Both the position numbers and the translations under genes were made by a program. From Acetobacter cibinongensis (GTDB lineage: Bacteria > Pseudomonadota > Alphaproteobacteria > Acetobacterales > Acetobacteraceae): DNA of 64,000 nucleotides. The stretch is taken from contig NZ_BAMV01000008.1 in NCBI RefSeq assembly GCF_000963925.1, positions 1 to 64,000 on the forward strand, given 5' to 3'. Every line of letters starts with the position of its first letter. Position 1 is the stretch's first letter. A model generated the notes under the pieces. The model saw nothing but the letters and a program-made list of their open reading frames with translations, ran no database searches and was not told where the DNA came from. This document shows positions 1 to 64,000 of the stretch, one piece after another.

Positions 1-331
1 GCCTGGCGGGGGCGGCCCCCAGCAGGGTAGCTTGGCTCAGGGCACTTTTGCCACGCCACATCACATCTTCCAGTCTCCGACTTTCCCGTTCCGGGTTGCT
101 GACCAGCTTGAGGAAGGTTGTATCCAGTGCTTCTGCCAACCGGTCCAAACTACCCAGACTGATATTGGCGTGCCCCGATTCCAGATTAACGATCATGCGG
201 CGGCTGATGCCAGACGCAGCAGCCAGAGCCTCCTGACTAAGGCCTGCTTCCTTGCGTAAATGGCGCAAATTTGTACCGACATGCGCCAGAACATCAGAAC
301 GAGGGACTTGATTGTGCATTATAGTGCTCAT
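1..331 (-). CDS. XRE-family transcriptional regulator, probable C-terminal cupin type (partial)
   Basis: The frame opens at an ATG at 331-329 and runs off the window start, giving about 110 codons. Residues about 16-72 form an XRE/Cro-type helix-turn-helix (LRHLRKEAGLSQEALAAAS, then a segment with SRRMIVNLESG). The stretch after it (VMWRGKSALSQATLLGAAPAR) resembles the linker of XRE regulators carrying a C-terminal cupin sensor; that domain would lie outside the window, so this is inference. It is divergent from an EamA transporter with only 14 bp between the two starts, which suggests that it controls that transporter and itself. A second in-frame ATG lies at 319. Ligand unknown. Confidence 0.85.
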   Translation of the reverse strand, partial: MSTIMHNQVPRSDVLAHVGTNLRHLRKEAGLSQEALAAASGISRRMIVNLESGHANISLGSLDRLAEALDTTFLKLVSNPERESRRLEDVMWRGKSALSQATLLGAAPAR

Positions 332-345
332 ATACGCTAAAACCT
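332..345. promoter_or_regulatory. 14-bp divergent intergenic gap
   Basis: Only 14 bp separate the two outward-facing start codons (331 on minus, 346 on plus). No Shine-Dalgarno sequence precedes either start. The promoter of each gene must lie partly inside the other gene's 5' end, or one or both messages may be leaderless. This is read directly from the sequence; the regulatory meaning is inferred. Confidence 0.5.
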
Positions 346-1272
346 ATGACCCATACCACATCATCTCACACTCGGCCTCGTAGCGGTCTCTCGCGGCAAG
401 AGCTGATTCTCATCGGCATTACCGTGCTGTGGGGTGGAACATTCCTCATTATTCATAACAGTATGCAGCATACTGGGCCGCTGTTTTTTGTGGGCGTGCG
501 GTTTATTACGGCAGGGCTTATGTCTGCCGTGCTTTTTCGCAAGGCTCTGGCAGGGCTGACTAGGCATGAGCTGAAGGCCGGATTGTGTATCGGGGTATCC
601 GTGTTCATGGGGTACAGCCTCCAAACATTGGGCCTGAAGACCATTCCCAGCACGCAGTCCGCCTTTATTACGGCACTCTATGTGCCCATTGTCCCGCTGT
701 TACAATGGGGCGTGCTCAAACGTCGGCCGCACGCCATGAGTTGGGTTGGTATTGCTCTGGCCTTTATTGGGCTGATCTTATTAACCGACCCCAAGGCAGT
801 TGCAACAATTGGGTTTAGTGTCGGGGAAATTGCAACCTTGCTGGGTGCGTTGTCCATTGCGGCAGAAGTTATTTTGATCAGCCGTTTCGCCATCAGTGTA
901 GATAGCCGCCGCATTACCGTGGTGCAGTTGATGGTGGCAGGCGTTCTGGCTCTGCTTGCCATGCCGGTTGCGGGCGAACATGTACCGGCCTTTTCATGGG
1001 ACTGGGCAGGGCCAGCCATAGGGCTTGGTGCCATGAGCGCTATTATCCAGTTTGCTATGAACTGGGCGCAAAAAACCATTTCTGCCACACGGGCTACCGT
1101 TATTTATGCGGGTGAGCCAGTGTGGGCGGGTGTGTTCGGGCGTATGGCGGGGGAATATTTGCCATTGCAGGCCTTGGTAGGAGCAGGCCTGATTTTGGTA
1201 GGGGTGCTAGCCAGTGAACTGCGCTTGCCTGCCCGGCGAAAGCCGGAAGGTGCGGCAAGCGCCAAAAGCTAA
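346..1272 (+). CDS. DMT superfamily (EamA) transporter
   Basis: A 308-residue inner-membrane protein with about ten hydrophobic segments arranged as two EamA repeats (roughly residues 15-145 and 160-295). The N-terminal repeat starts with the typical LILIGITVLWGGTFLI helix, and the C-terminal repeat contains the conserved SATRATVIYAGEPVWAG stretch. The family exports or imports small metabolites and amino acids; the substrate cannot be told from sequence. It is divergent from the XRE regulator, its likely controller. Confidence 0.9.
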   Translation: MTHTTSSHTRPRSGLSRQELILIGITVLWGGTFLIIHNSMQHTGPLFFVGVRFITAGLMSAVLFRKALAGLTRHELKAGLCIGVSVFMGYSLQTLGLKTIPSTQSAFITALYVPIVPLLQWGVLKRRPHAMSWVGIALAFIGLILLTDPKAVATIGFSVGEIATLLGALSIAAEVILISRFAISVDSRRITVVQLMVAGVLALLAMPVAGEHVPAFSWDWAGPAIGLGAMSAIIQFAMNWAQKTISATRATVIYAGEPVWAGVFGRMAGEYLPLQALVGAGLILVGVLASELRLPARRKPEGAASAKS

Positions 1273-1326
1273 GTCTTTCTTTAAGTGTGTTTGCCAGACC
1301 TTACGGCTGGCGGAGTGCAGGCCTGC

Positions 1327-2373
1327 TTATCCGCGCAGCACGTTGCGGGTATAGCGGCGCGCCATGTCCGCAGCACTTTCCTCGCTCGGCAGTAGGCCAA
1401 TGAGCTGTAGTTCATCATAGTATTGGGCAATCTGTTCGCGTAGAGGGTGGCCTGTTACCGGGTGGATAGGCGGTTCACTGCTCAGCATGTCCTGCACACT
1501 TGTTGAGTTCATGCCCGCTGTAGCCTCCGCTATCAGGGTGGCGGCCTCGGTGCGGTGAGCATTGGCCCACCGGGCAGCATCCCGCAACGCCAGTGTCATG
1601 GCTGTGGCGGCATCAGGGTCTGCGGCCAGTGTGCTGCTGGATACCCCTAAAATCATGTTGGTGCGGTCTGCATAATGGCCGGTGTTGCTGCTGACCAGTT
1701 CGGTAAACAATCCGTTTGATGTGCCAAGCAGTTGCCAGGCAAAGGGGTCGTGCGTGGCTATTGCGTCAATGGTTTTGGCAGCGGCTGCTGTTATCATATC
1801 TTCGGCGGGCATGGGGCGCCATGTAATGCCCTCCATGGCGTTAATGCCCTTGCGCCGCATCATGATGGCAAAAAACAGTTTGTCGGCAATGTTCTGGTCC
1901 GGAATGGCAATGGTGCGGCCAAGCAACTGGTCCAGCCGGGTAATGCCTGCACCCCGCCGTACCAGTAGCCGGAACACACCCGGCTGAATGCCCAAAATCA
2001 GGTTGGCTGCCAGACCGTCATGCAGTTTTGGCAGCCATGACAACGCAGGCGCTACGGCAAAATCTGCCACGCCACCAGCAAGGGCTGCCAGTGCGCCGGA
2101 CCCGTTGAGCGGGGCAGAGGTAATGTCAACGTCCAGACTATATTGTGTGAAAAAATCTTTCTGGTAGGCCACCGCCAGCACGGGCGCGCTGGAGGCATCA
2201 GGCCATGCCAGTTTGATCTGCCTGTATTGGCCATCCGGCTGCCTGCGTGGCGGGCGCGGGTGCCGCAGGACCTGATACGCGCCAAGTCCGCCCGCTACGG
2301 CCAGACCAGCGAGACTGCTGAGAAGAACCGTGCGGCGTGATGTGGGGCTGGTAGAGGGTCCGTGCGTGCTCAT
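1327..2373 (-). CDS. ABC transporter substrate-binding protein, NMT1/SsuA-like, Tat-exported
   Basis: 348 residues with an N-terminal twin-arginine signal (TSRRTVLLSSLAGLAVAGGL), so probably folded before export to the periplasm. The mature part has the NMT1/THI5-like type II periplasmic-binding fold (IKLAWPDASSAPVLAVAYQKDFF at the start, then a DFAVAPALSWLP segment). This family binds nitrate, sulfonates, taurine or thiamine precursors. No permease or ATPase gene is adjacent, so it is an orphan binding protein here. Substrate unknown. It converges on the EamA gene with a 54-bp gap. Confidence 0.8.
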   Translation of the reverse strand: MSTHGPSTSPTSRRTVLLSSLAGLAVAGGLGAYQVLRHPRPPRRQPDGQYRQIKLAWPDASSAPVLAVAYQKDFFTQYSLDVDITSAPLNGSGALAALAGGVADFAVAPALSWLPKLHDGLAANLILGIQPGVFRLLVRRGAGITRLDQLLGRTIAIPDQNIADKLFFAIMMRRKGINAMEGITWRPMPAEDMITAAAAKTIDAIATHDPFAWQLLGTSNGLFTELVSSNTGHYADRTNMILGVSSSTLAADPDAATAMTLALRDAARWANAHRTEAATLIAEATAGMNSTSVQDMLSSEPPIHPVTGHPLREQIAQYYDELQLIGLLPSEESAADMARRYTRNVLRG

Positions 2374-2460
2374 GGGTCTGTTCTACACGCTGTTGCGCCG
2401 GGTGTCGCCCGCCGGGAAAAGACATGCCGCAAAAAAATGAAAAAAAAGGAAAAAAGGGGG

Positions 2461-2490
2461 TTTACGAGTGCCGGGGAGTGCGGCTATACG
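2461..2490 (+). promoter_or_regulatory. Likely sigma-70 promoter of tRNA-Asn
   Basis: TTTACG at 2461-2466 and TATACG at 2485-2490 are separated by 18 bp and end 12 bp before the tRNA. This fits a housekeeping -35/-10 pair with transcription starting just upstream of the mature tRNA. Confidence 0.55.
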
Positions 2491-2502
2491 ATGCCTCGCT
2501 GG

Positions 2503-2578
2503 TCCCGAATAGCTCAGTTGGTAGAGCAAGCGACTGTTAATCGCTGGGTCGTAGGTTCGAGTCCTACTTCGGGAGCCA
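2503..2578 (+). tRNA. tRNA-Asn (anticodon GUU)
   Basis: A 76-nt cloverleaf with acceptor arms TCCCGAA (2503-2509) and TTCGGGA (2568-2574), discriminator G and encoded CCA at 2576-2578. The D-arm is GCTC/GAGC, the anticodon stem AGCGA/TCGCT holds loop CTGTTAA with anticodon GTT at 2536-2538, and the T-arm is GTAGG/CCTAC with loop TTCGAGT. No degeneracy is seen. Confidence 0.98.
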
Positions 2579-2671
2579 GCCTTATATTTCCTCAAAATTT
2601 TCAAATTATCTTGCTTCTGGTTACAGGCTTCTGTGCCCAGTTTTTTGGTGTGCCGTTTACGCTTTGGGTAA

Positions 2672-2700
2672 ATGCAGGCCGCGCTGTGGCAGGCCTGCAT
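2672..2700 (-). terminator. Hairpin downstream of the RidA gene
   Basis: Perfect 9-bp inverted repeat (ATGCAGGCC at 2672-2680, GGCCTGCAT at 2692-2700, 11-nt loop), 17 bp beyond the RidA stop on the minus strand. On that strand it is followed by a short T run, so it is a weak intrinsic terminator candidate. Confidence 0.5.
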
Positions 2701-2716
2701 GTCGAATACCGCTTCG

Positions 2717-3070
2717 TTAGCGCAATGCTGCAATGCCGGTCAGTTCAACCTTCCATGCAGGATTAGCCAGCTTGGCTTCCACCGTAGCGCGGGCCGGTTT
2801 GTTAGCGCGGTCAAGCCACGCATCCCAGGCCCGGTTCATGCCGGCCATGTCGCTCATGTCAGCCAGAAAAATCTGAACAGACAGCATGCGGCTTTTGTCG
2901 GTGCCAGCTTTAGCCAGCAGGGCATCAACCTGCCGCAGAATATCGGCCATCTGCCCTTCTGCATCCAATGAGGAATCGTCAGCAATCTGGCCGGCAAGAT
3001 GGATCAGGCCGTTGTAAATCACAGCGCCGGTCAGGCGTTCTTCCGGGTCAAGGCGGGTAATATCACTCAT
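2717..3070 (-). CDS. RidA family protein (YjgF/YER057c/UK114)
   Basis: 117 residues, the usual single-domain length. It has the Rid core, including GLIHLAGQIADD near residue 21, the internal SVQIFLADMSDMAGMNRAWDAW segment and the C-terminal PARATVEAKLANPAWKVEL with the Arg that binds the substrate carboxylate in active Rid proteins. Known members hydrolyse reactive 2-aminoacrylate or imines from PLP enzymes. It lies 35 bp downstream of panC on the same strand, so the two may be co-transcribed. Exact Rid subgroup not resolved. Confidence 0.85.
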   Translation of the reverse strand: MSDITRLDPEERLTGAVIYNGLIHLAGQIADDSSLDAEGQMADILRQVDALLAKAGTDKSRMLSVQIFLADMSDMAGMNRAWDAWLDRANKPARATVEAKLANPAWKVELTGIAALR

Positions 3071-3105
3071 TTTACAGGGTCCTTTTTGAAACAGGGGCTG
3101 AGGTG

Positions 3106-3945
3106 TCAGGCCAGCGGCATATTATCAATCAGCCGAATATCGCCAAGGCTTGCGGCCACAAACAGGCGGGCGGTCGGGTCAGAGGCTTGGGTGGGCTGGA
3201 GCGTGCTGCCAGACCGCAGGTCCAGATAATGCACCACAAAACCGGCTTGTTTCAGGGCATTTGAGCACACGCCAAGCGTGGCTTCTACCGTGCCGCCTTG
3301 TTTCATGGCGGTAATGCAGGCTTTCAGTGCTGTGGGGAGTGCTACAGCCTGTTGCCGCTGCTCTGGGCTTAAACGCTTGTTGCGGGAAGAAAGGGCAAGG
3401 CCATCGGCTTCGCGCACGGTGGGTACGGGCAGGACGCTGACTGGTAGGTCAAGGTCCTGTATCATGCGGCGAATAAGACAGAGCTGCTGGAAATCTTTTT
3501 CTCCAAAAGCTGCGATATTTGCGCGTGTTTGCAAAAGCAGCTTGGTCACAACAGTTGCGACACCATCAAAATGGCCGGGCCGGTCAGCACCGCACAGCAT
3601 ACTGTCCAGACCGGACACCATAACGCGTGTGGCAAAGCCGGGGGCATACATCTGGCTGGCGTCTGGCGCATACAGCACATCGACGTTGCCTGTTTTTTCC
3701 AGAAGTGCTGCATCTGCCTCCAGCCCCCGTGGGTAAAGGCGGAAATCATCGGCATTGTTGAATTGTATGGGGTTTACAAACACCGTCACAATACGGCGCG
3801 TCACTTTGCCATCCAGCGCTTTTACCAGTGTCAGATGGCCGGTATGTAACGAGCCCATGGTGGGCACAACACCTATTGTGTCTCCGTTGCGGTGCCAACC
3901 TGTGACACAGTCGGTCAAATCCTGCCGGGTTGTAATGAGTTTCAT
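3106..3945 (-). CDS. panC: Pantothenate synthetase (pantoate--beta-alanine ligase)
   Basis: Condenses pantoate with beta-alanine using ATP, the last step of pantothenate synthesis on the way to CoA. 279 residues from the ATG at 3945, matching the family (about 280); upstream in-frame codons to 4077 do not look like PanC. Visible motifs are the adenylate-binding VVPTMGSLHTGHLTLV (HxGH-like) near residue 26, FVNPIQF, GEKDFQQL and the KMSKS-like SSRNKRLS. It is divergent from cobG and followed by the RidA gene. Confidence 0.96.
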   Translation of the reverse strand: MKLITTRQDLTDCVTGWHRNGDTIGVVPTMGSLHTGHLTLVKALDGKVTRRIVTVFVNPIQFNNADDFRLYPRGLEADAALLEKTGNVDVLYAPDASQMYAPGFATRVMVSGLDSMLCGADRPGHFDGVATVVTKLLLQTRANIAAFGEKDFQQLCLIRRMIQDLDLPVSVLPVPTVREADGLALSSRNKRLSPEQRQQAVALPTALKACITAMKQGGTVEATLGVCSNALKQAGFVVHYLDLRSGSTLQPTQASDPTARLFVAASLGDIRLIDNMPLA

Positions 3946-4200
3946 AAGACTGTCCGATTGTAGAAAATAAGGAAGCAGGGCCACTGCTGTCGATGTGGCA
4001 TGAGCAGGCACTCTGTTTAAGAGGTTTTGGCCTACACGGCCAGTTGGCACCCTTGTTGCCCGGAAACCGTCCCTCACGCAGTATGAGCGTTAAACTAGGG
4101 AAAACTTGCCCTTCCATCATGGTCAGGTGTTTTGACAGTGGGCAGGTAGCCTGCTTTACAGGCCGGGTTTGTAGCCCGCAGGATAAAGAAAGGTGAGACA
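3946..4200 (+). promoter_or_regulatory. panC/cobG divergent intergenic region with cobG leader hairpins
   Basis: 255 bp without a credible gene. The last 60 bases before cobG hold three short inverted repeats: GCAGG 4142-4146 with CCTGC 4150-4154, GCCTG 4149-4153 with CAGGC 4159-4163, and CGGG 4164-4167 with CCCG 4175-4178. The first two share bases and exclude each other, and a second GCAGG at 4178-4182 could also pair with 4150-4154. An AAAGGTGAG ribosome-binding site follows at about 4189-4197. No canonical B12-box is visible on either strand. Confidence 0.4.
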
Positions 4201-5421
4201 ATGAACACCCTTTCTGAAGCGCCCGTTGTTAAAGGCTGGTGCCCCGGTCTTTATGCCCCCATGCAGGCGGCAGACGGCTGGCTTGTGCGTGTGCGGCCGG
4301 AGTTTGGGCGGCTGACGGCGGCTCAGGCCCTGTGTCTTGCGCAGGAGGCCGAGCAGCACGGCAAAGGGCACATTACCCTGACAAACCGGGCGAACCTACA
4401 GTTACGAGGGTTTTCGCATGAGCAGGCATTGGCTTTTCCCGCACGGATGCAGGCTGCGGGACTAGGTTTGCCAGACCCGGCGCAGGAAAAACGGCTGGCT
4501 TTGCAAATAACGCCCCTTGCCGGATTAGACCCCATATGTGCTGATGACACACTGCTATGCGCCCGCCTGCTCAAAGCTGGGCTGCTTGAGCGGGACAGTC
4601 TGTCCGGGTTGCCGGATAAATTTGGGTTTGCTGTAGAGGGGGGCGGTATATGCCCTGTTGGAGCCTTGAAGGCAGACATTCTCCTGCAAACGGACAGGGG
4701 CGCATGGCGTGTCGCGTGCGGGGCGGCGCGTAGCTTGCCACTCACTGGTCCTCAGGCTGTGCAGCTTGCATTGCAGTTGGCGGAAGCGTTTGTGATGCAG
4801 AATGAAGCCCAGCGCCCAATGCGGAACCCGCACTGTGGTGCAAGGTTGTTTGCTGCGTGTGGTCAGGGCTTTGCTGAGTCGGCAGATCATCCTTCGGCTG
4901 TAACCCCGCCTGTGCTGGTGGGGCAGATCCTGCCGACGCTCTATGGGATGGGTGTGCCTTTGGGAAGCCTTACGGTGGCCATGTTGAGGGCCTGCGCCCA
5001 CAGTGCCGCCAGTGGTGATGGCTGGCTTTATCTGACCCCATGGCACAGCATCGTGCTCGCAGGTCAAAAAACGCAGCCGCTTCTGCATAGGTTTGTGACA
5101 GACTTGGCGGACCCGCGCTTGCGGGTATTTGCCTGTGAGGGTGTGAAGGGCTGTGCACAGGCGAGTGTTGATGTGCCAGCGCTGGCCTTGCAACTGGCGG
5201 CGGATATTCCTGTAACGACTGCGGTTCATGTTGCAGGGTGCAGCAAAGGCTGTGCCCATCCTGCTGCTGCGGATGTGAGCATTGTGGCCGGGTTACAGAG
5301 CTATGCCCTTGTCAGAAACGGCACGGCGGGCGATGAACCCACCTGTCATGAGTCCAGTTTTGACGCCGTGCGCGCCCGTGTGCGGGCTTGGGCAGCAGAG
5401 AAGACGCCAAAGGAAGGGTAG
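4201..5421 (+). CDS. cobG: Precorrin-3B synthase
   Basis: Oxygen-dependent hydroxylation and gamma-lactone formation on precorrin-3A, the hallmark step of aerobic cobalamin synthesis. 406 residues related to nitrite/sulfite reductases: N-terminal ferredoxin-like half-domain (ITLTNRANLQLRGF near residue 58) and the Fe-S cluster ligands C312-x5-C318 and C347-x3-C351. RBS AAAGGTGAG about 4-10 bases upstream of the ATG. First gene of a run with cobH starting 3 bp downstream. Confidence 0.93.
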   Translation: MNTLSEAPVVKGWCPGLYAPMQAADGWLVRVRPEFGRLTAAQALCLAQEAEQHGKGHITLTNRANLQLRGFSHEQALAFPARMQAAGLGLPDPAQEKRLALQITPLAGLDPICADDTLLCARLLKAGLLERDSLSGLPDKFGFAVEGGGICPVGALKADILLQTDRGAWRVACGAARSLPLTGPQAVQLALQLAEAFVMQNEAQRPMRNPHCGARLFAACGQGFAESADHPSAVTPPVLVGQILPTLYGMGVPLGSLTVAMLRACAHSAASGDGWLYLTPWHSIVLAGQKTQPLLHRFVTDLADPRLRVFACEGVKGCAQASVDVPALALQLAADIPVTTAVHVAGCSKGCAHPAAADVSIVAGLQSYALVRNGTAGDEPTCHESSFDAVRARVRAWAAEKTPKEG

Positions 5422-5424
5422 AGT

Positions 5425-6066
5425 ATGAAAGCCGCGATGGAAGAATATGAGTATATTCGTGATGGCGCGGCCATTTACCGGCAGTCTTTTGCGACCATTC
5501 GTGCAGAAGCTGACCTGAGCGGCTTTACCCCGGAGCAGGCCAAGGTTGTTGTCCGCATCATTCACGCCTGCGGTATGGTGGATGTTGCCCGGCATGTCCG
5601 TATGTCACCCGGTTTTGTGCAGGCTGCAACGCAGGCTTTGAAAAACGGAAAACCAATTTTATGCGATGCCCAGATGGTAGCGCATGGCGTGACACGCACA
5701 CGCCTTCCTGCGGAGAACGAGGTTGTGTGCACTTTGCGTGACCCGCGCACACCAGCGCAGGCTCAGCAGATTGGCAACACACGTTCAGCCGCAGCGCTGG
5801 ACTTCTGGGGGGATAAGTTGGATGGCGCTGTGGTGGCCATAGGCAATGCCCCAACCGCCTTGTTTTATTTATTGGAACTTTTGAATGCGGGAGCCCCAAA
5901 GCCTGCCGCCATTATTGGTTTACCCGTTGGGTTTGTGGGGGCCGCAGAGTCAAAAACTGCTCTGTCCCACCGCACGGATGTGCCGTGGTTGATAGTGGAG
6001 GGGCGCTTGGGCGGCAGCGCCATGGCCGCCGCTGCGGTGAACGCGCTTGCCTGTGAGGCCGAGTAA
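5425..6066 (+). CDS. cobH: Precorrin-8X methylmutase
   Basis: Moves the C11 methyl to C12, converting precorrin-8X to hydrogenobyrinate. 213 residues, normal length. The catalytic His lies in VVRIIHACGMVDV (H47), and the conserved IIGLPVGFVGAAESK segment near residue 168 is present. The start is 3 bp after cobG stop, and cobI begins 1 bp after this stop, indicating translational coupling. Confidence 0.96.
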   Translation: MKAAMEEYEYIRDGAAIYRQSFATIRAEADLSGFTPEQAKVVVRIIHACGMVDVARHVRMSPGFVQAATQALKNGKPILCDAQMVAHGVTRTRLPAENEVVCTLRDPRTPAQAQQIGNTRSAAALDFWGDKLDGAVVAIGNAPTALFYLLELLNAGAPKPAAIIGLPVGFVGAAESKTALSHRTDVPWLIVEGRLGGSAMAAAAVNALACEAE

Positions 6067-6067
6067 C

Positions 6068-6793
6068 ATGGCACAGGGCACGTTACATATTGTGGGTGTA
6101 GGGCCGGGTGACCCGGAATTGTTGACAGTGCGCGCTGTTAAAATACTTCAGGCGGCCAAAGTGGTGGCGCATTTTTGCAGGCATGACAAAAAAGGCCACG
6201 CCCGCACCATTGCAGACCCCTATATAACACCCGGCACGCAGGATGTGCGGCTTGCCTACCCGTTCACCATTGAGGTGTCGGTTGAGGACCCTGCCTATCA
6301 ACGTGATATACAGGGTTTTTACGATGCCTGTGCTGAGCAGTTGGCCGAGAGTCTCGCGCAGGGGCAGGATGTTGTGTTGCTGTGTGAGGGCGAGCCTTTT
6401 CTGTATGGGTCCGCCATGTATCTGTTCGACCGGCTCAAGGGGCGTTTCGATACAGATGTTGTGCCCGGTATTGCGGCCATGAATGGCTGCTGGTCACAGG
6501 CACAAGTCCCCATGACACATGGGGATGATGTGTTATGCGTGCTGCCAGCAACATTGCCGGAAGCGGAACTGGCACACTGGCTTGGCCAGACGGATGCCGC
6601 AGTTGTCATGAAGATTGGCCGTAACATGCCTAAGGTGCGCCGCGCGCTGGAGCAGTCTGGCCGCCTGCCAGATGCTCACTATGTTGAACGTGGAACACAG
6701 GCAGGCAGCTTTACTCAGCCATTTGAGAAATGTGGTGACACAGCACCTTATTTTTCTCTTGTTCTGGTACCAGGCCGGAAGGGCGTGCGATGA
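6068..6793 (+). CDS. cobI: Precorrin-2 C20-methyltransferase
   Basis: SAM-dependent uroporphyrinogen-III-methylase-family enzyme that makes precorrin-3A. 241 residues from the ATG at 6068; a start at 6047 would overlap cobH and add residues not typical of the family. The N-terminal SAM loop VGVGPGDPELLTVRAV and the CEGEPFLYGSAMYLF motif (near residue 102) are clear. It overlaps cobJ by 4 bases (ATGA). Confidence 0.95.
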   Translation: MAQGTLHIVGVGPGDPELLTVRAVKILQAAKVVAHFCRHDKKGHARTIADPYITPGTQDVRLAYPFTIEVSVEDPAYQRDIQGFYDACAEQLAESLAQGQDVVLLCEGEPFLYGSAMYLFDRLKGRFDTDVVPGIAAMNGCWSQAQVPMTHGDDVLCVLPATLPEAELAHWLGQTDAAVVMKIGRNMPKVRRALEQSGRLPDAHYVERGTQAGSFTQPFEKCGDTAPYFSLVLVPGRKGVR

Positions 6794-7551
6794 CAGGGCG
6801 TGTCAGCATTATTGGGCTGGGGCCGGGCAATAAGGCGCAGCGGACACCGCAGGCCACGCAGGTTCTGGCACGGGTGACGGACCTTGTGGGCTACGGCCCC
6901 TATGTGCAACGGGTTGAAGCGCCAGCGCATGTGGTGCGCCATAGTTCCGACAACCGGGAAGAACTGGACCGCGCGCGCCATGCGTTGGAGATGGCGCAGG
7001 CCGGGCGGCATGTGGGGGTTGTGTCCGGAGGGGATGCCGGTGTGTTTGGCATGGCGAGTGCCATTTTTGAAGCGATACAGAACGGCCCCGCAGCGTGGCG
7101 CAGTCTGGATATTGAGGTCATACCCGGTGTCAGCGCGGTTCTGGCAGCGGCAGCCAGACTGGGTGCCCCATTGGGTGGAGATTTTTGTGTCATCTCTCTT
7201 TCCGATAACCTGAAGCCCTGGTCTGTTGTTTTGCAACGCTTGCAACTGGCCGCGCAGGCGGGTTTTGTTATTGCCCTGTATAATCCGCGCTCAAAGGCAC
7301 GCCCGTGGCAGTTGGGTGAGGCTTTGGCGCATCTGCGGCACTACGCCCCGGCAACAGCACCTGTTGCCTTTGCGCGGGCCATTGGTCGGCCCGATGAAAG
7401 TGTTAAAATCAGCACTGTGGCAGAAGCAAATGCGGAGTGGGCGGACATGAGCACGCTTGTGCTTATAGGCTGTGCTGCCAGCCACACCATAGAACGGCCA
7501 GATGGTCAGGACCCGTGGATTTACACGGCCCGAACAGTTGCAGCCCCCTGA
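6790..7551 (+). CDS. cobJ: Precorrin-3B C17-methyltransferase
   Basis: Methylates C17 with ring contraction, turning precorrin-3B into precorrin-4. 253 residues, single-domain form. Motifs: N-terminal IIGLGPGNKAQRTPQA, VVSGGDAGVFGMA near residue 76, and VIPGVSAVLAAAARLGAP. The start overlaps the cobI stop by 4 bases. Its 3' end overlaps the 3' end of the oppositely oriented cobK by 31 bp. Confidence 0.96.
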   Translation: MTGRVSIIGLGPGNKAQRTPQATQVLARVTDLVGYGPYVQRVEAPAHVVRHSSDNREELDRARHALEMAQAGRHVGVVSGGDAGVFGMASAIFEAIQNGPAAWRSLDIEVIPGVSAVLAAAARLGAPLGGDFCVISLSDNLKPWSVVLQRLQLAAQAGFVIALYNPRSKARPWQLGEALAHLRHYAPATAPVAFARAIGRPDESVKISTVAEANAEWADMSTLVLIGCAASHTIERPDGQDPWIYTARTVAAP

Positions 7552-8318
7552 TGCTGCAACCACGTCATGGCCTCCCGTGCTGTTGCTACCGTCTGGCTGG
7601 TGGTTACAGCGGGACGATTGATCATGATAACGGGAAGATTACAGGCGCGCGCGGCCTCAATTTTTGCAAAGGTGGAGCTACCACCAGAATTTTTTGTAAC
7701 AAGATGCGTTATGTCGTAGTGCTGGAACGTAGCAAGTTCAGCGGCCAGATCAAAAGGGCCTTTCGCTGTTATAAGGGTGGTTTTGGGGGGCAGCGCGGCG
7801 GGGGCTGGGGCTTCAATGGAGCGCAGAATGTAATGGTGCTGCGGTGCAGCCTGAAACGGCCGCGTTTCCTTGCGGCCTGTTGTCAAAAAAACTGTCAGAG
7901 GGCTTTTGCCCAGCCCGGCAGGGTCCGCCAGAGTGTGTGCCGCAGCCTGTATGGAGGGCACATACTGCCAGTTATCACGCGCAGTAGCTTGCCATTCCGG
8001 GCGCTCAAGCCGCAGCAGCGGAATGCCCAGTTCTCTAGCGGTCAGGCTGGCAGTGTGGCTCATGGTGGCAGCAAAAGGGTGGGTGGCATCTATAATGGCC
8101 TGAACCCTGTTTGCACGCAGCCAGCACAGCAACCCTTCACGGCCGCCAAAACCCCCAACACGGCAGGGCAGAGTAGGCAGAGCCGGATTTTTGGTAACAC
8201 CCGCCAAAGACAGGGTTGGTGCAAAAGCACTGTTGCCTGCCAGCATTTGGCACAATGCGGTGGCTTCCGTCGTGCCACCCAAAATCAGAATACGCAAAGG
8301 GGCGGGCGTAGCAGGCAT
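7521..8318 (-). CDS. cobK: Precorrin-6A reductase
   Basis: NADPH-dependent reduction of precorrin-6A to dihydroprecorrin-6A (precorrin-6B). 265 residues from the ATG at 8318, chosen because the Rossmann start (RILILGGTTEATALCQMLA) follows directly; an open frame extends to 8453, with other possible starts such as 8357, but would overlap cobL. Conserved IIDATHPFAATMS (near residue 92) and the late VTKNSGGSSTFAKIEAA are present. It faces the rest of the cluster and has a 31-bp tail overlap with cobJ. Confidence 0.92.
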   Translation of the reverse strand: MPATPAPLRILILGGTTEATALCQMLAGNSAFAPTLSLAGVTKNPALPTLPCRVGGFGGREGLLCWLRANRVQAIIDATHPFAATMSHTASLTARELGIPLLRLERPEWQATARDNWQYVPSIQAAAHTLADPAGLGKSPLTVFLTTGRKETRPFQAAPQHHYILRSIEAPAPAALPPKTTLITAKGPFDLAAELATFQHYDITHLVTKNSGGSSTFAKIEAARACNLPVIMINRPAVTTSQTVATAREAMTWLQHQGAATVRAV

Positions 8319-8428
8319 TGGTACGGCTTTCAGGCTGAGGCACTTGTCCCCAGCCATATCGCTGGAGTGCAGACCAAGGCAAGGCATGCAGCCGTTATGC
8401 CGCCCCGCACAGTGAGAGGAAATGTGGC

Positions 8429-9664
8429 ATGACAGATGGCACGGCACAGACACGGTGGCTCACTCTGGTGGGGGTAGGGGAAGATGGGCCTGATGGTCTG
8501 TCTCCGGCAGCACGCAGCCTGATTGAAAATGCGCCTTATGTTGTGGGAGGAGAGCGCCATTTGGCGCTGTGCCAGACCCTTATAAAGGGCGAGGCGCATA
8601 TATGGGACAAACCGTTTTCCAGCGCCCTGAAGGCGGTTTTGGCACGGCGGGGCCAGCCGACGCTGCTTTTAGCATCGGGTGACCCGTTTTTGTACGGTGT
8701 TGGGGCATCGCTTGCTGCGCACATCACACCGGAGGAGTTCTGGTGTGTGCCGTCAGTGTCCTCGGTTGCTTTGGCGTGTGCCCGCATGGGGTGGGCACAA
8801 CAGGCGTGCCGGGTGCTGTCGCTTTGCGGGCGGCCCAAGGAACTGCTGCTTCCTTACTTGCAGCCGGGTGCCCGGTTGTTGATTCTCTGTGCCGATGAGC
8901 AAACGCCTGCCATGTTGCTGGCGTGGTTGACGGAGCGCGGGCTGGGGCAAGCCCAGTGGCACTGCCTGCAAGCTCTGGGCGGCCCGCAAGAACGTGTCGT
9001 GAGCGGTCTTGTGCAGGGTGGTGTGCCTGTAGCTGTAAACCGTTTGTGCATTCTGGCACTTCAAATTCCTGCAGGGGCGGTGGCCAATACCATACCCCGT
9101 GTTGCAGGGCTGCCAGACATCTGCTTTGAGCATGATGGCCAGTTAACCAAGCGTGAAATACGGGCTGTCACGCTCTCTTCCCTCGCACCCAGAGCAGGGG
9201 AGTTGCTGTGGGATGTGGGAGGGGGTGCTGGCTCGGTTGGCATTGAATGGATGCTGGCGGACCCTGCCTGCCGGACCATTACAGTTGAGCGGACGCCTGA
9301 GCGCGCTGCCCGTATTGCCCGCAACGCGCAGACGTTGGGGGTGCCGGACCTTCAGGTCATTACCGGGCAGGCTCCCACAGTATTTGACGGTTTGCCAGCG
9401 CCGGACGCCATTTTTGTAGGTGGTGGTGCAAGCAATCCTGCGTTGCTAGAGGCAGCATGGGCAGCGCTTAAACCGGGGGGGCGTATTGTGGTCAACGGAG
9501 TTGTGCTGGAAACAGAGGTCCGGCTGTTTGAGGCCATGCAAAGATGGGGAGGCAACCTGACGCGCTTAAATGTGGCGCGGCTGGATACAGTGGGGACACT
9601 GCACGGTTTTCGTCCAGCCATGAGTGTTACGCAGTGGGTAGCATGGAAGCCATGCCAGTCATGA
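8429..9664 (+). CDS. cobL: Precorrin-6Y C5,15-methyltransferase (decarboxylating), CbiE-CbiT fusion
   Basis: Methylates C5 and C15 and decarboxylates the C12 acetate to give precorrin-8X. 411 residues: an N-terminal CbiE-like tetrapyrrole methylase (LTLVGVGEDGPDGLSPAA, then LLLASGDPFLYGVG) to about residue 205, then a CbiT-like class I methyltransferase with the SAM loop DVGGGAGSVGIEW near residue 262. It is divergent from cobK (110-bp gap) and overlaps cobE by 4 bases. Confidence 0.95.
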   Translation: MTDGTAQTRWLTLVGVGEDGPDGLSPAARSLIENAPYVVGGERHLALCQTLIKGEAHIWDKPFSSALKAVLARRGQPTLLLASGDPFLYGVGASLAAHITPEEFWCVPSVSSVALACARMGWAQQACRVLSLCGRPKELLLPYLQPGARLLILCADEQTPAMLLAWLTERGLGQAQWHCLQALGGPQERVVSGLVQGGVPVAVNRLCILALQIPAGAVANTIPRVAGLPDICFEHDGQLTKREIRAVTLSSLAPRAGELLWDVGGGAGSVGIEWMLADPACRTITVERTPERAARIARNAQTLGVPDLQVITGQAPTVFDGLPAPDAIFVGGGASNPALLEAAWAALKPGGRIVVNGVVLETEVRLFEAMQRWGGNLTRLNVARLDTVGTLHGFRPAMSVTQWVAWKPCQS

Positions 9665-10041
9665 TAACGGTGGCAGGGTTGGGGTGGAACCATTCCGCCA
9701 CGCCGGAGCAGGCGATGCGGGTTTTGCGCATAGCCATGCAAACATATTCCATACAAAAAATTTCCAGATTGGCTGTGCCAGACTTTAAAAAAGCGGAGTG
9801 GCTGGCTGAACTGGCCCATGCTTTTCAGGCCGAGTTGGTTGCAGTGCCCAAGCCAGTGCTTATACAGATGCAGCCTTTGTGCCTGACACACTCTGATATT
9901 GTGGCAGAGGCAACAAGGGGTGCGTCTTCCATAGCGGAGGCCTGCGCCCTTGCTGTGGCCGGGCATGGGCGGGTTTTATATGGGGCACGGCAGGTTCAAG
10001 GTGGTGTTACCTGCGCTTTGGCCAAGGGAGAGGGATTATGA
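9661..10041 (+). CDS. cobE: Cobalamin biosynthesis protein CobE (CbiG C-terminal-like)
   Basis: 126 residues from the ATG at 9661, which overlaps the cobL stop (ATGA). Matches the CbiG C-terminal domain: [16 protein letters not shown] at the start, PKPVLIQM in the middle and a Gly/Ala-rich C-terminal half ([18 protein letters not shown]). Single-domain CobE occurs in aerobic clusters, and its step is not firmly settled. It overlaps cobM by 4 bases, so cobL-cobE-cobM are coupled. With CbiD present in place of CobF, a role near the precorrin-5 to precorrin-6A step is plausible but inferred. Confidence 0.85.
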
Positions 10042-10811
10042 CAGTTCATTTTATTGGAGCAGGCCCCGGCGCTGCTGACCTCCTGACCCTACGCGGGCGT
10101 GACATACTGGCCAACTGCCCGGTTTGCCTGTACGCAGGCTCCATTATCCCGCCGGATATGCTGGCATTTTGTCCGCCAAATGCACGGTTGGTTGATACGG
10201 CCCCCCTTACATTGGACCAGATTGAAGCTGAGTATGTGAAAGCGCACGAGCAAGGGCAGGATGTTGCGCGTCTTCATTCAGGGGACCTGTCCCTTTACAG
10301 TGCAGTTGCAGAGCAGACGCGCCGGTTGGACAGGCTGGGTATTGCGTGGCGTATGGTGCCGGGTGTGCCAGCCTTTGCCGCGGCTGCGGCCACGCTAGGG
10401 CAGGAACTGACAGTGCCAGGTATTGCCCAAAGCCTGGTGTTAACACGAGTGACTGGCCGTGCATCCGCAATGCCAGAGCGAGAGAACCTGCCTGCTTTTG
10501 CCGCTACTGGCGCAACGCTGATTATTCATCTGGCTATTCATGCGTTGGATAAAATTGTTGCGCAGGTCATGCCTTTTTATGGGCAGGACTGCCCGGTGGC
10601 CATTGTGGCCCGTGCAACATGGGCGGACGAGGTGGTGCTGCGCGGCACGCTTGGCACCATTGAGGCCGAGTTTGCCAAAAACCCTATTGAACGCACGGCC
10701 CTTGTGCTTGTGGGGCCCGCATTGGGGGAAAAGGATTTTCGGGAAAGTGCTTTATATAGCACAGACTATCATCGCCGCTTCAGGGGGCTGGATACGGCCC
10801 CGCAGCAGTAA
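10038..10811 (+). CDS. cobM: Precorrin-4 C11-methyltransferase
   Basis: Converts precorrin-4 to precorrin-5. 257 residues with the tetrapyrrole methylase fold: [17 protein letters not shown] at the N-terminus, [14 protein letters not shown] near residue 76, and [16 protein letters not shown]. It overlaps the 3' end of the reverse-strand cbiD by 32 bp, mirroring the cobJ/cobK overlap. Confidence 0.96.
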
Positions 10812-11886
10812 CCGCGTCAGTTTGGCCAACGCACTGGCCTTTACGGTCGAAGACCATCACATCGACCCGGCAAGGTGTGGGGCTGAGTGTGTGAAGCGCG
10901 GTGCGCAGTGCTGAGTGGGCAATAAGGTTTCCCAACGGCACACCATTTGCGCTGGCACAAAGAAAAGCCTCTGCCACGGTCTGGCTGCTGGCAATGGCAC
11001 TGCATGTCGGGGTGTCTGCGCCCCCCTCACACGCCAGATCTGCCAAAGCCTGCATGTCTGCCTGCCCGCGCTTGGAGTGCAGGTCCAGTCTGCCTTGGCC
11101 AAGTTTGGTCATTTTTGCAATGCCGCCAGCAATGGTCAGGCGGGCTACGGGGTGGCTACGCACGTATTTAAGCAGGCCGCCAACAAAATCCCCCATTTCA
11201 ATCAAGGCAGTGTCTGGCAGACCGTAATACTGCTGCGCGGCTTTTTCGGAAACATTGCCGGTTGAGCCAGCAATATGCGGCAGGCCTTCAGCACGGGCGA
11301 CATCAATGCCACGGTGAATACTGTCAATCCATGCGGCGCAGGAGAAGGGCACAACAATGCCTGTGGTGCCTAAAATGGAAAGCCCGCCAACAATGCCCAA
11401 ACGGCTGTTGAGGGTGCGCTCTGCCAGTTTGGCTCCATTATGGACGGAAATTGTCACTTCCGCGTCGGGCAGACTGGCATGCGCTTCAGTCAGGGCCTGA
11501 CGGATCATGGCGCGGGGGACAGGGTTAATGGCGGCTTCACCGGGGGGCACGGGTAGGCCGGGGCGTGTGACAGTGCCCACCCCTGTTCCGGCCCTAAAAA
11601 CAACACCGCTGCCCGCAGGCAGCACGCGGACCGTGGCCCGAATAACAGCGCCATGCGTCACGTCCGGGTCATCTCCCGCATCTTTAATCACCTCGGCGTA
11701 GGCGGTGTCACCCTCCTTGCCGTGGTGGCAGAGGGCAAAGAGCACAACCCTGCCGTTTGGTAGTGTTATGGGTACGGTGGCTGGGGCAGGGTGCCCCTGT
11801 AGCATCAGCCATGCGGCCTTGGTTGCGGCAGTGGCGCAACTGCCGGTTGTCCAGCCCCGGCGCAGTGGTGATGTGTTCTGGGTCAT
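10780..11886 (-). CDS. cbiD: Cobalt-precorrin-5B C1-methyltransferase type protein
   Basis: CbiD methylates C1 in the anaerobic pathway. Here it sits in an aerobic cluster where CobF, the usual C1-methylase, is absent, so it probably takes that step. 368 residues, normal length: [19 protein letters not shown] at the start, [20 protein letters not shown] in the middle and [27 protein letters not shown]. It starts 120 bp from the divergent dnaE start. Confidence 0.94.
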
Positions 11887-12006
11887 GCTGCGGACAGTAG
11901 AGCAGGTGAGGCGCTTTGAGCAAAGCCAATGGACAGAGACGTCATGGGTAAAAGATTAAATTTTGCAAGAGGTGAGATTACCTCCCCCCTGTGGTAGAAG
12001 GCGGGT

Positions 12007-15000
12007 ATGTCCTACGCAGATTTTGTTCACCTTCGGGTTCATTCCGCTTACTCCTTGAGCCAGGGTGCCATTCGTGTGCCAGAACTGGCCAAAATGGCGC
12101 AGGATATGCGTATGCCTGCCGTGGCCATTGCGGATTCCGGCAATCTGTTCGGGGCGCTGGAATTCTCCCAATATTGTGCCAAGGCCGGGGTGCAGCCCAT
12201 TATTGGCTGTCAGTTGGGCTTGCCCTCACGCAATGACAAACCGGGTTCCCCGGCGGAGCCGGTTGTGCTGCTGGCCCAGAACGAGACTGGGCTGACCAAC
12301 CTGCAATTTTTGTCGTCCAACGGGTTTCAGGAATCTGACCCGTCTGACCCTGTGGTAAGCCTGACAACATTGCGCGAAAGGTCTGAGGGGTTGCTGCTGC
12401 TGACCGGCGGCACCCGTGGGCCACTGTTTCAAATGTTGGCGGAAGGCCAGAAGGATGAGGCTGAACGCTGGCTGGCCCAGATGCATGAGGCTTTTGGTGA
12501 CAGGCTGATTGTTGAATTGCACCGCCATAACCTTGCCGTGGAAAAAGCGGTAGAGCCGGGCGTGATAGCGTTGGCAGACCGGTTTGGCCTGCCACTGGTG
12601 GCGACCAATGAATGCTTCTTCCCCAAGCGGGAAATGTATGAAGCCCATGATGCACTGATCTGCATTGCCCAAGGCCGCACTATGGCGGAGCGGGACCGGT
12701 GGCGCGTGACGCCGGAACACTGGTTCAAGCCACCCGCAGTTATGCGTGCTCTGTTTGCTGACCTGCCAGATGCCTGTGACAACACGCTGGAAATTGCCAA
12801 GCGCTGCGCCATCAAGGTGGAGACACGCAAACCCCTGCTGCCCGTCTGCCCCAAGGTGCGAGAAGGCGCAACGGAGGATGAAACCCTGCGCGCCATGGCA
12901 TGGGAAGGGCTGGAAAAACGCTTGTCCGGCGTGACCATGGATGAGGAAACGCGCAAGACCTACAATGAGCGTCTGGCCTTTGAGCTGGATATTATCTCCA
13001 AAATGGGGTTCCCTGGTTATTTCATGATCGTGGCGGACTTCATCCAATGGGGGAAGCAGCATAATATTCCGGTGGGTCCGGGCCGTGGGTCTGGTGCAGG
13101 GTCATTGGCTGCCTGGGCGCTGACCATTACCGATATTGACCCCATCCCCTTCAACCTGCTGTTCGAACGGTTTCTGAACCCCGAACGTGTGTCCATGCCT
13201 GACTTTGATATCGACTTCTGTCAGGACAGGCGGGACGAGGTGATTGCCTATGTGCGGCGCGAATACGGGCCAGACCGTGTGGCGCAGATTATTACCTTCG
13301 GTAAGTTGCAGGCCCGCGCGGCTGTACGAGACGTTGGGCGTGTGCTGGGGCTGCCTTACGGCATGGTCAACCGTGTTGCGGAGCTTATTCCCAACAACCC
13401 CGCTAAACCAACCACCCTGAAAGACGCCATTGCAGGCGAACCCAAACTTCAGGAAATGCGTGATAATGACGAGGCTTTGCGCAGGCTTCTGGAAATTGGT
13501 CAGCAGATTGAAGGTCTGTTCCGCCATGCCAGTACGCACGCCGCAGGGGTGGTGATTGGGGACCGGCCTTTAGTTGAACTGGTGCCGCTGTACCGAGACC
13601 CGAAAAGTGACACGCTGGTTACCCAGTATAACATGAAGTTTGTTGAGCAGGCCGGTCTGGTCAAGTTTGACTTTCTGGGTCTGACAACGCTGACCATTTT
13701 GCAAAGGGGCGTTGGTTTCCTGCGTAAAATGGGGATCGAGGTTGATCTGAGCCGTATTCCGCTGGATGACGCCGCAACCTATGAGATGCTGAGCCGGGGG
13801 GATACGGCAGGCGTGTTCCAGTTCGAAGGCGCGGGGATGCAGGACGTCTTGAAACAGATGCGTCCTACACGGCTGGAAGACCTGATTGCTGCCGTGGCCC
13901 TGTATCGCCCCGGACCCATGGCCAATATTCCCGATTATTGCAGGCGTAAACATGGGGAGGCCTGGGAGCCACCGCATGAGGAAATTCGGGATATTCTTGA
14001 AGAGACCTACGGTATCATGGTCTATCAGGAACAGGTTATGCAGATTGCCCAGAAAATGGCAGGCTATAGCCTTGGTGGCGCTGACCTTCTGCGCCGCGCC
14101 ATGGGTAAGAAAATTCGCTCAGAAATGGATACACAGCGCGAGTTGTTTACGGAAGGTGCTGTTAAACGCGGCATTGACCGTGACAAGGCCGTTGAAGTGT
14201 TCGACATCATGGCCAAGTTTGCTGACTACGGCTTTAACAAATCGCACGCGGCAGCGTACGCTCTTGTTTCGTATCAAACGGCATGGATGAAGGCGAACCA
14301 CCCGGTTGCGTTTCTGGCTGGTTGTATGTCCCTGGCACGGGAGCGTACTGAAAAACTGGCGGCACTACGGCAGGAAGCCGAGCGCATGGGTATTAAGGTT
14401 CTGCCGCCAGATATTAACAAATCCGAAGCCGATTTCTGCGTTGAAACCCTGCCGGATGGTAGCAAGGGTATCCGGTATGCGCTGGCTGCGGTCAAAAAAG
14501 TTGGGTTCAGCGCCATGGAGGCCTTGGTAGCCACCCGTGGCAGCAAGCCATTTAAGGACCTGTCCGATTTTGCAGCACGGATTGACCCTAAACAGATCAA
14601 CCGGATGCAAATGGAAAATTTGGCCAAGGCCGGTGCTTTTGAATGTATTGATAAAAACCGTGCGCGTGCCTACCGCTCTGCGGATACTATTTTGCGCCGC
14701 GCACAAAGTCAGGCGCAGGAAGCAGCATCAGGCCAGATAGGTCTGTTTGGGGGTGCGGGACATGTTGAAACGCTGCGCCTTGTAGAAGGGGCCGACTGGC
14801 CGGAATTTGAGCGCCTTGCCATGGAGGCCGAGGCCATCGGCTTTCATATGACGGCACATCCGCTGGATGCGTATGGTCCGGTCTTGCGGCGTATGGGGGT
14901 CACTAAATCCTCAGCGCTCCTGTCTGCGGCGGAAGCCGGGGTAGGGCGTGTGAGCATTGCCGGGTGTGTGGTGGATAAAAAGGAACGCCCAACACGCACA

Positions 15001-15426
15001 GGGAATAAAATGGCATGGGTTCGTCTGTCTGACGCCACTGGCGGGTGCGAAGTCACTGTGTTCTCCGAAGTACTCAGCCGCGTGCGGGAAAGTCTTACCG
15101 CAGGTACCGCCGTTCTGGTGAAAGCAGACCTGAAGCTGGAAGGCGAGGCCTTGCGTATTACGGCCAGTGACATCATGGAACTGGAGCAGGCTGCGGCACA
15201 GAACCAGAGTGAGTTGCGTGTCTGGGTTGAGAAGGAAGACGCGCTTGCTCAGCTTTGCGATATTCTGAACAGCCAGCGCGGCGGCCCCGGCCGTATCACA
15301 CTCCTGCCGGGTGTTGCCGATACCTGTGACGTGGAGGTCAGGTTGAAAGGCGGCTATAAAGTGACGCCGCTACTGGGCCAGCGCCTGAAGACGCTGCCCG
15401 GTATCTCCCGTGTGGAGCAGGTGTAA
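12007..15426 (+). CDS. dnaE: DNA polymerase III subunit alpha
   Basis: Replicative polymerase, 1139 residues (type DnaE1). The N-terminal PHP domain opens FVHLRVHSAYSLSQGAI. The polymerase core has PDFDIDF near residue 397-403 and VKFDFLGL near 552-558, matching the three catalytic aspartates of the E. coli enzyme. A helix-hairpin-helix region, an OB domain (VSIAGCVVDKKERPT) and a C-terminal domain follow. First gene of a run with pabB starting 14 bp after its stop. Confidence 0.98.
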   Translation: MSYADFVHLRVHSAYSLSQGAIRVPELAKMAQDMRMPAVAIADSGNLFGALEFSQYCAKAGVQPIIGCQLGLPSRNDKPGSPAEPVVLLAQNETGLTNLQFLSSNGFQESDPSDPVVSLTTLRERSEGLLLLTGGTRGPLFQMLAEGQKDEAERWLAQMHEAFGDRLIVELHRHNLAVEKAVEPGVIALADRFGLPLVATNECFFPKREMYEAHDALICIAQGRTMAERDRWRVTPEHWFKPPAVMRALFADLPDACDNTLEIAKRCAIKVETRKPLLPVCPKVREGATEDETLRAMAWEGLEKRLSGVTMDEETRKTYNERLAFELDIISKMGFPGYFMIVADFIQWGKQHNIPVGPGRGSGAGSLAAWALTITDIDPIPFNLLFERFLNPERVSMPDFDIDFCQDRRDEVIAYVRREYGPDRVAQIITFGKLQARAAVRDVGRVLGLPYGMVNRVAELIPNNPAKPTTLKDAIAGEPKLQEMRDNDEALRRLLEIGQQIEGLFRHASTHAAGVVIGDRPLVELVPLYRDPKSDTLVTQYNMKFVEQAGLVKFDFLGLTTLTILQRGVGFLRKMGIEVDLSRIPLDDAATYEMLSRGDTAGVFQFEGAGMQDVLKQMRPTRLEDLIAAVALYRPGPMANIPDYCRRKHGEAWEPPHEEIRDILEETYGIMVYQEQVMQIAQKMAGYSLGGADLLRRAMGKKIRSEMDTQRELFTEGAVKRGIDRDKAVEVFDIMAKFADYGFNKSHAAAYALVSYQTAWMKANHPVAFLAGCMSLARERTEKLAALRQEAERMGIKVLPPDINKSEADFCVETLPDGSKGIRYALAAVKKVGFSAMEALVATRGSKPFKDLSDFAARIDPKQINRMQMENLAKAGAFECIDKNRARAYRSADTILRRAQSQAQEAASGQIGLFGGAGHVETLRLVEGADWPEFERLAMEAEAIGFHMTAHPLDAYGPVLRRMGVTKSSALLSAAEAGVGRVSIAGCVVDKKERPTRTGNKMAWVRLSDATGGCEVTVFSEVLSRVRESLTAGTAVLVKADLKLEGEALRITASDIMELEQAAAQNQSELRVWVEKEDALAQLCDILNSQRGGPGRITLLPGVADTCDVEVRLKGGYKVTPLLGQRLKTLPGISRVEQV

Positions 15427-15440
15427 AAGGGGCCGGAATC

Positions 15441-16832
15441 ATGTGGCACCTGTGGGCGCTGGAACTTCCGTGGCTGGAGCCGGAGGCAGCGCTGACTGCA
15501 TGGGGGAACGCGCCATGGTGTGCTTTCCTGGATAGCGGCGGCCCTGTTGACGCACGAAGCCGGTGGAAAATTCTGGGCGTGCACCCAAAGCATACGGTGT
15601 TTGTAGTGAACGGTCTTCTGCACAAAGATGGTGCTGTGCAGGCAGAAAGTTCACCGCAGGCCGTGTTTTCTGCTCTGCGGCACGCTCTACCAGCCCAGCC
15701 GCAGGGCGCACGCCATCGCCCTTATGACCTACCGTTCTATGGTGGGTATATCGGGTTTTTTGACTATCATTTTGGAATGCAGTGTGAGGCGGTGCCCTCT
15801 CGGCATGTAAAACATGACCAACCAGACTGTGCTTTTGGCTTTTATGAGCAGGTATTTGTTTGGGATAGGCTGGAAAAAAGAGCTTTTCTTGCCGGTTTTT
15901 CAGATAATGCAGAATCTAAGTTAGAAACCCTAAGATTATATCAGGAATTATGGAATACGGTTGGGTGTGCCGATACGCCTGCACGCGTGCCCCGCCTTGT
16001 CTTTACACCGGACCAGACAAGAGTAGCCTATTGTGCGGCTGTTAAACGGGCAAAACAGTATATTGCGGCGGGAGATATTTTTCAGGTTAACATAACCGGA
16101 CGATATGCCGCCGAGAGCGAGGAGCCGCTTGACGATTTAACGCTCTACAGGGCCTTGCGTCATGCTGCGCCTGCGCCTTTTGCTGCGTATCTCCGGTGTG
16201 GTGAGGCGTATGCTTTGCACTCCACATCCCCAGAGCGTTTTCTGCAACTTGATGCGCAGCGTTACACCTGTTCCCGCCCGATAAAAGGCACGGCCCCGCG
16301 CGGTAAAACCGATGAGGAAGACAGAGTTTTTGCGCAGTCTCTGGCTGTAGACGAAAAAGAGTGTTCCGAAAACCTGATGATTGTTGACCTGATGCGCAAT
16401 GATATAGGGCGCGTTGCAGAAATTGGCAGTGTAACGGTGCCGGAGTTCTTAAAGGTGGAGCGCTTTGCCCATGTGCACCATCTGGTGTCAGAGGTGCGCG
16501 GCAAGCTTGCGGAGGGGCAGGATGTTTTTGACCTTTTGCAGGCAACCCTCCCACCGGGCTCTGTGACCGGTGCACCCAAACACCGCGCCATGCAGATTAT
16601 TGATGAACTGGAAGCCTCTGCCCGTGGCGCTTACTGTGGCAGCATTGTTTGCATAGGCGTGGAAGGGCAGATGGAAAGTTCAGTGATTATCCGCACCGTT
16701 GTCCGGCACGGCAACAGCCTGCATATCGCTGCGGGAGGGGGCATAACAGCACTTTCTGACCCCGATAAGGAGTATGCGGAAATGTGCCTAAAAATAGCGC
16801 CGCTTCTGGCGGTATTTGGGCAAGAGCTATGA
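15441..16832 (+). CDS. pabB: Aminodeoxychorismate synthase component I
   Basis: Makes 4-amino-4-deoxychorismate for folate. 463 residues of the chorismate-binding family. The PIKGT motif near residue 279 (PIKGTAPRGKT) points to PabB rather than anthranilate synthase TrpE, which normally has PIAGT. Further conserved: ENLMIVDLMRNDIG, PPGSVTGAPK and the C-terminal AGGGITALSDPDKEY. No glutamine amidotransferase partner is in the window. It overlaps pabC by 4 bases. Confidence 0.9.
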   Translation: MWHLWALELPWLEPEAALTAWGNAPWCAFLDSGGPVDARSRWKILGVHPKHTVFVVNGLLHKDGAVQAESSPQAVFSALRHALPAQPQGARHRPYDLPFYGGYIGFFDYHFGMQCEAVPSRHVKHDQPDCAFGFYEQVFVWDRLEKRAFLAGFSDNAESKLETLRLYQELWNTVGCADTPARVPRLVFTPDQTRVAYCAAVKRAKQYIAAGDIFQVNITGRYAAESEEPLDDLTLYRALRHAAPAPFAAYLRCGEAYALHSTSPERFLQLDAQRYTCSRPIKGTAPRGKTDEEDRVFAQSLAVDEKECSENLMIVDLMRNDIGRVAEIGSVTVPEFLKVERFAHVHHLVSEVRGKLAEGQDVFDLLQATLPPGSVTGAPKHRAMQIIDELEASARGAYCGSIVCIGVEGQMESSVIIRTVVRHGNSLHIAAGGGITALSDPDKEYAEMCLKIAPLLAVFGQEL

Positions 16833-17644
16833 CATCGGTTGTCTGGTTTAATGGGCGAATTTGTCCGGCAGAACAGGCCCGGATTGACGTGGCGGACCGT
16901 GGTCTGACGTTGGGGGATGGCCTGTTTGAAACACTCCGCGTGCATGAGGGCAGGGTGCTCCGGCTGCCCCTTCATGCTGCACGGCTGCAAAATGGTGGTG
17001 CAGTGCTGCAATTGCCTGTGCCGACATTTGCGGAAATGGCGCAGGCTACGCAAGAGCTTCTGGCCGCAACAGGGTTACAGAGCGGTTCCATGCGCCTTAC
17101 CGTAACGCGCGGTGTGGGTGTGCGTGGCTTGTTGCCACCCACGCATGCTGAACCAACTGTTGTTGTGACCGCAACGGAAGGGGCCCCTACGGTCGCAACT
17201 GTTAGCCTGATGACCAGTCGGCTTATCCGGCAGGATGAGCAGTCTCCCTTATGCCGCATGAAAAGCCTTAATTATCTGCCGCATATTCTGGCCCGGCAGG
17301 AAGCCGCGCGTGCCGGGGCGGATGAAGCCTTGCTGCTCAACACGCAAGGGCGTGTTGCAGAAACGACCATCAGTACGGTTGTTGTGCAGCAGAGCGGCAA
17401 CTTTATGACACCACCAGTAAGCGAGGGAGCGTTGCCGGGTGTCGCCCGAGCCGTGCTTTTTCAGGCGGGTTTGATAGAGGAGCAGCCTCTTGCTCCGGCC
17501 GCGTTGTCGGTGGCAGAAGCAGTCTATTTAATCAATAGTCTTGGGGTAAGGTGTGTAACCTCTCTGGACGGGCACCCTCTCCCTCTCAATAAAACCGGAG
17601 CTAGGTGTTTGTGTCAGGCGCTGGCAGTGCCGCTGGAAAAATAA
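16829..17644 (+). CDS. pabC: Class IV aminotransferase, probable aminodeoxychorismate lyase
   Basis: 271 residues from the ATG at 16829 overlapping the pabB stop (ATGA). PLP fold type IV: VADRGLTLGDGLFETL near residue 21 and catalytic Lys145 in RMKSLNYLPHILARQEA. Position directly behind pabB argues for 4-aminobenzoate formation; sequence alone cannot exclude a branched-chain or D-amino-acid aminotransferase. Confidence 0.82.
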   Translation: MTSVVWFNGRICPAEQARIDVADRGLTLGDGLFETLRVHEGRVLRLPLHAARLQNGGAVLQLPVPTFAEMAQATQELLAATGLQSGSMRLTVTRGVGVRGLLPPTHAEPTVVVTATEGAPTVATVSLMTSRLIRQDEQSPLCRMKSLNYLPHILARQEAARAGADEALLLNTQGRVAETTISTVVVQQSGNFMTPPVSEGALPGVARAVLFQAGLIEEQPLAPAALSVAEAVYLINSLGVRCVTSLDGHPLPLNKTGARCLCQALAVPLEK

Positions 17645-17711
17645 GGAACTTCCTTGAGGTTCTGTCGTTGGGGTTATGACAGTTCTGATTTTTGTTAAGG
17701 AAGCAGATAGC

Positions 17712-18080
17712 ATGGCTTTACGTGTTCAAACTCTCGTTCTTGGTACGGCACTGCTGCTTGCACCGGGCTTTGCTCTGGCGCAGGAACAGCAGACCCCAAC
17801 AGCAGATTCAGCCGCCGCACAGGTTGGTAAGTCCCCCAAGGCGGCTCTGGATGAAAACGGCAAGCGCATAGAGCCGTCTGAAAAACTCTGGAACAATCCT
17901 CGCACAAAAGCAGAGCAGCCCGGTACGCAGCCGCCGTCCAACGCAGTGCCAGCAAACACGACGCCGACCTCTGGCGAAGCGCTGAAGGCTCCTCATGCGT
18001 ATCAGCCCGGCAAACACAAAACAGGCCACCACAAGAAGCAGAGCGTCACCTCCCCGCATGAAGGCGCGAAAAGCGACTGA
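17712..18080 (+). CDS. Small exported hypothetical protein
   Basis: 122 residues from the ATG at 17712, with AAGGAAG about 9 bases upstream. A Sec signal peptide (LVLGTALLLAPGFALAQ) is cleaved near residue 23-24. The mature part is low-complexity, rich in Pro, Ala, Gln and Thr, with a His/Lys-rich tail (KHKTGHHKK). No domain is recognised. Probably periplasmic. An intrinsic terminator follows. Confidence 0.75.
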   Translation: MALRVQTLVLGTALLLAPGFALAQEQQTPTADSAAAQVGKSPKAALDENGKRIEPSEKLWNNPRTKAEQPGTQPPSNAVPANTTPTSGEALKAPHAYQPGKHKTGHHKKQSVTSPHEGAKSD

Positions 18081-18115
18081 GTAAGTCCGGCCCTCTGCCC
18101 TCAGAGAGCCTGCTG

Positions 18116-18184
18116 AAAAGCCGCTCCGTTTATCCTGTCACGACGCAGTTTTGTGTCCTGGCAGGGAACGGGCGGCTTTTTTTT
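18116..18184 (+). terminator. Intrinsic terminator after the small exported protein
   Basis: AAAAGCCGCTCCGTT at 18116-18130 pairs with AACGGGCGGCTTTT at 18167-18180 (one bulge); an inner CCTGTCA/TGGCAGG pairing extends the stem. It is followed by an uninterrupted T run to 18184. Confidence 0.85.
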
Positions 18185-18346
18185 GTGCGCGTGTGCCTGC
18201 TTGTCCCTGCGATCGTGAATCTGACATGCAGCGTCATGGCTTGCCCCATGCGGTATTAAGGCTCAATCGTAACGTGACAAGTTGAAGGGCGGCTGCGCTC
18301 CCCTGTGTGCGCCAACGCTCATGCACACTAAGGAGTTAAGCACGTT
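18185..18346 (+). promoter_or_regulatory. Upstream region of the Rieske oxygenase gene
   Basis: 162 bp between the terminator and the next start. An AAGGAG ribosome-binding site lies about 12 bases before the ATG at 18347. The region must carry the promoter, but I cannot pick a convincing -35/-10 pair. Confidence 0.35.
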
Positions 18347-19447
18347 ATGCTGGTGAAAGCCCCCGCTAACCAAGCAACCCCCACGCAACAGGCCGGAGAG
18401 TACGACCTACGGCAAATCGATTGCGACCCCAATTTCTGGTACCCCGTTGCATGGTCTCATAAGGTCAGGCCGGGTAAGGCGTTTGCAGCCCGTTATGCAG
18501 GGCACCCTATAGCGCTTATTCGCCCTGAAAACGGGCCGGTTTATGCGCTGGAAGATCGGTGTGCACACCGGCAGGTGCCCCTAAGCAAAGGCCTTGTGGA
18601 AGGTGACTGCATAAAGTGCTGCTATCACGGTTGGGCGTTTGACCGTGCAGGCAAATGCGTGACGGTGCCTTACCTGAACCGGGAGGATGTTGGCCGACCA
18701 GTCCGGGCTTATCCCTGCCGTGAAAAATCAGGTCTTATCTTCATTTTCCCCGGTGATCCTGCGTTGGCGGAGAGTGTGCCCGTTCCCAAAATCGCGCAGG
18801 TCGGGAATCCAGACTACAAAACACGGCATTTCAGCCCACGGTTGAAGTGCCATTACACTTTCATGCACGAAAACCTGATGGATATGAATCATCAGTTCCT
18901 GCATCGCCGCCAGATGGGGTCCATCACCGCGCGTTTTCTGGGGCAGAGTAAGGGCGAAAATTTTCTGGAAGCCCGGTACAGCTTTGCCCGTAAAGGCGGC
19001 AATCAGCCACTGGCTGAGGCGCTGATTTTCGGCAAGCACCATGATGACGGGCGGGAGCAGCCTGTGGAGGAAGTGGTGTCCGTCCGTACCACCTATCCGT
19101 ACCAGACCTTAAAAATTCACGACAAGGATGGTGATCTGATCATGGACCTGTGGGTGGCCTATGTGCCGCTGGGGGCGGACCAGTTGGGCACCCAGACCTT
19201 CGGGCTTCTGTCAGTTAAAAAGCCAAAATGGGGCTTTTTGCTGGATCTGGCATGGCCTGCGCTGGGGCTGTTCACCCACCGCATTTTTGAAGAAGACCGT
19301 GAAATTGTGGAGCTTGAGCAAAAAGCATGGCGTGAGCTTGGGGGCGACCGCAACATAGAAGTCTTTCCCATTATGAAGTCCCTGCGTGCACTTCTGGCGC
19401 GAGAGGGTGTGCCTAACAAGGCCGCCAAGCCTGTGCATAAAAGCTGA
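18347..19447 (+). CDS. Rieske [2Fe-2S] non-heme iron oxygenase, alpha subunit
   Basis: 366 residues. The N-terminal Rieske domain has ligands C72/H74 (RCAHRQVPLSKG) and C91/H94 (CCYHGWAFD). The catalytic domain has the mononuclear iron site in ENLMDMNHQFLH (H182, H186, with D179 as the bridge to the Rieske centre). Length and layout resemble VanA-like O-demethylases and related ring or alkyl hydroxylases. No ferredoxin reductase or other catabolic gene is adjacent, so substrate and electron donor are unknown. It lies alone between the terminator at 18184 and rpsB. Confidence 0.85.
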   Translation: MLVKAPANQATPTQQAGEYDLRQIDCDPNFWYPVAWSHKVRPGKAFAARYAGHPIALIRPENGPVYALEDRCAHRQVPLSKGLVEGDCIKCCYHGWAFDRAGKCVTVPYLNREDVGRPVRAYPCREKSGLIFIFPGDPALAESVPVPKIAQVGNPDYKTRHFSPRLKCHYTFMHENLMDMNHQFLHRRQMGSITARFLGQSKGENFLEARYSFARKGGNQPLAEALIFGKHHDDGREQPVEEVVSVRTTYPYQTLKIHDKDGDLIMDLWVAYVPLGADQLGTQTFGLLSVKKPKWGFLLDLAWPALGLFTHRIFEEDREIVELEQKAWRELGGDRNIEVFPIMKSLRALLAREGVPNKAAKPVHKS

Positions 19448-19470
19448 AACCATAGTTTCACTTGCATAAA

Positions 19471-19586
19471 GCCGTAAAAACGGCCATACGGGCCTCGCTT
19501 GGCCCAGGCCGGGACGACGCACGCGAAGCCTTTACACCTCTGGTGTCCTGCAAAACAGGGCAGCGCTTCGCGGAGGATTAACCAGA
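19471..19586 (+). promoter_or_regulatory. Structured 5' leader of rpsB
   Basis: Inverted repeats fill the leader. GCCG 19471-19474/CGGC 19481-19484 competes with CGGCC 19481-19485/GGCCG 19507-19511, which encloses GGGCC 19490-19494/GGCCC 19501-19505. Then CGCGAAGC 19522-19529 pairs with GCTTCGCG 19565-19572, enclosing ACACC 19534-19538/GGTGT 19542-19546 and CCTG 19547-19550/CAGG 19556-19559: a three-way junction. The closing stem runs into a GGAGG ribosome-binding site (19572-19576). By analogy with other ribosomal protein genes it may be the S2 autoregulatory target; this is inference. Confidence 0.55.
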
Positions 19587-19643
19587 ATGGTAGGATTTAC
19601 GCCCGATGGCGATGCCCGATTTCACACTGCGCCAGCTGCTTGA
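19587..19643 (+). CDS. Possible upstream ORF overlapping the rpsB start
   Basis: 18 codons ([18 protein letters not shown]) starting 10 bases after the strong GGAGG site at 19572-19576 and ending inside rpsB in another frame. The rpsB start itself has only AGGA at 19592-19595. It could be a regulatory leader peptide or an accident; no family is recognised. Confidence 0.3.
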
Positions 19644-20400
19644 AGCTGGTGTTCACTTTGGTCACCACACACGCCGCTGGAACCCGCGCATGGCGCCGTA
19701 CCTGTTCGGTGTGCGTAACCAGGTTCACATTATCGACCTGCAGCAGACCGTTGGTATGCTGGACCGCGCCCTTCAGGCTATCCGTAACACGGTAGCTGGC
19801 GGTGGCCGCGTTCTGTTCGTTGGCACCAAGCGCGCTGCTGCTGACCCGATTGCTGAAGCTGCAAAACGCTGCGGCCAGTATTATGTGAACCACCGTTGGC
19901 TGGGCGGCATGCTCACCAACTGGAAAACCATTACGGGTTCCATCAAGCGTCTGCGCCAGATTGAAGAAATGCTGGACGGCGGCACGTCTGGTCTGACCAA
20001 GAAAGAAATTCTTGAGCTGACCCGCGACCGTGACAAACTGGAACGCTCACTCGGTGGGATCAAGGAAATGGGCGGTCTGCCCGACATCCTGTTCATCATC
20101 GACACCAACAAAGAAAAGCTGGCCGTTGAAGAAGCCAACAAACTGGGTATCCCGGTTGTGGCCATTCTCGACAGCAACTCTGACCCCAAGGGTGTAACCT
20201 TCCCAGTTCCGGGTAACGATGACGCCATCCGCGCTATCTCCCTGTACTGTGACCTGGTTTCTTCCTCTGTTCTCGACGGTATTTCCGCAGAACTGGGTGC
20301 ATCCGGTCAGGACTTTGGTGCGTCTGAAGAACTGCCTGTTGACCCGGCTCTGGAAATTGCAGCTTCTGCTCCTGCAGAAGAAGCTCCGGCCGCAGGCTGA
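19606..20400 (+). CDS. rpsB: 30S ribosomal protein S2
   Basis: 264 residues with the full S2 signature: [22 protein letters not shown] at the start, [15 protein letters not shown] near residue 97 and the late [16 protein letters not shown]. The C-terminal tail is Ala/Glu/Pro-rich (EEAPAAG), common in alphaproteobacteria. An in-frame ATG at 19612 is an alternative start. Codon use is strongly biased, as expected for a highly expressed gene. Paired with tsf as in most bacteria. Confidence 0.98.
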
Positions 20401-20452
20401 TACTGACTGGGGCAGGTGGGTATCATGCTCGCCTGCTTTCAGCTGAGATATG

Positions 20453-20510
20453 TGCCTGCGCGCAGGCATGATTACGGTGCGCGCCCCCTCAGGGCGCGTT
20501 CTGGTTTTTA
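20453..20510 (+). terminator. Two hairpins between rpsB and tsf, possible attenuator
   Basis: A perfect palindrome TGCCTGCGCGCAGGCA at 20453-20468 is followed by CGCGCCC 20480-20486/GGGCGCG 20492-20498 and then TTCTGGTTTTTA. The second hairpin with its T-rich tail resembles a leaky intrinsic terminator just before the tsf ribosome-binding site (AAGGAG at 20510-20515). Confidence 0.55.
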
Positions 20511-20523
20511 AGGAGTGACAGAC

Positions 20524-21429
20524 ATGGCGGCCATTACCGCTGCATTGGTTAAGGAACTGCGCGAAAAAACTGGCGCAGGCATGATGGACTGCAAAAAAGC
20601 CCTCAACGAAGCCAACGGCGAAATTGAAGGTGCCATTGACTGGCTGCGCACCAAGGGTCTGGCTGCTGCTGCCAAAAAATCCGGCCGTACGGCTGCTGAA
20701 GGTCTGGTAGGCGTTGCGTCTGAAGACAAAAAAGCAGCTATGGTTGAAGTCAACGCTGAAACCGACTTCGTTGCCCGTAACGAAGCGTTCCAGAACTTCG
20801 TTGAAGCCGTTGCTCAGGTTGCGCTCAAGGTTGGTGAAGACCTTGAAGCCATTAAAGCTGCAACACTGGCCAGCGGCCGCACGGTTGCTGACGAACTGAC
20901 ACACCTGATTGCTACCATCGGTGAAAACATGTCCCTGCGTCGCGCACGGGTGTTCACTGTACCGTCTGGCGTTGTGGCAACTTACGTGCACGGCGCACTG
21001 CGTCCGGGCCTTGGTAAAATTGGCGTTCTGGCTGCTATTGAAGCACCGTCTGCCAATGAAGCTATCGAGCAGCTGGGCCGTCAGGTTGGTATGCATGTTG
21101 CTGCAACCCGTCCGTCCTCTCTCGATGTTTCCAGCCTGAATCAGGAAGAAGTTGAGCGTGAACGCGCTGTTCTGATTGAACAGGCTCGTGACTCCGGCAA
21201 GCCTGAAGCGATCATTGAAAAAATGATCGAAGGCCGTATCCGCAAGTTCTATGAAGAAGTTGTTCTTCTGGAGCAGGTCTGGGTGCATGACGGTGAAAAC
21301 CGTGTTAAAACCGTTCTGGAAAAAGCTGGCGTCAAGCTGGTTGGTTTCGACCGCTTCCAGCTTGGTGAAGGCATTGAAAAAGAAGCTGACGACTTTGCTG
21401 CTGAAGTTGCAAAAGTGTCCGGCGTCTGA
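20524..21429 (+). CDS. tsf: Elongation factor Ts
   Basis: Nucleotide exchange factor for EF-Tu. 301 residues from the ATG at 20524, chosen over a GTG at 20515 because AAGGAG sits 8-9 bases upstream. N-terminal UBA-like domain with [19 protein letters not shown]; the EF-Tu contact [10 protein letters not shown] lies near residue 82. Strong codon bias. recO follows after 23 bp. Confidence 0.98.
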
Positions 21430-21452
21430 TTTTTCAGGCTGATCGCTGACTA

Positions 21453-22259
21453 ATGGACAAGGGCGGGACATCCCAAGACTGGGAGGCTCCCGCCCTTGTG
21501 CTTTCTACCTTCCCGTTAGGGGAGACAAATGCCCGCGTGCATGTGCTGACAGAAGAGCACGGACTGTTGCACGGGGTTGCATACGGTGCCCGTTCCCGCG
21601 CAGGGAGTGCCCTGTGGCAACCGGGCAATGTCGTTAAAGTCCGTTTCCAAATTCGGTCTGCCGGAGCCATGCCGCGCCTGTCTGGTGAGCTGCTCTACGG
21701 GTCCAGCTTTCGCTTGCTTGACACTCCCCTTGCTCTTTCCATGTTGCAATCCGTTTGCGTGCTGGCGGATACGGCTTTGCCGGAAGGTGAGCCATGCCCG
21801 GCACTATTTGCCAAAACGCTCAAGCTTCTGACTTTTCTGGGTATTGATCCGCCATTATCCGAACGTGAAGGTCTGCCACAGGTCGTCCGATGGGAGATGG
21901 CGCTTCTGGCAGACCTCGGCTTCGGGCTGAACATGTCTTGTTGCGCCGTAACGGGGGCCACAACCGGGCTACGCTATATCTCTCCGCGTACAGGTCGCGC
22001 GGTTACAGATGAAGGTGCCGGGGAGTGGAAAGACCGCCTTCTCCCGCTGCCCGCTTTTCTGCTGAGTGATCAGGATGTCGGCACCATGGCGGACTGGCTG
22101 GCGGGCTTACAGCTTACCAGATATTTTCTGGTGCGGGATGCCTACGGGCAGCGCCATGCCCCACTTCCTGCTGCGCGGGAGCGGCTGGAGGCCCGGGTTA
22201 TGCGGGTAATAGAGGGGGGAGCAGCAGACCGACCCGGCTCCCGTGAGTGCCTCGCCTGA
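21453..22259 (+). CDS. recO: DNA repair protein RecO
   Basis: RecF-pathway mediator that loads RecA and anneals strands. 268 residues: N-terminal OB fold (EAPALVLSTFPLGETNARVHVLTEEHGLLHGVAYGAR), then a helical domain with FAKTLKLLTFLGIDPP and LLADLGFGLNMSCCAVTG. It lacks the four-Cys zinc motif seen in some RecO proteins, showing only the Cys pair in SCCAV. Downstream of tsf, convergent with the hydrolase gene. Confidence 0.92.
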   Translation: MDKGGTSQDWEAPALVLSTFPLGETNARVHVLTEEHGLLHGVAYGARSRAGSALWQPGNVVKVRFQIRSAGAMPRLSGELLYGSSFRLLDTPLALSMLQSVCVLADTALPEGEPCPALFAKTLKLLTFLGIDPPLSEREGLPQVVRWEMALLADLGFGLNMSCCAVTGATTGLRYISPRTGRAVTDEGAGEWKDRLLPLPAFLLSDQDVGTMADWLAGLQLTRYFLVRDAYGQRHAPLPAARERLEARVMRVIEGGAADRPGSRECLA

Positions 22260-22269
22260 AAGCTGAGTT

Positions 22270-23229
22270 CTAGACCGGGACAAGATGCTGTTTATGTAGC
22301 CATTTTTCGGCCAAAAGCGACCATGCCGTGCCTTTGTAAGGCTCGTTCAGGCTAAAGCCGTGCCCGCCTGTTTCCAGAAGATAGCGCGTAACAGGCACAT
22401 GGTGCTGCACACAGGCCTGCTGTAAAATTTCGGTCTGGGGGGCTTTGGCAATGCGGTCGTCTGCCGCATGGACCAGGAAAAACGGTGGGCTTTTGTCTGT
22501 AACATAGGTTTGCACGGACCATGCTTCCGCCTCAGCTTCCGTAGGGTGAGCGCCCACCATGCTGCGCCGTGTCTGGGTTGTGTCATACGGGGGGCAAAGT
22601 GTTACCACAGGGTAGGCCAGCATGGCGTAGCGGACCGTAAGTGGCAGGTGGTCAACCTCATCAACCGGTGTGTAGGTTTGCCATGTAGGGCGTGTGGCGC
22701 ACATGCCCATCAGGTGTCCCCCGGCAGAAAACCCCAGTAAGCCAAGTTGGTCAGGGTTTATGCCGTACTGGTGAGCGTTGGATTTTATCAGCCTGATAGC
22801 GCGTTGTGCATCCTGAAAAGGGGCAAGCCGTCCAGCATGCCACCCCTCGTCTGGCAAGCGATAGGTCAGCACAAACACGGTGATACCGAGCGCGGTAAGC
22901 CACGCTGTGGCGGGCACGGCCTCATGCCGCATGACAATCTGCCGGTAGCCGCCCCCTGCCGCAAGCAGAATGGCGCTGCCATTGGGCTTCTCGGGCCGAT
23001 ACACTTGCAGCACGGGTGTTGAGATATGGGAGATGGACCCGTGAGATGTCACATACAATGCCTGGTCCGCCGGGCCACCTCCGCCGGGCGGCACGTTTGG
23101 CCAAAGCTTGAGTGTTAAGGGGGCGTCCGCCACATCTGGTTGAGGAAGAGAGGACGCGTAACCCGTAGAAGCAAGCACTGCGGAGCAGGATGCTGTAGCC
23201 AGAAAAGTACGGCGGGTGCACAGAGGCAT
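22270..23229 (-). CDS. Exported alpha/beta hydrolase (BD-FAE/acetyl-esterase-like)
   Basis: 319 residues from the ATG at 23229, which places a Tat-like TRRTFLATASCSAVLA signal at the N-terminus; the frame stays open to 23307. The alpha/beta hydrolase fold shows an AGGGY oxyanion segment near residue 101, nucleophile Ser168 in GFSAGGH, acid Asp in VHAADDRIA and His in ETGGHGFS. Related enzymes deacetylate xylan or other esters; substrate unknown. Likely periplasmic. Confidence 0.85.
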   Translation of the reverse strand: MPLCTRRTFLATASCSAVLASTGYASSLPQPDVADAPLTLKLWPNVPPGGGGPADQALYVTSHGSISHISTPVLQVYRPEKPNGSAILLAAGGGYRQIVMRHEAVPATAWLTALGITVFVLTYRLPDEGWHAGRLAPFQDAQRAIRLIKSNAHQYGINPDQLGLLGFSAGGHLMGMCATRPTWQTYTPVDEVDHLPLTVRYAMLAYPVVTLCPPYDTTQTRRSMVGAHPTEAEAEAWSVQTYVTDKSPPFFLVHAADDRIAKAPQTEILQQACVQHHVPVTRYLLETGGHGFSLNEPYKGTAWSLLAEKWLHKQHLVPV

Positions 23230-23395
23230 GGCTATTCCTGAAACGAGAAACAACATCCAGCCTAGCAGGCTTTGAAGCGTGAAACAGGAGTTATCATCAC
23301 GCTGCAAGTCCCCCCATTATCACGTTGTCGAGGTGAGGTTATGGGGTGTGACCGAAAGGGGGCGTTAAGACGGGTTGTTGAAAGCTGGTATAAGC

Positions 23396-23701
23396 TCAGT
23401 TGCCGGTTTCAACTTGCGTCCAGCCGTTACGGTACATGCAGTCCTTGACCAGAATACGGCGCTGGCTTGCGTTCGTATCACTGGAGGAATAGCTTGTATT
23501 CTTCGTGTTATATTTCTTGCTGAACGATGTGTATTTCCCGGTAATTTCGGTATTGGGCGGCAAATCTCTCAGCGCCTGCGCCTTGCATTGGGTCTCGGCT
23601 ATATCTTCCTGGTGTAAGTCAGCGCCAGGTTTGACCCACTGATAGCTGGTGCAGCCCGTCAGACTGAGGGATGCCAATAGTAATACAAAAATATGTTTCA
23701 T
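23396..23701 (-). CDS. Small lipoprotein
   Basis: 101 residues from the ATG at 23701. Signal peptide KHIFVLLLASLSLTGC ends in a clear lipobox (LTGC, Cys17). The mature part opens TSYQWVKPGADLHQED, a pattern seen in small outer-membrane lipoproteins, and has a Ser/Thr/Asn/Lys-rich middle and two more Cys that could form a disulfide. Function unknown. Confidence 0.75.
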   Translation of the reverse strand: MKHIFVLLLASLSLTGCTSYQWVKPGADLHQEDIAETQCKAQALRDLPPNTEITGKYTSFSKKYNTKNTSYSSSDTNASQRRILVKDCMYRNGWTQVETGN

Positions 23702-23938
23702 GGTGCTCAATCTACAATCGGGTAACGGTTTACTGCCCATATTCCGGTAATTCGGGCGGACGCAAGAGCATAGCAGACGTCGTGTCAAAAATGCAGAGCT
23801 TGGCAAGCTTGAAAGAGCACATGGTCTTGCATGTGCCAGATGTTTGTTCAGGCGCGGGCGTTGGGGCTAGAACAAAACGACATCAAACGCTATGTGTGAC
23901 CGTTGGGCATTAAGAGACACACGGTCCGGGAGCAGGAA
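23702..23938. promoter_or_regulatory. Divergent region between lipoprotein gene and parC
   Basis: 237 bp holding the promoters of both genes; no RNA gene or strong inverted repeat is seen. A GGGAG site about 7 bases before 23939 serves parC. Confidence 0.35.
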
Positions 23939-26149
23939 ATGAGCGACACCCTTGAAGGCCACGTAGAAGAGACCAAGCTGGCGGATGCGCTCAGCGAGCG
24001 GTATCTGGCTTATGCGTTATCTACCATCATGTCTCGCTCCCTGCCGGACGTGCGGGACGGGCTTAAGCCCGTGCACCGCAGGCTTGTTTATGCCATGCAC
24101 CAACTCAAGCTGGACCCGACCTCAGGTTTCAAAAAATGCGCCCGTGTGGTGGGTGACGTTATTGGTAAGTTCCATCCCCACGGTGATGCCTCGGTTTATG
24201 AAGCGCTGGTGCGTCTGGCGCAGGACTTTGCAGCCCGTTATCCGCTTGTGGAAGGGCAGGGTAACTTTGGCTCTATTGATGGCGATAACGCCGCCGCAAT
24301 GCGTTATACCGAAGCCCGCCTGACCGAAGTTGCCCGCGCCCTGCTGGACGGCATTGAAGATGATGCTGTTGACTTCCGCCCCACTTACGATGGGGAGGAG
24401 CAGGAACCTGTTGTTTTGCCTGCCGCGTTCCCCAATCTGCTAGCCAATGGTGCAGCGGGTATTGCCGTGGGTATGGCCACCAGCATCCCGCCTCATAACG
24501 CGGCTGAGGTGTGTGCAGCCGCAGCTTTGCTGGTGCGTAAGCCCCAGAGCACAACGGCAGACCTGCTAGCACTTATGCCGGGGCCGGATTTCCCGACCGG
24601 TGGCCTGATTGTTGAGGATGAAGACGCCATTCTGCGGGCTTATGAAACAGGCCGCGGTGGTTTTCGGATGCGTGCCCGCTGGCAGGTTGAGCAGGGCCGG
24701 TTTGGAACCTGGCAGATTGTGGTTACGGAAATTCCGTACCAGGTGCAGAAGTCCCGCCTGATTGAACAAGTGGCAGATCTGCTTGAACTGAAAAAACTTC
24801 CCCTGCTTGGTGATATCCGTGATGAAAGTACGGACGAAATTCGTCTGGTGCTTGAACCCAAGACCCGCGGTATTGAACCAGAAGTGTTGATGGAAACACT
24901 CTACCGCGCCACCCAGCTTGAAAGCCGTTTTGGCTTGAATATGAACGTGCTTGGGCCAAACCGGACACCCGGCGTCATGGGCTTGAAAGCCGTGTTGCAG
25001 GCGTGGCTGGACCATAGGCACGAAGTGCTGGAACGCCGTAGCCGCCACAGGCTGGATGCGGTGGAACGCCGCCTTGAAATTCTGGCAGGCTTTCTGGCGG
25101 TCTATCTTAATCTGGATGAAGTCATCCGCATCATCCGGGAAGAGGATGATGCCAAAGCCAGCCTGATGCAGACCTTTACCCTCTCCGACCTTCAGGCTGA
25201 GTCCGTACTGAACATGCGCCTGCGGAGCCTGCGCCGGTTGGAAGAGCTGGAAATTCGGAAAGAGCACGACAAACTCTCCGCTGAGCGTGACGAGCTTTTG
25301 AAATTGCTGGCAGACCCTAAACTGCGCTGGAACCGCATCGGCCGGGAACTGGATGGCATGGTCAAACAGTTTGGAGCAGGCAAGCTGGGGCAGCGCCGCA
25401 GCACCTTACAGTCTGCGCCCGAACCGGTTGATATTTCCGTTATTGAAACAGTTGAGCGTGAACCCATTACCGTTATCCTCTCCCAGAATGGTTGGGTCAG
25501 GGCGGTCAAGGGCCATAGCGTTGACCTTGAAAACCAGAAGTTCAAGGAAGGGGATGGCCTGAAACTGGCGATCCCGTGCCAGACAACCGACAAACTCTGC
25601 TTTTTTGGCACAGATGGCCGCGCCTTTACCCTGAAAGCCGGAGACCTGCCGCGTGGGCGGGGTGATGGCCAGCCGGTTCGGCTGCTGTTTGATTTGTCGA
25701 ACGATGAAGATCTGGTCGCCGTTTTTGCCATCAAGGAAGGGGCCAAGCGCCTTATTGCATCCAGCGCTGGACGCGGCATGTTGGTAGAAGAAGAGGCCAT
25801 GGTGGCGGAAAAGCGGTCAGGCCGTCAGGTGCTGAACCTCAAGGAAGGTGAGTTCGCCCGCGTCTGTAGTCCTGCGGAGGGCGATCAGGTGGCCGTGGTG
25901 GGCGATAACCGTCGTTTCCTGATTTTCCCTCTGGACCAGTTGCCGGTTATGACCCGCGGTCTGGGCGTGGCCTTGCAAAAATATGTAGGGGGAGACGGCC
26001 TGCGTATGGCCGTTGTGTTCTCGGCGCAGGAAGGATTGTTGTGGCCGGGGGCGGTACGCGTGCGCCAGTTTGCAGACCTGCAGGACTGGGTCGGGCGGCG
26101 GGCCTCCATGGGGCGTTCGGCTCCACCGTGGGCAACCAAGAAAGCCTGA
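23939..26149 (+). CDS. parC: DNA topoisomerase IV subunit A
   Basis: Decatenates chromosomes with ParE (not in window). 736 residues from the ATG at 23939. N-terminal breakage-reunion domain with catalytic Tyr123 ([11 protein letters not shown]) and the quinolone-binding region [14 protein letters not shown], in which Ala84 stands where E. coli ParC has Ser80, while Glu88 (Glu84) is kept. A coiled-coil follows, then a short C-terminal beta-propeller ([17 protein letters not shown]). Assigned to ParC rather than GyrA by its shorter C-terminal domain and lack of a GyrA box. Confidence 0.92.
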
Positions 26150-26156
26150 TTTTTAT

Positions 26157-26191
26157 CAAGAGGCATTGGGCGGCAGCGCCCGTGCCTCTTG
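26157..26191 (+). terminator. Strong hairpin after parC
   Basis: CAAGAGGCA 26157-26165 pairs with TGCCTCTTG 26183-26191 around an inner GGGCG/CGCCC stem (26168-26172/26177-26181). There is no T-tract afterwards, so it may stabilise the 3' end or act with a factor rather than be a classical terminator. Confidence 0.55.
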
Positions 26192-26278
26192 TGGTATTCG
26201 GGAAAAGTCACCCGTCACGGTGTATTTTTAGAGCCGGCACTGCTTACAGAGCTTGGCTTGCCCTGTAAGAGGGGCGTT

Positions 26279-26701
26279 ATGGCAATTTCAATTCTCCCGA
26301 CCATTTCTCTGGCAGAGTCCGAGCTTGAGGTGACGTATATTCTGGCCTCCGGTCCGGGCGGGCAGAACGTCAATAAAGTGGCAACAGCGGCACAGTTGCG
26401 GTTTGACGTTGTGCGCTCACCGTCTCTTCCGGAGCGGGTAAGGGCGCGTTTACTGCAAATTGCGGGCAGCCGTCTGACGCGTGACGGGGTGATTGTCATT
26501 ACTGCGCGGCGTTTCAGAACCCAGATCCGCAATCGTGAGGACGCGATAGAACGACTGGCGGACCTGATACGGGAGGCAGCCCACAGGCCCGCTTTCCGTG
26601 TGGCAACCAGACCGGGCCGGGCGGCCAAACAACGCCGGTTGGATGGCAAAGCCCACCGGGCCGGTATAAAGCGGAACCGCTCCGTGCGTCACGATGACTG
26701 A
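26279..26701 (+). CDS. arfB: Ribosome rescue peptidyl-tRNA hydrolase ArfB
   Basis: Frees ribosomes stalled without a stop codon. 140 residues from the ATG at 26279 (AGAGGGG site upstream). The GGQ motif lies at residues 27-29 (ASGPGGQNVNKV), and the C-terminal tail is basic (KQRRLDGKAHRAGIKRNR), as needed to enter the empty mRNA channel. The codon-recognition domains of RF1/RF2 are absent. Confidence 0.93.
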   Translation: MAISILPTISLAESELEVTYILASGPGGQNVNKVATAAQLRFDVVRSPSLPERVRARLLQIAGSRLTRDGVIVITARRFRTQIRNREDAIERLADLIREAAHRPAFRVATRPGRAAKQRRLDGKAHRAGIKRNRSVRHDD

Positions 26702-26722
26702 GGGGCTGGCGGGTTAAAGGCG

Positions 26723-27232
26723 TTAAGGTGCCTTGTTGCTATCTGCCTGTGCCGGAGGGGGCTGAGGCACGAGTTGGCGTGATGTCGCCTCCTGCTCCTT
26801 AGCGTGCCGGGCGTCTGCTATTTTTTTAAGAACATGGCTTTTCGCCTTGAAAAGAGCGGCTATCAAAATGCGGTCTGCGCCGGTTTTGCGCACAACCAGC
26901 CTAATATGCGGTGGGAGCAGATCCACCACCTTGTCTGCCAGTTTGCCAATAATGAGTTCGTCGGTCAGCAAGCCTAACAAAGGTGAGGTTGCAATGGCTG
27001 TGATGGCCTTTTCAATATATGGCCAGTATTTCTCAAGAATTTTGGCTTCTTTTACTGAGAGGGCTTTATTTTTTAGAAACTGATAGGCCTGTTTATAATC
27101 TGTGTTGGTATAATAGGTCTTGACCACATCCTTTGTTGTGCGGGCTTTATCCGACACAAAAGAAGCGCCCTTTACAATCAGGTTTTTGGCTTTGTCTTTT
27201 TTTGAGGGCAGAAACAACTGTTTATCAGGCAT
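26723..27232 (-). CDS. Hypothetical protein, Lys-rich and relatively AT-rich
   Basis: 169 residues, no family recognised. The first half is Lys/Thr/Tyr-rich and helical (KNLIVKGASFVSDKARTTKD). A hydrophobic patch lies near residues 80-110 (ITAIATSPLLGLLTDELIIG), followed by a DLLPPHIRLVVRKTGADRILI segment and a polar Pro/Gln tail. The DNA is visibly richer in A/T than its neighbours and uses many AAA and TTT codons, which may mean a different origin. Convergent with arfB. Confidence 0.7.
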   Translation of the reverse strand: MPDKQLFLPSKKDKAKNLIVKGASFVSDKARTTKDVVKTYYTNTDYKQAYQFLKNKALSVKEAKILEKYWPYIEKAITAIATSPLLGLLTDELIIGKLADKVVDLLPPHIRLVVRKTGADRILIAALFKAKSHVLKKIADARHAKEQEATSRQLVPQPPPAQADSNKAP

Positions 27233-27288
27233 GGACTAAAGACTTTCAAAACACGCAGGTTGGTTTGAGAGGCATCCTGCGTTGCAGA

Positions 27289-28032
27289 CTACTCTGCCTC
27301 CAGAGGGGGGTGCTCAGGGTCTAACGTATGCCAGGTGCCATGGTTGAGAATTTCAGCAGGCCGATAACGGGATTTATAGGTCATTTTCGCGCTGCCACGG
27401 ACCCAGTACCCAAGATACAGATAGGGCAGGCCCAGCAGTTTTGTTTTTTCAATAAGGGCCAAAATGGCAAAGCTCCCCAGTGAGCGCTCGGGCGCGTCTG
27501 GTTCGTAAAAGCTGTAAACGGCTGACAGGCCATCTTCCAACCGGTCAACCAGACTTACGGCCATCAGGCGATTATCGGGCGTGTGGAATGTGACCAGCAT
27601 GGTCTGCACGGGGGTGTCTTCCACCATGGCGCGATAGTCTTCGGCCGTCATGGCTGCCATTTCGCCTTCTGCATGGCGGGCGGCCTGATAACGGGCAAAC
27701 AGTGCATAGTGCTCAGGCGTAGCATGGGCGGGAACAAGCGTTGCGCGCAGGTCTATATTCCGGCGCACGGTGCGTTTTTGGGTGCGGTCCGGGGTAAAAT
27801 GGTTGACGGGCAACCGGATGGGAATGCAGGCCATACAGCTTTCGCACATGGGGGCATAAGCCAGAGTATGGCTACGGCGGAAGCCTACACGGGACAGACG
27901 GCTATGCAGGGCATCGGCCTCTGGCACGGCAAGGTCTGCAATAACCTTGCGCTCTACCCGGTCAGGGAGATACGGGCAGGGTTGCGGCGCTGTTGTGTAA
28001 AAAAACTGCGAATGGCGCAGTGAGGAAACCAT
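27289..28032 (-). CDS. bpt: Aspartate/glutamate leucyltransferase (Bpt/Ate family)
   Basis: Adds Leu from Leu-tRNA to proteins with N-terminal Asp or Glu, making N-degrons. 247 residues from the ATG at 28032 (ACAGGA upstream); a TTG at 28059 is the only longer start. The signature CESCMACIPIRLPVNHF near residue 60 and C-terminal YLGYWVRGSAKMTYKSRYRPAE are present. Annotation as arginyltransferase is common, but Bpt specificity is more usual in bacteria. Confidence 0.9.
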   Translation of the reverse strand: MVSSLRHSQFFYTTAPQPCPYLPDRVERKVIADLAVPEADALHSRLSRVGFRRSHTLAYAPMCESCMACIPIRLPVNHFTPDRTQKRTVRRNIDLRATLVPAHATPEHYALFARYQAARHAEGEMAAMTAEDYRAMVEDTPVQTMLVTFHTPDNRLMAVSLVDRLEDGLSAVYSFYEPDAPERSLGSFAILALIEKTKLLGLPYLYLGYWVRGSAKMTYKSRYRPAEILNHGTWHTLDPEHPPLEAE

Positions 28033-28118
28033 GCATCCTGTCCAGCAAGAAAAAGGCAAACTCTGGTGCGGTTGATCTGTGCCCTAAAAGCGAAAGGCTG
28101 AAAAACCGGCCTGCCCAG

Positions 28119-28156
28119 TTTGCACCATAGGGCAAGGTTAGGCCCTATGGTGCAAA
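28119..28156. repeat. Perfect 15-bp inverted repeat between hemB and bpt
   Basis: TTTGCACCATAGGGC (28119-28133) and GCCCTATGGTGCAAA (28142-28156) pair perfectly around an 8-nt loop. It lies 46 bp past the hemB stop and 86 bp before bpt on the minus strand. No T-tract follows on either strand, so it may be a 3'-end stabilising hairpin, a factor-dependent terminator or a protein-binding palindrome. Confidence 0.7.
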
Positions 28157-28202
28157 TGCGCAGGCGCTACGGGCCAGTATAACGTATTTCAGGACAGCAG
28201 GG

Positions 28203-29267
<1,065 letters not shown>

Positions 29268-29351
29268 TCAGGGCGGGAGCTGACGGGGTGAATACTAAGC
29301 CGAGTATGCGCCCCTTGCCGTGTTATGCAACCCCGCCCGCAAGATGGCAGA

Positions 29352-30818
29352 TCAGCCCTCTGGCTGCTGGGCCAGTTTGCTGTGGTAACGGCCATACGCC
29401 ATGTAAATAACCATGCCGATGGCAAGCCAAATGACAAGCCGAACCCATGTCAGTGTGTCCAGAGCCACCATGACCGAACCACAGGAGAGAATACCCAGTA
29501 TCGGGATGATGTTGCCGCCCGGCACCCGGAAGGCGCGTTTGGCGTCTGGCGCTTTGCGGCGCAGCACCATCACGCCAGCACACACCAGCACAAAGGCCAG
29601 CAAGGTCCCGATGGAGGTCATGTGCCCAAGGTCGGAAATGGGCAGGAACGCGCTGAGCAAGCAAGTAATGAGCATAAAGAACAGGTTGGACAGCCACGGG
29701 GTCTGGTAGCGTGGGTGGGTCTTGCTGAACATGGGGGGCAGGAGGCCATCCCGTGACATGGCAAAAAACACGCGGCTTTGGCCGAGCAGCAGCCCCATGA
29801 GTACGGATGTAAACCCGCAAATAATGCCGATTTTGATGGCCAGTTGCAGCCAGGGGAAAGGAGTGTGGTTAATGGCGGTTGCTACAGGTGCGGCATCCCC
29901 CACCATGTCCTTGTAATTGACCAGACCAGTCATGACGTAGGAGAAGCCGACATAGGCCAGCGTACACACCACAAGGCTCCCCAGAATGCCAATAGGCATG
30001 TCGCGCGCCGGGTTTTTGGTCTCCTGCGCCGTGGTGGACACAGCATCAAACCCGACATAGGCAAAAAAGATTGTGCCAGCAGCCCGCATGATGCCCGACC
30101 AGCCAAAATGGCCAAATGTGCCATCGTTGGGGGGGATAAAGGGATGGTAGTTGCTGGGGTTGATGTAGGAAAAACCAAACCCGATAAATGCCGCAATAAT
30201 CAGCAGCTTGATGGTGACAATCACGCTGTTGACAATGGCAGACTGCGTAATGCCGCGAATAAGGATCATGGAGACAAAGCAGATGACCACCGCGGCTGGC
30301 AGGTTGACCAGACCGGAGGCCATGCTGCCATCGGGCATCATCACTGTCTCAAACGGTGAGGCCGTGAAGCGTGGGGGCAGCACCAAGCCCCAGGAGTCGA
30401 GTAGGGATACCACATAGCGGGACCAGCTTACCGCTACCGTGGCGGCCCCCACCGCATATTCCAGCACCAGATCCCAGCCTATAATCCAGGCCACCAGTTC
30501 ACCCAGCGTTACATAGGCGTAGGTGTACGCGCTGCCTGCAATGGGGATCATGCTGGCAAGTTCACTGTAGCACAGGCCTGCGAATCCGCAGGCAATGGCG
30601 GCTACCAGAAAAGACAGGACAACGGCAGGACCGGCATTTTCTGATGCGGCAATGCCGGTTAATGAAAACAGACCTGCCCCGATAGTTGTGCCTACACCCA
30701 AAGCTATGAGACTGCCCGGACCCAACACGCGCTTGAGGCCAAGCTTGGTTTCCAGCTTATCCAACGGCATACAGCGCGTGAACGGTGAGGCTGCGGAGGA
30801 GGCAGGCCTTTGCGACAT
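29352..30818 (-). CDS. APC family amino acid permease
   Basis: 488 residues with about 12-13 hydrophobic segments. The first helix begins GPGSLIALGVGTTIGAGLFSLTG (residues about 33-55), the unwound substrate-binding motif of APC transporters; GFDAVSTTAQETKNPARDMP near residue 255 is the typical TM6-7 linker. Closest in layout to cationic amino acid transporters; substrate not certain. Divergent from glyA, with CAGGAG before the ATG. Confidence 0.88.
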   Translation of the reverse strand: MSQRPASSAASPFTRCMPLDKLETKLGLKRVLGPGSLIALGVGTTIGAGLFSLTGIAASENAGPAVVLSFLVAAIACGFAGLCYSELASMIPIAGSAYTYAYVTLGELVAWIIGWDLVLEYAVGAATVAVSWSRYVVSLLDSWGLVLPPRFTASPFETVMMPDGSMASGLVNLPAAVVICFVSMILIRGITQSAIVNSVIVTIKLLIIAAFIGFGFSYINPSNYHPFIPPNDGTFGHFGWSGIMRAAGTIFFAYVGFDAVSTTAQETKNPARDMPIGILGSLVVCTLAYVGFSYVMTGLVNYKDMVGDAAPVATAINHTPFPWLQLAIKIGIICGFTSVLMGLLLGQSRVFFAMSRDGLLPPMFSKTHPRYQTPWLSNLFFMLITCLLSAFLPISDLGHMTSIGTLLAFVLVCAGVMVLRRKAPDAKRAFRVPGGNIIPILGILSCGSVMVALDTLTWVRLVIWLAIGMVIYMAYGRYHSKLAQQPEG

Positions 30819-30838
30819 TAAATTTTTCTCCTGTCAGA

Positions 30839-30871
30839 ACCACGACGAAAACGGTAAAGGAGCGTCGTGGT
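30839..30871. repeat. 9-bp inverted repeat in the permease leader
   Basis: ACCACGACG (30839-30847) pairs with CGTCGTGGT (30863-30871) with a 15-nt loop. On the minus strand this hairpin ends about 12 bases before the permease ribosome-binding site, so it could affect its translation or be an operator. The rest of the 183-bp region up to glyA shows no riboswitch that I recognise. Confidence 0.5.
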
Positions 30872-31001
30872 GGTCTTGCTCTTATAGAGAGGGTAGAGTG
30901 CCCTTCGACGCAAGATGTGTTTTTAACGTAATGAAATCTGGCCGGGTGTCCATCAGGGCGGCACCATGGGCTGGTGAGTTGTAAAACCAAGGGAGCTCCT
31001 G

Positions 31002-32291
31002 ATGAGCCAGACGGATCTGGATCGTTTTTTTCACGCACCGGTTACAGACGTTGATCCGGATGTTGCGGCCGCTCTGGCCAGCGAGCTGAAGCGCCAGCAG
31101 GACGGAATTGAACTGATTGCCAGTGAAAACATGGTGTCAGAAGCCGTGTTGCAGGCACAGGGCAGCGTACTGACCAACAAATATGCCGAAGGCTATGCAG
31201 GCCGCCGTTACTACGGTGGGTGCTCTGAGGTGGACAAGGTTGAAGTGCTCGCCATTGAGCGTGTCAAAACCCTGTTTGGCGCAGCGTTTGCCAACGTGCA
31301 GCCGCACTCTGGCGCAAATGCCAACCAGGCTGCCTTCATGGCGTTGGCAAAGCCGGGCGATACCATTCTGGGCATGAGCCTTGCTGCGGGTGGCCACCTG
31401 ACACACGGTGCGGCTCCCAACTATTCCGGCAAGTGGTTTAATGCAGTTCAGTACGGTGTGCGCCGTGAAGATGGGCTGCTTGACTACGAAGAAATGGAAC
31501 AGCTTGCCCGCGACAATAAACCGACCCTGATTGTGGCCGGTGGGTCTGCTTACCCGCGCGTTATCGACTTTGCCCGCTTCCGCCGCATTGCCGATGAAGT
31601 TGGGGCGGCCCTTATGGTGGACATGGCGCATTTTGCTGGTCTGGTTGCAGCTGGCCTGTACCCCAACCCGCTTGAGTATGCGGACATTGTGACCTCCACC
31701 ACGCACAAAACTCTGCGTGGCCCCCGTGGCGGTCTGATCCTGACCAACAATGAAGCGTTGGCCAAGAAGATCAATTCTGCCGTGTTCCCCGGCCTTCAGG
31801 GTGGCCCGCTGATGCATGTTATTGCCGGTAAGGCCGTAGCCTTCGGTGAAGCTCTGCGTCCGGAGTTCAAAGAGTATCAAAAAGCCGTTAAGACCAACGC
31901 CAATGTGCTGGCAGAAGTTCTGGTTGAACGCGGGTTTGATATCGTGACCGGCGGTACGGATTCTCACCTGCTTCTGGTTGACCTGCGCCCTAAAAAGGTG
32001 ACTGGTAAAGCGGCTGAACAGGCGCTGGAACGCGCTGGCATTACCGCCAATAAAAACGCCATTCCGTTTGACCCGGAAAAGCCTGCCATTACCTCTGGTA
32101 TTCGGCTGGGTAGCCCGGCAGCAACGGCACGGGGTTTCCGTGAGGCAGAATTCCGCGCCATTGGTGAAATGATTGACGAAGTGCTGACCGCTCTTGCTGC
32201 CTCCGGCGGTGAAGGGGATGCCAAGGTTGAAAATGAAGTGCATGAACGCGTGAAAGCGCTGTGCGCCCGTTTCCCAATCTACACAAAATAA
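31002..32291 (+). CDS. glyA: Serine hydroxymethyltransferase
   Basis: Interconverts serine and glycine with tetrahydrofolate, the main one-carbon source. 429 residues. The PLP lysine is in [13 protein letters not shown] near residue 233; [15 protein letters not shown] near 66 and the N-terminal [11 protein letters not shown] are conserved. GGGAG lies about 7 bases before the ATG. A strong terminator follows. Confidence 0.98.
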
Positions 32292-32312
32292 CACCAGCCC
32301 AGTGTGCTGGTG
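32292..32312 (+). repeat. First hairpin after glyA
   Basis: CACCAGC (32292-32298) pairs with GCTGGTG (32306-32312) directly after the stop codon; it sits ahead of the main terminator. Confidence 0.5.
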
Positions 32313-32320
32313 GGAAGGAA

Positions 32321-32349
32321 GGGGAAGGCTTAGGCCTTCCCCTTTTTTT
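32321..32349 (+). terminator. Intrinsic terminator of glyA
   Basis: GGGGAAGGC (32321-32329) and GCCTTCCCC (32334-32342) pair around a 4-nt loop and are followed by seven T. Confidence 0.93.
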
Positions 32350-32506
32350 GTGCCAAAGCGGCAGGCATGGAACCGTAGGGGAGAGGCGCAGACATAAAAA
32401 ATTGCCAGAGACTATAAAATCATAAGAAACACGCCACGCTCCCGCCGGAATTGCTGACTACTTCGTTTGGCATCGTAACAAAGTTATCAGAGAGAGCAGG
32501 TGGTGA

Positions 32507-33673
32507 GTGGAAAACAGGATATCGGCAGCTTTGCCTGCCTTTGCAGGCCGTAATCCCGGCATAGACCTGCTGCGCGGCGTGGCTATTATTCTGGTGGTCA
32601 TACACCATCTGGCCTTGCGTATTCCGCTCTCTAAAACAGGTTTGGCAGAGTATGTGCCGCTCCTGCTGTTAAAAGCCCTCAGTTGGGATGGTGGCAAAGC
32701 GGTAAAGCTGTTTTTTGTTATTTCCGGCTTTCTGATTACGGACCATACCCTCCGCCGCTGGGGGAGTTTAGGCAGCATGCAGGCGCGTCCTTTTATGGCG
32801 CGGCGTTTCTGCCGTCTTATGCCATGCCTGTTAGTGCTTTTGGCCGTGCTCTCTGTTTTTAAACTGGCAGGCCTGCCGGATTTTCAGTTCCATCATCCGG
32901 AACAATCCTTATCACGAGCGGTTTTTTCAGTCTTTTTCATGCATCTGAACCTGTATGAAACTTTGACCGGCTATTTGCCTCCTAATTGGGATGTCTTGTG
33001 GTCGCTCTCGGTCGAGGAAGTGTTTTACACGGCTTTCCCGCTGGTTTGTCTGGTGTTGGCCCGCTGGCCCTCTGTTCTGGGTATCGTGTTTGCCTGTTTG
33101 GCATTGGCACTGCCATATGCCGAATGGCTGATCCGGGATGCCAAGGATATCTGGCAGGATGAAGCTTATGGTCCGGGTTTATGCAGTATTGCCATGGGTG
33201 TTTGCGCTGCTTTGGTAGCGCATAAGTTTCCTCTCTCTGCCCAGAGCCGCACCGCGCAGTGCATGGGTGTGCTGGGCAGTATAGGCGTTGGGCTATATCT
33301 GCTCGGTGGTCCTAGTGTGTCGAGTGTTTTGGGGTACTACTGCGCCCCGCTATTTTATACGCTGAGTTGTGCCGCCCTCCTGCTGGCGTTTCAGGCTGGC
33401 TGGGGATGTGCGGCGGTTATGCGGCTTCCGGCATGGCCCCGGCGCTGGGGACAGATGAGTTACGAAATTTATCTCAGCCATATGTTTATTGTCATGCCTG
33501 CGGTGCATGGTTTCAAGGCAACCGGGCAGAACTGGCAACTGGGTTGGGTCTGGTTTTTTCCAGTTTTGCTCTGCGCGTATTATCTTGGGCTTGCTGTTGA
33601 GCGCTTTCTCTCCCGCCCTGCGGATAGAGCACTGCAACGCCTGTTCAGGCTTCGGCAGGTCGCCCCAGTCTGA
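32507..33673 (+). CDS. Acyltransferase family 3 membrane protein
   Basis: 388 residues from a GTG at 32507, with an AGCAGG site about 10 bases upstream. About ten membrane segments; the N-terminal GIDLLRGVAIILVVIHHLAL holds the conserved Arg and paired His of acyltransferase-3 proteins, and LFFVISGFLIT and the WSLSVEEVFYTAFP motif near residue 165 are typical. Such proteins O-acetylate surface polysaccharide or other cell-envelope targets; acceptor unknown. Its last 29 bp overlap the 3' end of the convergent aspartoacylase-like gene. Confidence 0.85.
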   Translation: MENRISAALPAFAGRNPGIDLLRGVAIILVVIHHLALRIPLSKTGLAEYVPLLLLKALSWDGGKAVKLFFVISGFLITDHTLRRWGSLGSMQARPFMARRFCRLMPCLLVLLAVLSVFKLAGLPDFQFHHPEQSLSRAVFSVFFMHLNLYETLTGYLPPNWDVLWSLSVEEVFYTAFPLVCLVLARWPSVLGIVFACLALALPYAEWLIRDAKDIWQDEAYGPGLCSIAMGVCAALVAHKFPLSAQSRTAQCMGVLGSIGVGLYLLGGPSVSSVLGYYCAPLFYTLSCAALLLAFQAGWGCAAVMRLPAWPRRWGQMSYEIYLSHMFIVMPAVHGFKATGQNWQLGWVWFFPVLLCAYYLGLAVERFLSRPADRALQRLFRLRQVAPV

Positions 33674-34691
33674 CGGCCGTATGCCCGCGCATGGGGCGGA
33701 GGTTAGGCATAACTAGCAGGCAGTTATCGTAAGGGGTGCGGATCTCCTCCGCGCCATCAATGGCCAGCACAGTCCCTTTTTTGGGAATAATGTCGCCGCT
33801 GCAAAACGGCTTTATAAAGGTAAACCGTGCGGTATGCGCCTGCACACAATGGGTGACCGTGGCCGTGCGTGGCAGTCTTGGGCTGGGCAGCACGGTAAGG
33901 TCGGGTTGCGGTGTAATGACGCCTGCCTGCTGTAAAAACAGGCAGGCGGTTGTGTAAGCAACCAAACGGCTGTTGGGTAGCCAATGCTGCCCGGCTTCCA
34001 GAAGGCAGGCGGTGGCGCGGGTGCGGTTAGAGGCAAAATGCACATGGTCTATTAAACGTGGGCCGGTCTCATGGCCCGCATCCTGCACAACCCACGGCGT
34101 GCCCGGTTGAAACGCTGAAAGCGCTTTGGCGTGCGCCAGACTTTTTGTGGTCAGACCACTCAGCAGCACCGGCGGGGCGGGCCAGAGCATTGAATGAATA
34201 TCCAGCAGCATGTCCGCTGTTTCTATAATCGGGCTGATGGCCCGCACACGCTCCATTTCCAGAGATGTATGACCCGAGCGCACTAACTCCGGGCACCACA
34301 GGCGGTTCATATCCTCCTCTACAAAGCGGGAGAGGGTGGGGCGCTCCGGGTCAAAGCGGGCGAAGGCTTGCAGGTTGAGGAAAATAAGGCTCAGGCGGCC
34401 GCGTACGGGGCGAACTGAGCGGCTCAAAAGGGTGTCGAGCACCCAAGCACCGGCATATTCGTTACCATGCATCAGGGCCGTGATAACGGCGTGCGGGCCG
34501 GGCTGAGAGGCCTCAAAATGATGCACACCCGCTATACCGCAATTGCCATCTGCCCAGCGGGTAATGTCGGGTGGTGGCAGGGTAATGTCAAAATGCGGCA
34601 GTGGCTGCCGTGGTGGCGGAAGAACTTCGGAAAGGGTGCGCACCCGCACGCTGCCTCGTTCGGCTTCAGGGCGGCGGAATGCGCAACTCAT
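33645..34691 (-). CDS. Succinylglutamate desuccinylase/aspartoacylase family protein
   Basis: 348 residues. The zinc carboxypeptidase-like site has H75 and E78 in ALMHGNEYAG and a third His in the later MLLDIHSML. A C-terminal beta-barrel domain (FTFIKPFCSGDIIPKKGTVLAIDG) follows. Family enzymes remove acyl groups from N-acyl amino acids or act on small amides; no arginine-succinyltransferase genes are near, so the substrate is open. Confidence 0.8.
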   Translation of the reverse strand: MSCAFRRPEAERGSVRVRTLSEVLPPPRQPLPHFDITLPPPDITRWADGNCGIAGVHHFEASQPGPHAVITALMHGNEYAGAWVLDTLLSRSVRPVRGRLSLIFLNLQAFARFDPERPTLSRFVEEDMNRLWCPELVRSGHTSLEMERVRAISPIIETADMLLDIHSMLWPAPPVLLSGLTTKSLAHAKALSAFQPGTPWVVQDAGHETGPRLIDHVHFASNRTRATACLLEAGQHWLPNSRLVAYTTACLFLQQAGVITPQPDLTVLPSPRLPRTATVTHCVQAHTARFTFIKPFCSGDIIPKKGTVLAIDGAEEIRTPYDNCLLVMPNLRPMRGHTAVRLGRPAEA

Positions 34692-34885
34692 GTGCCCGCA
34701 AGCCTGAGTGTCGTATTTGAAATGCTGGCAGAGCAGGAGAGAAACACACCCATCAGGCCATCACTATGATCTGGCTTTTCAGGGTGTGCAATCCCTTGGT
34801 GCAGGCCCGTGAGGGATTGTGATAACATCCAAAGACCGGCTGCTACCTTCAAACGTGGCGGGTGCGCGCAGCTCCGATGGCACGG

Positions 34886-36076
34886 CTATTTTCTGGATTT
34901 GGCTTTCTTGTCATCAAGAAGTGTTGGCAAAGCCTGTTCTTCCGTCAGAATACGAAGTTTGACCTCTGCTCCCACCTCAATCTGCCTGATTTTTTTACGG
35001 TCCGTCATGCTGCACAGTGTCAGTGCGGTACCGCTTTTGCCCCCGCGCCCGGTGCGGCCAATGCGGTGCAGGTAAATATCAGGCTGTTCGGGTGGCTCAA
35101 GGTTAATAACCGTGCGAACATCCGGCACGTCCAGCCCGCGTGCAGCAATATCGGTCGCGACCAGAATAGGGGTGCGACCTGCGGTAAAACTTGCCACCGT
35201 TGCGTTGCGCTGCGCCTGTGTCAGGTCTCCATGCAAGGGGGCTGCGGCCATACGAATTCTGCGCAGGCTGTTGGCAAGCTGGTCAGCATCCGCTTTGGTT
35301 TTCGTAAAAATAATGGTGCGGCTGGTACGGTCACGGTTAAAAAAGGCTTTCAGGAAGTCAAACCGCTGGGTGGGTTCAATAAAGAACACGCCTTGCCGGA
35401 TAGGGCCGCGTTTTTCAGGGGCCTTTTCAACCCGAATTTCCACTGGTTTATGCAGGAGTTTTTGCAACAGCGGCGTAAGAGCCTTTGGCAGCGTTGCAGA
35501 GAAAAGCAGCGTTTGCCGTTCTTCTGGCAGGCTTTCAATCAGCGTAGCGCTTTCTTCAAAAAATTCCGGTGCAAACAGGCGGTCGCCTTCATCCAGCACC
35601 ACGCGGGTGCAGGTCGCGGGGTCAAGTTCGCCCAGATGCACAAAATCCAGCAGGCGGCCGGGGGTGGCAATCAGCACGCGGGGGCCGTTGTGGTTCAGGC
35701 TGGCCGCCTGCTGCTCACGGTCTCCGCCGCCATACAGCGTGATAATGCCCGGCGTGCCAGATTTGTGGCGGGTATTTTTAGGGTCCAGCCCCAGACAGGT
35801 ACGGAAAACCCCGGCAACCTGCAAAACCAGTTCACGCGTGGGCACCATAATCAGCACATCATGCGCGCGGCGTACGCTCATAAGATGGTGCAGAAGGGGT
35901 AGGGCATAGGCGGCAGTTTTCCCCGTGCCGGTAGGCGCTATGGCCAGAACATCCTTCCCTTCCAGTACGGCGGGAATGGCCTGTTCCTGAATGGGGGTGG
36001 GGGTGGCCATACCTGCCTGTGCTGCATGAGCACATAAGGACGGCAGAAGGCCCATTGCCTCGAAGCTGTTGGACAT
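34886..36076 (-). CDS. DEAD-box-type ATP-dependent RNA helicase
   Basis: 396 residues from the ATG at 36076 (MSNSFEAMGLLPSL, the usual Q-motif lead). Motif I APTGTGKT at 47-54, Ia PTREL at 79-83, Ib TPGR at 138-141, motif II DEGD at 162-165 instead of DEAD, motif III SAT, and motif VI HRIGRTGR in the second RecA domain. The tail is short and basic. Probably a cold or ribosome-assembly helicase of the RhlE/SrmB type, but the subgroup is not certain. Confidence 0.9.
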   Translation of the reverse strand: MSNSFEAMGLLPSLCAHAAQAGMATPTPIQEQAIPAVLEGKDVLAIAPTGTGKTAAYALPLLHHLMSVRRAHDVLIMVPTRELVLQVAGVFRTCLGLDPKNTRHKSGTPGIITLYGGGDREQQAASLNHNGPRVLIATPGRLLDFVHLGELDPATCTRVVLDEGDRLFAPEFFEESATLIESLPEERQTLLFSATLPKALTPLLQKLLHKPVEIRVEKAPEKRGPIRQGVFFIEPTQRFDFLKAFFNRDRTSRTIIFTKTKADADQLANSLRRIRMAAAPLHGDLTQAQRNATVASFTAGRTPILVATDIAARGLDVPDVRTVINLEPPEQPDIYLHRIGRTGRGGKSGTALTLCSMTDRKKIRQIEVGAEVKLRILTEEQALPTLLDDKKAKSRK

Positions 36077-36193
36077 GCTGATTTTATCCGCCTTGACCGG
36101 GGTGAAAAACTGGCTTTGCATAGCGGCATAATGGCACGCTGCCCAGAGGGCATTGTGCCGCACACACGCATGAAAAGCGGGGAATTGCGCCAT

Positions 36194-37219
36194 ATGGCTG
36201 ACCTTTTATATGCGGGAATGTCACAGGTTTCAAATTCTGTAGCATCCGGTGGCCAGCCTGTTCCTGCCCTTGTGGTGGGGGAAGACTTTGCCGGTATGCG
36301 CTCTCAGGCGCTTGGGCTGGCGGAGCGGGCCGGGTGGCAGGGGGGCTTTCATTCTGTCAGGCCATCCCGTCTGGCCCGCTTGGCACTTCGGGGGCCAAAG
36401 CTGCTGCACCCCCCGTTTTTGCAGGATCTGACTGGCCAGTCTTTGCAGAGTGCTGCGGACCAGGCGCGGGTTGTTATGAGTATTGGGGGCAAGGGCGGTG
36501 CTGTAGGCGCTGCCCTGCGCACGGCGTCCCGCCCTGTGGTGCAGATACAAAACCCCCGGCAACCATTATCCCGGTTTGATCTGATTATTGCCTGTGTGCA
36601 TGACGAGATAGCGGGTGGGAATGTGCTGCTTGGGCGCACGGCCCTGCACGGCCTGACCCCTGACGTTTTGGCGCAGGCCAGAGCGGAGTGGGCACCACGT
36701 TTTGCACATTTGCCCAGACCCTTGATTGCTGGCCTTGTTGGCGGGGCGAACGGACGCTTTGAACTGGGTGAGAAGGAAGCTGCCAGATTAGGTGTTATTC
36801 TGGCAGATGCCACCAGACGGCAGGGCGGCAGCCTGATTGTAACGCCCTCTCGCCGCACAGCCCTCGCTGCGCAGGAAATTCTGAAAGACGTTGTAGATGC
36901 CGTTGGCGGCACGGTGTGGGATGGGACGGGGGATAACCCCTACAAGGGGCTGATTGCCTGCGCTGACCATCTTGTGGTGACCATTGACAGTGTGTCCATG
37001 GTGTCAGAGGCCGTGGCTGGACATGCTCCGGTTTCCGTGTTTCCGCTTCCCGGTAAGTCCCGCCGTATTACCCGCTTTATTCAGGAACTGGAGCAGGCCG
37101 GGCGTGTGCGGGTGCTCACAGAGCATTCGAAGTTTGAAAAACTGGAGCCGTGGCCTGTTGAGCCGCTGGACGATACGCCGGACCTTGTGGCGGAAATGCA
37201 TAGGCGGCTGGGGTTTTAG
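36194..37219 (+). CDS. ELM1/GtrOC1-like (mitochondrial fission ELM1 family) protein
   Basis: 341 residues from the ATG at 36194; in-frame ATGs at 36116, 36170 and 36218 are alternatives. It resembles the ELM1/DUF1022 family, which has a glycosyltransferase-like fold: GEDFAGMRSQALGLAERAGW, then VVMSIGGKGGAVGAALR, LIAGLVGGANGRF and late TIDSVSMVSEAVAGHAPVSVF. The bacterial members' role is unknown; a sugar transferase acting on the envelope is possible. Divergent from the helicase gene. Confidence 0.7.
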   Translation: MADLLYAGMSQVSNSVASGGQPVPALVVGEDFAGMRSQALGLAERAGWQGGFHSVRPSRLARLALRGPKLLHPPFLQDLTGQSLQSAADQARVVMSIGGKGGAVGAALRTASRPVVQIQNPRQPLSRFDLIIACVHDEIAGGNVLLGRTALHGLTPDVLAQARAEWAPRFAHLPRPLIAGLVGGANGRFELGEKEAARLGVILADATRRQGGSLIVTPSRRTALAAQEILKDVVDAVGGTVWDGTGDNPYKGLIACADHLVVTIDSVSMVSEAVAGHAPVSVFPLPGKSRRITRFIQELEQAGRVRVLTEHSKFEKLEPWPVEPLDDTPDLVAEMHRRLGF

Positions 37220-37241
37220 CCCTCCGGCCGGAGGGGCGGCG

Positions 37242-37436
37242 TCACACCCAGATTGTGCCGAGTAAAATAACAGTGCCCACAATCAGGGCGGCCACGTGGC
37301 GCATGACGTGTTCAGGGGAATCCGGCGGCAGTGTCAGGTAATATTGAAAGCAGTAAAACAGCAGCCCGCACCCGATAAGCGCCAGCACAATCCGTGTAAC
37401 AGGAATGGAGGACAGACCTCTGGGGTCGAGCTGCAT
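37242..37436 (-). CDS. Small two-helix membrane protein
   Basis: 64 residues with two hydrophobic segments (VTRIVLALIGCGLLFYCFQYYL and a later HVAALIVGTVILLGTIWV). No family recognised. It lies 10 bp downstream of serB on the same strand, so probably co-transcribed. Confidence 0.6.
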   Translation of the reverse strand: MQLDPRGLSSIPVTRIVLALIGCGLLFYCFQYYLTLPPDSPEHVMRHVAALIVGTVILLGTIWV

Positions 37437-37446
37437 GGTATTCCCT

Positions 37447-38334
37447 TTACTCGCCTACAAAGTGAGATGCGGCATAGCCCTGTGCAAATAACGCCGTGCG
37501 CAGGGATGTATGGTTGATCTGGGCCGTAATAGCCTGCCGGACAATGGGTTTTGCAAAAAAGGCTAGGCCTAGACCAGCAGCCTTCAGCATAGGCAGGTCG
37601 TTTGCACCATCACCAATAGCCAGCGTTTGTTCCGGGGCAAGGCGATGCTGCTGGGCAAGAGTGGTGAGCAGTTCCAGTTTGGTGTCTGGTCCCAAAATGG
37701 GGTGGCCGGTCCGACCAGTCAGGAAACCCTGTTCTGCCAACAGAGTATTGGCGTGGTTTGTCTGAAAACCGCACAGTTCCGCCACGCGGCTGGTGAAAAA
37801 AGTGAAGCCTCCAGAAACAAGCGCTGTGTAGGCCCCATTGGCCCGCATGGTTTGCACCAGAGTTCTTGCCCCTTCATTCAGCGTCACATCCTGCCATGCT
37901 TTTTCAAGCAGGGAGTCTGGAAGGCCTTTCAGTAGAGCGACACGTTCTTTGAGAGCCGTTGCAAAATCAAGCTCGCCATTCATGGAGCGCGCCGTGATGG
38001 CGGCAATTTTCTCACCAATGCCCGCATGAGTTGCCAGATCGTCCAGCGTCTCGTTGTCGACAATCGTGCTGTCCATGTCCGACACCAACAGCAGTTTGCG
38101 TCGGGCTGCCTGATGTGTCAGGACCGCATCAACCGCTTTTCCTGCCAGTGCATCCAGCAAGGCCGGCAGGCGGCTGGCTGCATCAGCGTTGCAAGGCAGG
38201 TCCACCGCTTCTTCTGGGGATAGAACGGTGTGGGGGTGAGTGCTTTCCATGCACTCGCGTGCCAAAGCAATCGTGGCGGCATCAAGGGTGGTGGTGTCGC
38301 GTTGCGCGACAAGGGTCAGAACGAGGCTCATCAT
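37447..38334 (-). CDS. serB: Phosphoserine phosphatase
   Basis: Last step of serine synthesis. 295 residues from the ATG at 38334 (a second ATG lies at 38331); upstream codons to 38514 run into miaA and are not SerB-like. HAD motif I LLVSDMDSTIVDNE with D86 and D88, motif II LVSGGFTFF, and motif III/IV GDGANDLPMLKAAGLG. The N-terminal 80 residues are an ACT-like regulatory domain. Divergent from miaA with a 28-bp gap. Confidence 0.95.
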   Translation of the reverse strand: MMSLVLTLVAQRDTTTLDAATIALARECMESTHPHTVLSPEEAVDLPCNADAASRLPALLDALAGKAVDAVLTHQAARRKLLLVSDMDSTIVDNETLDDLATHAGIGEKIAAITARSMNGELDFATALKERVALLKGLPDSLLEKAWQDVTLNEGARTLVQTMRANGAYTALVSGGFTFFTSRVAELCGFQTNHANTLLAEQGFLTGRTGHPILGPDTKLELLTTLAQQHRLAPEQTLAIGDGANDLPMLKAAGLGLAFFAKPIVRQAITAQINHTSLRTALFAQGYAASHFVGE

Positions 38335-38362
38335 TTTTAAAGGATGTGACAGGAATACTGGC

Positions 38363-39382
38363 ATGAGGCAAGCAGCAGAGCAGGGTGTCAGCACTGAAAA
38401 ACACGCGCAGCCCGCAGCCCTTATTGTGGCTGGGCCAACCTGTTCGGGTAAATCCGCCCTTGCCCTTATGCTGGCGCAAAAGCTTGCGGGCACGGTTATC
38501 AATGCAGATTCCATGCAGGTCTATGCTGACCTGCCCGTGATAACGGCGCGCCCCACGCCGCAGGATGAGGCATTGGTGCCGCACCGGCTATACGGTGTGC
38601 TGCCTGCGGCCCAGAAAGGGAGTGTTGCCTGGTGGCGGGAACAGGCTCTGGCCGCCATGCAGGAAGCGTGGGATGCCGGCCGCCTGCCTATTTTGTGTGG
38701 CGGGACAGGCATGTATATGCGCGCTCTGACGCACGGTTTGGCGGAAATACCGGAATGCGGTGCAGAGGCACGGCAGGAAGCCCGAGAGTTTGTGGCGCAG
38801 CATGGGCCGGAAGCCCTGCATGTGCGTCTGGCCGAGGTAGACCCGGAGATGGCTGCCCGCCTGAAACCCGCCGACTCCCAGCGTATCAGCCGTGCGTGGG
38901 AGGTTTGGCGCGGCACGGGGCGTAGTCTGGCCTGGTGGCAGCAGCAGCCGGGCCTGCCGCCTGCTCCCTGCCGGTTTGTCGCGGTGCGTCTGCTGCCGCC
39001 CCGGCCGGAGTTGCGGGCGCGCATAGCCCTGCGTTTTGACCATATGATGCAAAATGGTGCGGTGGCGGAGGCGGAAAAACTGCTGGCCCAGAACCTTGAC
39101 CCAGCCTTACCAGCCATGCGTGCACATGGCGTACCCGAACTGGCCGCCTTTCTGCGTGGTGAAATGACCGAGGCAGACGCGGTAGAGCGTGCGGTGCTGG
39201 CCACAGGGCGTTACACCCGCAGGCAGGCCACATGGTTTGCTCACCATGATGTGTCTGAGCCGGGGCTTACATATGATCTTGATATGTGTACGCCGCCAAT
39301 TGAGCAATTTTCGGAAAGAAAACAACACGAAATTATTTCTTTTATTCTTTCCGGGATTGACGCTGAGCGTTTGCTTCCTTAA
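38363..39382 (+). CDS. miaA: tRNA dimethylallyltransferase
   Basis: Adds the isopentenyl group to A37 of tRNAs that read UNN codons. 339 residues from the ATG at 38363 (AGGA upstream). P-loop GPTCSGKS at 24-31, VINADSMQVYADLPVITARP, and GGTGMYMRALTHGL near residue 112. ilvB starts 37 bp after its stop, so the ilv genes may be read from here. Confidence 0.95.
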   Translation: MRQAAEQGVSTEKHAQPAALIVAGPTCSGKSALALMLAQKLAGTVINADSMQVYADLPVITARPTPQDEALVPHRLYGVLPAAQKGSVAWWREQALAAMQEAWDAGRLPILCGGTGMYMRALTHGLAEIPECGAEARQEAREFVAQHGPEALHVRLAEVDPEMAARLKPADSQRISRAWEVWRGTGRSLAWWQQQPGLPPAPCRFVAVRLLPPRPELRARIALRFDHMMQNGAVAEAEKLLAQNLDPALPAMRAHGVPELAAFLRGEMTEADAVERAVLATGRYTRRQATWFAHHDVSEPGLTYDLDMCTPPIEQFSERKQHEIISFILSGIDAERLLP

Positions 39383-39419
39383 AGATGCCGACCAACCCAA
39401 TTTTGGGAGATAGGACGAT

Positions 39420-41234
39420 ATGACACCGAAAACAGCCTCCGCCCCACAGGCCGCACAGACCCTCGCACCTCTTTCTGGTGCAGAAGTCCTTATGCGCGCT
39501 CTTGTCGAGCAGGGCGTAGAGGTTATTTTCGGCTATCCAGGCGGGGCTGTGCTGCCTATTTATGATGCCCTGTTCCGCCAGAAGGAAATTCGGCACATTC
39601 TGGTACGGCACGAGCAGGCAGCCGTTCATGCAGCGGAAGCCTATGCCCGCTCTACCGGTAAGGTTGGTGTTGTTCTGGTGACCAGCGGCCCCGGCGCGAC
39701 CAACGCCGTTACTGGATTGCTGGATGCCCTGATGGATTCCATTCCGCTGGTCTGCTTGTCCGGTCAGGTGCCAACGGCGCTTATCGGGAATGATGCCTTT
39801 CAGGAAGCGGATACAACAGGCATCACCCGGCCTGTCACCAAATATAACTATCTGGTTCGCCGCCCGGAAGATCTGGCCAAAACAGTGCATGAGGCGTTTG
39901 CCATTGCGCGCTCTGGCCGCCCAGGCCCTGTTCTGGTTGACCTGCCAAAAAATATTACCGTGGGGAATGCGCCTTATAAAACGGCGGATCAGGATAAGCC
40001 CCGCACCAGCAAAGTACGGACCGAGCCCGACCGTGATGCCGTGGCAAAAGCCGTTGCCGCCCTGAAGCAGGCGCGCCGTCCGCTGTTTTATACGGGGGGT
40101 GGGGTTATCAACTCCGGCCCGCAGGCCTGTGAAGGGCTGCGTAAGTTTGCACGCCTGACCAACTTCCCGGTGACATCTACCCTGATGGGCCTGGGTGCTT
40201 TCCCCGGAACTGACAAACAGTTTCTTGGCATGTTGGGGATGCACGGAACCTATGAGGCCAATCTGGCCACCCATGGGTGTGATGTGCTGGTTGCCCTCGG
40301 TAGCCGGTTTGATGACCGGGTAACGGGCCGTCTGGATGCGTTCTCGCCCGACTCTTTCAAGATCCATGTTGATATTGACCCCTCCCAGATCAACAAGATC
40401 ATTCATGTTAATCTGCCGATTGTGGGCGATGTTGGCCGCACGATTGAGCTGATGATTGAAGAGTGGGACAAGCAACCCGCGTACGAACACGGTGCAGAGC
40501 TGGAGGCCTGGTGGCAGCAGATTGAAGCCTGGCGTGCGCTGGACTGCCTGCGCTTCAAGCAGGATCAGGCGGCTGATGCGGTTATTAAGCCACAGCAGGC
40601 CATCCAGCGCATTTACGAGTTGGCGCTTGAAACCGGGCGTGACACCTACGTCTCGACCGAGGTGGGACAGCACCAGATGTGGGCTGCGCAGTATTTCAAG
40701 TTTGATGCGCCCAACCGTTGGCTGACCTCTGGTGGTCTTGGCACCATGGGTTATGGCTTGCCCGCAGCCGTTGGGGCTCAGGTTGCGCATCCGGATGCTC
40801 TGGTGCTGGATGTTGCCGGTGAGGCCTCAACCCTGATGAACATTCAGGAACTGGGCACCATTGCGCAATACCGGCTGCCGGTAAAACTGTTCATCATCAA
40901 CAACCATTATATGGGCATGGTACGCCAGTGGCAGGAACTGCTGCATGGCTCACGCTATTCCGAAAGTTATAGTGATGCCCTGCCAGATTTCATCAAGCTG
41001 GCAGAAAGCTTTCATGCCAAAGGTCTGCGTGCCACGCGTCTGGATGAACTGGATGGCGTTATTCGTGAGGCACTGGCACATGATGGCCCGGTGGTAGTTG
41101 ACCTGTGCGTGGCCGAAGGCGAAAACTGCTTTCCCATGATCCCGTCCGGGGCAGCCCACAATGAGATGATTTTGGGGCCAGAGCAGGAAGAGCGCGGCGC
41201 GGAAGTAACGCGTGAAGGGATGATGCTGGTTTAA
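39420..41234 (+). CDS. ilvB: Acetolactate synthase large subunit
   Basis: First common step of branched-chain amino acid synthesis. 604 residues, TPP enzyme: catalytic Glu65 in LVRHEQAAVHAAE, VTSGPGATNAVTG, the central FAD-binding domain, and a TPP/Mg segment reading AGEAS with NN about 28 residues later. Many homologues have GDGS there, and I take AGEAS as a group feature. First gene of ilvB-N-C. Confidence 0.96.
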   Translation: MTPKTASAPQAAQTLAPLSGAEVLMRALVEQGVEVIFGYPGGAVLPIYDALFRQKEIRHILVRHEQAAVHAAEAYARSTGKVGVVLVTSGPGATNAVTGLLDALMDSIPLVCLSGQVPTALIGNDAFQEADTTGITRPVTKYNYLVRRPEDLAKTVHEAFAIARSGRPGPVLVDLPKNITVGNAPYKTADQDKPRTSKVRTEPDRDAVAKAVAALKQARRPLFYTGGGVINSGPQACEGLRKFARLTNFPVTSTLMGLGAFPGTDKQFLGMLGMHGTYEANLATHGCDVLVALGSRFDDRVTGRLDAFSPDSFKIHVDIDPSQINKIIHVNLPIVGDVGRTIELMIEEWDKQPAYEHGAELEAWWQQIEAWRALDCLRFKQDQAADAVIKPQQAIQRIYELALETGRDTYVSTEVGQHQMWAAQYFKFDAPNRWLTSGGLGTMGYGLPAAVGAQVAHPDALVLDVAGEASTLMNIQELGTIAQYRLPVKLFIINNHYMGMVRQWQELLHGSRYSESYSDALPDFIKLAESFHAKGLRATRLDELDGVIREALAHDGPVVVDLCVAEGENCFPMIPSGAAHNEMILGPEQEERGAEVTREGMMLV

Positions 41235-41258
41235 GCAGCATCTCTCAACAAGTCCGTG

Positions 41259-41280
41259 GCGTGGCAACACGCTGTTTTTA
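41259..41280 (+). terminator. Weak hairpin between ilvB and ilvN
   Basis: GCGTG 41259-41263 and CACGC 41268-41272 with a GCAA loop are followed by TGTTTTTA. It is short, so at most partial termination or processing between the two subunit genes. Confidence 0.35.
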
Positions 41281-41305
41281 AAGCGTGAGTTCAGGAAGTT
41301 TTACA

Positions 41306-41824
41306 ATGCAGCAGGAAGCTCCCGGTTCTGCGGTTATCTCCCTTCTGGTCGATAACGAAAGTGGTGCGCTGGCCCGCATTATTGGCCTGTTTTCTGGCCG
41401 CGGATACAATATCCGCAGTCTGACCGTGGCCCCGGTGGATGAGCATGGCCTCGTCTCCCGCGTGAATATCGTGACCACCGGCACACTGGCGGATATCCGC
41501 CAGATCAAGGCGCAGATTGAACGGCTTACCCCGGTCTCCCGCGCGGTGGACCTGTCCTCCGCCGGGCCGCATGTTGCGCGTGAAATGGCGCTCATCAAGG
41601 TTGTGTCCTCCGGTGAACCCCGGACAGAGGCGCTGCGTATTGCAGATGCCTTCCGGGCGCGGGCAGTGGACACCACAGCCACTTCTTTTGTGTTTGAACT
41701 GACCGGTTCAAGCGACAAGCTAGACAGTTTCATCGAGCTGATGCGTCCGCTCGGGTTGGCCGAAGTCTCCCGCACGGGGATAGCCGCCATATGCCGTGGA
41801 CCGCAGACGATTCAGACCCCCTGA
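41306..41824 (+). CDS. ilvN: Acetolactate synthase small (regulatory) subunit
   Basis: 172 residues from the ATG at 41306 (CAGGAAG about 7 bases upstream; an upstream in-frame GTG at 41285 is less likely). N-terminal ACT domain (VISLLVDNESGALARIIGLFSGRGYNIRSLTV) binds valine for feedback inhibition; the C-terminal ALS_ss domain includes REMALIKV. It follows ilvB, its catalytic partner. Confidence 0.96.
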   Translation: MQQEAPGSAVISLLVDNESGALARIIGLFSGRGYNIRSLTVAPVDEHGLVSRVNIVTTGTLADIRQIKAQIERLTPVSRAVDLSSAGPHVAREMALIKVVSSGEPRTEALRIADAFRARAVDTTATSFVFELTGSSDKLDSFIELMRPLGLAEVSRTGIAAICRGPQTIQTP

Positions 41825-41830
41825 CGGTGA

Positions 41831-42895
<1,065 letters not shown>

Positions 42896-42918
42896 TCTGG
42901 TTTGCCAGACTGGTCTGC

Positions 42919-42953
42919 AAAGCCCTGCCGTGTAACGCGGCAGGGCTTTTTTT
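42919..42953 (+). terminator. Intrinsic terminator of the ilv operon
   Basis: AAAGCCCTGCCG (42919-42930) and CGGCAGGGCTTT (42938-42949) pair perfectly with a 7-nt loop, continuing into a T run. Confidence 0.95.
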
Positions 42954-43028
42954 GTTTTTGCCTTGCTACAAAAGCGTGCAGGCTCTCTGATAGGCAAAGG
43001 CAGCAATAAAAAGGGGCGAGCGTCTGGC

Positions 43029-44009
43029 ATGAGTGGTTTTGTTGTGACCTACGAGGATGTTGAGCGTGCAGCCAAGCAGATAGAGGGTGTGGCGGTGCGC
43101 ACTCCGTTGCTGGAGTTTGCAGCGTTAAATGCCCGTGTAGGGCAAAGAGTGCTCGTAAAGTTTGAAGGGGCTCAGCGCACCGGGTCCTTCAAGTTCCGGG
43201 GGGCCTATAACAGGTTATCCCGTTTAACAGAGCAGGAGAGGAAGGCCGGTGTTGTTGCATGGTCTTCCGGTAATCATGCACAAGGTGTTGCAGCGGCGAC
43301 CCAATTGCTTGCTATGCCCGCAGCCATTGTTATGCCTGCCGATGCACCGACTATTAAAATAGCCAATACGCGCGCCTACGGGGCGGAGGTTGTGCTTTAT
43401 GATCGGTACACCCAGTCACGGGAAGAGATAGCCACAAAGCTTGCACAGCAGCGTGGTGCTGTTCTGGTACCATCGTTTGATGACCCGCATATCATAGCCG
43501 GGCAGGGCACTGTCGGGCTTGAGATACTGCAACAAAGTGCAGCACTTGGCGCTGAGGTTGACCGGGTTCTGGTGTGTTGTGGGGGAGGTGGTCTGCTGGC
43601 TGGTACAGCTACGGCCATTAAGGCAAGTCGCCCGGAAATCAAACTCTATAGCGCGGAGCCAGCAGACTTTGATGATACGGCCCGGTCCCTGCAAACGGGT
43701 CAACGCGAGCACGTAAAGGCAGGCGCGCAGTCCATCTGTGATGCCTTGCAAGCCCCGTCTCCGGGTAAGTTGACGTTCCCCATTAATCAGGCGCTTGTCA
43801 GTGGTGGCCTGACTGTTACGGATGATGAGGTAAGGTCCGCAATCCGCTTTGCTTTTGCGAACATGAAGCTTGTGGTTGAACCCGGCGGTGCGGTGGCTCT
43901 GGCAGCCGTGCTGGCGGCTAAACTGCCAGTTTCCGAGAAAGTGTGCGCTATCGTTGTTTCTGGTGCCAATGTTGATCCCAGCTTTTATGCCGCGCTCTTG
44001 ATGGACTAG
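43029..44009 (+). CDS. Threonine/serine dehydratase (PLP fold type II)
   Basis: 326 residues from the ATG at 43029. PLP Lys55 in RTGSFKFRGAY, SSGNHAQGVA near residue 82 and the glycine loop CCGGGGLLAGT near 182. No C-terminal ACT regulatory domain, so it is the catabolic or serine-racemase-like form rather than full IlvA. Downstream of the ilv operon but separated by its terminator; it could supply 2-oxobutanoate for isoleucine. Confidence 0.88.
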   Translation: MSGFVVTYEDVERAAKQIEGVAVRTPLLEFAALNARVGQRVLVKFEGAQRTGSFKFRGAYNRLSRLTEQERKAGVVAWSSGNHAQGVAAATQLLAMPAAIVMPADAPTIKIANTRAYGAEVVLYDRYTQSREEIATKLAQQRGAVLVPSFDDPHIIAGQGTVGLEILQQSAALGAEVDRVLVCCGGGGLLAGTATAIKASRPEIKLYSAEPADFDDTARSLQTGQREHVKAGAQSICDALQAPSPGKLTFPINQALVSGGLTVTDDEVRSAIRFAFANMKLVVEPGGAVALAAVLAAKLPVSEKVCAIVVSGANVDPSFYAALLMD

Positions 44010-44182
44010 GTATACGCGTGCCTTCAACAGGTGCTGTGGCGGAAGAGCGTAATAAGATCACATTTTGGTGTAATGCATCTTGTGAGCATCATGCGCGTTG
44101 GGGAATGTGTGTCACAGCGATAGAGTGCAATTCATACTCATTCTCTCTAGACTTAAGCTTTCTATGAAAAGGACAGAAAACA
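44010..44182 (+). promoter_or_regulatory. sodC upstream region
   Basis: 173 bp. A possible -35 TTGGGG (44098-44103) and -10 TAGAGT (44121-44126) are spaced by 17 bp, followed by TGCAATTCATACTCATTCTC (44126-44145), which loosely resembles an iron-regulator half-site. AAAGGACAG precedes the ATG at 44183. All weak calls. Confidence 0.3.
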
Positions 44183-44710
44183 ATGCGAGCACGCTTCACG
44201 CAGGTAGCAGCACTGGCAGTCGGTGCACTGCTTCTTCCCACTCTGGCATGTGCGGCAACAGCAGGCGGAGACCTGCTGGGGCAGGATGGTGCGTCTCATG
44301 GTCATGTTGAGGTTACGGCAGCGCCCAAAGGCGTTATTGTGCGCGTAGAAGCCAAAGGTCTGACGCCGGGCTGGCACGGTGTGCATTTTCATGAAAAAGG
44401 CAGCTGTGAAGCCCCAAAATTCACAAGTGCAGGCGGCCATGTTCATACGGTTAAACCTGTAACGCATGGCTTTCTGAACGAAAAAGCCAATGACTCAGGT
44501 GACCTGCCAAATATTTACGTGGCGGCAGATGGAACGGCTACTGTGGAACTCTATTCCACGCTCGTTGGCCTCAACGCAGAATCCACTGTAAAGCCTGCTC
44601 TGCTGGATGCGGACGGTGCCAGCCTGGTGATTCACGCTAACCCGGATGATTACAAATCTCAGCCCATTGGTGGCGCGGGTGATCGCGTGGCCTGCGCTGT
44701 TCTGAAGTAA
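44183..44710 (+). CDS. sodC: Exported Cu/Zn superoxide dismutase family protein
   Basis: 175 residues with a Sec signal (VAALAVGALLLPTLACA). Copper ligands H68, H70 (GVHFH), bridging H86 (GGH) and H151 (LVIHANPDD) are present, as are the disulfide Cys75/Cys171 and the active-site Arg168. Of the zinc ligands, H95 (THG) and D107 (GDLPN) are kept, but the third His (three residues before the GD Asp) is D104. Activity as an SOD is likely but metal handling may differ. Periplasmic. Confidence 0.85.
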   Translation: MRARFTQVAALAVGALLLPTLACAATAGGDLLGQDGASHGHVEVTAAPKGVIVRVEAKGLTPGWHGVHFHEKGSCEAPKFTSAGGHVHTVKPVTHGFLNEKANDSGDLPNIYVAADGTATVELYSTLVGLNAESTVKPALLDADGASLVIHANPDDYKSQPIGGAGDRVACAVLK

Positions 44711-44735
44711 GTTTTTCCGAGCATAGCGGGAGAGG

Positions 44736-44769
44736 GGGAGTGCCACAGATCGTGGCACTCCCTTTTTTT
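44736..44769 (+). terminator. Intrinsic terminator of sodC
   Basis: GGGAGTGCCAC (44736-44746) and GTGGCACTCCC (44752-44762) pair perfectly around a 5-nt loop; seven T follow. The T run ends in the stop codon of the convergent phosphatase gene. Confidence 0.95.
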
Positions 44770-46051
44770 ATGGAAGTGACGGTATTGTTTTGCCCAGCAG
44801 AATACTTGCCTCGCTCGGGCGCCATTCTCCGGTATTCTCATCGCGGCCCTGTAACACAAGGCGGGGTGCCTCAAGTGTTTGCATTTCTGCTGCCTCCTTT
44901 AAAAAAGGCATCATGGCATCGGACTGTTTGCGGTTTACTAGGCAGCATAAAGGGGTTTCGGGAAACGCTTTAATAAGGTCTGCCGTACTGTCTTCGCCCG
45001 CAAAAATCATCAGTGGTGGCCCCTCGCGCTTCGTGACCATATAGCGTTTGATAATTGCTGTTTTGCCGCGCTCATACGGGAATGGATGGTCAACGGCTTC
45101 TATTGGCTGAAGCACCTTTTTATGTGTTTCAAGGCGTGCGCCAAAAATATGCTCACGCGGAATATTGTAGCCGTATTCGGATGATGTCGCAAAAATTGCT
45201 GTGCATTCTTCTAAGGATGACGTGCAGATAACCGGGTCTATGCCGTGCTCCTGCATAATCTGGAACAGGTCGGCTATTTCAGGGGTCAAGCGCAGGCTCT
45301 GGGTCACTGTTACGGCTACAGCGCCACCTTTGCCAGCGCGTTCAGTGGGGCAACGCCATGTTATGGTGTCAATGGACTGGCCGAGATAGAATTCGTTGGC
45401 AGCCCGTGCCATGGCGACAATATCGGTCAGGGTTTGCCCCGCAGCCAGACTTACCAGCCAGCGTTGTGCAACCTCTCCCCCATGGGTGGCGCGTAGCATG
45501 TGGTGGTAGAATGCCATGCGCGCCCGGAAGGCCAGCAGCGTGGGGTCCTGCAACAATTCTTCACGCGGCAGCGGGTGAGGGCGGTGGCCGTAGCGCGCGA
45601 GCAGCGCCCTGTAATCTTCCAGAATATCCTGCACCAGCGCGTGCAGGCTCAAGGGTTTGCCCTCTATTGTTGTAAACGGAGCAGGCAGCGTCTGGTTGGG
45701 GCTATGAGCGTGCAGCAGGGCCTGAAATTCATGGGCTGGCAGCAAAAATGCAAAATGCTCCAGCATGTAATGGAAAAGCGTAAACTGAACATTGCCGACT
45801 ATGGCTGTTTCATCCCAGTCAAACACCACGTAGGGGCGCTGGGTGGAGGAATAGGAGCGGGAATACTGGCCGTGGGCCGTTAAAAGAGCCTGAATAGCCG
45901 CCCGTGTTTTTGGTGCCCACTTCAGGGTTTCCAGTGTTGGAGGCGGTAGGTCTGAGGGGTCATAGTTATGAGCATAGGCACGCACTGCGGGTGTGGTAAC
46001 CAGAGCAGCAAGCCCGAGGCTGAAGGAACGGCGTGTCAGAAACAAGGGCAT
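44768..46051 (-). CDS. Tat-exported HAD-superfamily phosphatase
   Basis: 427 residues. A twin-arginine signal (LTRRSFSLGLAALVTTPAVRA) is followed by HAD motif I YVVFDWDETAIVGN (D78, D80) and a late motif IV segment (MIFAGEDSTADLIKAF). The layout resembles phosphorylcholine phosphatase-type HAD enzymes, which would release phosphate from a periplasmic ester; substrate is not shown by sequence. Upstream lies a 160-bp gap containing the gltX terminator. Confidence 0.8.
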   Translation of the reverse strand: MPLFLTRRSFSLGLAALVTTPAVRAYAHNYDPSDLPPPTLETLKWAPKTRAAIQALLTAHGQYSRSYSSTQRPYVVFDWDETAIVGNVQFTLFHYMLEHFAFLLPAHEFQALLHAHSPNQTLPAPFTTIEGKPLSLHALVQDILEDYRALLARYGHRPHPLPREELLQDPTLLAFRARMAFYHHMLRATHGGEVAQRWLVSLAAGQTLTDIVAMARAANEFYLGQSIDTITWRCPTERAGKGGAVAVTVTQSLRLTPEIADLFQIMQEHGIDPVICTSSLEECTAIFATSSEYGYNIPREHIFGARLETHKKVLQPIEAVDHPFPYERGKTAIIKRYMVTKREGPPLMIFAGEDSTADLIKAFPETPLCCLVNRKQSDAMMPFLKEAAEMQTLEAPRLVLQGRDENTGEWRPSEASILLGKTIPSLP

Positions 46052-46162
46052 GATCGGCCTATGGCTGATGGTGAAGCGAAGAACGATGCCTGATTGATCT
46101 ACTGAAGAAGCGACCGCAGTGTGTGAAATTTTTCTGATAATTTAAAGAGAAAGCGGCAGAAA

Positions 46163-46204
46163 TAAAAAACCTGAAAAACGCTGCTTGGGCGCTTTTCAGG
46201 TTTT
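46163..46204 (-). terminator. Intrinsic terminator of gltX
   Basis: On the minus strand AAAACCTGAAAA and TTTTCAGGTTTT (46193-46204 and 46166-46177) pair, extended by CGC/GCG, and a T-rich run follows. It lies just after the gltX stop. Confidence 0.88.
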
Positions 46205-46211
46205 GAAGATG

Positions 46212-47549
46212 TCAGGCTGCGGAACCCGGCACAAGGCGGGAGAGCACCCGAGTTCTGCCCATAAGGGGCAACAGGTCACGCAGTTCCGGCCCATGCTCCT
46301 CGCCAGTCAGGGCAAGGCGTAGGGGGAGGAAAAGAGCCTTGCCAGACTTGCCTGTTTTCTCTTTCAGGGCAGCCGTCCATGTTTTCCAGGTTGTTGTGTC
46401 CCACGGTTCTGCTGGCAGCAGGGCGGCGGCTTCTTTCAGGAACGTGTCAGTCCCTTCTTCTTCTGCCGGGGGCACAATGTCACCATACACAACCGTAAAC
46501 CAGAGTTTGGCTTCAGACAGCATATCAATATTGGTGCGGATGGCGTGCCAGAAGTCTTCTGTCGCACCTTCAGGCAGGCGGTCAGCAACCGCAGTAAAGG
46601 GCTGTTGGCCTAGCAGTTTGTGGTTCAGTCCCAGCAACTGGCGCGTATCAAACCGTGCGGCAGATTTTGAAATATGGGAGATGTCGTACAGTTTTGCCTG
46701 CTCATCAAACGGGACCAGCACGGGGTCATCAGAGCTGCCAAGGCGGGCCAGATAGGCCACCAGTGCTTCGGCTTCAACCCCGTCCTGCCGCAGGGTGCGC
46801 AGGGACATGGCATCAAACCGCTTGGACAGCTTGCCACCATTTTCGTCCAGCAGGAGCGGCAGATGCGCAAACCGGAAATGGTCCGGATGCGCGCCAAGGG
46901 CTTCGGCAATGTCAATTTGCACGCCGGTGTTTGTAACGTGGTCTTCCCCACGGATAATGTGGGTGATGCCTGTTTCCAGATCATCCACAACGGAGGCAAG
47001 GGTGTAGAGCACTGTGCCATCGGTCCGTACCAGTACCGGGTCCGACACGGATGGCAGTTTGACCTGACAGTTGCCCATCACCAGATCACGCCACTGGATA
47101 ATGCGGTCTGAAAGGCGGAAGCGCCAGTAAGGTACCTTGCCGTTGGCTTCTGCCTGCCTACGCTGCTCCGGGGTCATTTTCAGCATGGCGCGGTCATAAA
47201 CCGGGGCACGGCGCTGGCGGATTTGTGTTTCACGTTTGGCAGCAAGCTCATGCTCGCTTTCAAAACAGGGGTACAGGCGGCCTGTGGCCTTCAGTTTTTC
47301 AATGGCTGCGGCGTAGCGGTCCAGCCGTTCTGTCTGGCGGAACGTTTCCCCCCAGCTAATGCCAAGCCAGTTCAGATCTGTCCGGATGGCCTCAACGTGG
47401 CTTTCCTTCGAGCGGCCCGTGTCCGTGTCATCAATGCGCAGTTGGAAGGTGCCGCCGTTACGGGCTGCAAAAAGAGCATTGGCAATAGCAAGGCGGGCAT
47501 TACCGACATGCAGCATACCGGTGGGGCTGGGCGCGAACCGAAGTTTCAT
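46212..47549 (-). CDS. gltX: Glutamate--tRNA ligase
   Basis: Charges tRNA-Glu (and often tRNA-Gln for later amidation). 445 residues, on the short side. Class I signatures: HIGH variant HVGN at 14-17 (APSPTGMLHVGNARLA) and KMSKS variant KLSKR at 240-244, the second of the two forms usually found side by side in alphaproteobacterial genomes. The anticodon-binding C-terminus is degenerate in the usual way. Confidence 0.94.
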   Translation of the reverse strand: MKLRFAPSPTGMLHVGNARLAIANALFAARNGGTFQLRIDDTDTGRSKESHVEAIRTDLNWLGISWGETFRQTERLDRYAAAIEKLKATGRLYPCFESEHELAAKRETQIRQRRAPVYDRAMLKMTPEQRRQAEANGKVPYWRFRLSDRIIQWRDLVMGNCQVKLPSVSDPVLVRTDGTVLYTLASVVDDLETGITHIIRGEDHVTNTGVQIDIAEALGAHPDHFRFAHLPLLLDENGGKLSKRFDAMSLRTLRQDGVEAEALVAYLARLGSSDDPVLVPFDEQAKLYDISHISKSAARFDTRQLLGLNHKLLGQQPFTAVADRLPEGATEDFWHAIRTNIDMLSEAKLWFTVVYGDIVPPAEEEGTDTFLKEAAALLPAEPWDTTTWKTWTAALKEKTGKSGKALFLPLRLALTGEEHGPELRDLLPLMGRTRVLSRLVPGSAA

Positions 47550-47611
47550 GAAATCTCTATATTAGTCAGAAGGGTCATAGTCTCAGGAGAGCATTAGCGC
47601 ATTTTGGCACT

Positions 47612-47640
47612 AAAAAGAACGCCCCGCATTTGGCGGGGCG
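47612..47640 (-). terminator. Intrinsic terminator of the NAPRTase/acidic protein operon
   Basis: CGCCCCGC (47620-47627) and GCGGGGCG (47633-47640) pair with a 5-nt loop; on the minus strand a TTCTTTTTA run follows. Confidence 0.88.
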
Positions 47641-47649
47641 GCACTTTAT

Positions 47650-48066
47650 TCAGTGGTGCGTAGAGCCGTCTTCGTCCTCTTCCGCCATGGCGGAGAAGGC
47701 CAGCTCCTCTTCCTCGTCAATCAGGCGGCGGGGGTCGAGGGCACGCCAGTCACGCTCCATGGGTGTTGCGCGGGTTGAGGTAAAGTCATCCAGCTCATTG
47801 GCGGAATGCCAGCCATCGTCTCCGGCGTCGGCAACCTCAGCGTTTTCGCCAAAAGCTGCCCAGGCTTGGAGCACATCCTTGGCAGAGGCACCGGGTACGC
47901 GGCACCGCTCAACACTATCCCGCACATACGCACGCGCAAAGGCGTTGGCATGGGCCAGATCATGAAAGCCGCGTACTTCTTCCACAGTGTCTTCTTCTGC
48001 GCCACCGGAGAGGTCAAGAATGCGTACGCACCATGTCTTGTCTTCTGTGGTGGGGTTTTCTGTCAT
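47650..48066 (-). CDS. Acidic hypothetical protein, coupled to the NAPRTase gene
   Basis: 138 residues, strongly acidic, with an N-terminal alpha/beta-like segment (KTWCVRILDLSGGAEED, then FHDLAHANAFARAYVRDSVERCR) and a Glu/Asp-rich tail (IDEEEELAFSAMAEEDEDG). No family recognised. The start overlaps the stop of the upstream NAPRTase gene by 4 bases, so the two are translated together. Ends just before a terminator. Confidence 0.75.
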   Translation of the reverse strand: MTENPTTEDKTWCVRILDLSGGAEEDTVEEVRGFHDLAHANAFARAYVRDSVERCRVPGASAKDVLQAWAAFGENAEVADAGDDGWHSANELDDFTSTRATPMERDWRALDPRRLIDEEEELAFSAMAEEDEDGSTHH

Positions 48067-49265
48067 TCAGAAGGGCCTTTCTGTTCGGCACGTGCGGAGG
48101 GCAGCAGGAATTCACGCCCAATCTTCACACGTTCAATACCATTATAGGAAACGATGTCAGCGGTGGCATAGGTTTCGTTCCACAGATCGGGAATGAAAGA
48201 GCCTGTGCCAACCACATCAATTGGGGCGTGGGCATCCGCCATGCAAGCGCATTTGGTCACGCCAAAGCCGGAGGAGGCAATAATTTTCACCTGCGGGAAT
48301 CCTGCCTCATCCAATGCATCACGCATGCGCCAGATTGCAGCGGCGGATACACCGGTGCCGATCAGATAGCGTAGTTCGCTGTCCGAGCGGTAACGCCGCA
48401 GGGCTTTAGGGGCATGGCGGTCAACCACAGCGTAAGATTCCTGCGGGTTGAGACCTTCCAGAAAACGGCCACCGTGCGTATCAAGCCGCATGGCCAGTCG
48501 GCCTTTGGCTGCAAGTTCGGGAAAGCGGCGGCAGACAGCCAGTGCATCCGTTATCTCTTTGCCAAAATAATCCACTAGAACCACCAGATCCGTCTCCGGG
48601 TACATCTCGTGGAACATTTCCGCAGCACGGACGGTAGAGCCAGCATACCCGATCAGCGCATGGGGCATGGTGCCGTAGCCTTTTTCCGTCTCGAAAAACG
48701 GAGCAACAGCGTCATTGGCGGTGCCGACAAACCCTATGGCCCCATCACGCTGTGCGGCGCGACCACCGACAGAGGCTGCATAGGCCATAAGTTCCTGCAT
48801 TTCGTACCCAGCGCAATGGCGGGCATCCATGGCCAGAAAACGGGTTTGCGGAAGGGAGAGAGCAATCTGGTAGGCACGATGGGCCGCCACGCAGGGGCTA
48901 CCCAGCTTTTGCAGGAGCAGCGTTTCCAGATCCGCCAGATGCGTGAAGGAGCCGGTGATATACACAAGCGGTTCACCCGCACCCACCCATTCGCCTTCAG
49001 GATGCACAACCTCGACCGAATAAGGCGCATTACGCTGGGCCATGACGTTTTTCAGCCATTCCAGCATCAGGCCGGGGGCGGAGATAACCGGGCGACGTAT
49101 GAAAAACGCGTACGTTACCTCGCAGTCGCCAAAGTGGGAGACAATCTGCTTGGTGCGGTTGAAGTAGGAATCTGTACGGGCCGTGATAACGGCATCAGGA
49201 AGCGGAGACGCTGAATACGCACCGGCTACACCGGGCGTTTTTGAGCCATGAGAAGGCTGCACCAT
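48063..49265 (-). CDS. Nicotinate phosphoribosyltransferase family protein
   Basis: Would form nicotinate mononucleotide from nicotinate and PRPP in NAD salvage. 400 residues: N-terminal TDSYFNRTKQIV, the GGRAAQRDGAIGFVGTANDA block, the active-site His in GTMPHALIG (H202) and LDTHGGRFLEG. It matches the alphaproteobacterial nicotinate phosphoribosyltransferase-like group. Operon with the acidic protein downstream. Confidence 0.85.
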   Translation of the reverse strand: MVQPSHGSKTPGVAGAYSASPLPDAVITARTDSYFNRTKQIVSHFGDCEVTYAFFIRRPVISAPGLMLEWLKNVMAQRNAPYSVEVVHPEGEWVGAGEPLVYITGSFTHLADLETLLLQKLGSPCVAAHRAYQIALSLPQTRFLAMDARHCAGYEMQELMAYAASVGGRAAQRDGAIGFVGTANDAVAPFFETEKGYGTMPHALIGYAGSTVRAAEMFHEMYPETDLVVLVDYFGKEITDALAVCRRFPELAAKGRLAMRLDTHGGRFLEGLNPQESYAVVDRHAPKALRRYRSDSELRYLIGTGVSAAAIWRMRDALDEAGFPQVKIIASSGFGVTKCACMADAHAPIDVVGTGSFIPDLWNETYATADIVSYNGIERVKIGREFLLPSARAEQKGPSE

Positions 49266-49371
49266 CCTTGTATCATCTCCATTCCAGTTCGGACTGACTG
49301 GATGATGGGGGTTCCGGGCGGCGCGGTAAAGCCACCCCCCGGTTCTGTGATGTCAAAAAAACCTGACAGGC

Positions 49372-50751
49372 TTAGCGCTTGCCTGTCAGTTCTTCCGCCA
49401 TCAGGAACGCTAGTTCCAGAGACTGCTCCGCATTCAGGCGCGGGTCACAGAAGGTTTCATAGCGGTCAGCCAGATCAGATTCCGTCAGGCAATGGGCACC
49501 ACCCACACATTCGGTCACATTCTGGCCAGTCATTTCAATATGAACACCGCCAGCATGGACGCCTTCAGCCGCACAGGCATCAAAGAAGCCTTTGACCTCT
49601 TTCATGATGGCATCAAAGGAGCGCGTCTTGATCTTCTGATCAGTGGAGATGGTGTTGCCGTGCATGGGGTCTGTCAGCCATGTGACCGTGCGGCCCGTGT
49701 TTTTAACGGCCCGCATCAGGGGGGGCAGGCAGTCTGCAATTTTATCCGCACCCATGCGGGAGATAAGGGTAATGCGACCTGCCTCGTCGCTGGGGTTCAG
49801 GATTTCCAGCAGCTTTTCAAGGTCTTCCACCTTGGTGGTTGGCCCAACTTTAATACCCAGCGGGTTGCGCACGCCGCGCAGGAATTCAACATGCGCCCCA
49901 TCCGGCTGACGAGTCCGGTCACCAATCCAGATAAAGTGGGCGGAGCAGTCGTACCACTCACCGGATGTGGAATCGACTCGTGTCAGTGCCTGTTCATAAG
50001 GCAGTAGCAGAGCCTCGTGAGAGGTATAGAACTCGGTTTCGTCAATCTGGGGGGCGGAGGCAGCATCAATACCGCAGGCCTGCATGAAGGACAGGGTCTC
50101 GCCAATTTTTTCGGCCATGACACTGTAGCGGTGAGCAAGCGGAGAGCGCTCTACAAAGCCCAGATTCCAGCGGTGAACCTGATGCAGGTTGGCGTACCCG
50201 CCGCGGGAGAAGGCACGTAGCAGGTTCTGGATACCGGCAGACTGAAAGTAACCCGTTTCCATCCGCACAGGATCAGGAATACGGGCTTCCGCCGTGAATT
50301 CCGGTCCGTTGATAATGTCACCGCGGTAAGATGGTAGGGTAACGCCGCCCTGTGTTTCTGTATCAGAGGAGCGGGGTTTGGCGAACTGCCCAGCCATACG
50401 GCCCAGTTTGATAACCGGAACCTTGGCACCGAAGGTCAATACAACAGCCATTTGCAGCAGAACACGGAAGGTGTCCCGCACCACATCCGCTTTGAATTCA
50501 CTGAAGCTTTCTGCACAGGCACCGCCCTGCAGAACGAACGCCTGCCCTTTGGCCGCTTGGGCAAGCTGAGCCCGCAGGCGGCGCACTTCACCGGCAAAAA
50601 CCAGCGGCGGATAGCTGCTCAGGCGGGATTCAACCGCGTTAAGGCTGGCGGCGTCCGGATAAGTCGGTAACTGTTTGACTGGAAACGAACGCCAGCTATC
50701 CGGCATCCAGGTCGTAGACGTCGGGCGAGGCTGAGCGGGCGAGGCAGTCAT
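49372..50751 (-). CDS. Class II 3-deoxy-7-phosphoheptulonate synthase (DAHP synthase)
   Basis: First step of the shikimate pathway. 459 residues from the ATG at 50751. Class II (plant-like) signatures: [15 protein letters not shown] with the metal Cys near residue 70, [27 protein letters not shown], and [12 protein letters not shown]. Only this class, not AroF/G/H, has these. A 106-bp gap separates it from the downstream NAPRTase gene. Confidence 0.95.
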
Positions 50752-51154
50752 GGACTTGATCCTGTCAGTTTGGTGCTGGTCTTGAAAAATAAGATGGCAG
50801 AGTTGAAGAAAACATGACCCCTGCACGTATAACAGCGCAGGGGGATGTCTTTATGTCCAAAATAAGAGTGATACGCAAATTTTGTTCCTGCAATCGCGCT
50901 CTGCGCGCAACGGATGGATACGGAATGCGTTGCGGTTCTATGCGGTCTGTTTGCTAAACATGGCAGGGTTTGTTGTTTTATTTTGGAAATAAAATGCTTT
51001 GAATCAACGCGTTAAATCCTGCCGCAGTCTAATTGATGCAGGGCGGTAACGGTCATTGGATTTTTTCGTGAGTTGGTGCGATAGTAACACTCTGAAGTAT
51101 TCATGCTGTCTGACAGTGTGAATTGGGTTCCTTTTTCTCGCGGGGTAACGCGCA
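50752..51154. other. 403-bp intergenic region
   Basis: No credible ORF. It must hold the divergent promoters of the DAHP synthase gene and the small exported protein. Two inverted repeats stand out: CGCAACG/CGTTGCG at 50906-50912 and 50928-50934, and TTTTATTT/AAATAAAA at 50976-50983 and 50987-50994, the latter with a 3-nt loop. Either could be part of a leader or small RNA; nothing matches a family I recognise. Confidence 0.4.
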
Positions 51155-51562
51155 ATGGCGCAACTGCGTAAACCAGCATTTCTGCTTCTGGTCGGGTTAA
51201 GTTTTGGTACGGCACTTGCGTCCAGCGCGCCGGGGCAAGCTGTGGCTGATCCCGCCCTGACGCCAAGCGGCAACATCTCCTTTGGGGAAGGGTCAGCCAA
51301 TTATGACCCGGATGGCGCCAACAGCAAAACAGCGGAAAAAAAGACCGTGCACGGGCATCGCAGCCTGCCGCCAGGTTATCAGGATGCACCGTCCATGGAG
51401 TTCAACCACGGGGATGACCCGGATCATCTGGCAAAAGTGCATCGAGATAAAATGACCGGCACAGACCTGTCCCGTTATGGCACCGCCTATCAGGAAAACG
51501 GCCCAATGGGCTCAGGCCAGATGGGTGACGCAACCGGCAACGGCTGGGTAACGCCCCGCTAA
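51155..51562 (+). CDS. Small exported hypothetical protein
   Basis: 135 residues. Signal peptide LRKPAFLLLVGLSFGTALASSAPGQA, cleaved near residue 31. The mature protein is hydrophilic with Gly/Asp/Asn-rich stretches (GEGSANYDPDGANSK, GPMGSGQMGDATGNG). No domain recognised. Convergent with the IMPACT-family gene. Confidence 0.7.
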   Translation: MAQLRKPAFLLLVGLSFGTALASSAPGQAVADPALTPSGNISFGEGSANYDPDGANSKTAEKKTVHGHRSLPPGYQDAPSMEFNHGDDPDHLAKVHRDKMTGTDLSRYGTAYQENGPMGSGQMGDATGNGWVTPR

Positions 51563-51614
51563 ACTCCAACTGTTGTGTGTTAAGTCTGTAAAGGGAAGAG
51601 GCTAGGGAGCTGCA

Positions 51615-52220
51615 TCAGGCTTCTGCTTCTTCCACAACGCGGACAACGGTTTGGCCGCTGGTCAGGTCCATGAGCCTGTGGCTCACATCCTGTTGCTGTT
51701 CCAGCGGAATGGTCAGGATGAACTGGGCGCCCGTGGCTGTAAAATCCGGCTGTGCTGCCTCTATTCCCCATTCCTGCAAACGCGCCTGAATGAGGGATAA
51801 GAGGGAGAAGGGCGCATGGAATGTCAGTTTGACCCGTTCGATAATCGGTTCTTTCGGCGCTTCCCGCAAACATTCTGCGGCAGCACCGCTATAGGCCCTA
51901 ATAAGGCCGCCAGCCCCTAGCTTGATGCCTCCAAACCATCGGGTCACCACAACTGCTATCAGGTCCAACTTCTGTGCCGTGATAACCTGCAAAATAGGGC
52001 GACCTGCGGTGCCGGACGGCTCGCCCGCGTCATGGCAACGGCAATGCGGGCCAAACTGCCATGCCCAGCAATGGTGTGTTGCCTCAGGTTCAGCCTGAGC
52101 AATGGCGTGGATAAAGGCTTCGGCTTCTTCAATAGATTTGATAGGCGTTGCACGGGCCAGAAACCGACTTTTGCGGATTTCTAACTCTCGTTCAAACGGG
52201 CCGATGAGTGTTTCTGTCAT
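51615..52220 (-). CDS. IMPACT family protein (YigZ-like)
   Basis: 201 residues from the ATG at 52220 (MTETLIGPFERELEIRKSRF); the frame is open to 52400 but upstream codons cross the divergent gene. YigZ/UPF0029 signature: THHCWAWQFGP, DAGEPSGTAGRPIL, and VVTRWFGGIKLGAGGLIRAY near residues 92-112, with a C-terminal EF-G domain IV-like half. Molecular role not established; homologues bind ribosomes or translation factors. Confidence 0.9.
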   Translation of the reverse strand: MTETLIGPFERELEIRKSRFLARATPIKSIEEAEAFIHAIAQAEPEATHHCWAWQFGPHCRCHDAGEPSGTAGRPILQVITAQKLDLIAVVVTRWFGGIKLGAGGLIRAYSGAAAECLREAPKEPIIERVKLTFHAPFSLLSLIQARLQEWGIEAAQPDFTATGAQFILTIPLEQQQDVSHRLMDLTSGQTVVRVVEEAEA

Positions 52221-52356
52221 GATCGCCGCAGAGTACCAATTTGCAGCGTGTTGCGCAAAGTGGCGGTAGCTTTCCGGTATTGAGACAGGGGACGGAACGG
52301 GGACGCCTCGGGCGCGTTGACGTCGTGCAAACATCTTTAATGCACGGAGACACCCT

Positions 52357-52878
52357 ATGACCGAAGTGACAATGCGCACAATCAACGATATGGGCTCCAA
52401 GGAGTTTATTGAGTGCTTTGGCGGTATTTATAAAAACGCCGAGTGGGCGGCGCAGGAGGCATATGAATGTCGGCCCTTCGCCAGCCTGAAGTCTCTGAGC
52501 ACAACGCTGAGCGCTATGGTGCGTGCAGCACCTTATGATGCCCAACGCCGTGTGTTACGGTCTTACCCCGGTTTGGGTGGCCTGATTGCTGTAGCGTCCC
52601 CTGCGCCTCAGGCCGGTGGGAAGGCCGTTCCGGCTGGGTTGGATCGCCTCTCCCCGGAGGAATTTGCGCAGTTCCGTTCCATGAATAAATCTTACGAAGA
52701 ACGGTTCGATATTCCTTTCATCATAGATTTCTCTGGTCTTACCAAAAACCAGATCATGGCTGATCTGGAGCGGCGGTTGCGGCATGAACCGGAAGTAGAG
52801 CTTGGAGTAGCACTTCTGGAGGTCGGAAAAATGGCGGATCGTGCGCTGCTGGAACTCTACGCAGACCTCAAGCTCTGA
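52357..52878 (+). CDS. OHCU decarboxylase-like (UraD-like) protein, catalytic His missing
   Basis: 173 residues with the UraD fold: CRPFASLKSLSTTLSAMVRAA at 38-58, MNKSYEERFDIPFII at 109-123, and RRLRHEPEVELG. True UraD has a catalytic His in an HPDLAG block; here the block reads SYPGLGG with Tyr70. The Glu of the following EQ motif is also not evident. No other purine-catabolism gene is near. It may be inactive as a decarboxylase or serve another role. Confidence 0.7.
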   Translation: MTEVTMRTINDMGSKEFIECFGGIYKNAEWAAQEAYECRPFASLKSLSTTLSAMVRAAPYDAQRRVLRSYPGLGGLIAVASPAPQAGGKAVPAGLDRLSPEEFAQFRSMNKSYEERFDIPFIIDFSGLTKNQIMADLERRLRHEPEVELGVALLEVGKMADRALLELYADLKL

Positions 52879-53011
52879 CACGGTAATCCGGCAGTTCTGC
52901 CATAACAGGCCCGACCCTTTAGGCAACGGTTGCCGGATTGCTTCCCAGCTCAAAAGAGGGCAAAAGTGAAGGGCATTTAGTTTTTACAAAAGCTGGGAAG
53001 GTTTACGCAGC

Positions 53012-53410
53012 ATGGCGCACCGGGTCCGTACAGGATACCTTCTTCTGGCAGGGCTGTCCGTAGCGTCCCTGTCTTCTTTCCTCACCATTCACCCCGCTAT
53101 GGCACAGGATGCAGATGCGGGCGGCGGCGGCGGTGATGACGATGAAGAAGGCCATAAGGGGCCGGACATGCACAAATTGGCCAAGAAGCCCCCCTTGCCA
53201 CGCGCACACAAGGATTTCAGCAAGTTTCGCTATATCCCGGCTGGCGATAAGGTTGTTGAAGAGGCAGATAAAAACCGCCTTTTCTTCTGGACCAAAGACG
53301 GTCAGCCAGACGGTTACGCGCAACGGCGCGGTGACAGCATTATTTATTATAATGCTCAAGGTCAGGCGATGCGGGTCCAGCGCCTGGAACCTAATGAGCT
53401 TGTCGACTGA
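53012..53410 (+). CDS. Small exported protein
   Basis: 132 residues with a signal peptide (YLLLAGLSVASLSSFLTIHPAMA) cleaved near residue 31. An acidic Gly/Asp stretch follows (GGGGGDDDEEG), then a basic region and a C-terminal domain (VVEEADKNRLFFWTKDGQPDGYAQRRGDSIIYYNAQG). Function unknown; probably periplasmic. GGGAAGG precedes the ATG. Confidence 0.7.
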   Translation: MAHRVRTGYLLLAGLSVASLSSFLTIHPAMAQDADAGGGGGDDDEEGHKGPDMHKLAKKPPLPRAHKDFSKFRYIPAGDKVVEEADKNRLFFWTKDGQPDGYAQRRGDSIIYYNAQGQAMRVQRLEPNELVD

Positions 53411-53423
53411 AAAGTCTGTGTTC

Positions 53424-53458
53424 AAAAAACCTCCTGCCATATGGTCAGGAGGTTTTTT
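53424..53458. terminator. Bidirectional intrinsic terminator
   Basis: AAAAAACCTCCTG (53424-53436) and CAGGAGGTTTTTT (53446-53458) pair perfectly with a 9-nt spacer. T runs on both strands serve the exported-protein gene and the convergent PPDK regulator gene. Confidence 0.93.
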
Positions 53459-53463
53459 GTGGC

Positions 53464-54291
53464 CTAAGGCGTGTCGATCAGGTCCAGAATGGAGGCTGAC
53501 GTCTCTTCAATGGAGCGCCGGGTTACATCAATAACCGGCCAGTTATGGTGCCGGCACAGGCGGCGTGCCCAGCGCAATTCTTCCTGTACTTTTTCCAGGT
53601 CAATATACGCATAATCGGTTGTGTGCTCAGCGTGCCGACCAGTCGGCATCATCTGTGTCAGCCGTGTCCGCCGGATTTCTATGAGCGTTTCGGGGTCTAT
53701 GGTCAGGCCGATAACCGGGCGTTTGATCTCAAACAGCGCGCGTGGTGGTTCAATACCCATTACAAGCGGCACGTTAGCTGCACGAATGCCCCTGTTGGCC
53801 AGATAAAAACAGGTTGGTGTTTTGGAAACGCGAGAAACCCCAACCAGCACAACATCAGCCTCATCAAGGCCGTTTGTTTCCTGCCCGTCATCATGGGCCA
53901 GAACGTAATGCATGGCCTCAATACGCTGGTAGTAGTTTTCATCCATAATGTACTGACCGCCGGGGTGACGTGTGGCTTCCTCCCCCGTTTCTTCAGAAAG
54001 AAACACCATGGCGTTATGCAGCACGTCCAGCAGCCGGACCTGAAGGCTGGTACACCCTGCTTCCATATCCGCTTGCAGCGCCGGGTCTGTCAGGGAGGAC
54101 ATGACAGGCCCTCTATCCAGAGCAATATGGCGTAGCACGCGCCGTAATTGCAGCCGGGAACGAATAAGGTTCCAGTGGCGCAGGCGCACTTCCGTATTAG
54201 GGAACTGCGCAATGCAGGCACGGGCAACGGAGTCCAGTGTCTGGCCTGTGGCTTCAGACACAAGATGCAGGGTCAGGATTTTCTGGTTCAT
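53464..54291 (-). CDS. Pyruvate, phosphate dikinase regulatory protein (DUF299)
   Basis: Bifunctional ADP-dependent kinase/Pi-dependent phosphorylase that switches PPDK or PEP synthase off and on by modifying its Thr. 275 residues, the usual size. P-loop-like GVSRVSKTPT at 151-160 and the N-terminal LHLVSEATGQTLDSVARA are the family signatures. Because ppdK is the next gene upstream, PPDK is the likely target rather than PpsA. Confidence 0.95.
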   Translation of the reverse strand: MNQKILTLHLVSEATGQTLDSVARACIAQFPNTEVRLRHWNLIRSRLQLRRVLRHIALDRGPVMSSLTDPALQADMEAGCTSLQVRLLDVLHNAMVFLSEETGEEATRHPGGQYIMDENYYQRIEAMHYVLAHDDGQETNGLDEADVVLVGVSRVSKTPTCFYLANRGIRAANVPLVMGIEPPRALFEIKRPVIGLTIDPETLIEIRRTRLTQMMPTGRHAEHTTDYAYIDLEKVQEELRWARRLCRHHNWPVIDVTRRSIEETSASILDLIDTP

Positions 54292-54303
54292 GATCGCTTG
54301 ATT

Positions 54304-54336
54304 TAAAAAAGGCCGCCCCCGAGGGAGCGGCCTCTT
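54304..54336 (-). terminator. Intrinsic terminator between ppdK and its regulator gene
   Basis: On the minus strand GGCCGC (54332-54327) and GCGGCC (54316-54311) pair, extended by CCC/GGG, and TTTTTT follows. It lies between ppdK stop (54341) and the regulator start (54291). Confidence 0.85.
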
Positions 54337-54340
54337 AATT

Positions 54341-57016
54341 TTAGGCTTCTACCGCTTTGCTGCGGCGTGCTGCGAGGGCTGCCTGAGCGCTTGCAAGCCG
54401 GGCAACCGGCACACGGAAGGGCGAGCAGGATACATAATCCAGCCCGACTTCTTCAAAGAATGTGATGGAGAGCGGGTCACCCCCATGCTCACCACAGATG
54501 CCAAGCTTCAGTTTAGGCTTGGTGGCACGGCCTTTTTCAACGCCCATGCGCACCAGTGCGCCTACGCCCTCACGGTCGATAGAGATGAAGGGGTCCTGAG
54601 GCAGAAGCCCTTTATCAACATAAGCAGGCAGGAAGGAGCCTGCATCATCGCGTGACAGACCAAGCGCGGTCTGCGTCAGGTCGTTCGTACCGAAAGAGAA
54701 GAAGTCTGCGCTTTCAGCAATCTTATCAGCCGTAATGGCAGCGCGTGGCAATTCAATCATGGTTCCGATCAGGTAGGACAGCTCTGCACCCTGTTCTTCC
54801 AGCACGCTTTTAATCACGGCTTCACAGGATTTCCGTACCAGATCCAGCTCGGCTTTTGTGCCAACCAGCGGGATCATGATTTCAGGAATCACGCTTTTGC
54901 CGGTTTCTTTGGAAATGGCCAGAGCGGCTTCCGCAATGGCGCGTACCTGCATGGCATAGATTTCCGGATGGCTGATGCCCAGACGGCAGCCACGATGACC
55001 AAGCATCGGGTTGGCTTCAGACAGGGCAGAGCGGCGAGCACGCAGAGCTTCAACATCCTGCCCCAAGGCGGCCGCAACATCTTTCAGCTCGGCTTCCCCA
55101 TGCGGTAGGAATTCATGGAGCGGTGGGTCGAGCAGACGGATGGTGACTGGCAGTCCGGCCATGATGCGGAACAGGGCCGTAAAGTCATCCCGCTGGAACG
55201 GCAGCAGCGCATCAATAGCGCGAGTGCGCACCTTCGGGTCTTCAGCCATGATCATCTGACGGACATGACCAATGCGGTCTGGCCCAAAGAACATGTGCTC
55301 GGTCCGGCACAGGCCAATGCCTTCCGCACCGAAGCGGCGTGCGGTTTCTGCATCTTCAGGGGTTTCCGCGTTGGCACGGACACCAAGGCGGCGGACAGAG
55401 TCGGCCCAGCCCATAAGAGTTGAGAAGTCCCCAGACAGAGAAGGCGGAATGGTTGGAACGCGGCCCAGATAAATAGCGCCGGTGCCACCATCAAGCGTCA
55501 GCCAGTCACCTGCTTTCAAGGTGTGACCGTTTACGCTCATGGTCTGGGCTTTGTAGTCGACCGTAATGCTGCCAGCACCGGCCACGCAAACACGGCCCAT
55601 ACCACGGGCCACCACGGCAGCGTGAGAGGTCATGCCGCCACGGGTTGTCAGCACACCACGGGCTGCGTGCATACCATGCACGTCTTCTGGAGATGTCTCG
55701 ATACGCACCAGAATGACGTCTTCACCCTTTGCGGCCAGATCTTCAACATCCTCAGCAGAGAACGCGATGATCCCGGTTGCCGCACCGGGGGAGGCCGGAA
55801 GGCCGCGTGCAAGCTGTGTACGCTCGGCTTTGGGGTCCAGCACAGGGTGCAAAAGCTGGTCAAGGGAAGAGGGAGGCACACGCGTGATGGCTTCTTCCTG
55901 CGTGATCAGGCCTTCCTGCGCCATATCAATGGCAATACGCAGGGCTGCTGCCGCTGTGCGTTTACCGTTACGGGTTTGCAGCATGTAGAGCTTGTTGCTC
56001 TGCACGGTGAACTCAATATCCTGCATGTCCTTGTAGTGGCGTTCCAGCAGCTCACGGACACGCAGCAGTTCCTGATAGGCGCCGGGAAGGGTCTTTTCCA
56101 TCGGGTTCTGGTCAGGGGTCGCACGGTCGGCGGACATAGGCTGCGGGGTACGGATACCCGCCACAACGTCTTCACCCTGCGCGTTAATCAGGTATTCACC
56201 GTAGAAAATGTTTTCGCCGGTTGATGGGTCACGGGTGAAGCAGACGCCGGTTGCACAGTCCGTACCCATGTTGCCGAACACCATGGACTGCACGTTAACG
56301 GCAGTGCCCCAGCTTGCAGGAATATCATGCAGTTTGCGGTACGTGTTGGCGCGTGGGTTCATCCAGGACCCGAACACGGCCCCAATAGCGCCCCAAAGCT
56401 GGTCTTTAGGTTCTTCAGGGAATGGCTTGCCGGTTTCGTTCTGAACAATGCTTTTGTAGTCTTTTACAACAAGCTGCCAGTCTTCGGCGGTCAGAGCTGT
56501 ATCGTCTTCCTTGTCCAGTTCGCGCTTGGCCTGTTCCAGAATATCTTCAAAGCGGTGGTGCGGTACGTTCAGCACCACGGAGCCGTACATCTGGATGAAA
56601 CGGCGGTAGCTGTCCCATGCAAACCGTGAGTCACCGGAGGACTTGACCAGCCCTTCCACAGTAACATCGTTCAGACCCAAGTTCAGGACGGTGTCCATCA
56701 TGCCCGGCATGGAGACGCGCGCACCAGAGCGGACAGAGACAAGAAGGGGGGCGTTGGCATCGCCAAAACGCAGACCCATGGCGGACTCAACCTGTGCCAT
56801 GGCAGCTTCAAGCTGCTCGGACAGGTCCTGAGGGTAAGCCCGGCCATTGTCATAAAAAGCGGAACAGACTTCCGTGGTAATGGTAAATCCGGGAGGCACA
56901 GGCAGGCCGATATTGGCCATTTCCGCCAGGTTGGCGCCTTTGCCACCGAGGAGATTGCGCATTCCGGCGTTGCCTTCGTTATGGCCTGCGCCGAAACTGT
57001 AGATCCACTTGGTCAT
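54341..57016 (-). CDS. ppdK: Pyruvate, phosphate dikinase
   Basis: Interconverts pyruvate and PEP with ATP and phosphate; in organisms oxidising ethanol or acetate it would feed gluconeogenesis. 891 residues from the ATG at 57016 (a GTG at 57028 is the alternative). ATP-grasp N-terminal part (GGKGANLAEMANIGLPVPPGFT), phospho-His domain TRGGMTSHAAVVARGMGR near residue 460, and C-terminal PEP domain with the Cys of GICGEHGGDP. Confidence 0.97.
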   Translation of the reverse strand: MTKWIYSFGAGHNEGNAGMRNLLGGKGANLAEMANIGLPVPPGFTITTEVCSAFYDNGRAYPQDLSEQLEAAMAQVESAMGLRFGDANAPLLVSVRSGARVSMPGMMDTVLNLGLNDVTVEGLVKSSGDSRFAWDSYRRFIQMYGSVVLNVPHHRFEDILEQAKRELDKEDDTALTAEDWQLVVKDYKSIVQNETGKPFPEEPKDQLWGAIGAVFGSWMNPRANTYRKLHDIPASWGTAVNVQSMVFGNMGTDCATGVCFTRDPSTGENIFYGEYLINAQGEDVVAGIRTPQPMSADRATPDQNPMEKTLPGAYQELLRVRELLERHYKDMQDIEFTVQSNKLYMLQTRNGKRTAAAALRIAIDMAQEGLITQEEAITRVPPSSLDQLLHPVLDPKAERTQLARGLPASPGAATGIIAFSAEDVEDLAAKGEDVILVRIETSPEDVHGMHAARGVLTTRGGMTSHAAVVARGMGRVCVAGAGSITVDYKAQTMSVNGHTLKAGDWLTLDGGTGAIYLGRVPTIPPSLSGDFSTLMGWADSVRRLGVRANAETPEDAETARRFGAEGIGLCRTEHMFFGPDRIGHVRQMIMAEDPKVRTRAIDALLPFQRDDFTALFRIMAGLPVTIRLLDPPLHEFLPHGEAELKDVAAALGQDVEALRARRSALSEANPMLGHRGCRLGISHPEIYAMQVRAIAEAALAISKETGKSVIPEIMIPLVGTKAELDLVRKSCEAVIKSVLEEQGAELSYLIGTMIELPRAAITADKIAESADFFSFGTNDLTQTALGLSRDDAGSFLPAYVDKGLLPQDPFISIDREGVGALVRMGVEKGRATKPKLKLGICGEHGGDPLSITFFEEVGLDYVSCSPFRVPVARLASAQAALAARRSKAVEA

Positions 57017-57208
57017 GTTGCCGTTCACTTCATTAATGCGAACGCAGAATCCGGCCCCTACCCCGCGCGAGGGGATGGAAGAAGGACGGAGTAACGGGCC
57101 GATCTGCGAACGGATTTTATTTTTATTTTGAGACGACTAAATCCACCCCTTCGAGATAAACGAGAATGACGCGTTTTGGCTCCCTCGGCAATCACTCTTT
57201 TTAGAGCG
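57017..57208 (-). promoter_or_regulatory. ppdK upstream region
   Basis: 192 bp between ppdK and the end of ligA on the same strand. It should hold the ppdK promoter; I see no clear operator or hairpin. Confidence 0.3.
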
Positions 57209-61031
<3,823 letters not shown>

Positions 61032-61136
61032 GATGGGTCCAGCCTGAAACTCTGGCGAAGGAAATGGGTCACCCTATCGCCCCCGGAGGGGAAAAGGCGT
61101 AGGTGTTTATAAAAAAGAAGGTAGAACGGAACAAGA

Positions 61137-61176
61137 ACAAAAAAACCGCAGGCAACAAATAGCTGCACTGCGGTTT
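61137..61176 (-). terminator. Intrinsic terminator of bamD
   Basis: AAACCGCAG (61143-61151) pairs with CTGCGGTTT (61168-61176); on the minus strand a run of T follows the stem. Confidence 0.85.
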
Positions 61177-61220
61177 AAAAAAGAGAAGAGATATTTCTGG
61201 CCGCAAAACGACCAGAAACA

Positions 61221-62225
61221 TTATTTGGACGGCGTGGCAGGCTTCTGACCTGCCGGAGCGGGCGGTACAGCCTGTGTTTGAACCGGCTGTACGGGTGCTG
61301 CTTTAATGTCCATAGGCTGATTAAGCGCTGCGGGAGCCGGGCCTGCACCTGCTGCTGTTGGCGGCGGCGCAGCAGCGGACTGCGGCTGAGGTGTGACAGC
61401 TTTGCCCGGCAGCGGGAAATTCTTGTTCAGCAGTTTGTAGCGCTTCAGGTTGCTGTAGGCGAAGCGGTACCATTTGCTGCCTGGGTAGTTATACCCCAGC
61501 ACAATACCGGATTTGCGGGCCTGATCCGTCAAGCCAAGATCAAGATAGACTTCAACCATACGTTCCAGTGCTTCAGGAACATGGTTGGTCGTCTGGAAAT
61601 CCTGCACAACGCGCTGGTAACGGTTAATGGCGGCTTCATAGTTCCGCTCACGCTGGTAGTAGCGACCAACCAGCATTTCCTTGCCAGCCAGATGGTCACG
61701 GCACAGGTCGATTTTCAGCTGGGCATCTCGTGCGTACTTAGACTGCGGGAAGCGGGTAATCACTTCTTCCAGTGCGTCCATGGACTCAACCGTGCCCTGT
61801 TGGTCTCGCTGCACGTCAGCAATCTGTTCATAGAAGCAGAGCGCGCGCAGGTAATAGGCATAGGCTGAATCGGCACTGGTCGGGTGCAGACCAATAAAGC
61901 GGTTAAGCTGCTGTACGGCCTCCGGGTACTTGCCCTTCAGGTAGTACGCATAGCCTTCCATAAGCTGTGCGTTGGCAATGTAGCCGGAATAGGGGTAATT
62001 CTGCTGCAAAACCTCAAATTCTGCGGCTGCCAGCGTATAACGGCGCGTGCGCAGTGCATCAATGCCGTTATTATAAAGCGTTTCTGCCGAAGCAAGCTTT
62101 GGGGGTGCCTGCTCCTTGTTGTGACCAAACAGGGCACAGCCCGAGAGGCCCAGAAGCAAACCAGCCGATGCCAGATGGCGAATACGGCAGCGAACGGAAA
62201 GGGTATTAATAACGCTCACAGGCAT
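61221..62225 (-). CDS. bamD: Outer membrane protein assembly factor BamD
   Basis: Essential lipoprotein of the Bam complex inserting beta-barrel proteins. 334 residues with lipobox LSGC (Cys30). TPR-like repeats span about residues 45-275 (ASAETLYNNGIDALRTRRYTLAAAEFE; YPYSGYIANAQLMEGYAYYLKGKYPEA). A Pro/Ala/Gln-rich tail of about 60 residues follows, longer than in E. coli BamD. Starts 93 bp after lpxC on the same strand. Confidence 0.96.
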   Translation of the reverse strand: MPVSVINTLSVRCRIRHLASAGLLLGLSGCALFGHNKEQAPPKLASAETLYNNGIDALRTRRYTLAAAEFEVLQQNYPYSGYIANAQLMEGYAYYLKGKYPEAVQQLNRFIGLHPTSADSAYAYYLRALCFYEQIADVQRDQQGTVESMDALEEVITRFPQSKYARDAQLKIDLCRDHLAGKEMLVGRYYQRERNYEAAINRYQRVVQDFQTTNHVPEALERMVEVYLDLGLTDQARKSGIVLGYNYPGSKWYRFAYSNLKRYKLLNKNFPLPGKAVTPQPQSAAAPPPTAAGAGPAPAALNQPMDIKAAPVQPVQTQAVPPAPAGQKPATPSK

Positions 62226-62318
62226 CCCGGTTCTTCAATGTGAAGCAAGCTTTATAACACGCATAGCCGCCAAGAAAAGGGAAGGAAAGGGACTGCGTGC
62301 GCTTTCTGGTATCTTGGG

Positions 62319-63299
62319 TCAGGCTGCTGAGCGTGCGGCCAAGGCTTTTGGCGGGACAAACCGCCATGCAGTGCGGTCAGCAAACAGGGCACGAAGCAAT
62401 TGATTATTCAGGCCATGGCCTGAGCGGTGACCATAAAACCGAGCCCGAAGAGGAGCGCCAGCCAGATAAAGGTCTCCAACCGCGTCCATCATTTTGTGTC
62501 GAATGAATTCGTCAGGTGAGCGGAGGCCAGCAGGGTTGAGAATCTGGTCATCATCAACCACGATAGCGTTTTCAAGCGAGCCACCACGTGCCAGCCCAGC
62601 TTTGTGCAGGGCTTCAATTTCCTGACGTAGAGTAAAAGTGCGGCTGCGTGCCAGTTCATGGCGGAAGGTCTGGGGAGTGAGTTCCAGCGCAAAGTCCTGC
62701 TTGCCGATGGCTTTGGCAGAAAACTCAATACCCAGAGACAGTTGCAGGTGAGGGATGGGGGCGGGGCGGAGTTCGACAAAGGCCCCGTTCTGTTCAACCC
62801 GGACAGGGCGCAGAACTTCCACAAACTGGCGTGGTGCGTCCTGCGTCTTGCGGCCTGCACAATCTATCAGAAAAACGAAGTCCGCTGCAGAACCGTCAAA
62901 CACCGGAATTTCCGGCCCATCGACCAGAATAAGGGCATTGTCTATGCCGCAACCGTGGAGAGCAGCCATAAGATGTTCGACAGTGGCAATGCGGTTCTGC
63001 GGGTTGCTGGCGTCGCCCAGAACCGTGCTCAAGCGCGTATCAACCACAGAGTCGAAACGGGCTGGAAGGGCTGGAGCACTTAAGTCCGTCCGTTGAAAAA
63101 CAATGCCGTGATGAACAGGTGCAGGCATAAGTGTAAGCTGTATTTGCGCACCGGTATGCAAACCAACGCCCACGCCTGTTATGGATTTCCCGAGCGTGTG
63201 CTGGAAAGAAGAAGCCGCCTTTGGCCTCAGCGTGGCTGGAACGGACACCGCTTCCGGTAATGCGGAAAGAGCGAGAGGTTCCATCAGCAAACTGTCCAT
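62319..63299 (-). CDS. lpxC: UDP-3-O-acyl-N-acetylglucosamine deacetylase
   Basis: Committed step of lipid A synthesis. 326 residues. Zinc ligands H109 (TVEHLMAAL), H269 and D272 (RHKMMDAVGDL); general acid/base H295 in HRSGHGLNN. About 33 residues precede the usual LpxC start (LGKSITGVGVGLHTG), but no better internal ATG is present. Follows ftsZ, as in other dcw clusters. Confidence 0.97.
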   Translation of the reverse strand: MDSLLMEPLALSALPEAVSVPATLRPKAASSFQHTLGKSITGVGVGLHTGAQIQLTLMPAPVHHGIVFQRTDLSAPALPARFDSVVDTRLSTVLGDASNPQNRIATVEHLMAALHGCGIDNALILVDGPEIPVFDGSAADFVFLIDCAGRKTQDAPRQFVEVLRPVRVEQNGAFVELRPAPIPHLQLSLGIEFSAKAIGKQDFALELTPQTFRHELARSRTFTLRQEIEALHKAGLARGGSLENAIVVDDDQILNPAGLRSPDEFIRHKMMDAVGDLYLAGAPLRARFYGHRSGHGLNNQLLRALFADRTAWRFVPPKALAARSAA

Positions 63300-63398
63300 G
63301 GTTCAGGCGGTATCCTGCAAAAATGAGAAACTGTGCAGCATAACGCTAACGGCCGGAGGATGTTCTGGCGAGTCAATGATTATTGCCGTCTGTTACAT

Positions 63399-63426
63399 AA
63401 AAAACGCGCTGCCAGAAGGCAGCGCG
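63399..63426 (-). terminator. Intrinsic terminator of ftsZ
   Basis: CGCGCTGCC (63405-63413) and GGCAGCGCG (63418-63426) pair with a 4-nt loop; on the minus strand TTTTTTATG follows. Confidence 0.92.
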
Positions 63427-63448
63427 CAGATGTGCCGTGCTAAAAATA

Positions 63449-64000
63449 TTAGCGGCGCAGGAAGGTTGGAATTTCCAGCCCTGCATCATCAGAGTCAGCC
63501 GGACGGATGCTCATGCTGCCATCAGACTGTTGGCCGGAAGAGCGAGCCTGCACAGCAGGTTCGGTCCGTTCGTCTGGAGCCGTGCTGCGGCGGAAAGCGC
63601 CGGTTACACGTCCGAACAGAGTGCGTGAGCCTGTCTGGGCGTTTTCTGGCAGGTAGGGGGAGCGCGGTGTTTCAGTGAACAGGCCAGCACGTGGCGATGC
63701 AGTGGGCTGTGGTGCTGGCTGCTGTGGCTGGTAAGCGGCAGAATGCGGTTGGCCGGGCGTGCTCTGTGCAGACGGGGGTACAGCATAGCCGCTCTGCTGG
63801 GGAGCAGAGGCATAAGCGGGCTGAACCGGCTGCGCAGGGCGAGGCTGTGCAGGCTGCTGCGCCGGGTTTTCAGTACGCTGTACGTGGGGTGCTGTAGCCT
63901 GCTGTGCCACGGTGTTTTCTGCGGCTTTAGGCGTTGCCGGTTTTTCAGAACCTGCATCGCTTTCCACAGACATCAGATGCAGACGGTCGCCTTTGGGGGG
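63449..64000 (-). CDS. ftsZ: Cell division protein FtsZ, C-terminal part (partial)
   Basis: The frame runs from the window end to the stop at 63449, about 184 codons. What is visible is the C-terminal linker, very rich in Gln, Pro and Ala, ending in the conserved FtsA/ZipA-binding peptide GLEIPTFLRR. The GTPase domain lies outside the window. Adjacent lpxC and the terminator support the identification. An internal ATG at 63973 is not the true start, since the frame continues upstream. Confidence 0.9.
   Translation of the reverse strand, partial: PPKGDRLHLMSVESDAGSEKPATPKAAENTVAQQATAPHVQRTENPAQQPAQPRPAQPVQPAYASAPQQSGYAVPPSAQSTPGQPHSAAYQPQQPAPQPTASPRAGLFTETPRSPYLPENAQTGSRTLFGRVTGAFRRSTAPDERTEPAVQARSSGQQSDGSMSIRPADSDDAGLEIPTFLRR

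Follow-up and report, generated by a model that had tools for sequence, protein, structure and literature searches.

UraD proteins and the paralog of Acetobacter

OHCU decarboxylases of the UraD family use three catalytic residues, namely the His of the motif LRxHP(D/E)LA, the Glu of the motif S-x-x-E-Q and an Arg near the C-terminus. Solved structures compared here are those from zebrafish (2o70), Klebsiella (3o7h), Arabidopsis (2q37) and Agrobacterium (Atu2327, 2o8i). In plants, the UraD-HIU hydrolase fusion TTL is reported to have a further role that is not enzymatic, as an interactor of BRI1, besides being an enzyme (PMC2834698). Here we describe a UraD paralog of Acetobacter cibinongensis that is encoded in a stretch of 64,000 nucleotides (contig NZ_BAMV01000008.1, positions 1 to 64,000), which is called the window in the following. 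The paralog is like UraD in its fold and in five further invariant residues, but it has lost Glu26, the catalytic His and the Arg near the C-terminus, and its gene does not adjoin a HIU hydrolase gene. It is also unlike TTL, which has both enzyme activities, whereas the catalytic residues of the paralog are gone. It is very probable that the UraD fold was recruited once, at one site in Acetobacter, to a role unrelated to purines, be it as a pseudoenzyme that serves as binding or regulatory module or as a new enzyme centered on Tyr70. Searches of the open-access PMC literature revealed no account of this Tyr70 clade.

The gene and the fold of its product

The paralog gene is an intact open reading frame with an ATG start and the string GGAG 7 nt upstream. 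The gene and the codons discussed below are located as follows:

52346..52349, + strand: GGAG, likely ribosome-binding site of the paralog, as read in the sequence
52357..52878, + strand: UraD-fold paralog, a putative pseudo-OHCU decarboxylase of 173 aa, assigned by open reading frame, PF09349/TIGR03164, AlphaFold model, Foldseek and VIA
52432..52434, + strand: codon of Lys26, in a column where all of the 150 other UraD have Glu
52564..52566, + strand: codon of Tyr70 (TAC) at the position of the catalytic His, which is Tyr in 10 of 10 paralogs and His in 150 of 150 others
52597..52626, + strand: residues 81-90 (SPAPQAGGKA), the loop that carries S-x-x-E-Q in ordinary UraD; its pairing with the ordinary motif is ambiguous
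52774..52776, + strand: codon of Arg140, the "later Arg", which is conserved and present in all ten paralogs
52843..52845, + strand: codon of Ala163, in the column of the C-terminal Arg; the ten paralogs have A, E, K or V here, whereas 150 of 150 others have Arg

The window protein is the sole PF09349 match in its own genome (3.10 Mb, estimated 100% complete). It belongs to the family by this profile (106.8 bits against a cut-off of 24) as well as by TIGR03164 (118.4 bits against 96.25). Its AlphaFold model has a pLDDT of 88.3 and a pTM of 0.82, and residues 84-88 are the only stretch of at least three residues with pLDDT below 50. Foldseek retrieved 14 PDB chains at E ≤ 0.001 with this model, all of which are OHCU decarboxylases, allantoin synthase or Atu2327. 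With VIA, the model matches the solved OHCU decarboxylases over nearly the whole length (Z 13.8-18.6), led by 5z5m (18.6) and 2o70_C (18.5). UraD structures account for all rows with Z above 8, and no other structure reaches Z 4, the best unrelated row having 3.7. Profiles, model and structure searches thus agree that the fold is that of UraD, as an earlier note made from the DNA letters had proposed. In sequence the window protein is 31-33% identical to Atu2327 and 30-38% identical to the ordinary UraD proteins of Acetobacter, which themselves keep the EHSPW-like, HPEL and S-x-x-E-Q motifs and the C-terminal Arg. With a GC content of 0.544, compared with 0.569 in the window, the gene shows no indication of a recent import. 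A scan of positions 52150-53450 for promoters and terminators gave no signal exceeding that of shuffled sequences.

Catalytic positions in the window protein and its clade

The alignment comprised 109 distinct UraD sequences, of which 10 are members of the paralog clade (window protein included) and 99 are others. The latter comprise 37 sequences of Acetobacter, 59 of further genera within the family and 3 from outside the family. For an extended comparison, 51 further UraD from across the class were added, giving 150 others. Eleven columns, in window numbering, are invariant in all 99 others. Among these, E26, H70 and R163 are changed in 10/10 paralogs and are invariant in the 150 others, too. 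S86, E89 and Q90 are in this alignment changed or deleted in every paralog (one paralog each is deleted at 89 and 90), and they are kept in 149 of the 150 others, with a gap in the remaining one (L226). The five columns L73, Y113, P120, R140 and E148 are kept in all ten paralogs. Window positions 70, 89 and 163 align with positions 67, 87 and 161 of the zebrafish protein, which are presumably its catalytic His67, Glu87 and Arg161.

Residues 68-75 of the window protein read RSYPGLGG, and the catalytic His of LRxHP(D/E)LA is missing. The C-terminal Arg is missing as well, and the Glu of S-x-x-E-Q has no counterpart by either alignment, since the position is Lys89 in the ungapped one and Pro84 if the motif is slid. 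The earlier note had seen both that Tyr70 of SYPGLGG replaces the catalytic His and that the catalytic Glu is not evident, and both observations hold for the window protein. Its statement that the later Arg region is kept is true for R140, presumably a residue of the fold, but not for the catalytic position, where Arg163 has given way to Ala here and to other residues across the clade. An alternative His at the active site can be rejected, since the only His of the window protein is His143, whose column is unconserved and holds Tyr in two paralogs (L008, L009).

How the loop is to be read deserves particular attention. In ordinary UraD, S-x-x-E-Q follows the His at an offset of 13-17 (99/99), most commonly of 17. 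Three of the ten paralogs (L004, L006 and L063) have an S-x-x-E-Q string with an offset of 11, which places it six residues closer to Tyr70 than is most common. As the distance between His and motif also varies in ordinary UraD, this string could be the old motif in a shifted position. At the usual place the Glu is absent from all ten paralogs. Under the shifted reading the Ser is kept in nine, the Gln in six and the Glu in four of them; the window protein is not among the Glu keepers, as it reads SPAPQ at residues 81-85 and has Pro84 instead of the Glu. Glu26, His70 and Arg163 are lost irrespective of this choice. In terms of variability within the clade, columns 26, 86, 89, 90 and 163 rank at percentiles 80 to 100. 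Five random columns reached their summed entropy in only 10 of 20,000 draws. With the shifted reading (columns 81, 84 and 85) this happened in 310 of 20,000 draws, which is weaker, but still unusual. Another variant of this region was seen in L226 (G700:C16, 856 bases), a UraD-like sequence with the catalytic His present and the S-x-x-E-Q loop apparently deleted.

Distribution, insertion site and history

The ten paralogs form one clade (SH-aLRT 100) on a stem of 1.84 changes per site, and all of them have Tyr70; the phylogeny proposed in the earlier note therefore shows that this residue defines a single clade. In a PF09349 survey of 49 Acetobacter genomes the matches separated into 37 ordinary proteins, all of them above 150 bits, and 10 paralogs with 94-120 bits, distributed over 41 genomes together. 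Among 397 sampled genomes of the family, four clade members were detected at E < 1e-50, all of them in Acetobacter, and the next best match had 2.0e-32. A profile of the paralogs gave nothing above 136 bits in 385 sampled genomes of the class, except for the window itself with 298 bits, and in a plasmid search all 229 records with a match stayed under 60% identity.

The genes that surround the paralog in the window are:

51615..52220, - strand: yigZ (yigZ/IMPACT, UPF0029), divergent neighbor and left border of the insertion site
53012..53410, + strand: small protein of 132 aa at the right border; it has no Pfam match and, judged by eye from its signal-like start, is probably exported
53464..54291, - strand: Kinase-PPPase (PF03618) gene, part of the conserved surroundings

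In 10/10 carriers the divergent yigZ lies on one side of the paralog and the small-protein gene on the other; next come the Kinase-PPPase gene and, where the contig reaches that far, PPDK and ligA. We read 30 yigZ loci, consisting of the 10 carriers, 19 scored non-carriers and L117, which is not scorable. In all 19 scored non-carriers the paralog is absent and the two border genes are only 110-355 bp apart. The host genomes of 18 further yigZ matches are without the paralog in the PF09349 survey. The small genes at 51155-51562 and 53012-53410 of the window, both probably encoding exported proteins without Pfam match, flank yigZ in nearly all Acetobacter loci that we read; a gene of the 53012-53410 type was not found in L117. 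One of the 19 non-carrier loci (L113 of genome G090) contains, in the gap between yigZ and the small-protein gene, a decayed C-terminal remnant of the paralog, of which at most 52 codons could be aligned (best tblastn E 1.4e-6).

A tree of five neighboring genes from 30 genomes places the 10 carriers together with G090 and G455 on one side of a branch with 100/100 support. The other side holds 18 genomes, namely 17 that were scored as empty and G035, whose locus is unscored. With midpoint rooting, this tree and the occupancy of the site are best explained by one gain of the paralog and two losses, one in G090, which left the relic, and one in G455. These two are the species of the branch without an intact paralog, and the paralog is therefore not essential there.

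Selection on the paralog

The reading frames of all ten paralogs are intact. The ratio dN/dS was calculated pairwise according to Nei-Gojobori, and pairs with dS < 1.5 were used. For the paralogs this left 15 of 45 pairs, all among six close sequences, with dN/dS of 0.053-0.149. The ordinary UraD of Acetobacter gave 0.028-0.145 in 11 of 28 pairs (eight of the 37 proteins). The paralog L063, which has the same sequence as that of genome G450 lacking ordinary UraD and HIU hydrolase, shows dN/dS of 0.053-0.110 against its five close relatives. All remaining pairs are saturated or undefined. As these include the nine pairs of the window copy (five give 0.148-0.258, four are undefined), the constraint on this copy is deduced from its relatives and from its intact frame.

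Link to the urate pathway

HIU hydrolase (PF00576) is present in 37 of the 49 Acetobacter genomes, which are the same 37 that have ordinary UraD, and by coordinates both genes are adjacent in every one of them. The paralog is found beside HIU hydrolase in none of its ten carriers. The ordinary UraD shares genus and family with the paralog and adjoins HIU hydrolase (e.g., L096), and both proteins occur together in six of the ten carriers. The other four (G000, G023, G450 and G451), including the genome of the window, carry the paralog without ordinary UraD and without HIU hydrolase. The genomic link to HIU hydrolase is thus absent as a fourth feature besides the His, the Glu and the Arg. The window protein is a member of UraD by fold, but judged by these four features probably not a functional OHCU decarboxylase.

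Three families of urate oxidases were searched, PF01014 (uricase), PF06181 (PuuD) and HpxO. The genome of the window has no match to PF00576, PF01014 or PF06181 and no HpxO over the cut-off, and no uric acid genes are among the five neighbors scanned. The latter result agrees with the earlier note, which had seen no such genes nearby and had suggested the genome search for uricase and HIUase. As none of the 49 genomes has a PF01014 or PF06181 match or an HpxO over the cut-off, and as HpyO is a further urate oxidase besides the three families covered, the absence of an oxidase says little on its own. The absence of UraD and HIU hydrolase, unlike that of the oxidase, does inform about the link of the paralog to the pathway. 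It can be noted separately that 37 of 49 Acetobacter genomes have UraD and HIU hydrolase, yet no match to these oxidase families (for HpxO, none over the cut-off).

Possible functions of the paralog

As proposed here, a copy of a UraD gene would have become inserted a single time between yigZ and the gene of the small protein, namely in the ancestor of the Acetobacter branch concerned. The copy would have lost His70, Arg163 and Glu26, and in the window protein also the Glu of S-x-x-E-Q, with the helical fold being kept, and would no longer decarboxylate OHCU. Since the relatives differ in most of the columns that were once key, the old pocket would no longer have a fixed chemistry. Instead, the paralog may serve, without catalysis, as a helical binding protein or as a scaffold, using the positions that are invariant in the clade (W30, A31, A32, E34, A35; CRPF 38-41; R68, Y70, G72, L73; E101; FAQFR 103-107) and may touch a partner protein or a small ligand unrelated to purine breakdown. 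A partner gene was looked for and none was found. From the sequences we lean towards this reading of a pseudo-decarboxylase with a binding or scaffold role, as an enzyme that reuses the pocket would be expected to hold its walls constant. Against it stand the invariant Tyr70 (10/10), which indicates selection in this part of the pocket, the S-x-x-E-Q string of three paralogs, with which the drift argument weakens to 310/20,000 draws, and the two losses within the branch.

Because Tyr70 is invariant, the main rival is a new enzyme in which the cavity is reused for another substrate and Tyr70, perhaps with Lys111 or Asn110, is the acid-base or binding residue. Tyr70, Gly72, Lys111, Asn110 and Tyr113 are the same in all ten paralogs, the strong constraint after a long stem is in keeping with a change of activity, and some members of the clade may have retained a Ser-x-x-x-Gln-like string in the loop. 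Yet columns 26 and 163 vary (entropy percentiles 92 and 87, respectively), the loop varies by either reading apart from one Ser, and residues 84-88 are poorly predicted in the model, so that we consider the new enzyme possible, though the less probable of the two. That the paralog regulates ordinary UraD, e.g., via mixed dimers, would agree with the presence of ordinary UraD in six carriers and with the dimer reported for the crystal form of the plant UraD domain (PMC2834698); it is nevertheless unlikely, because the paralog persists in four carriers, among them the window's genome, that have no ordinary UraD, and the L063 copy from such a genome is still constrained. An OHCU decarboxylase with altered mechanism is very unlikely: the curated TIGR03164 cut-off is passed and part of the clade may keep a shifted S-x-x-E-Q, but His70, Arg163 and Glu26 are lost from all ten paralogs, and the window's genome has neither HIU hydrolase nor any of the three oxidase families searched. 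It is very improbable that the gene is decaying and still awaits removal, for although catalytic residues are lost and the relative G090 carries a decayed remnant, the ten frames are intact and dN/dS among close relatives is similar to that of ordinary UraD. The suggestion of the earlier note that this is a non-decarboxylating member of the family hence holds as far as sequences can tell, given the losses of Glu26, His70 and Arg163 and the persistence in four genomes without UraD and HIU hydrolase. Its second suggestion, a new function, holds in so far as some function is under selection (dN/dS 0.05-0.15 among close relatives), but not with regard to which function this is.

The paralog may be regarded as a lineage-specific pseudo-decarboxylase. 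It offers an enzyme fold that is without the catalytic residues and yet kept by selection, and since its branch, its site, the ordinary paralog and the losses are all visible, the function can be sought in tractable food bacteria. Furthermore, TIGR03164 as an equivalog-type model implies OHCU decarboxylation for a protein that is very probably incapable of it, and consequently a urate enzyme may be annotated in Acetobacter genomes that have no ordinary UraD. As a minor observation on ordinary UraD, its gene and that of HIU hydrolase in L096 (G033:C31, positions 1-2774) lie beside an allantoinase-like gene of the polysaccharide-deacetylase type and a xanthine/uracil permease gene, both named by eye.
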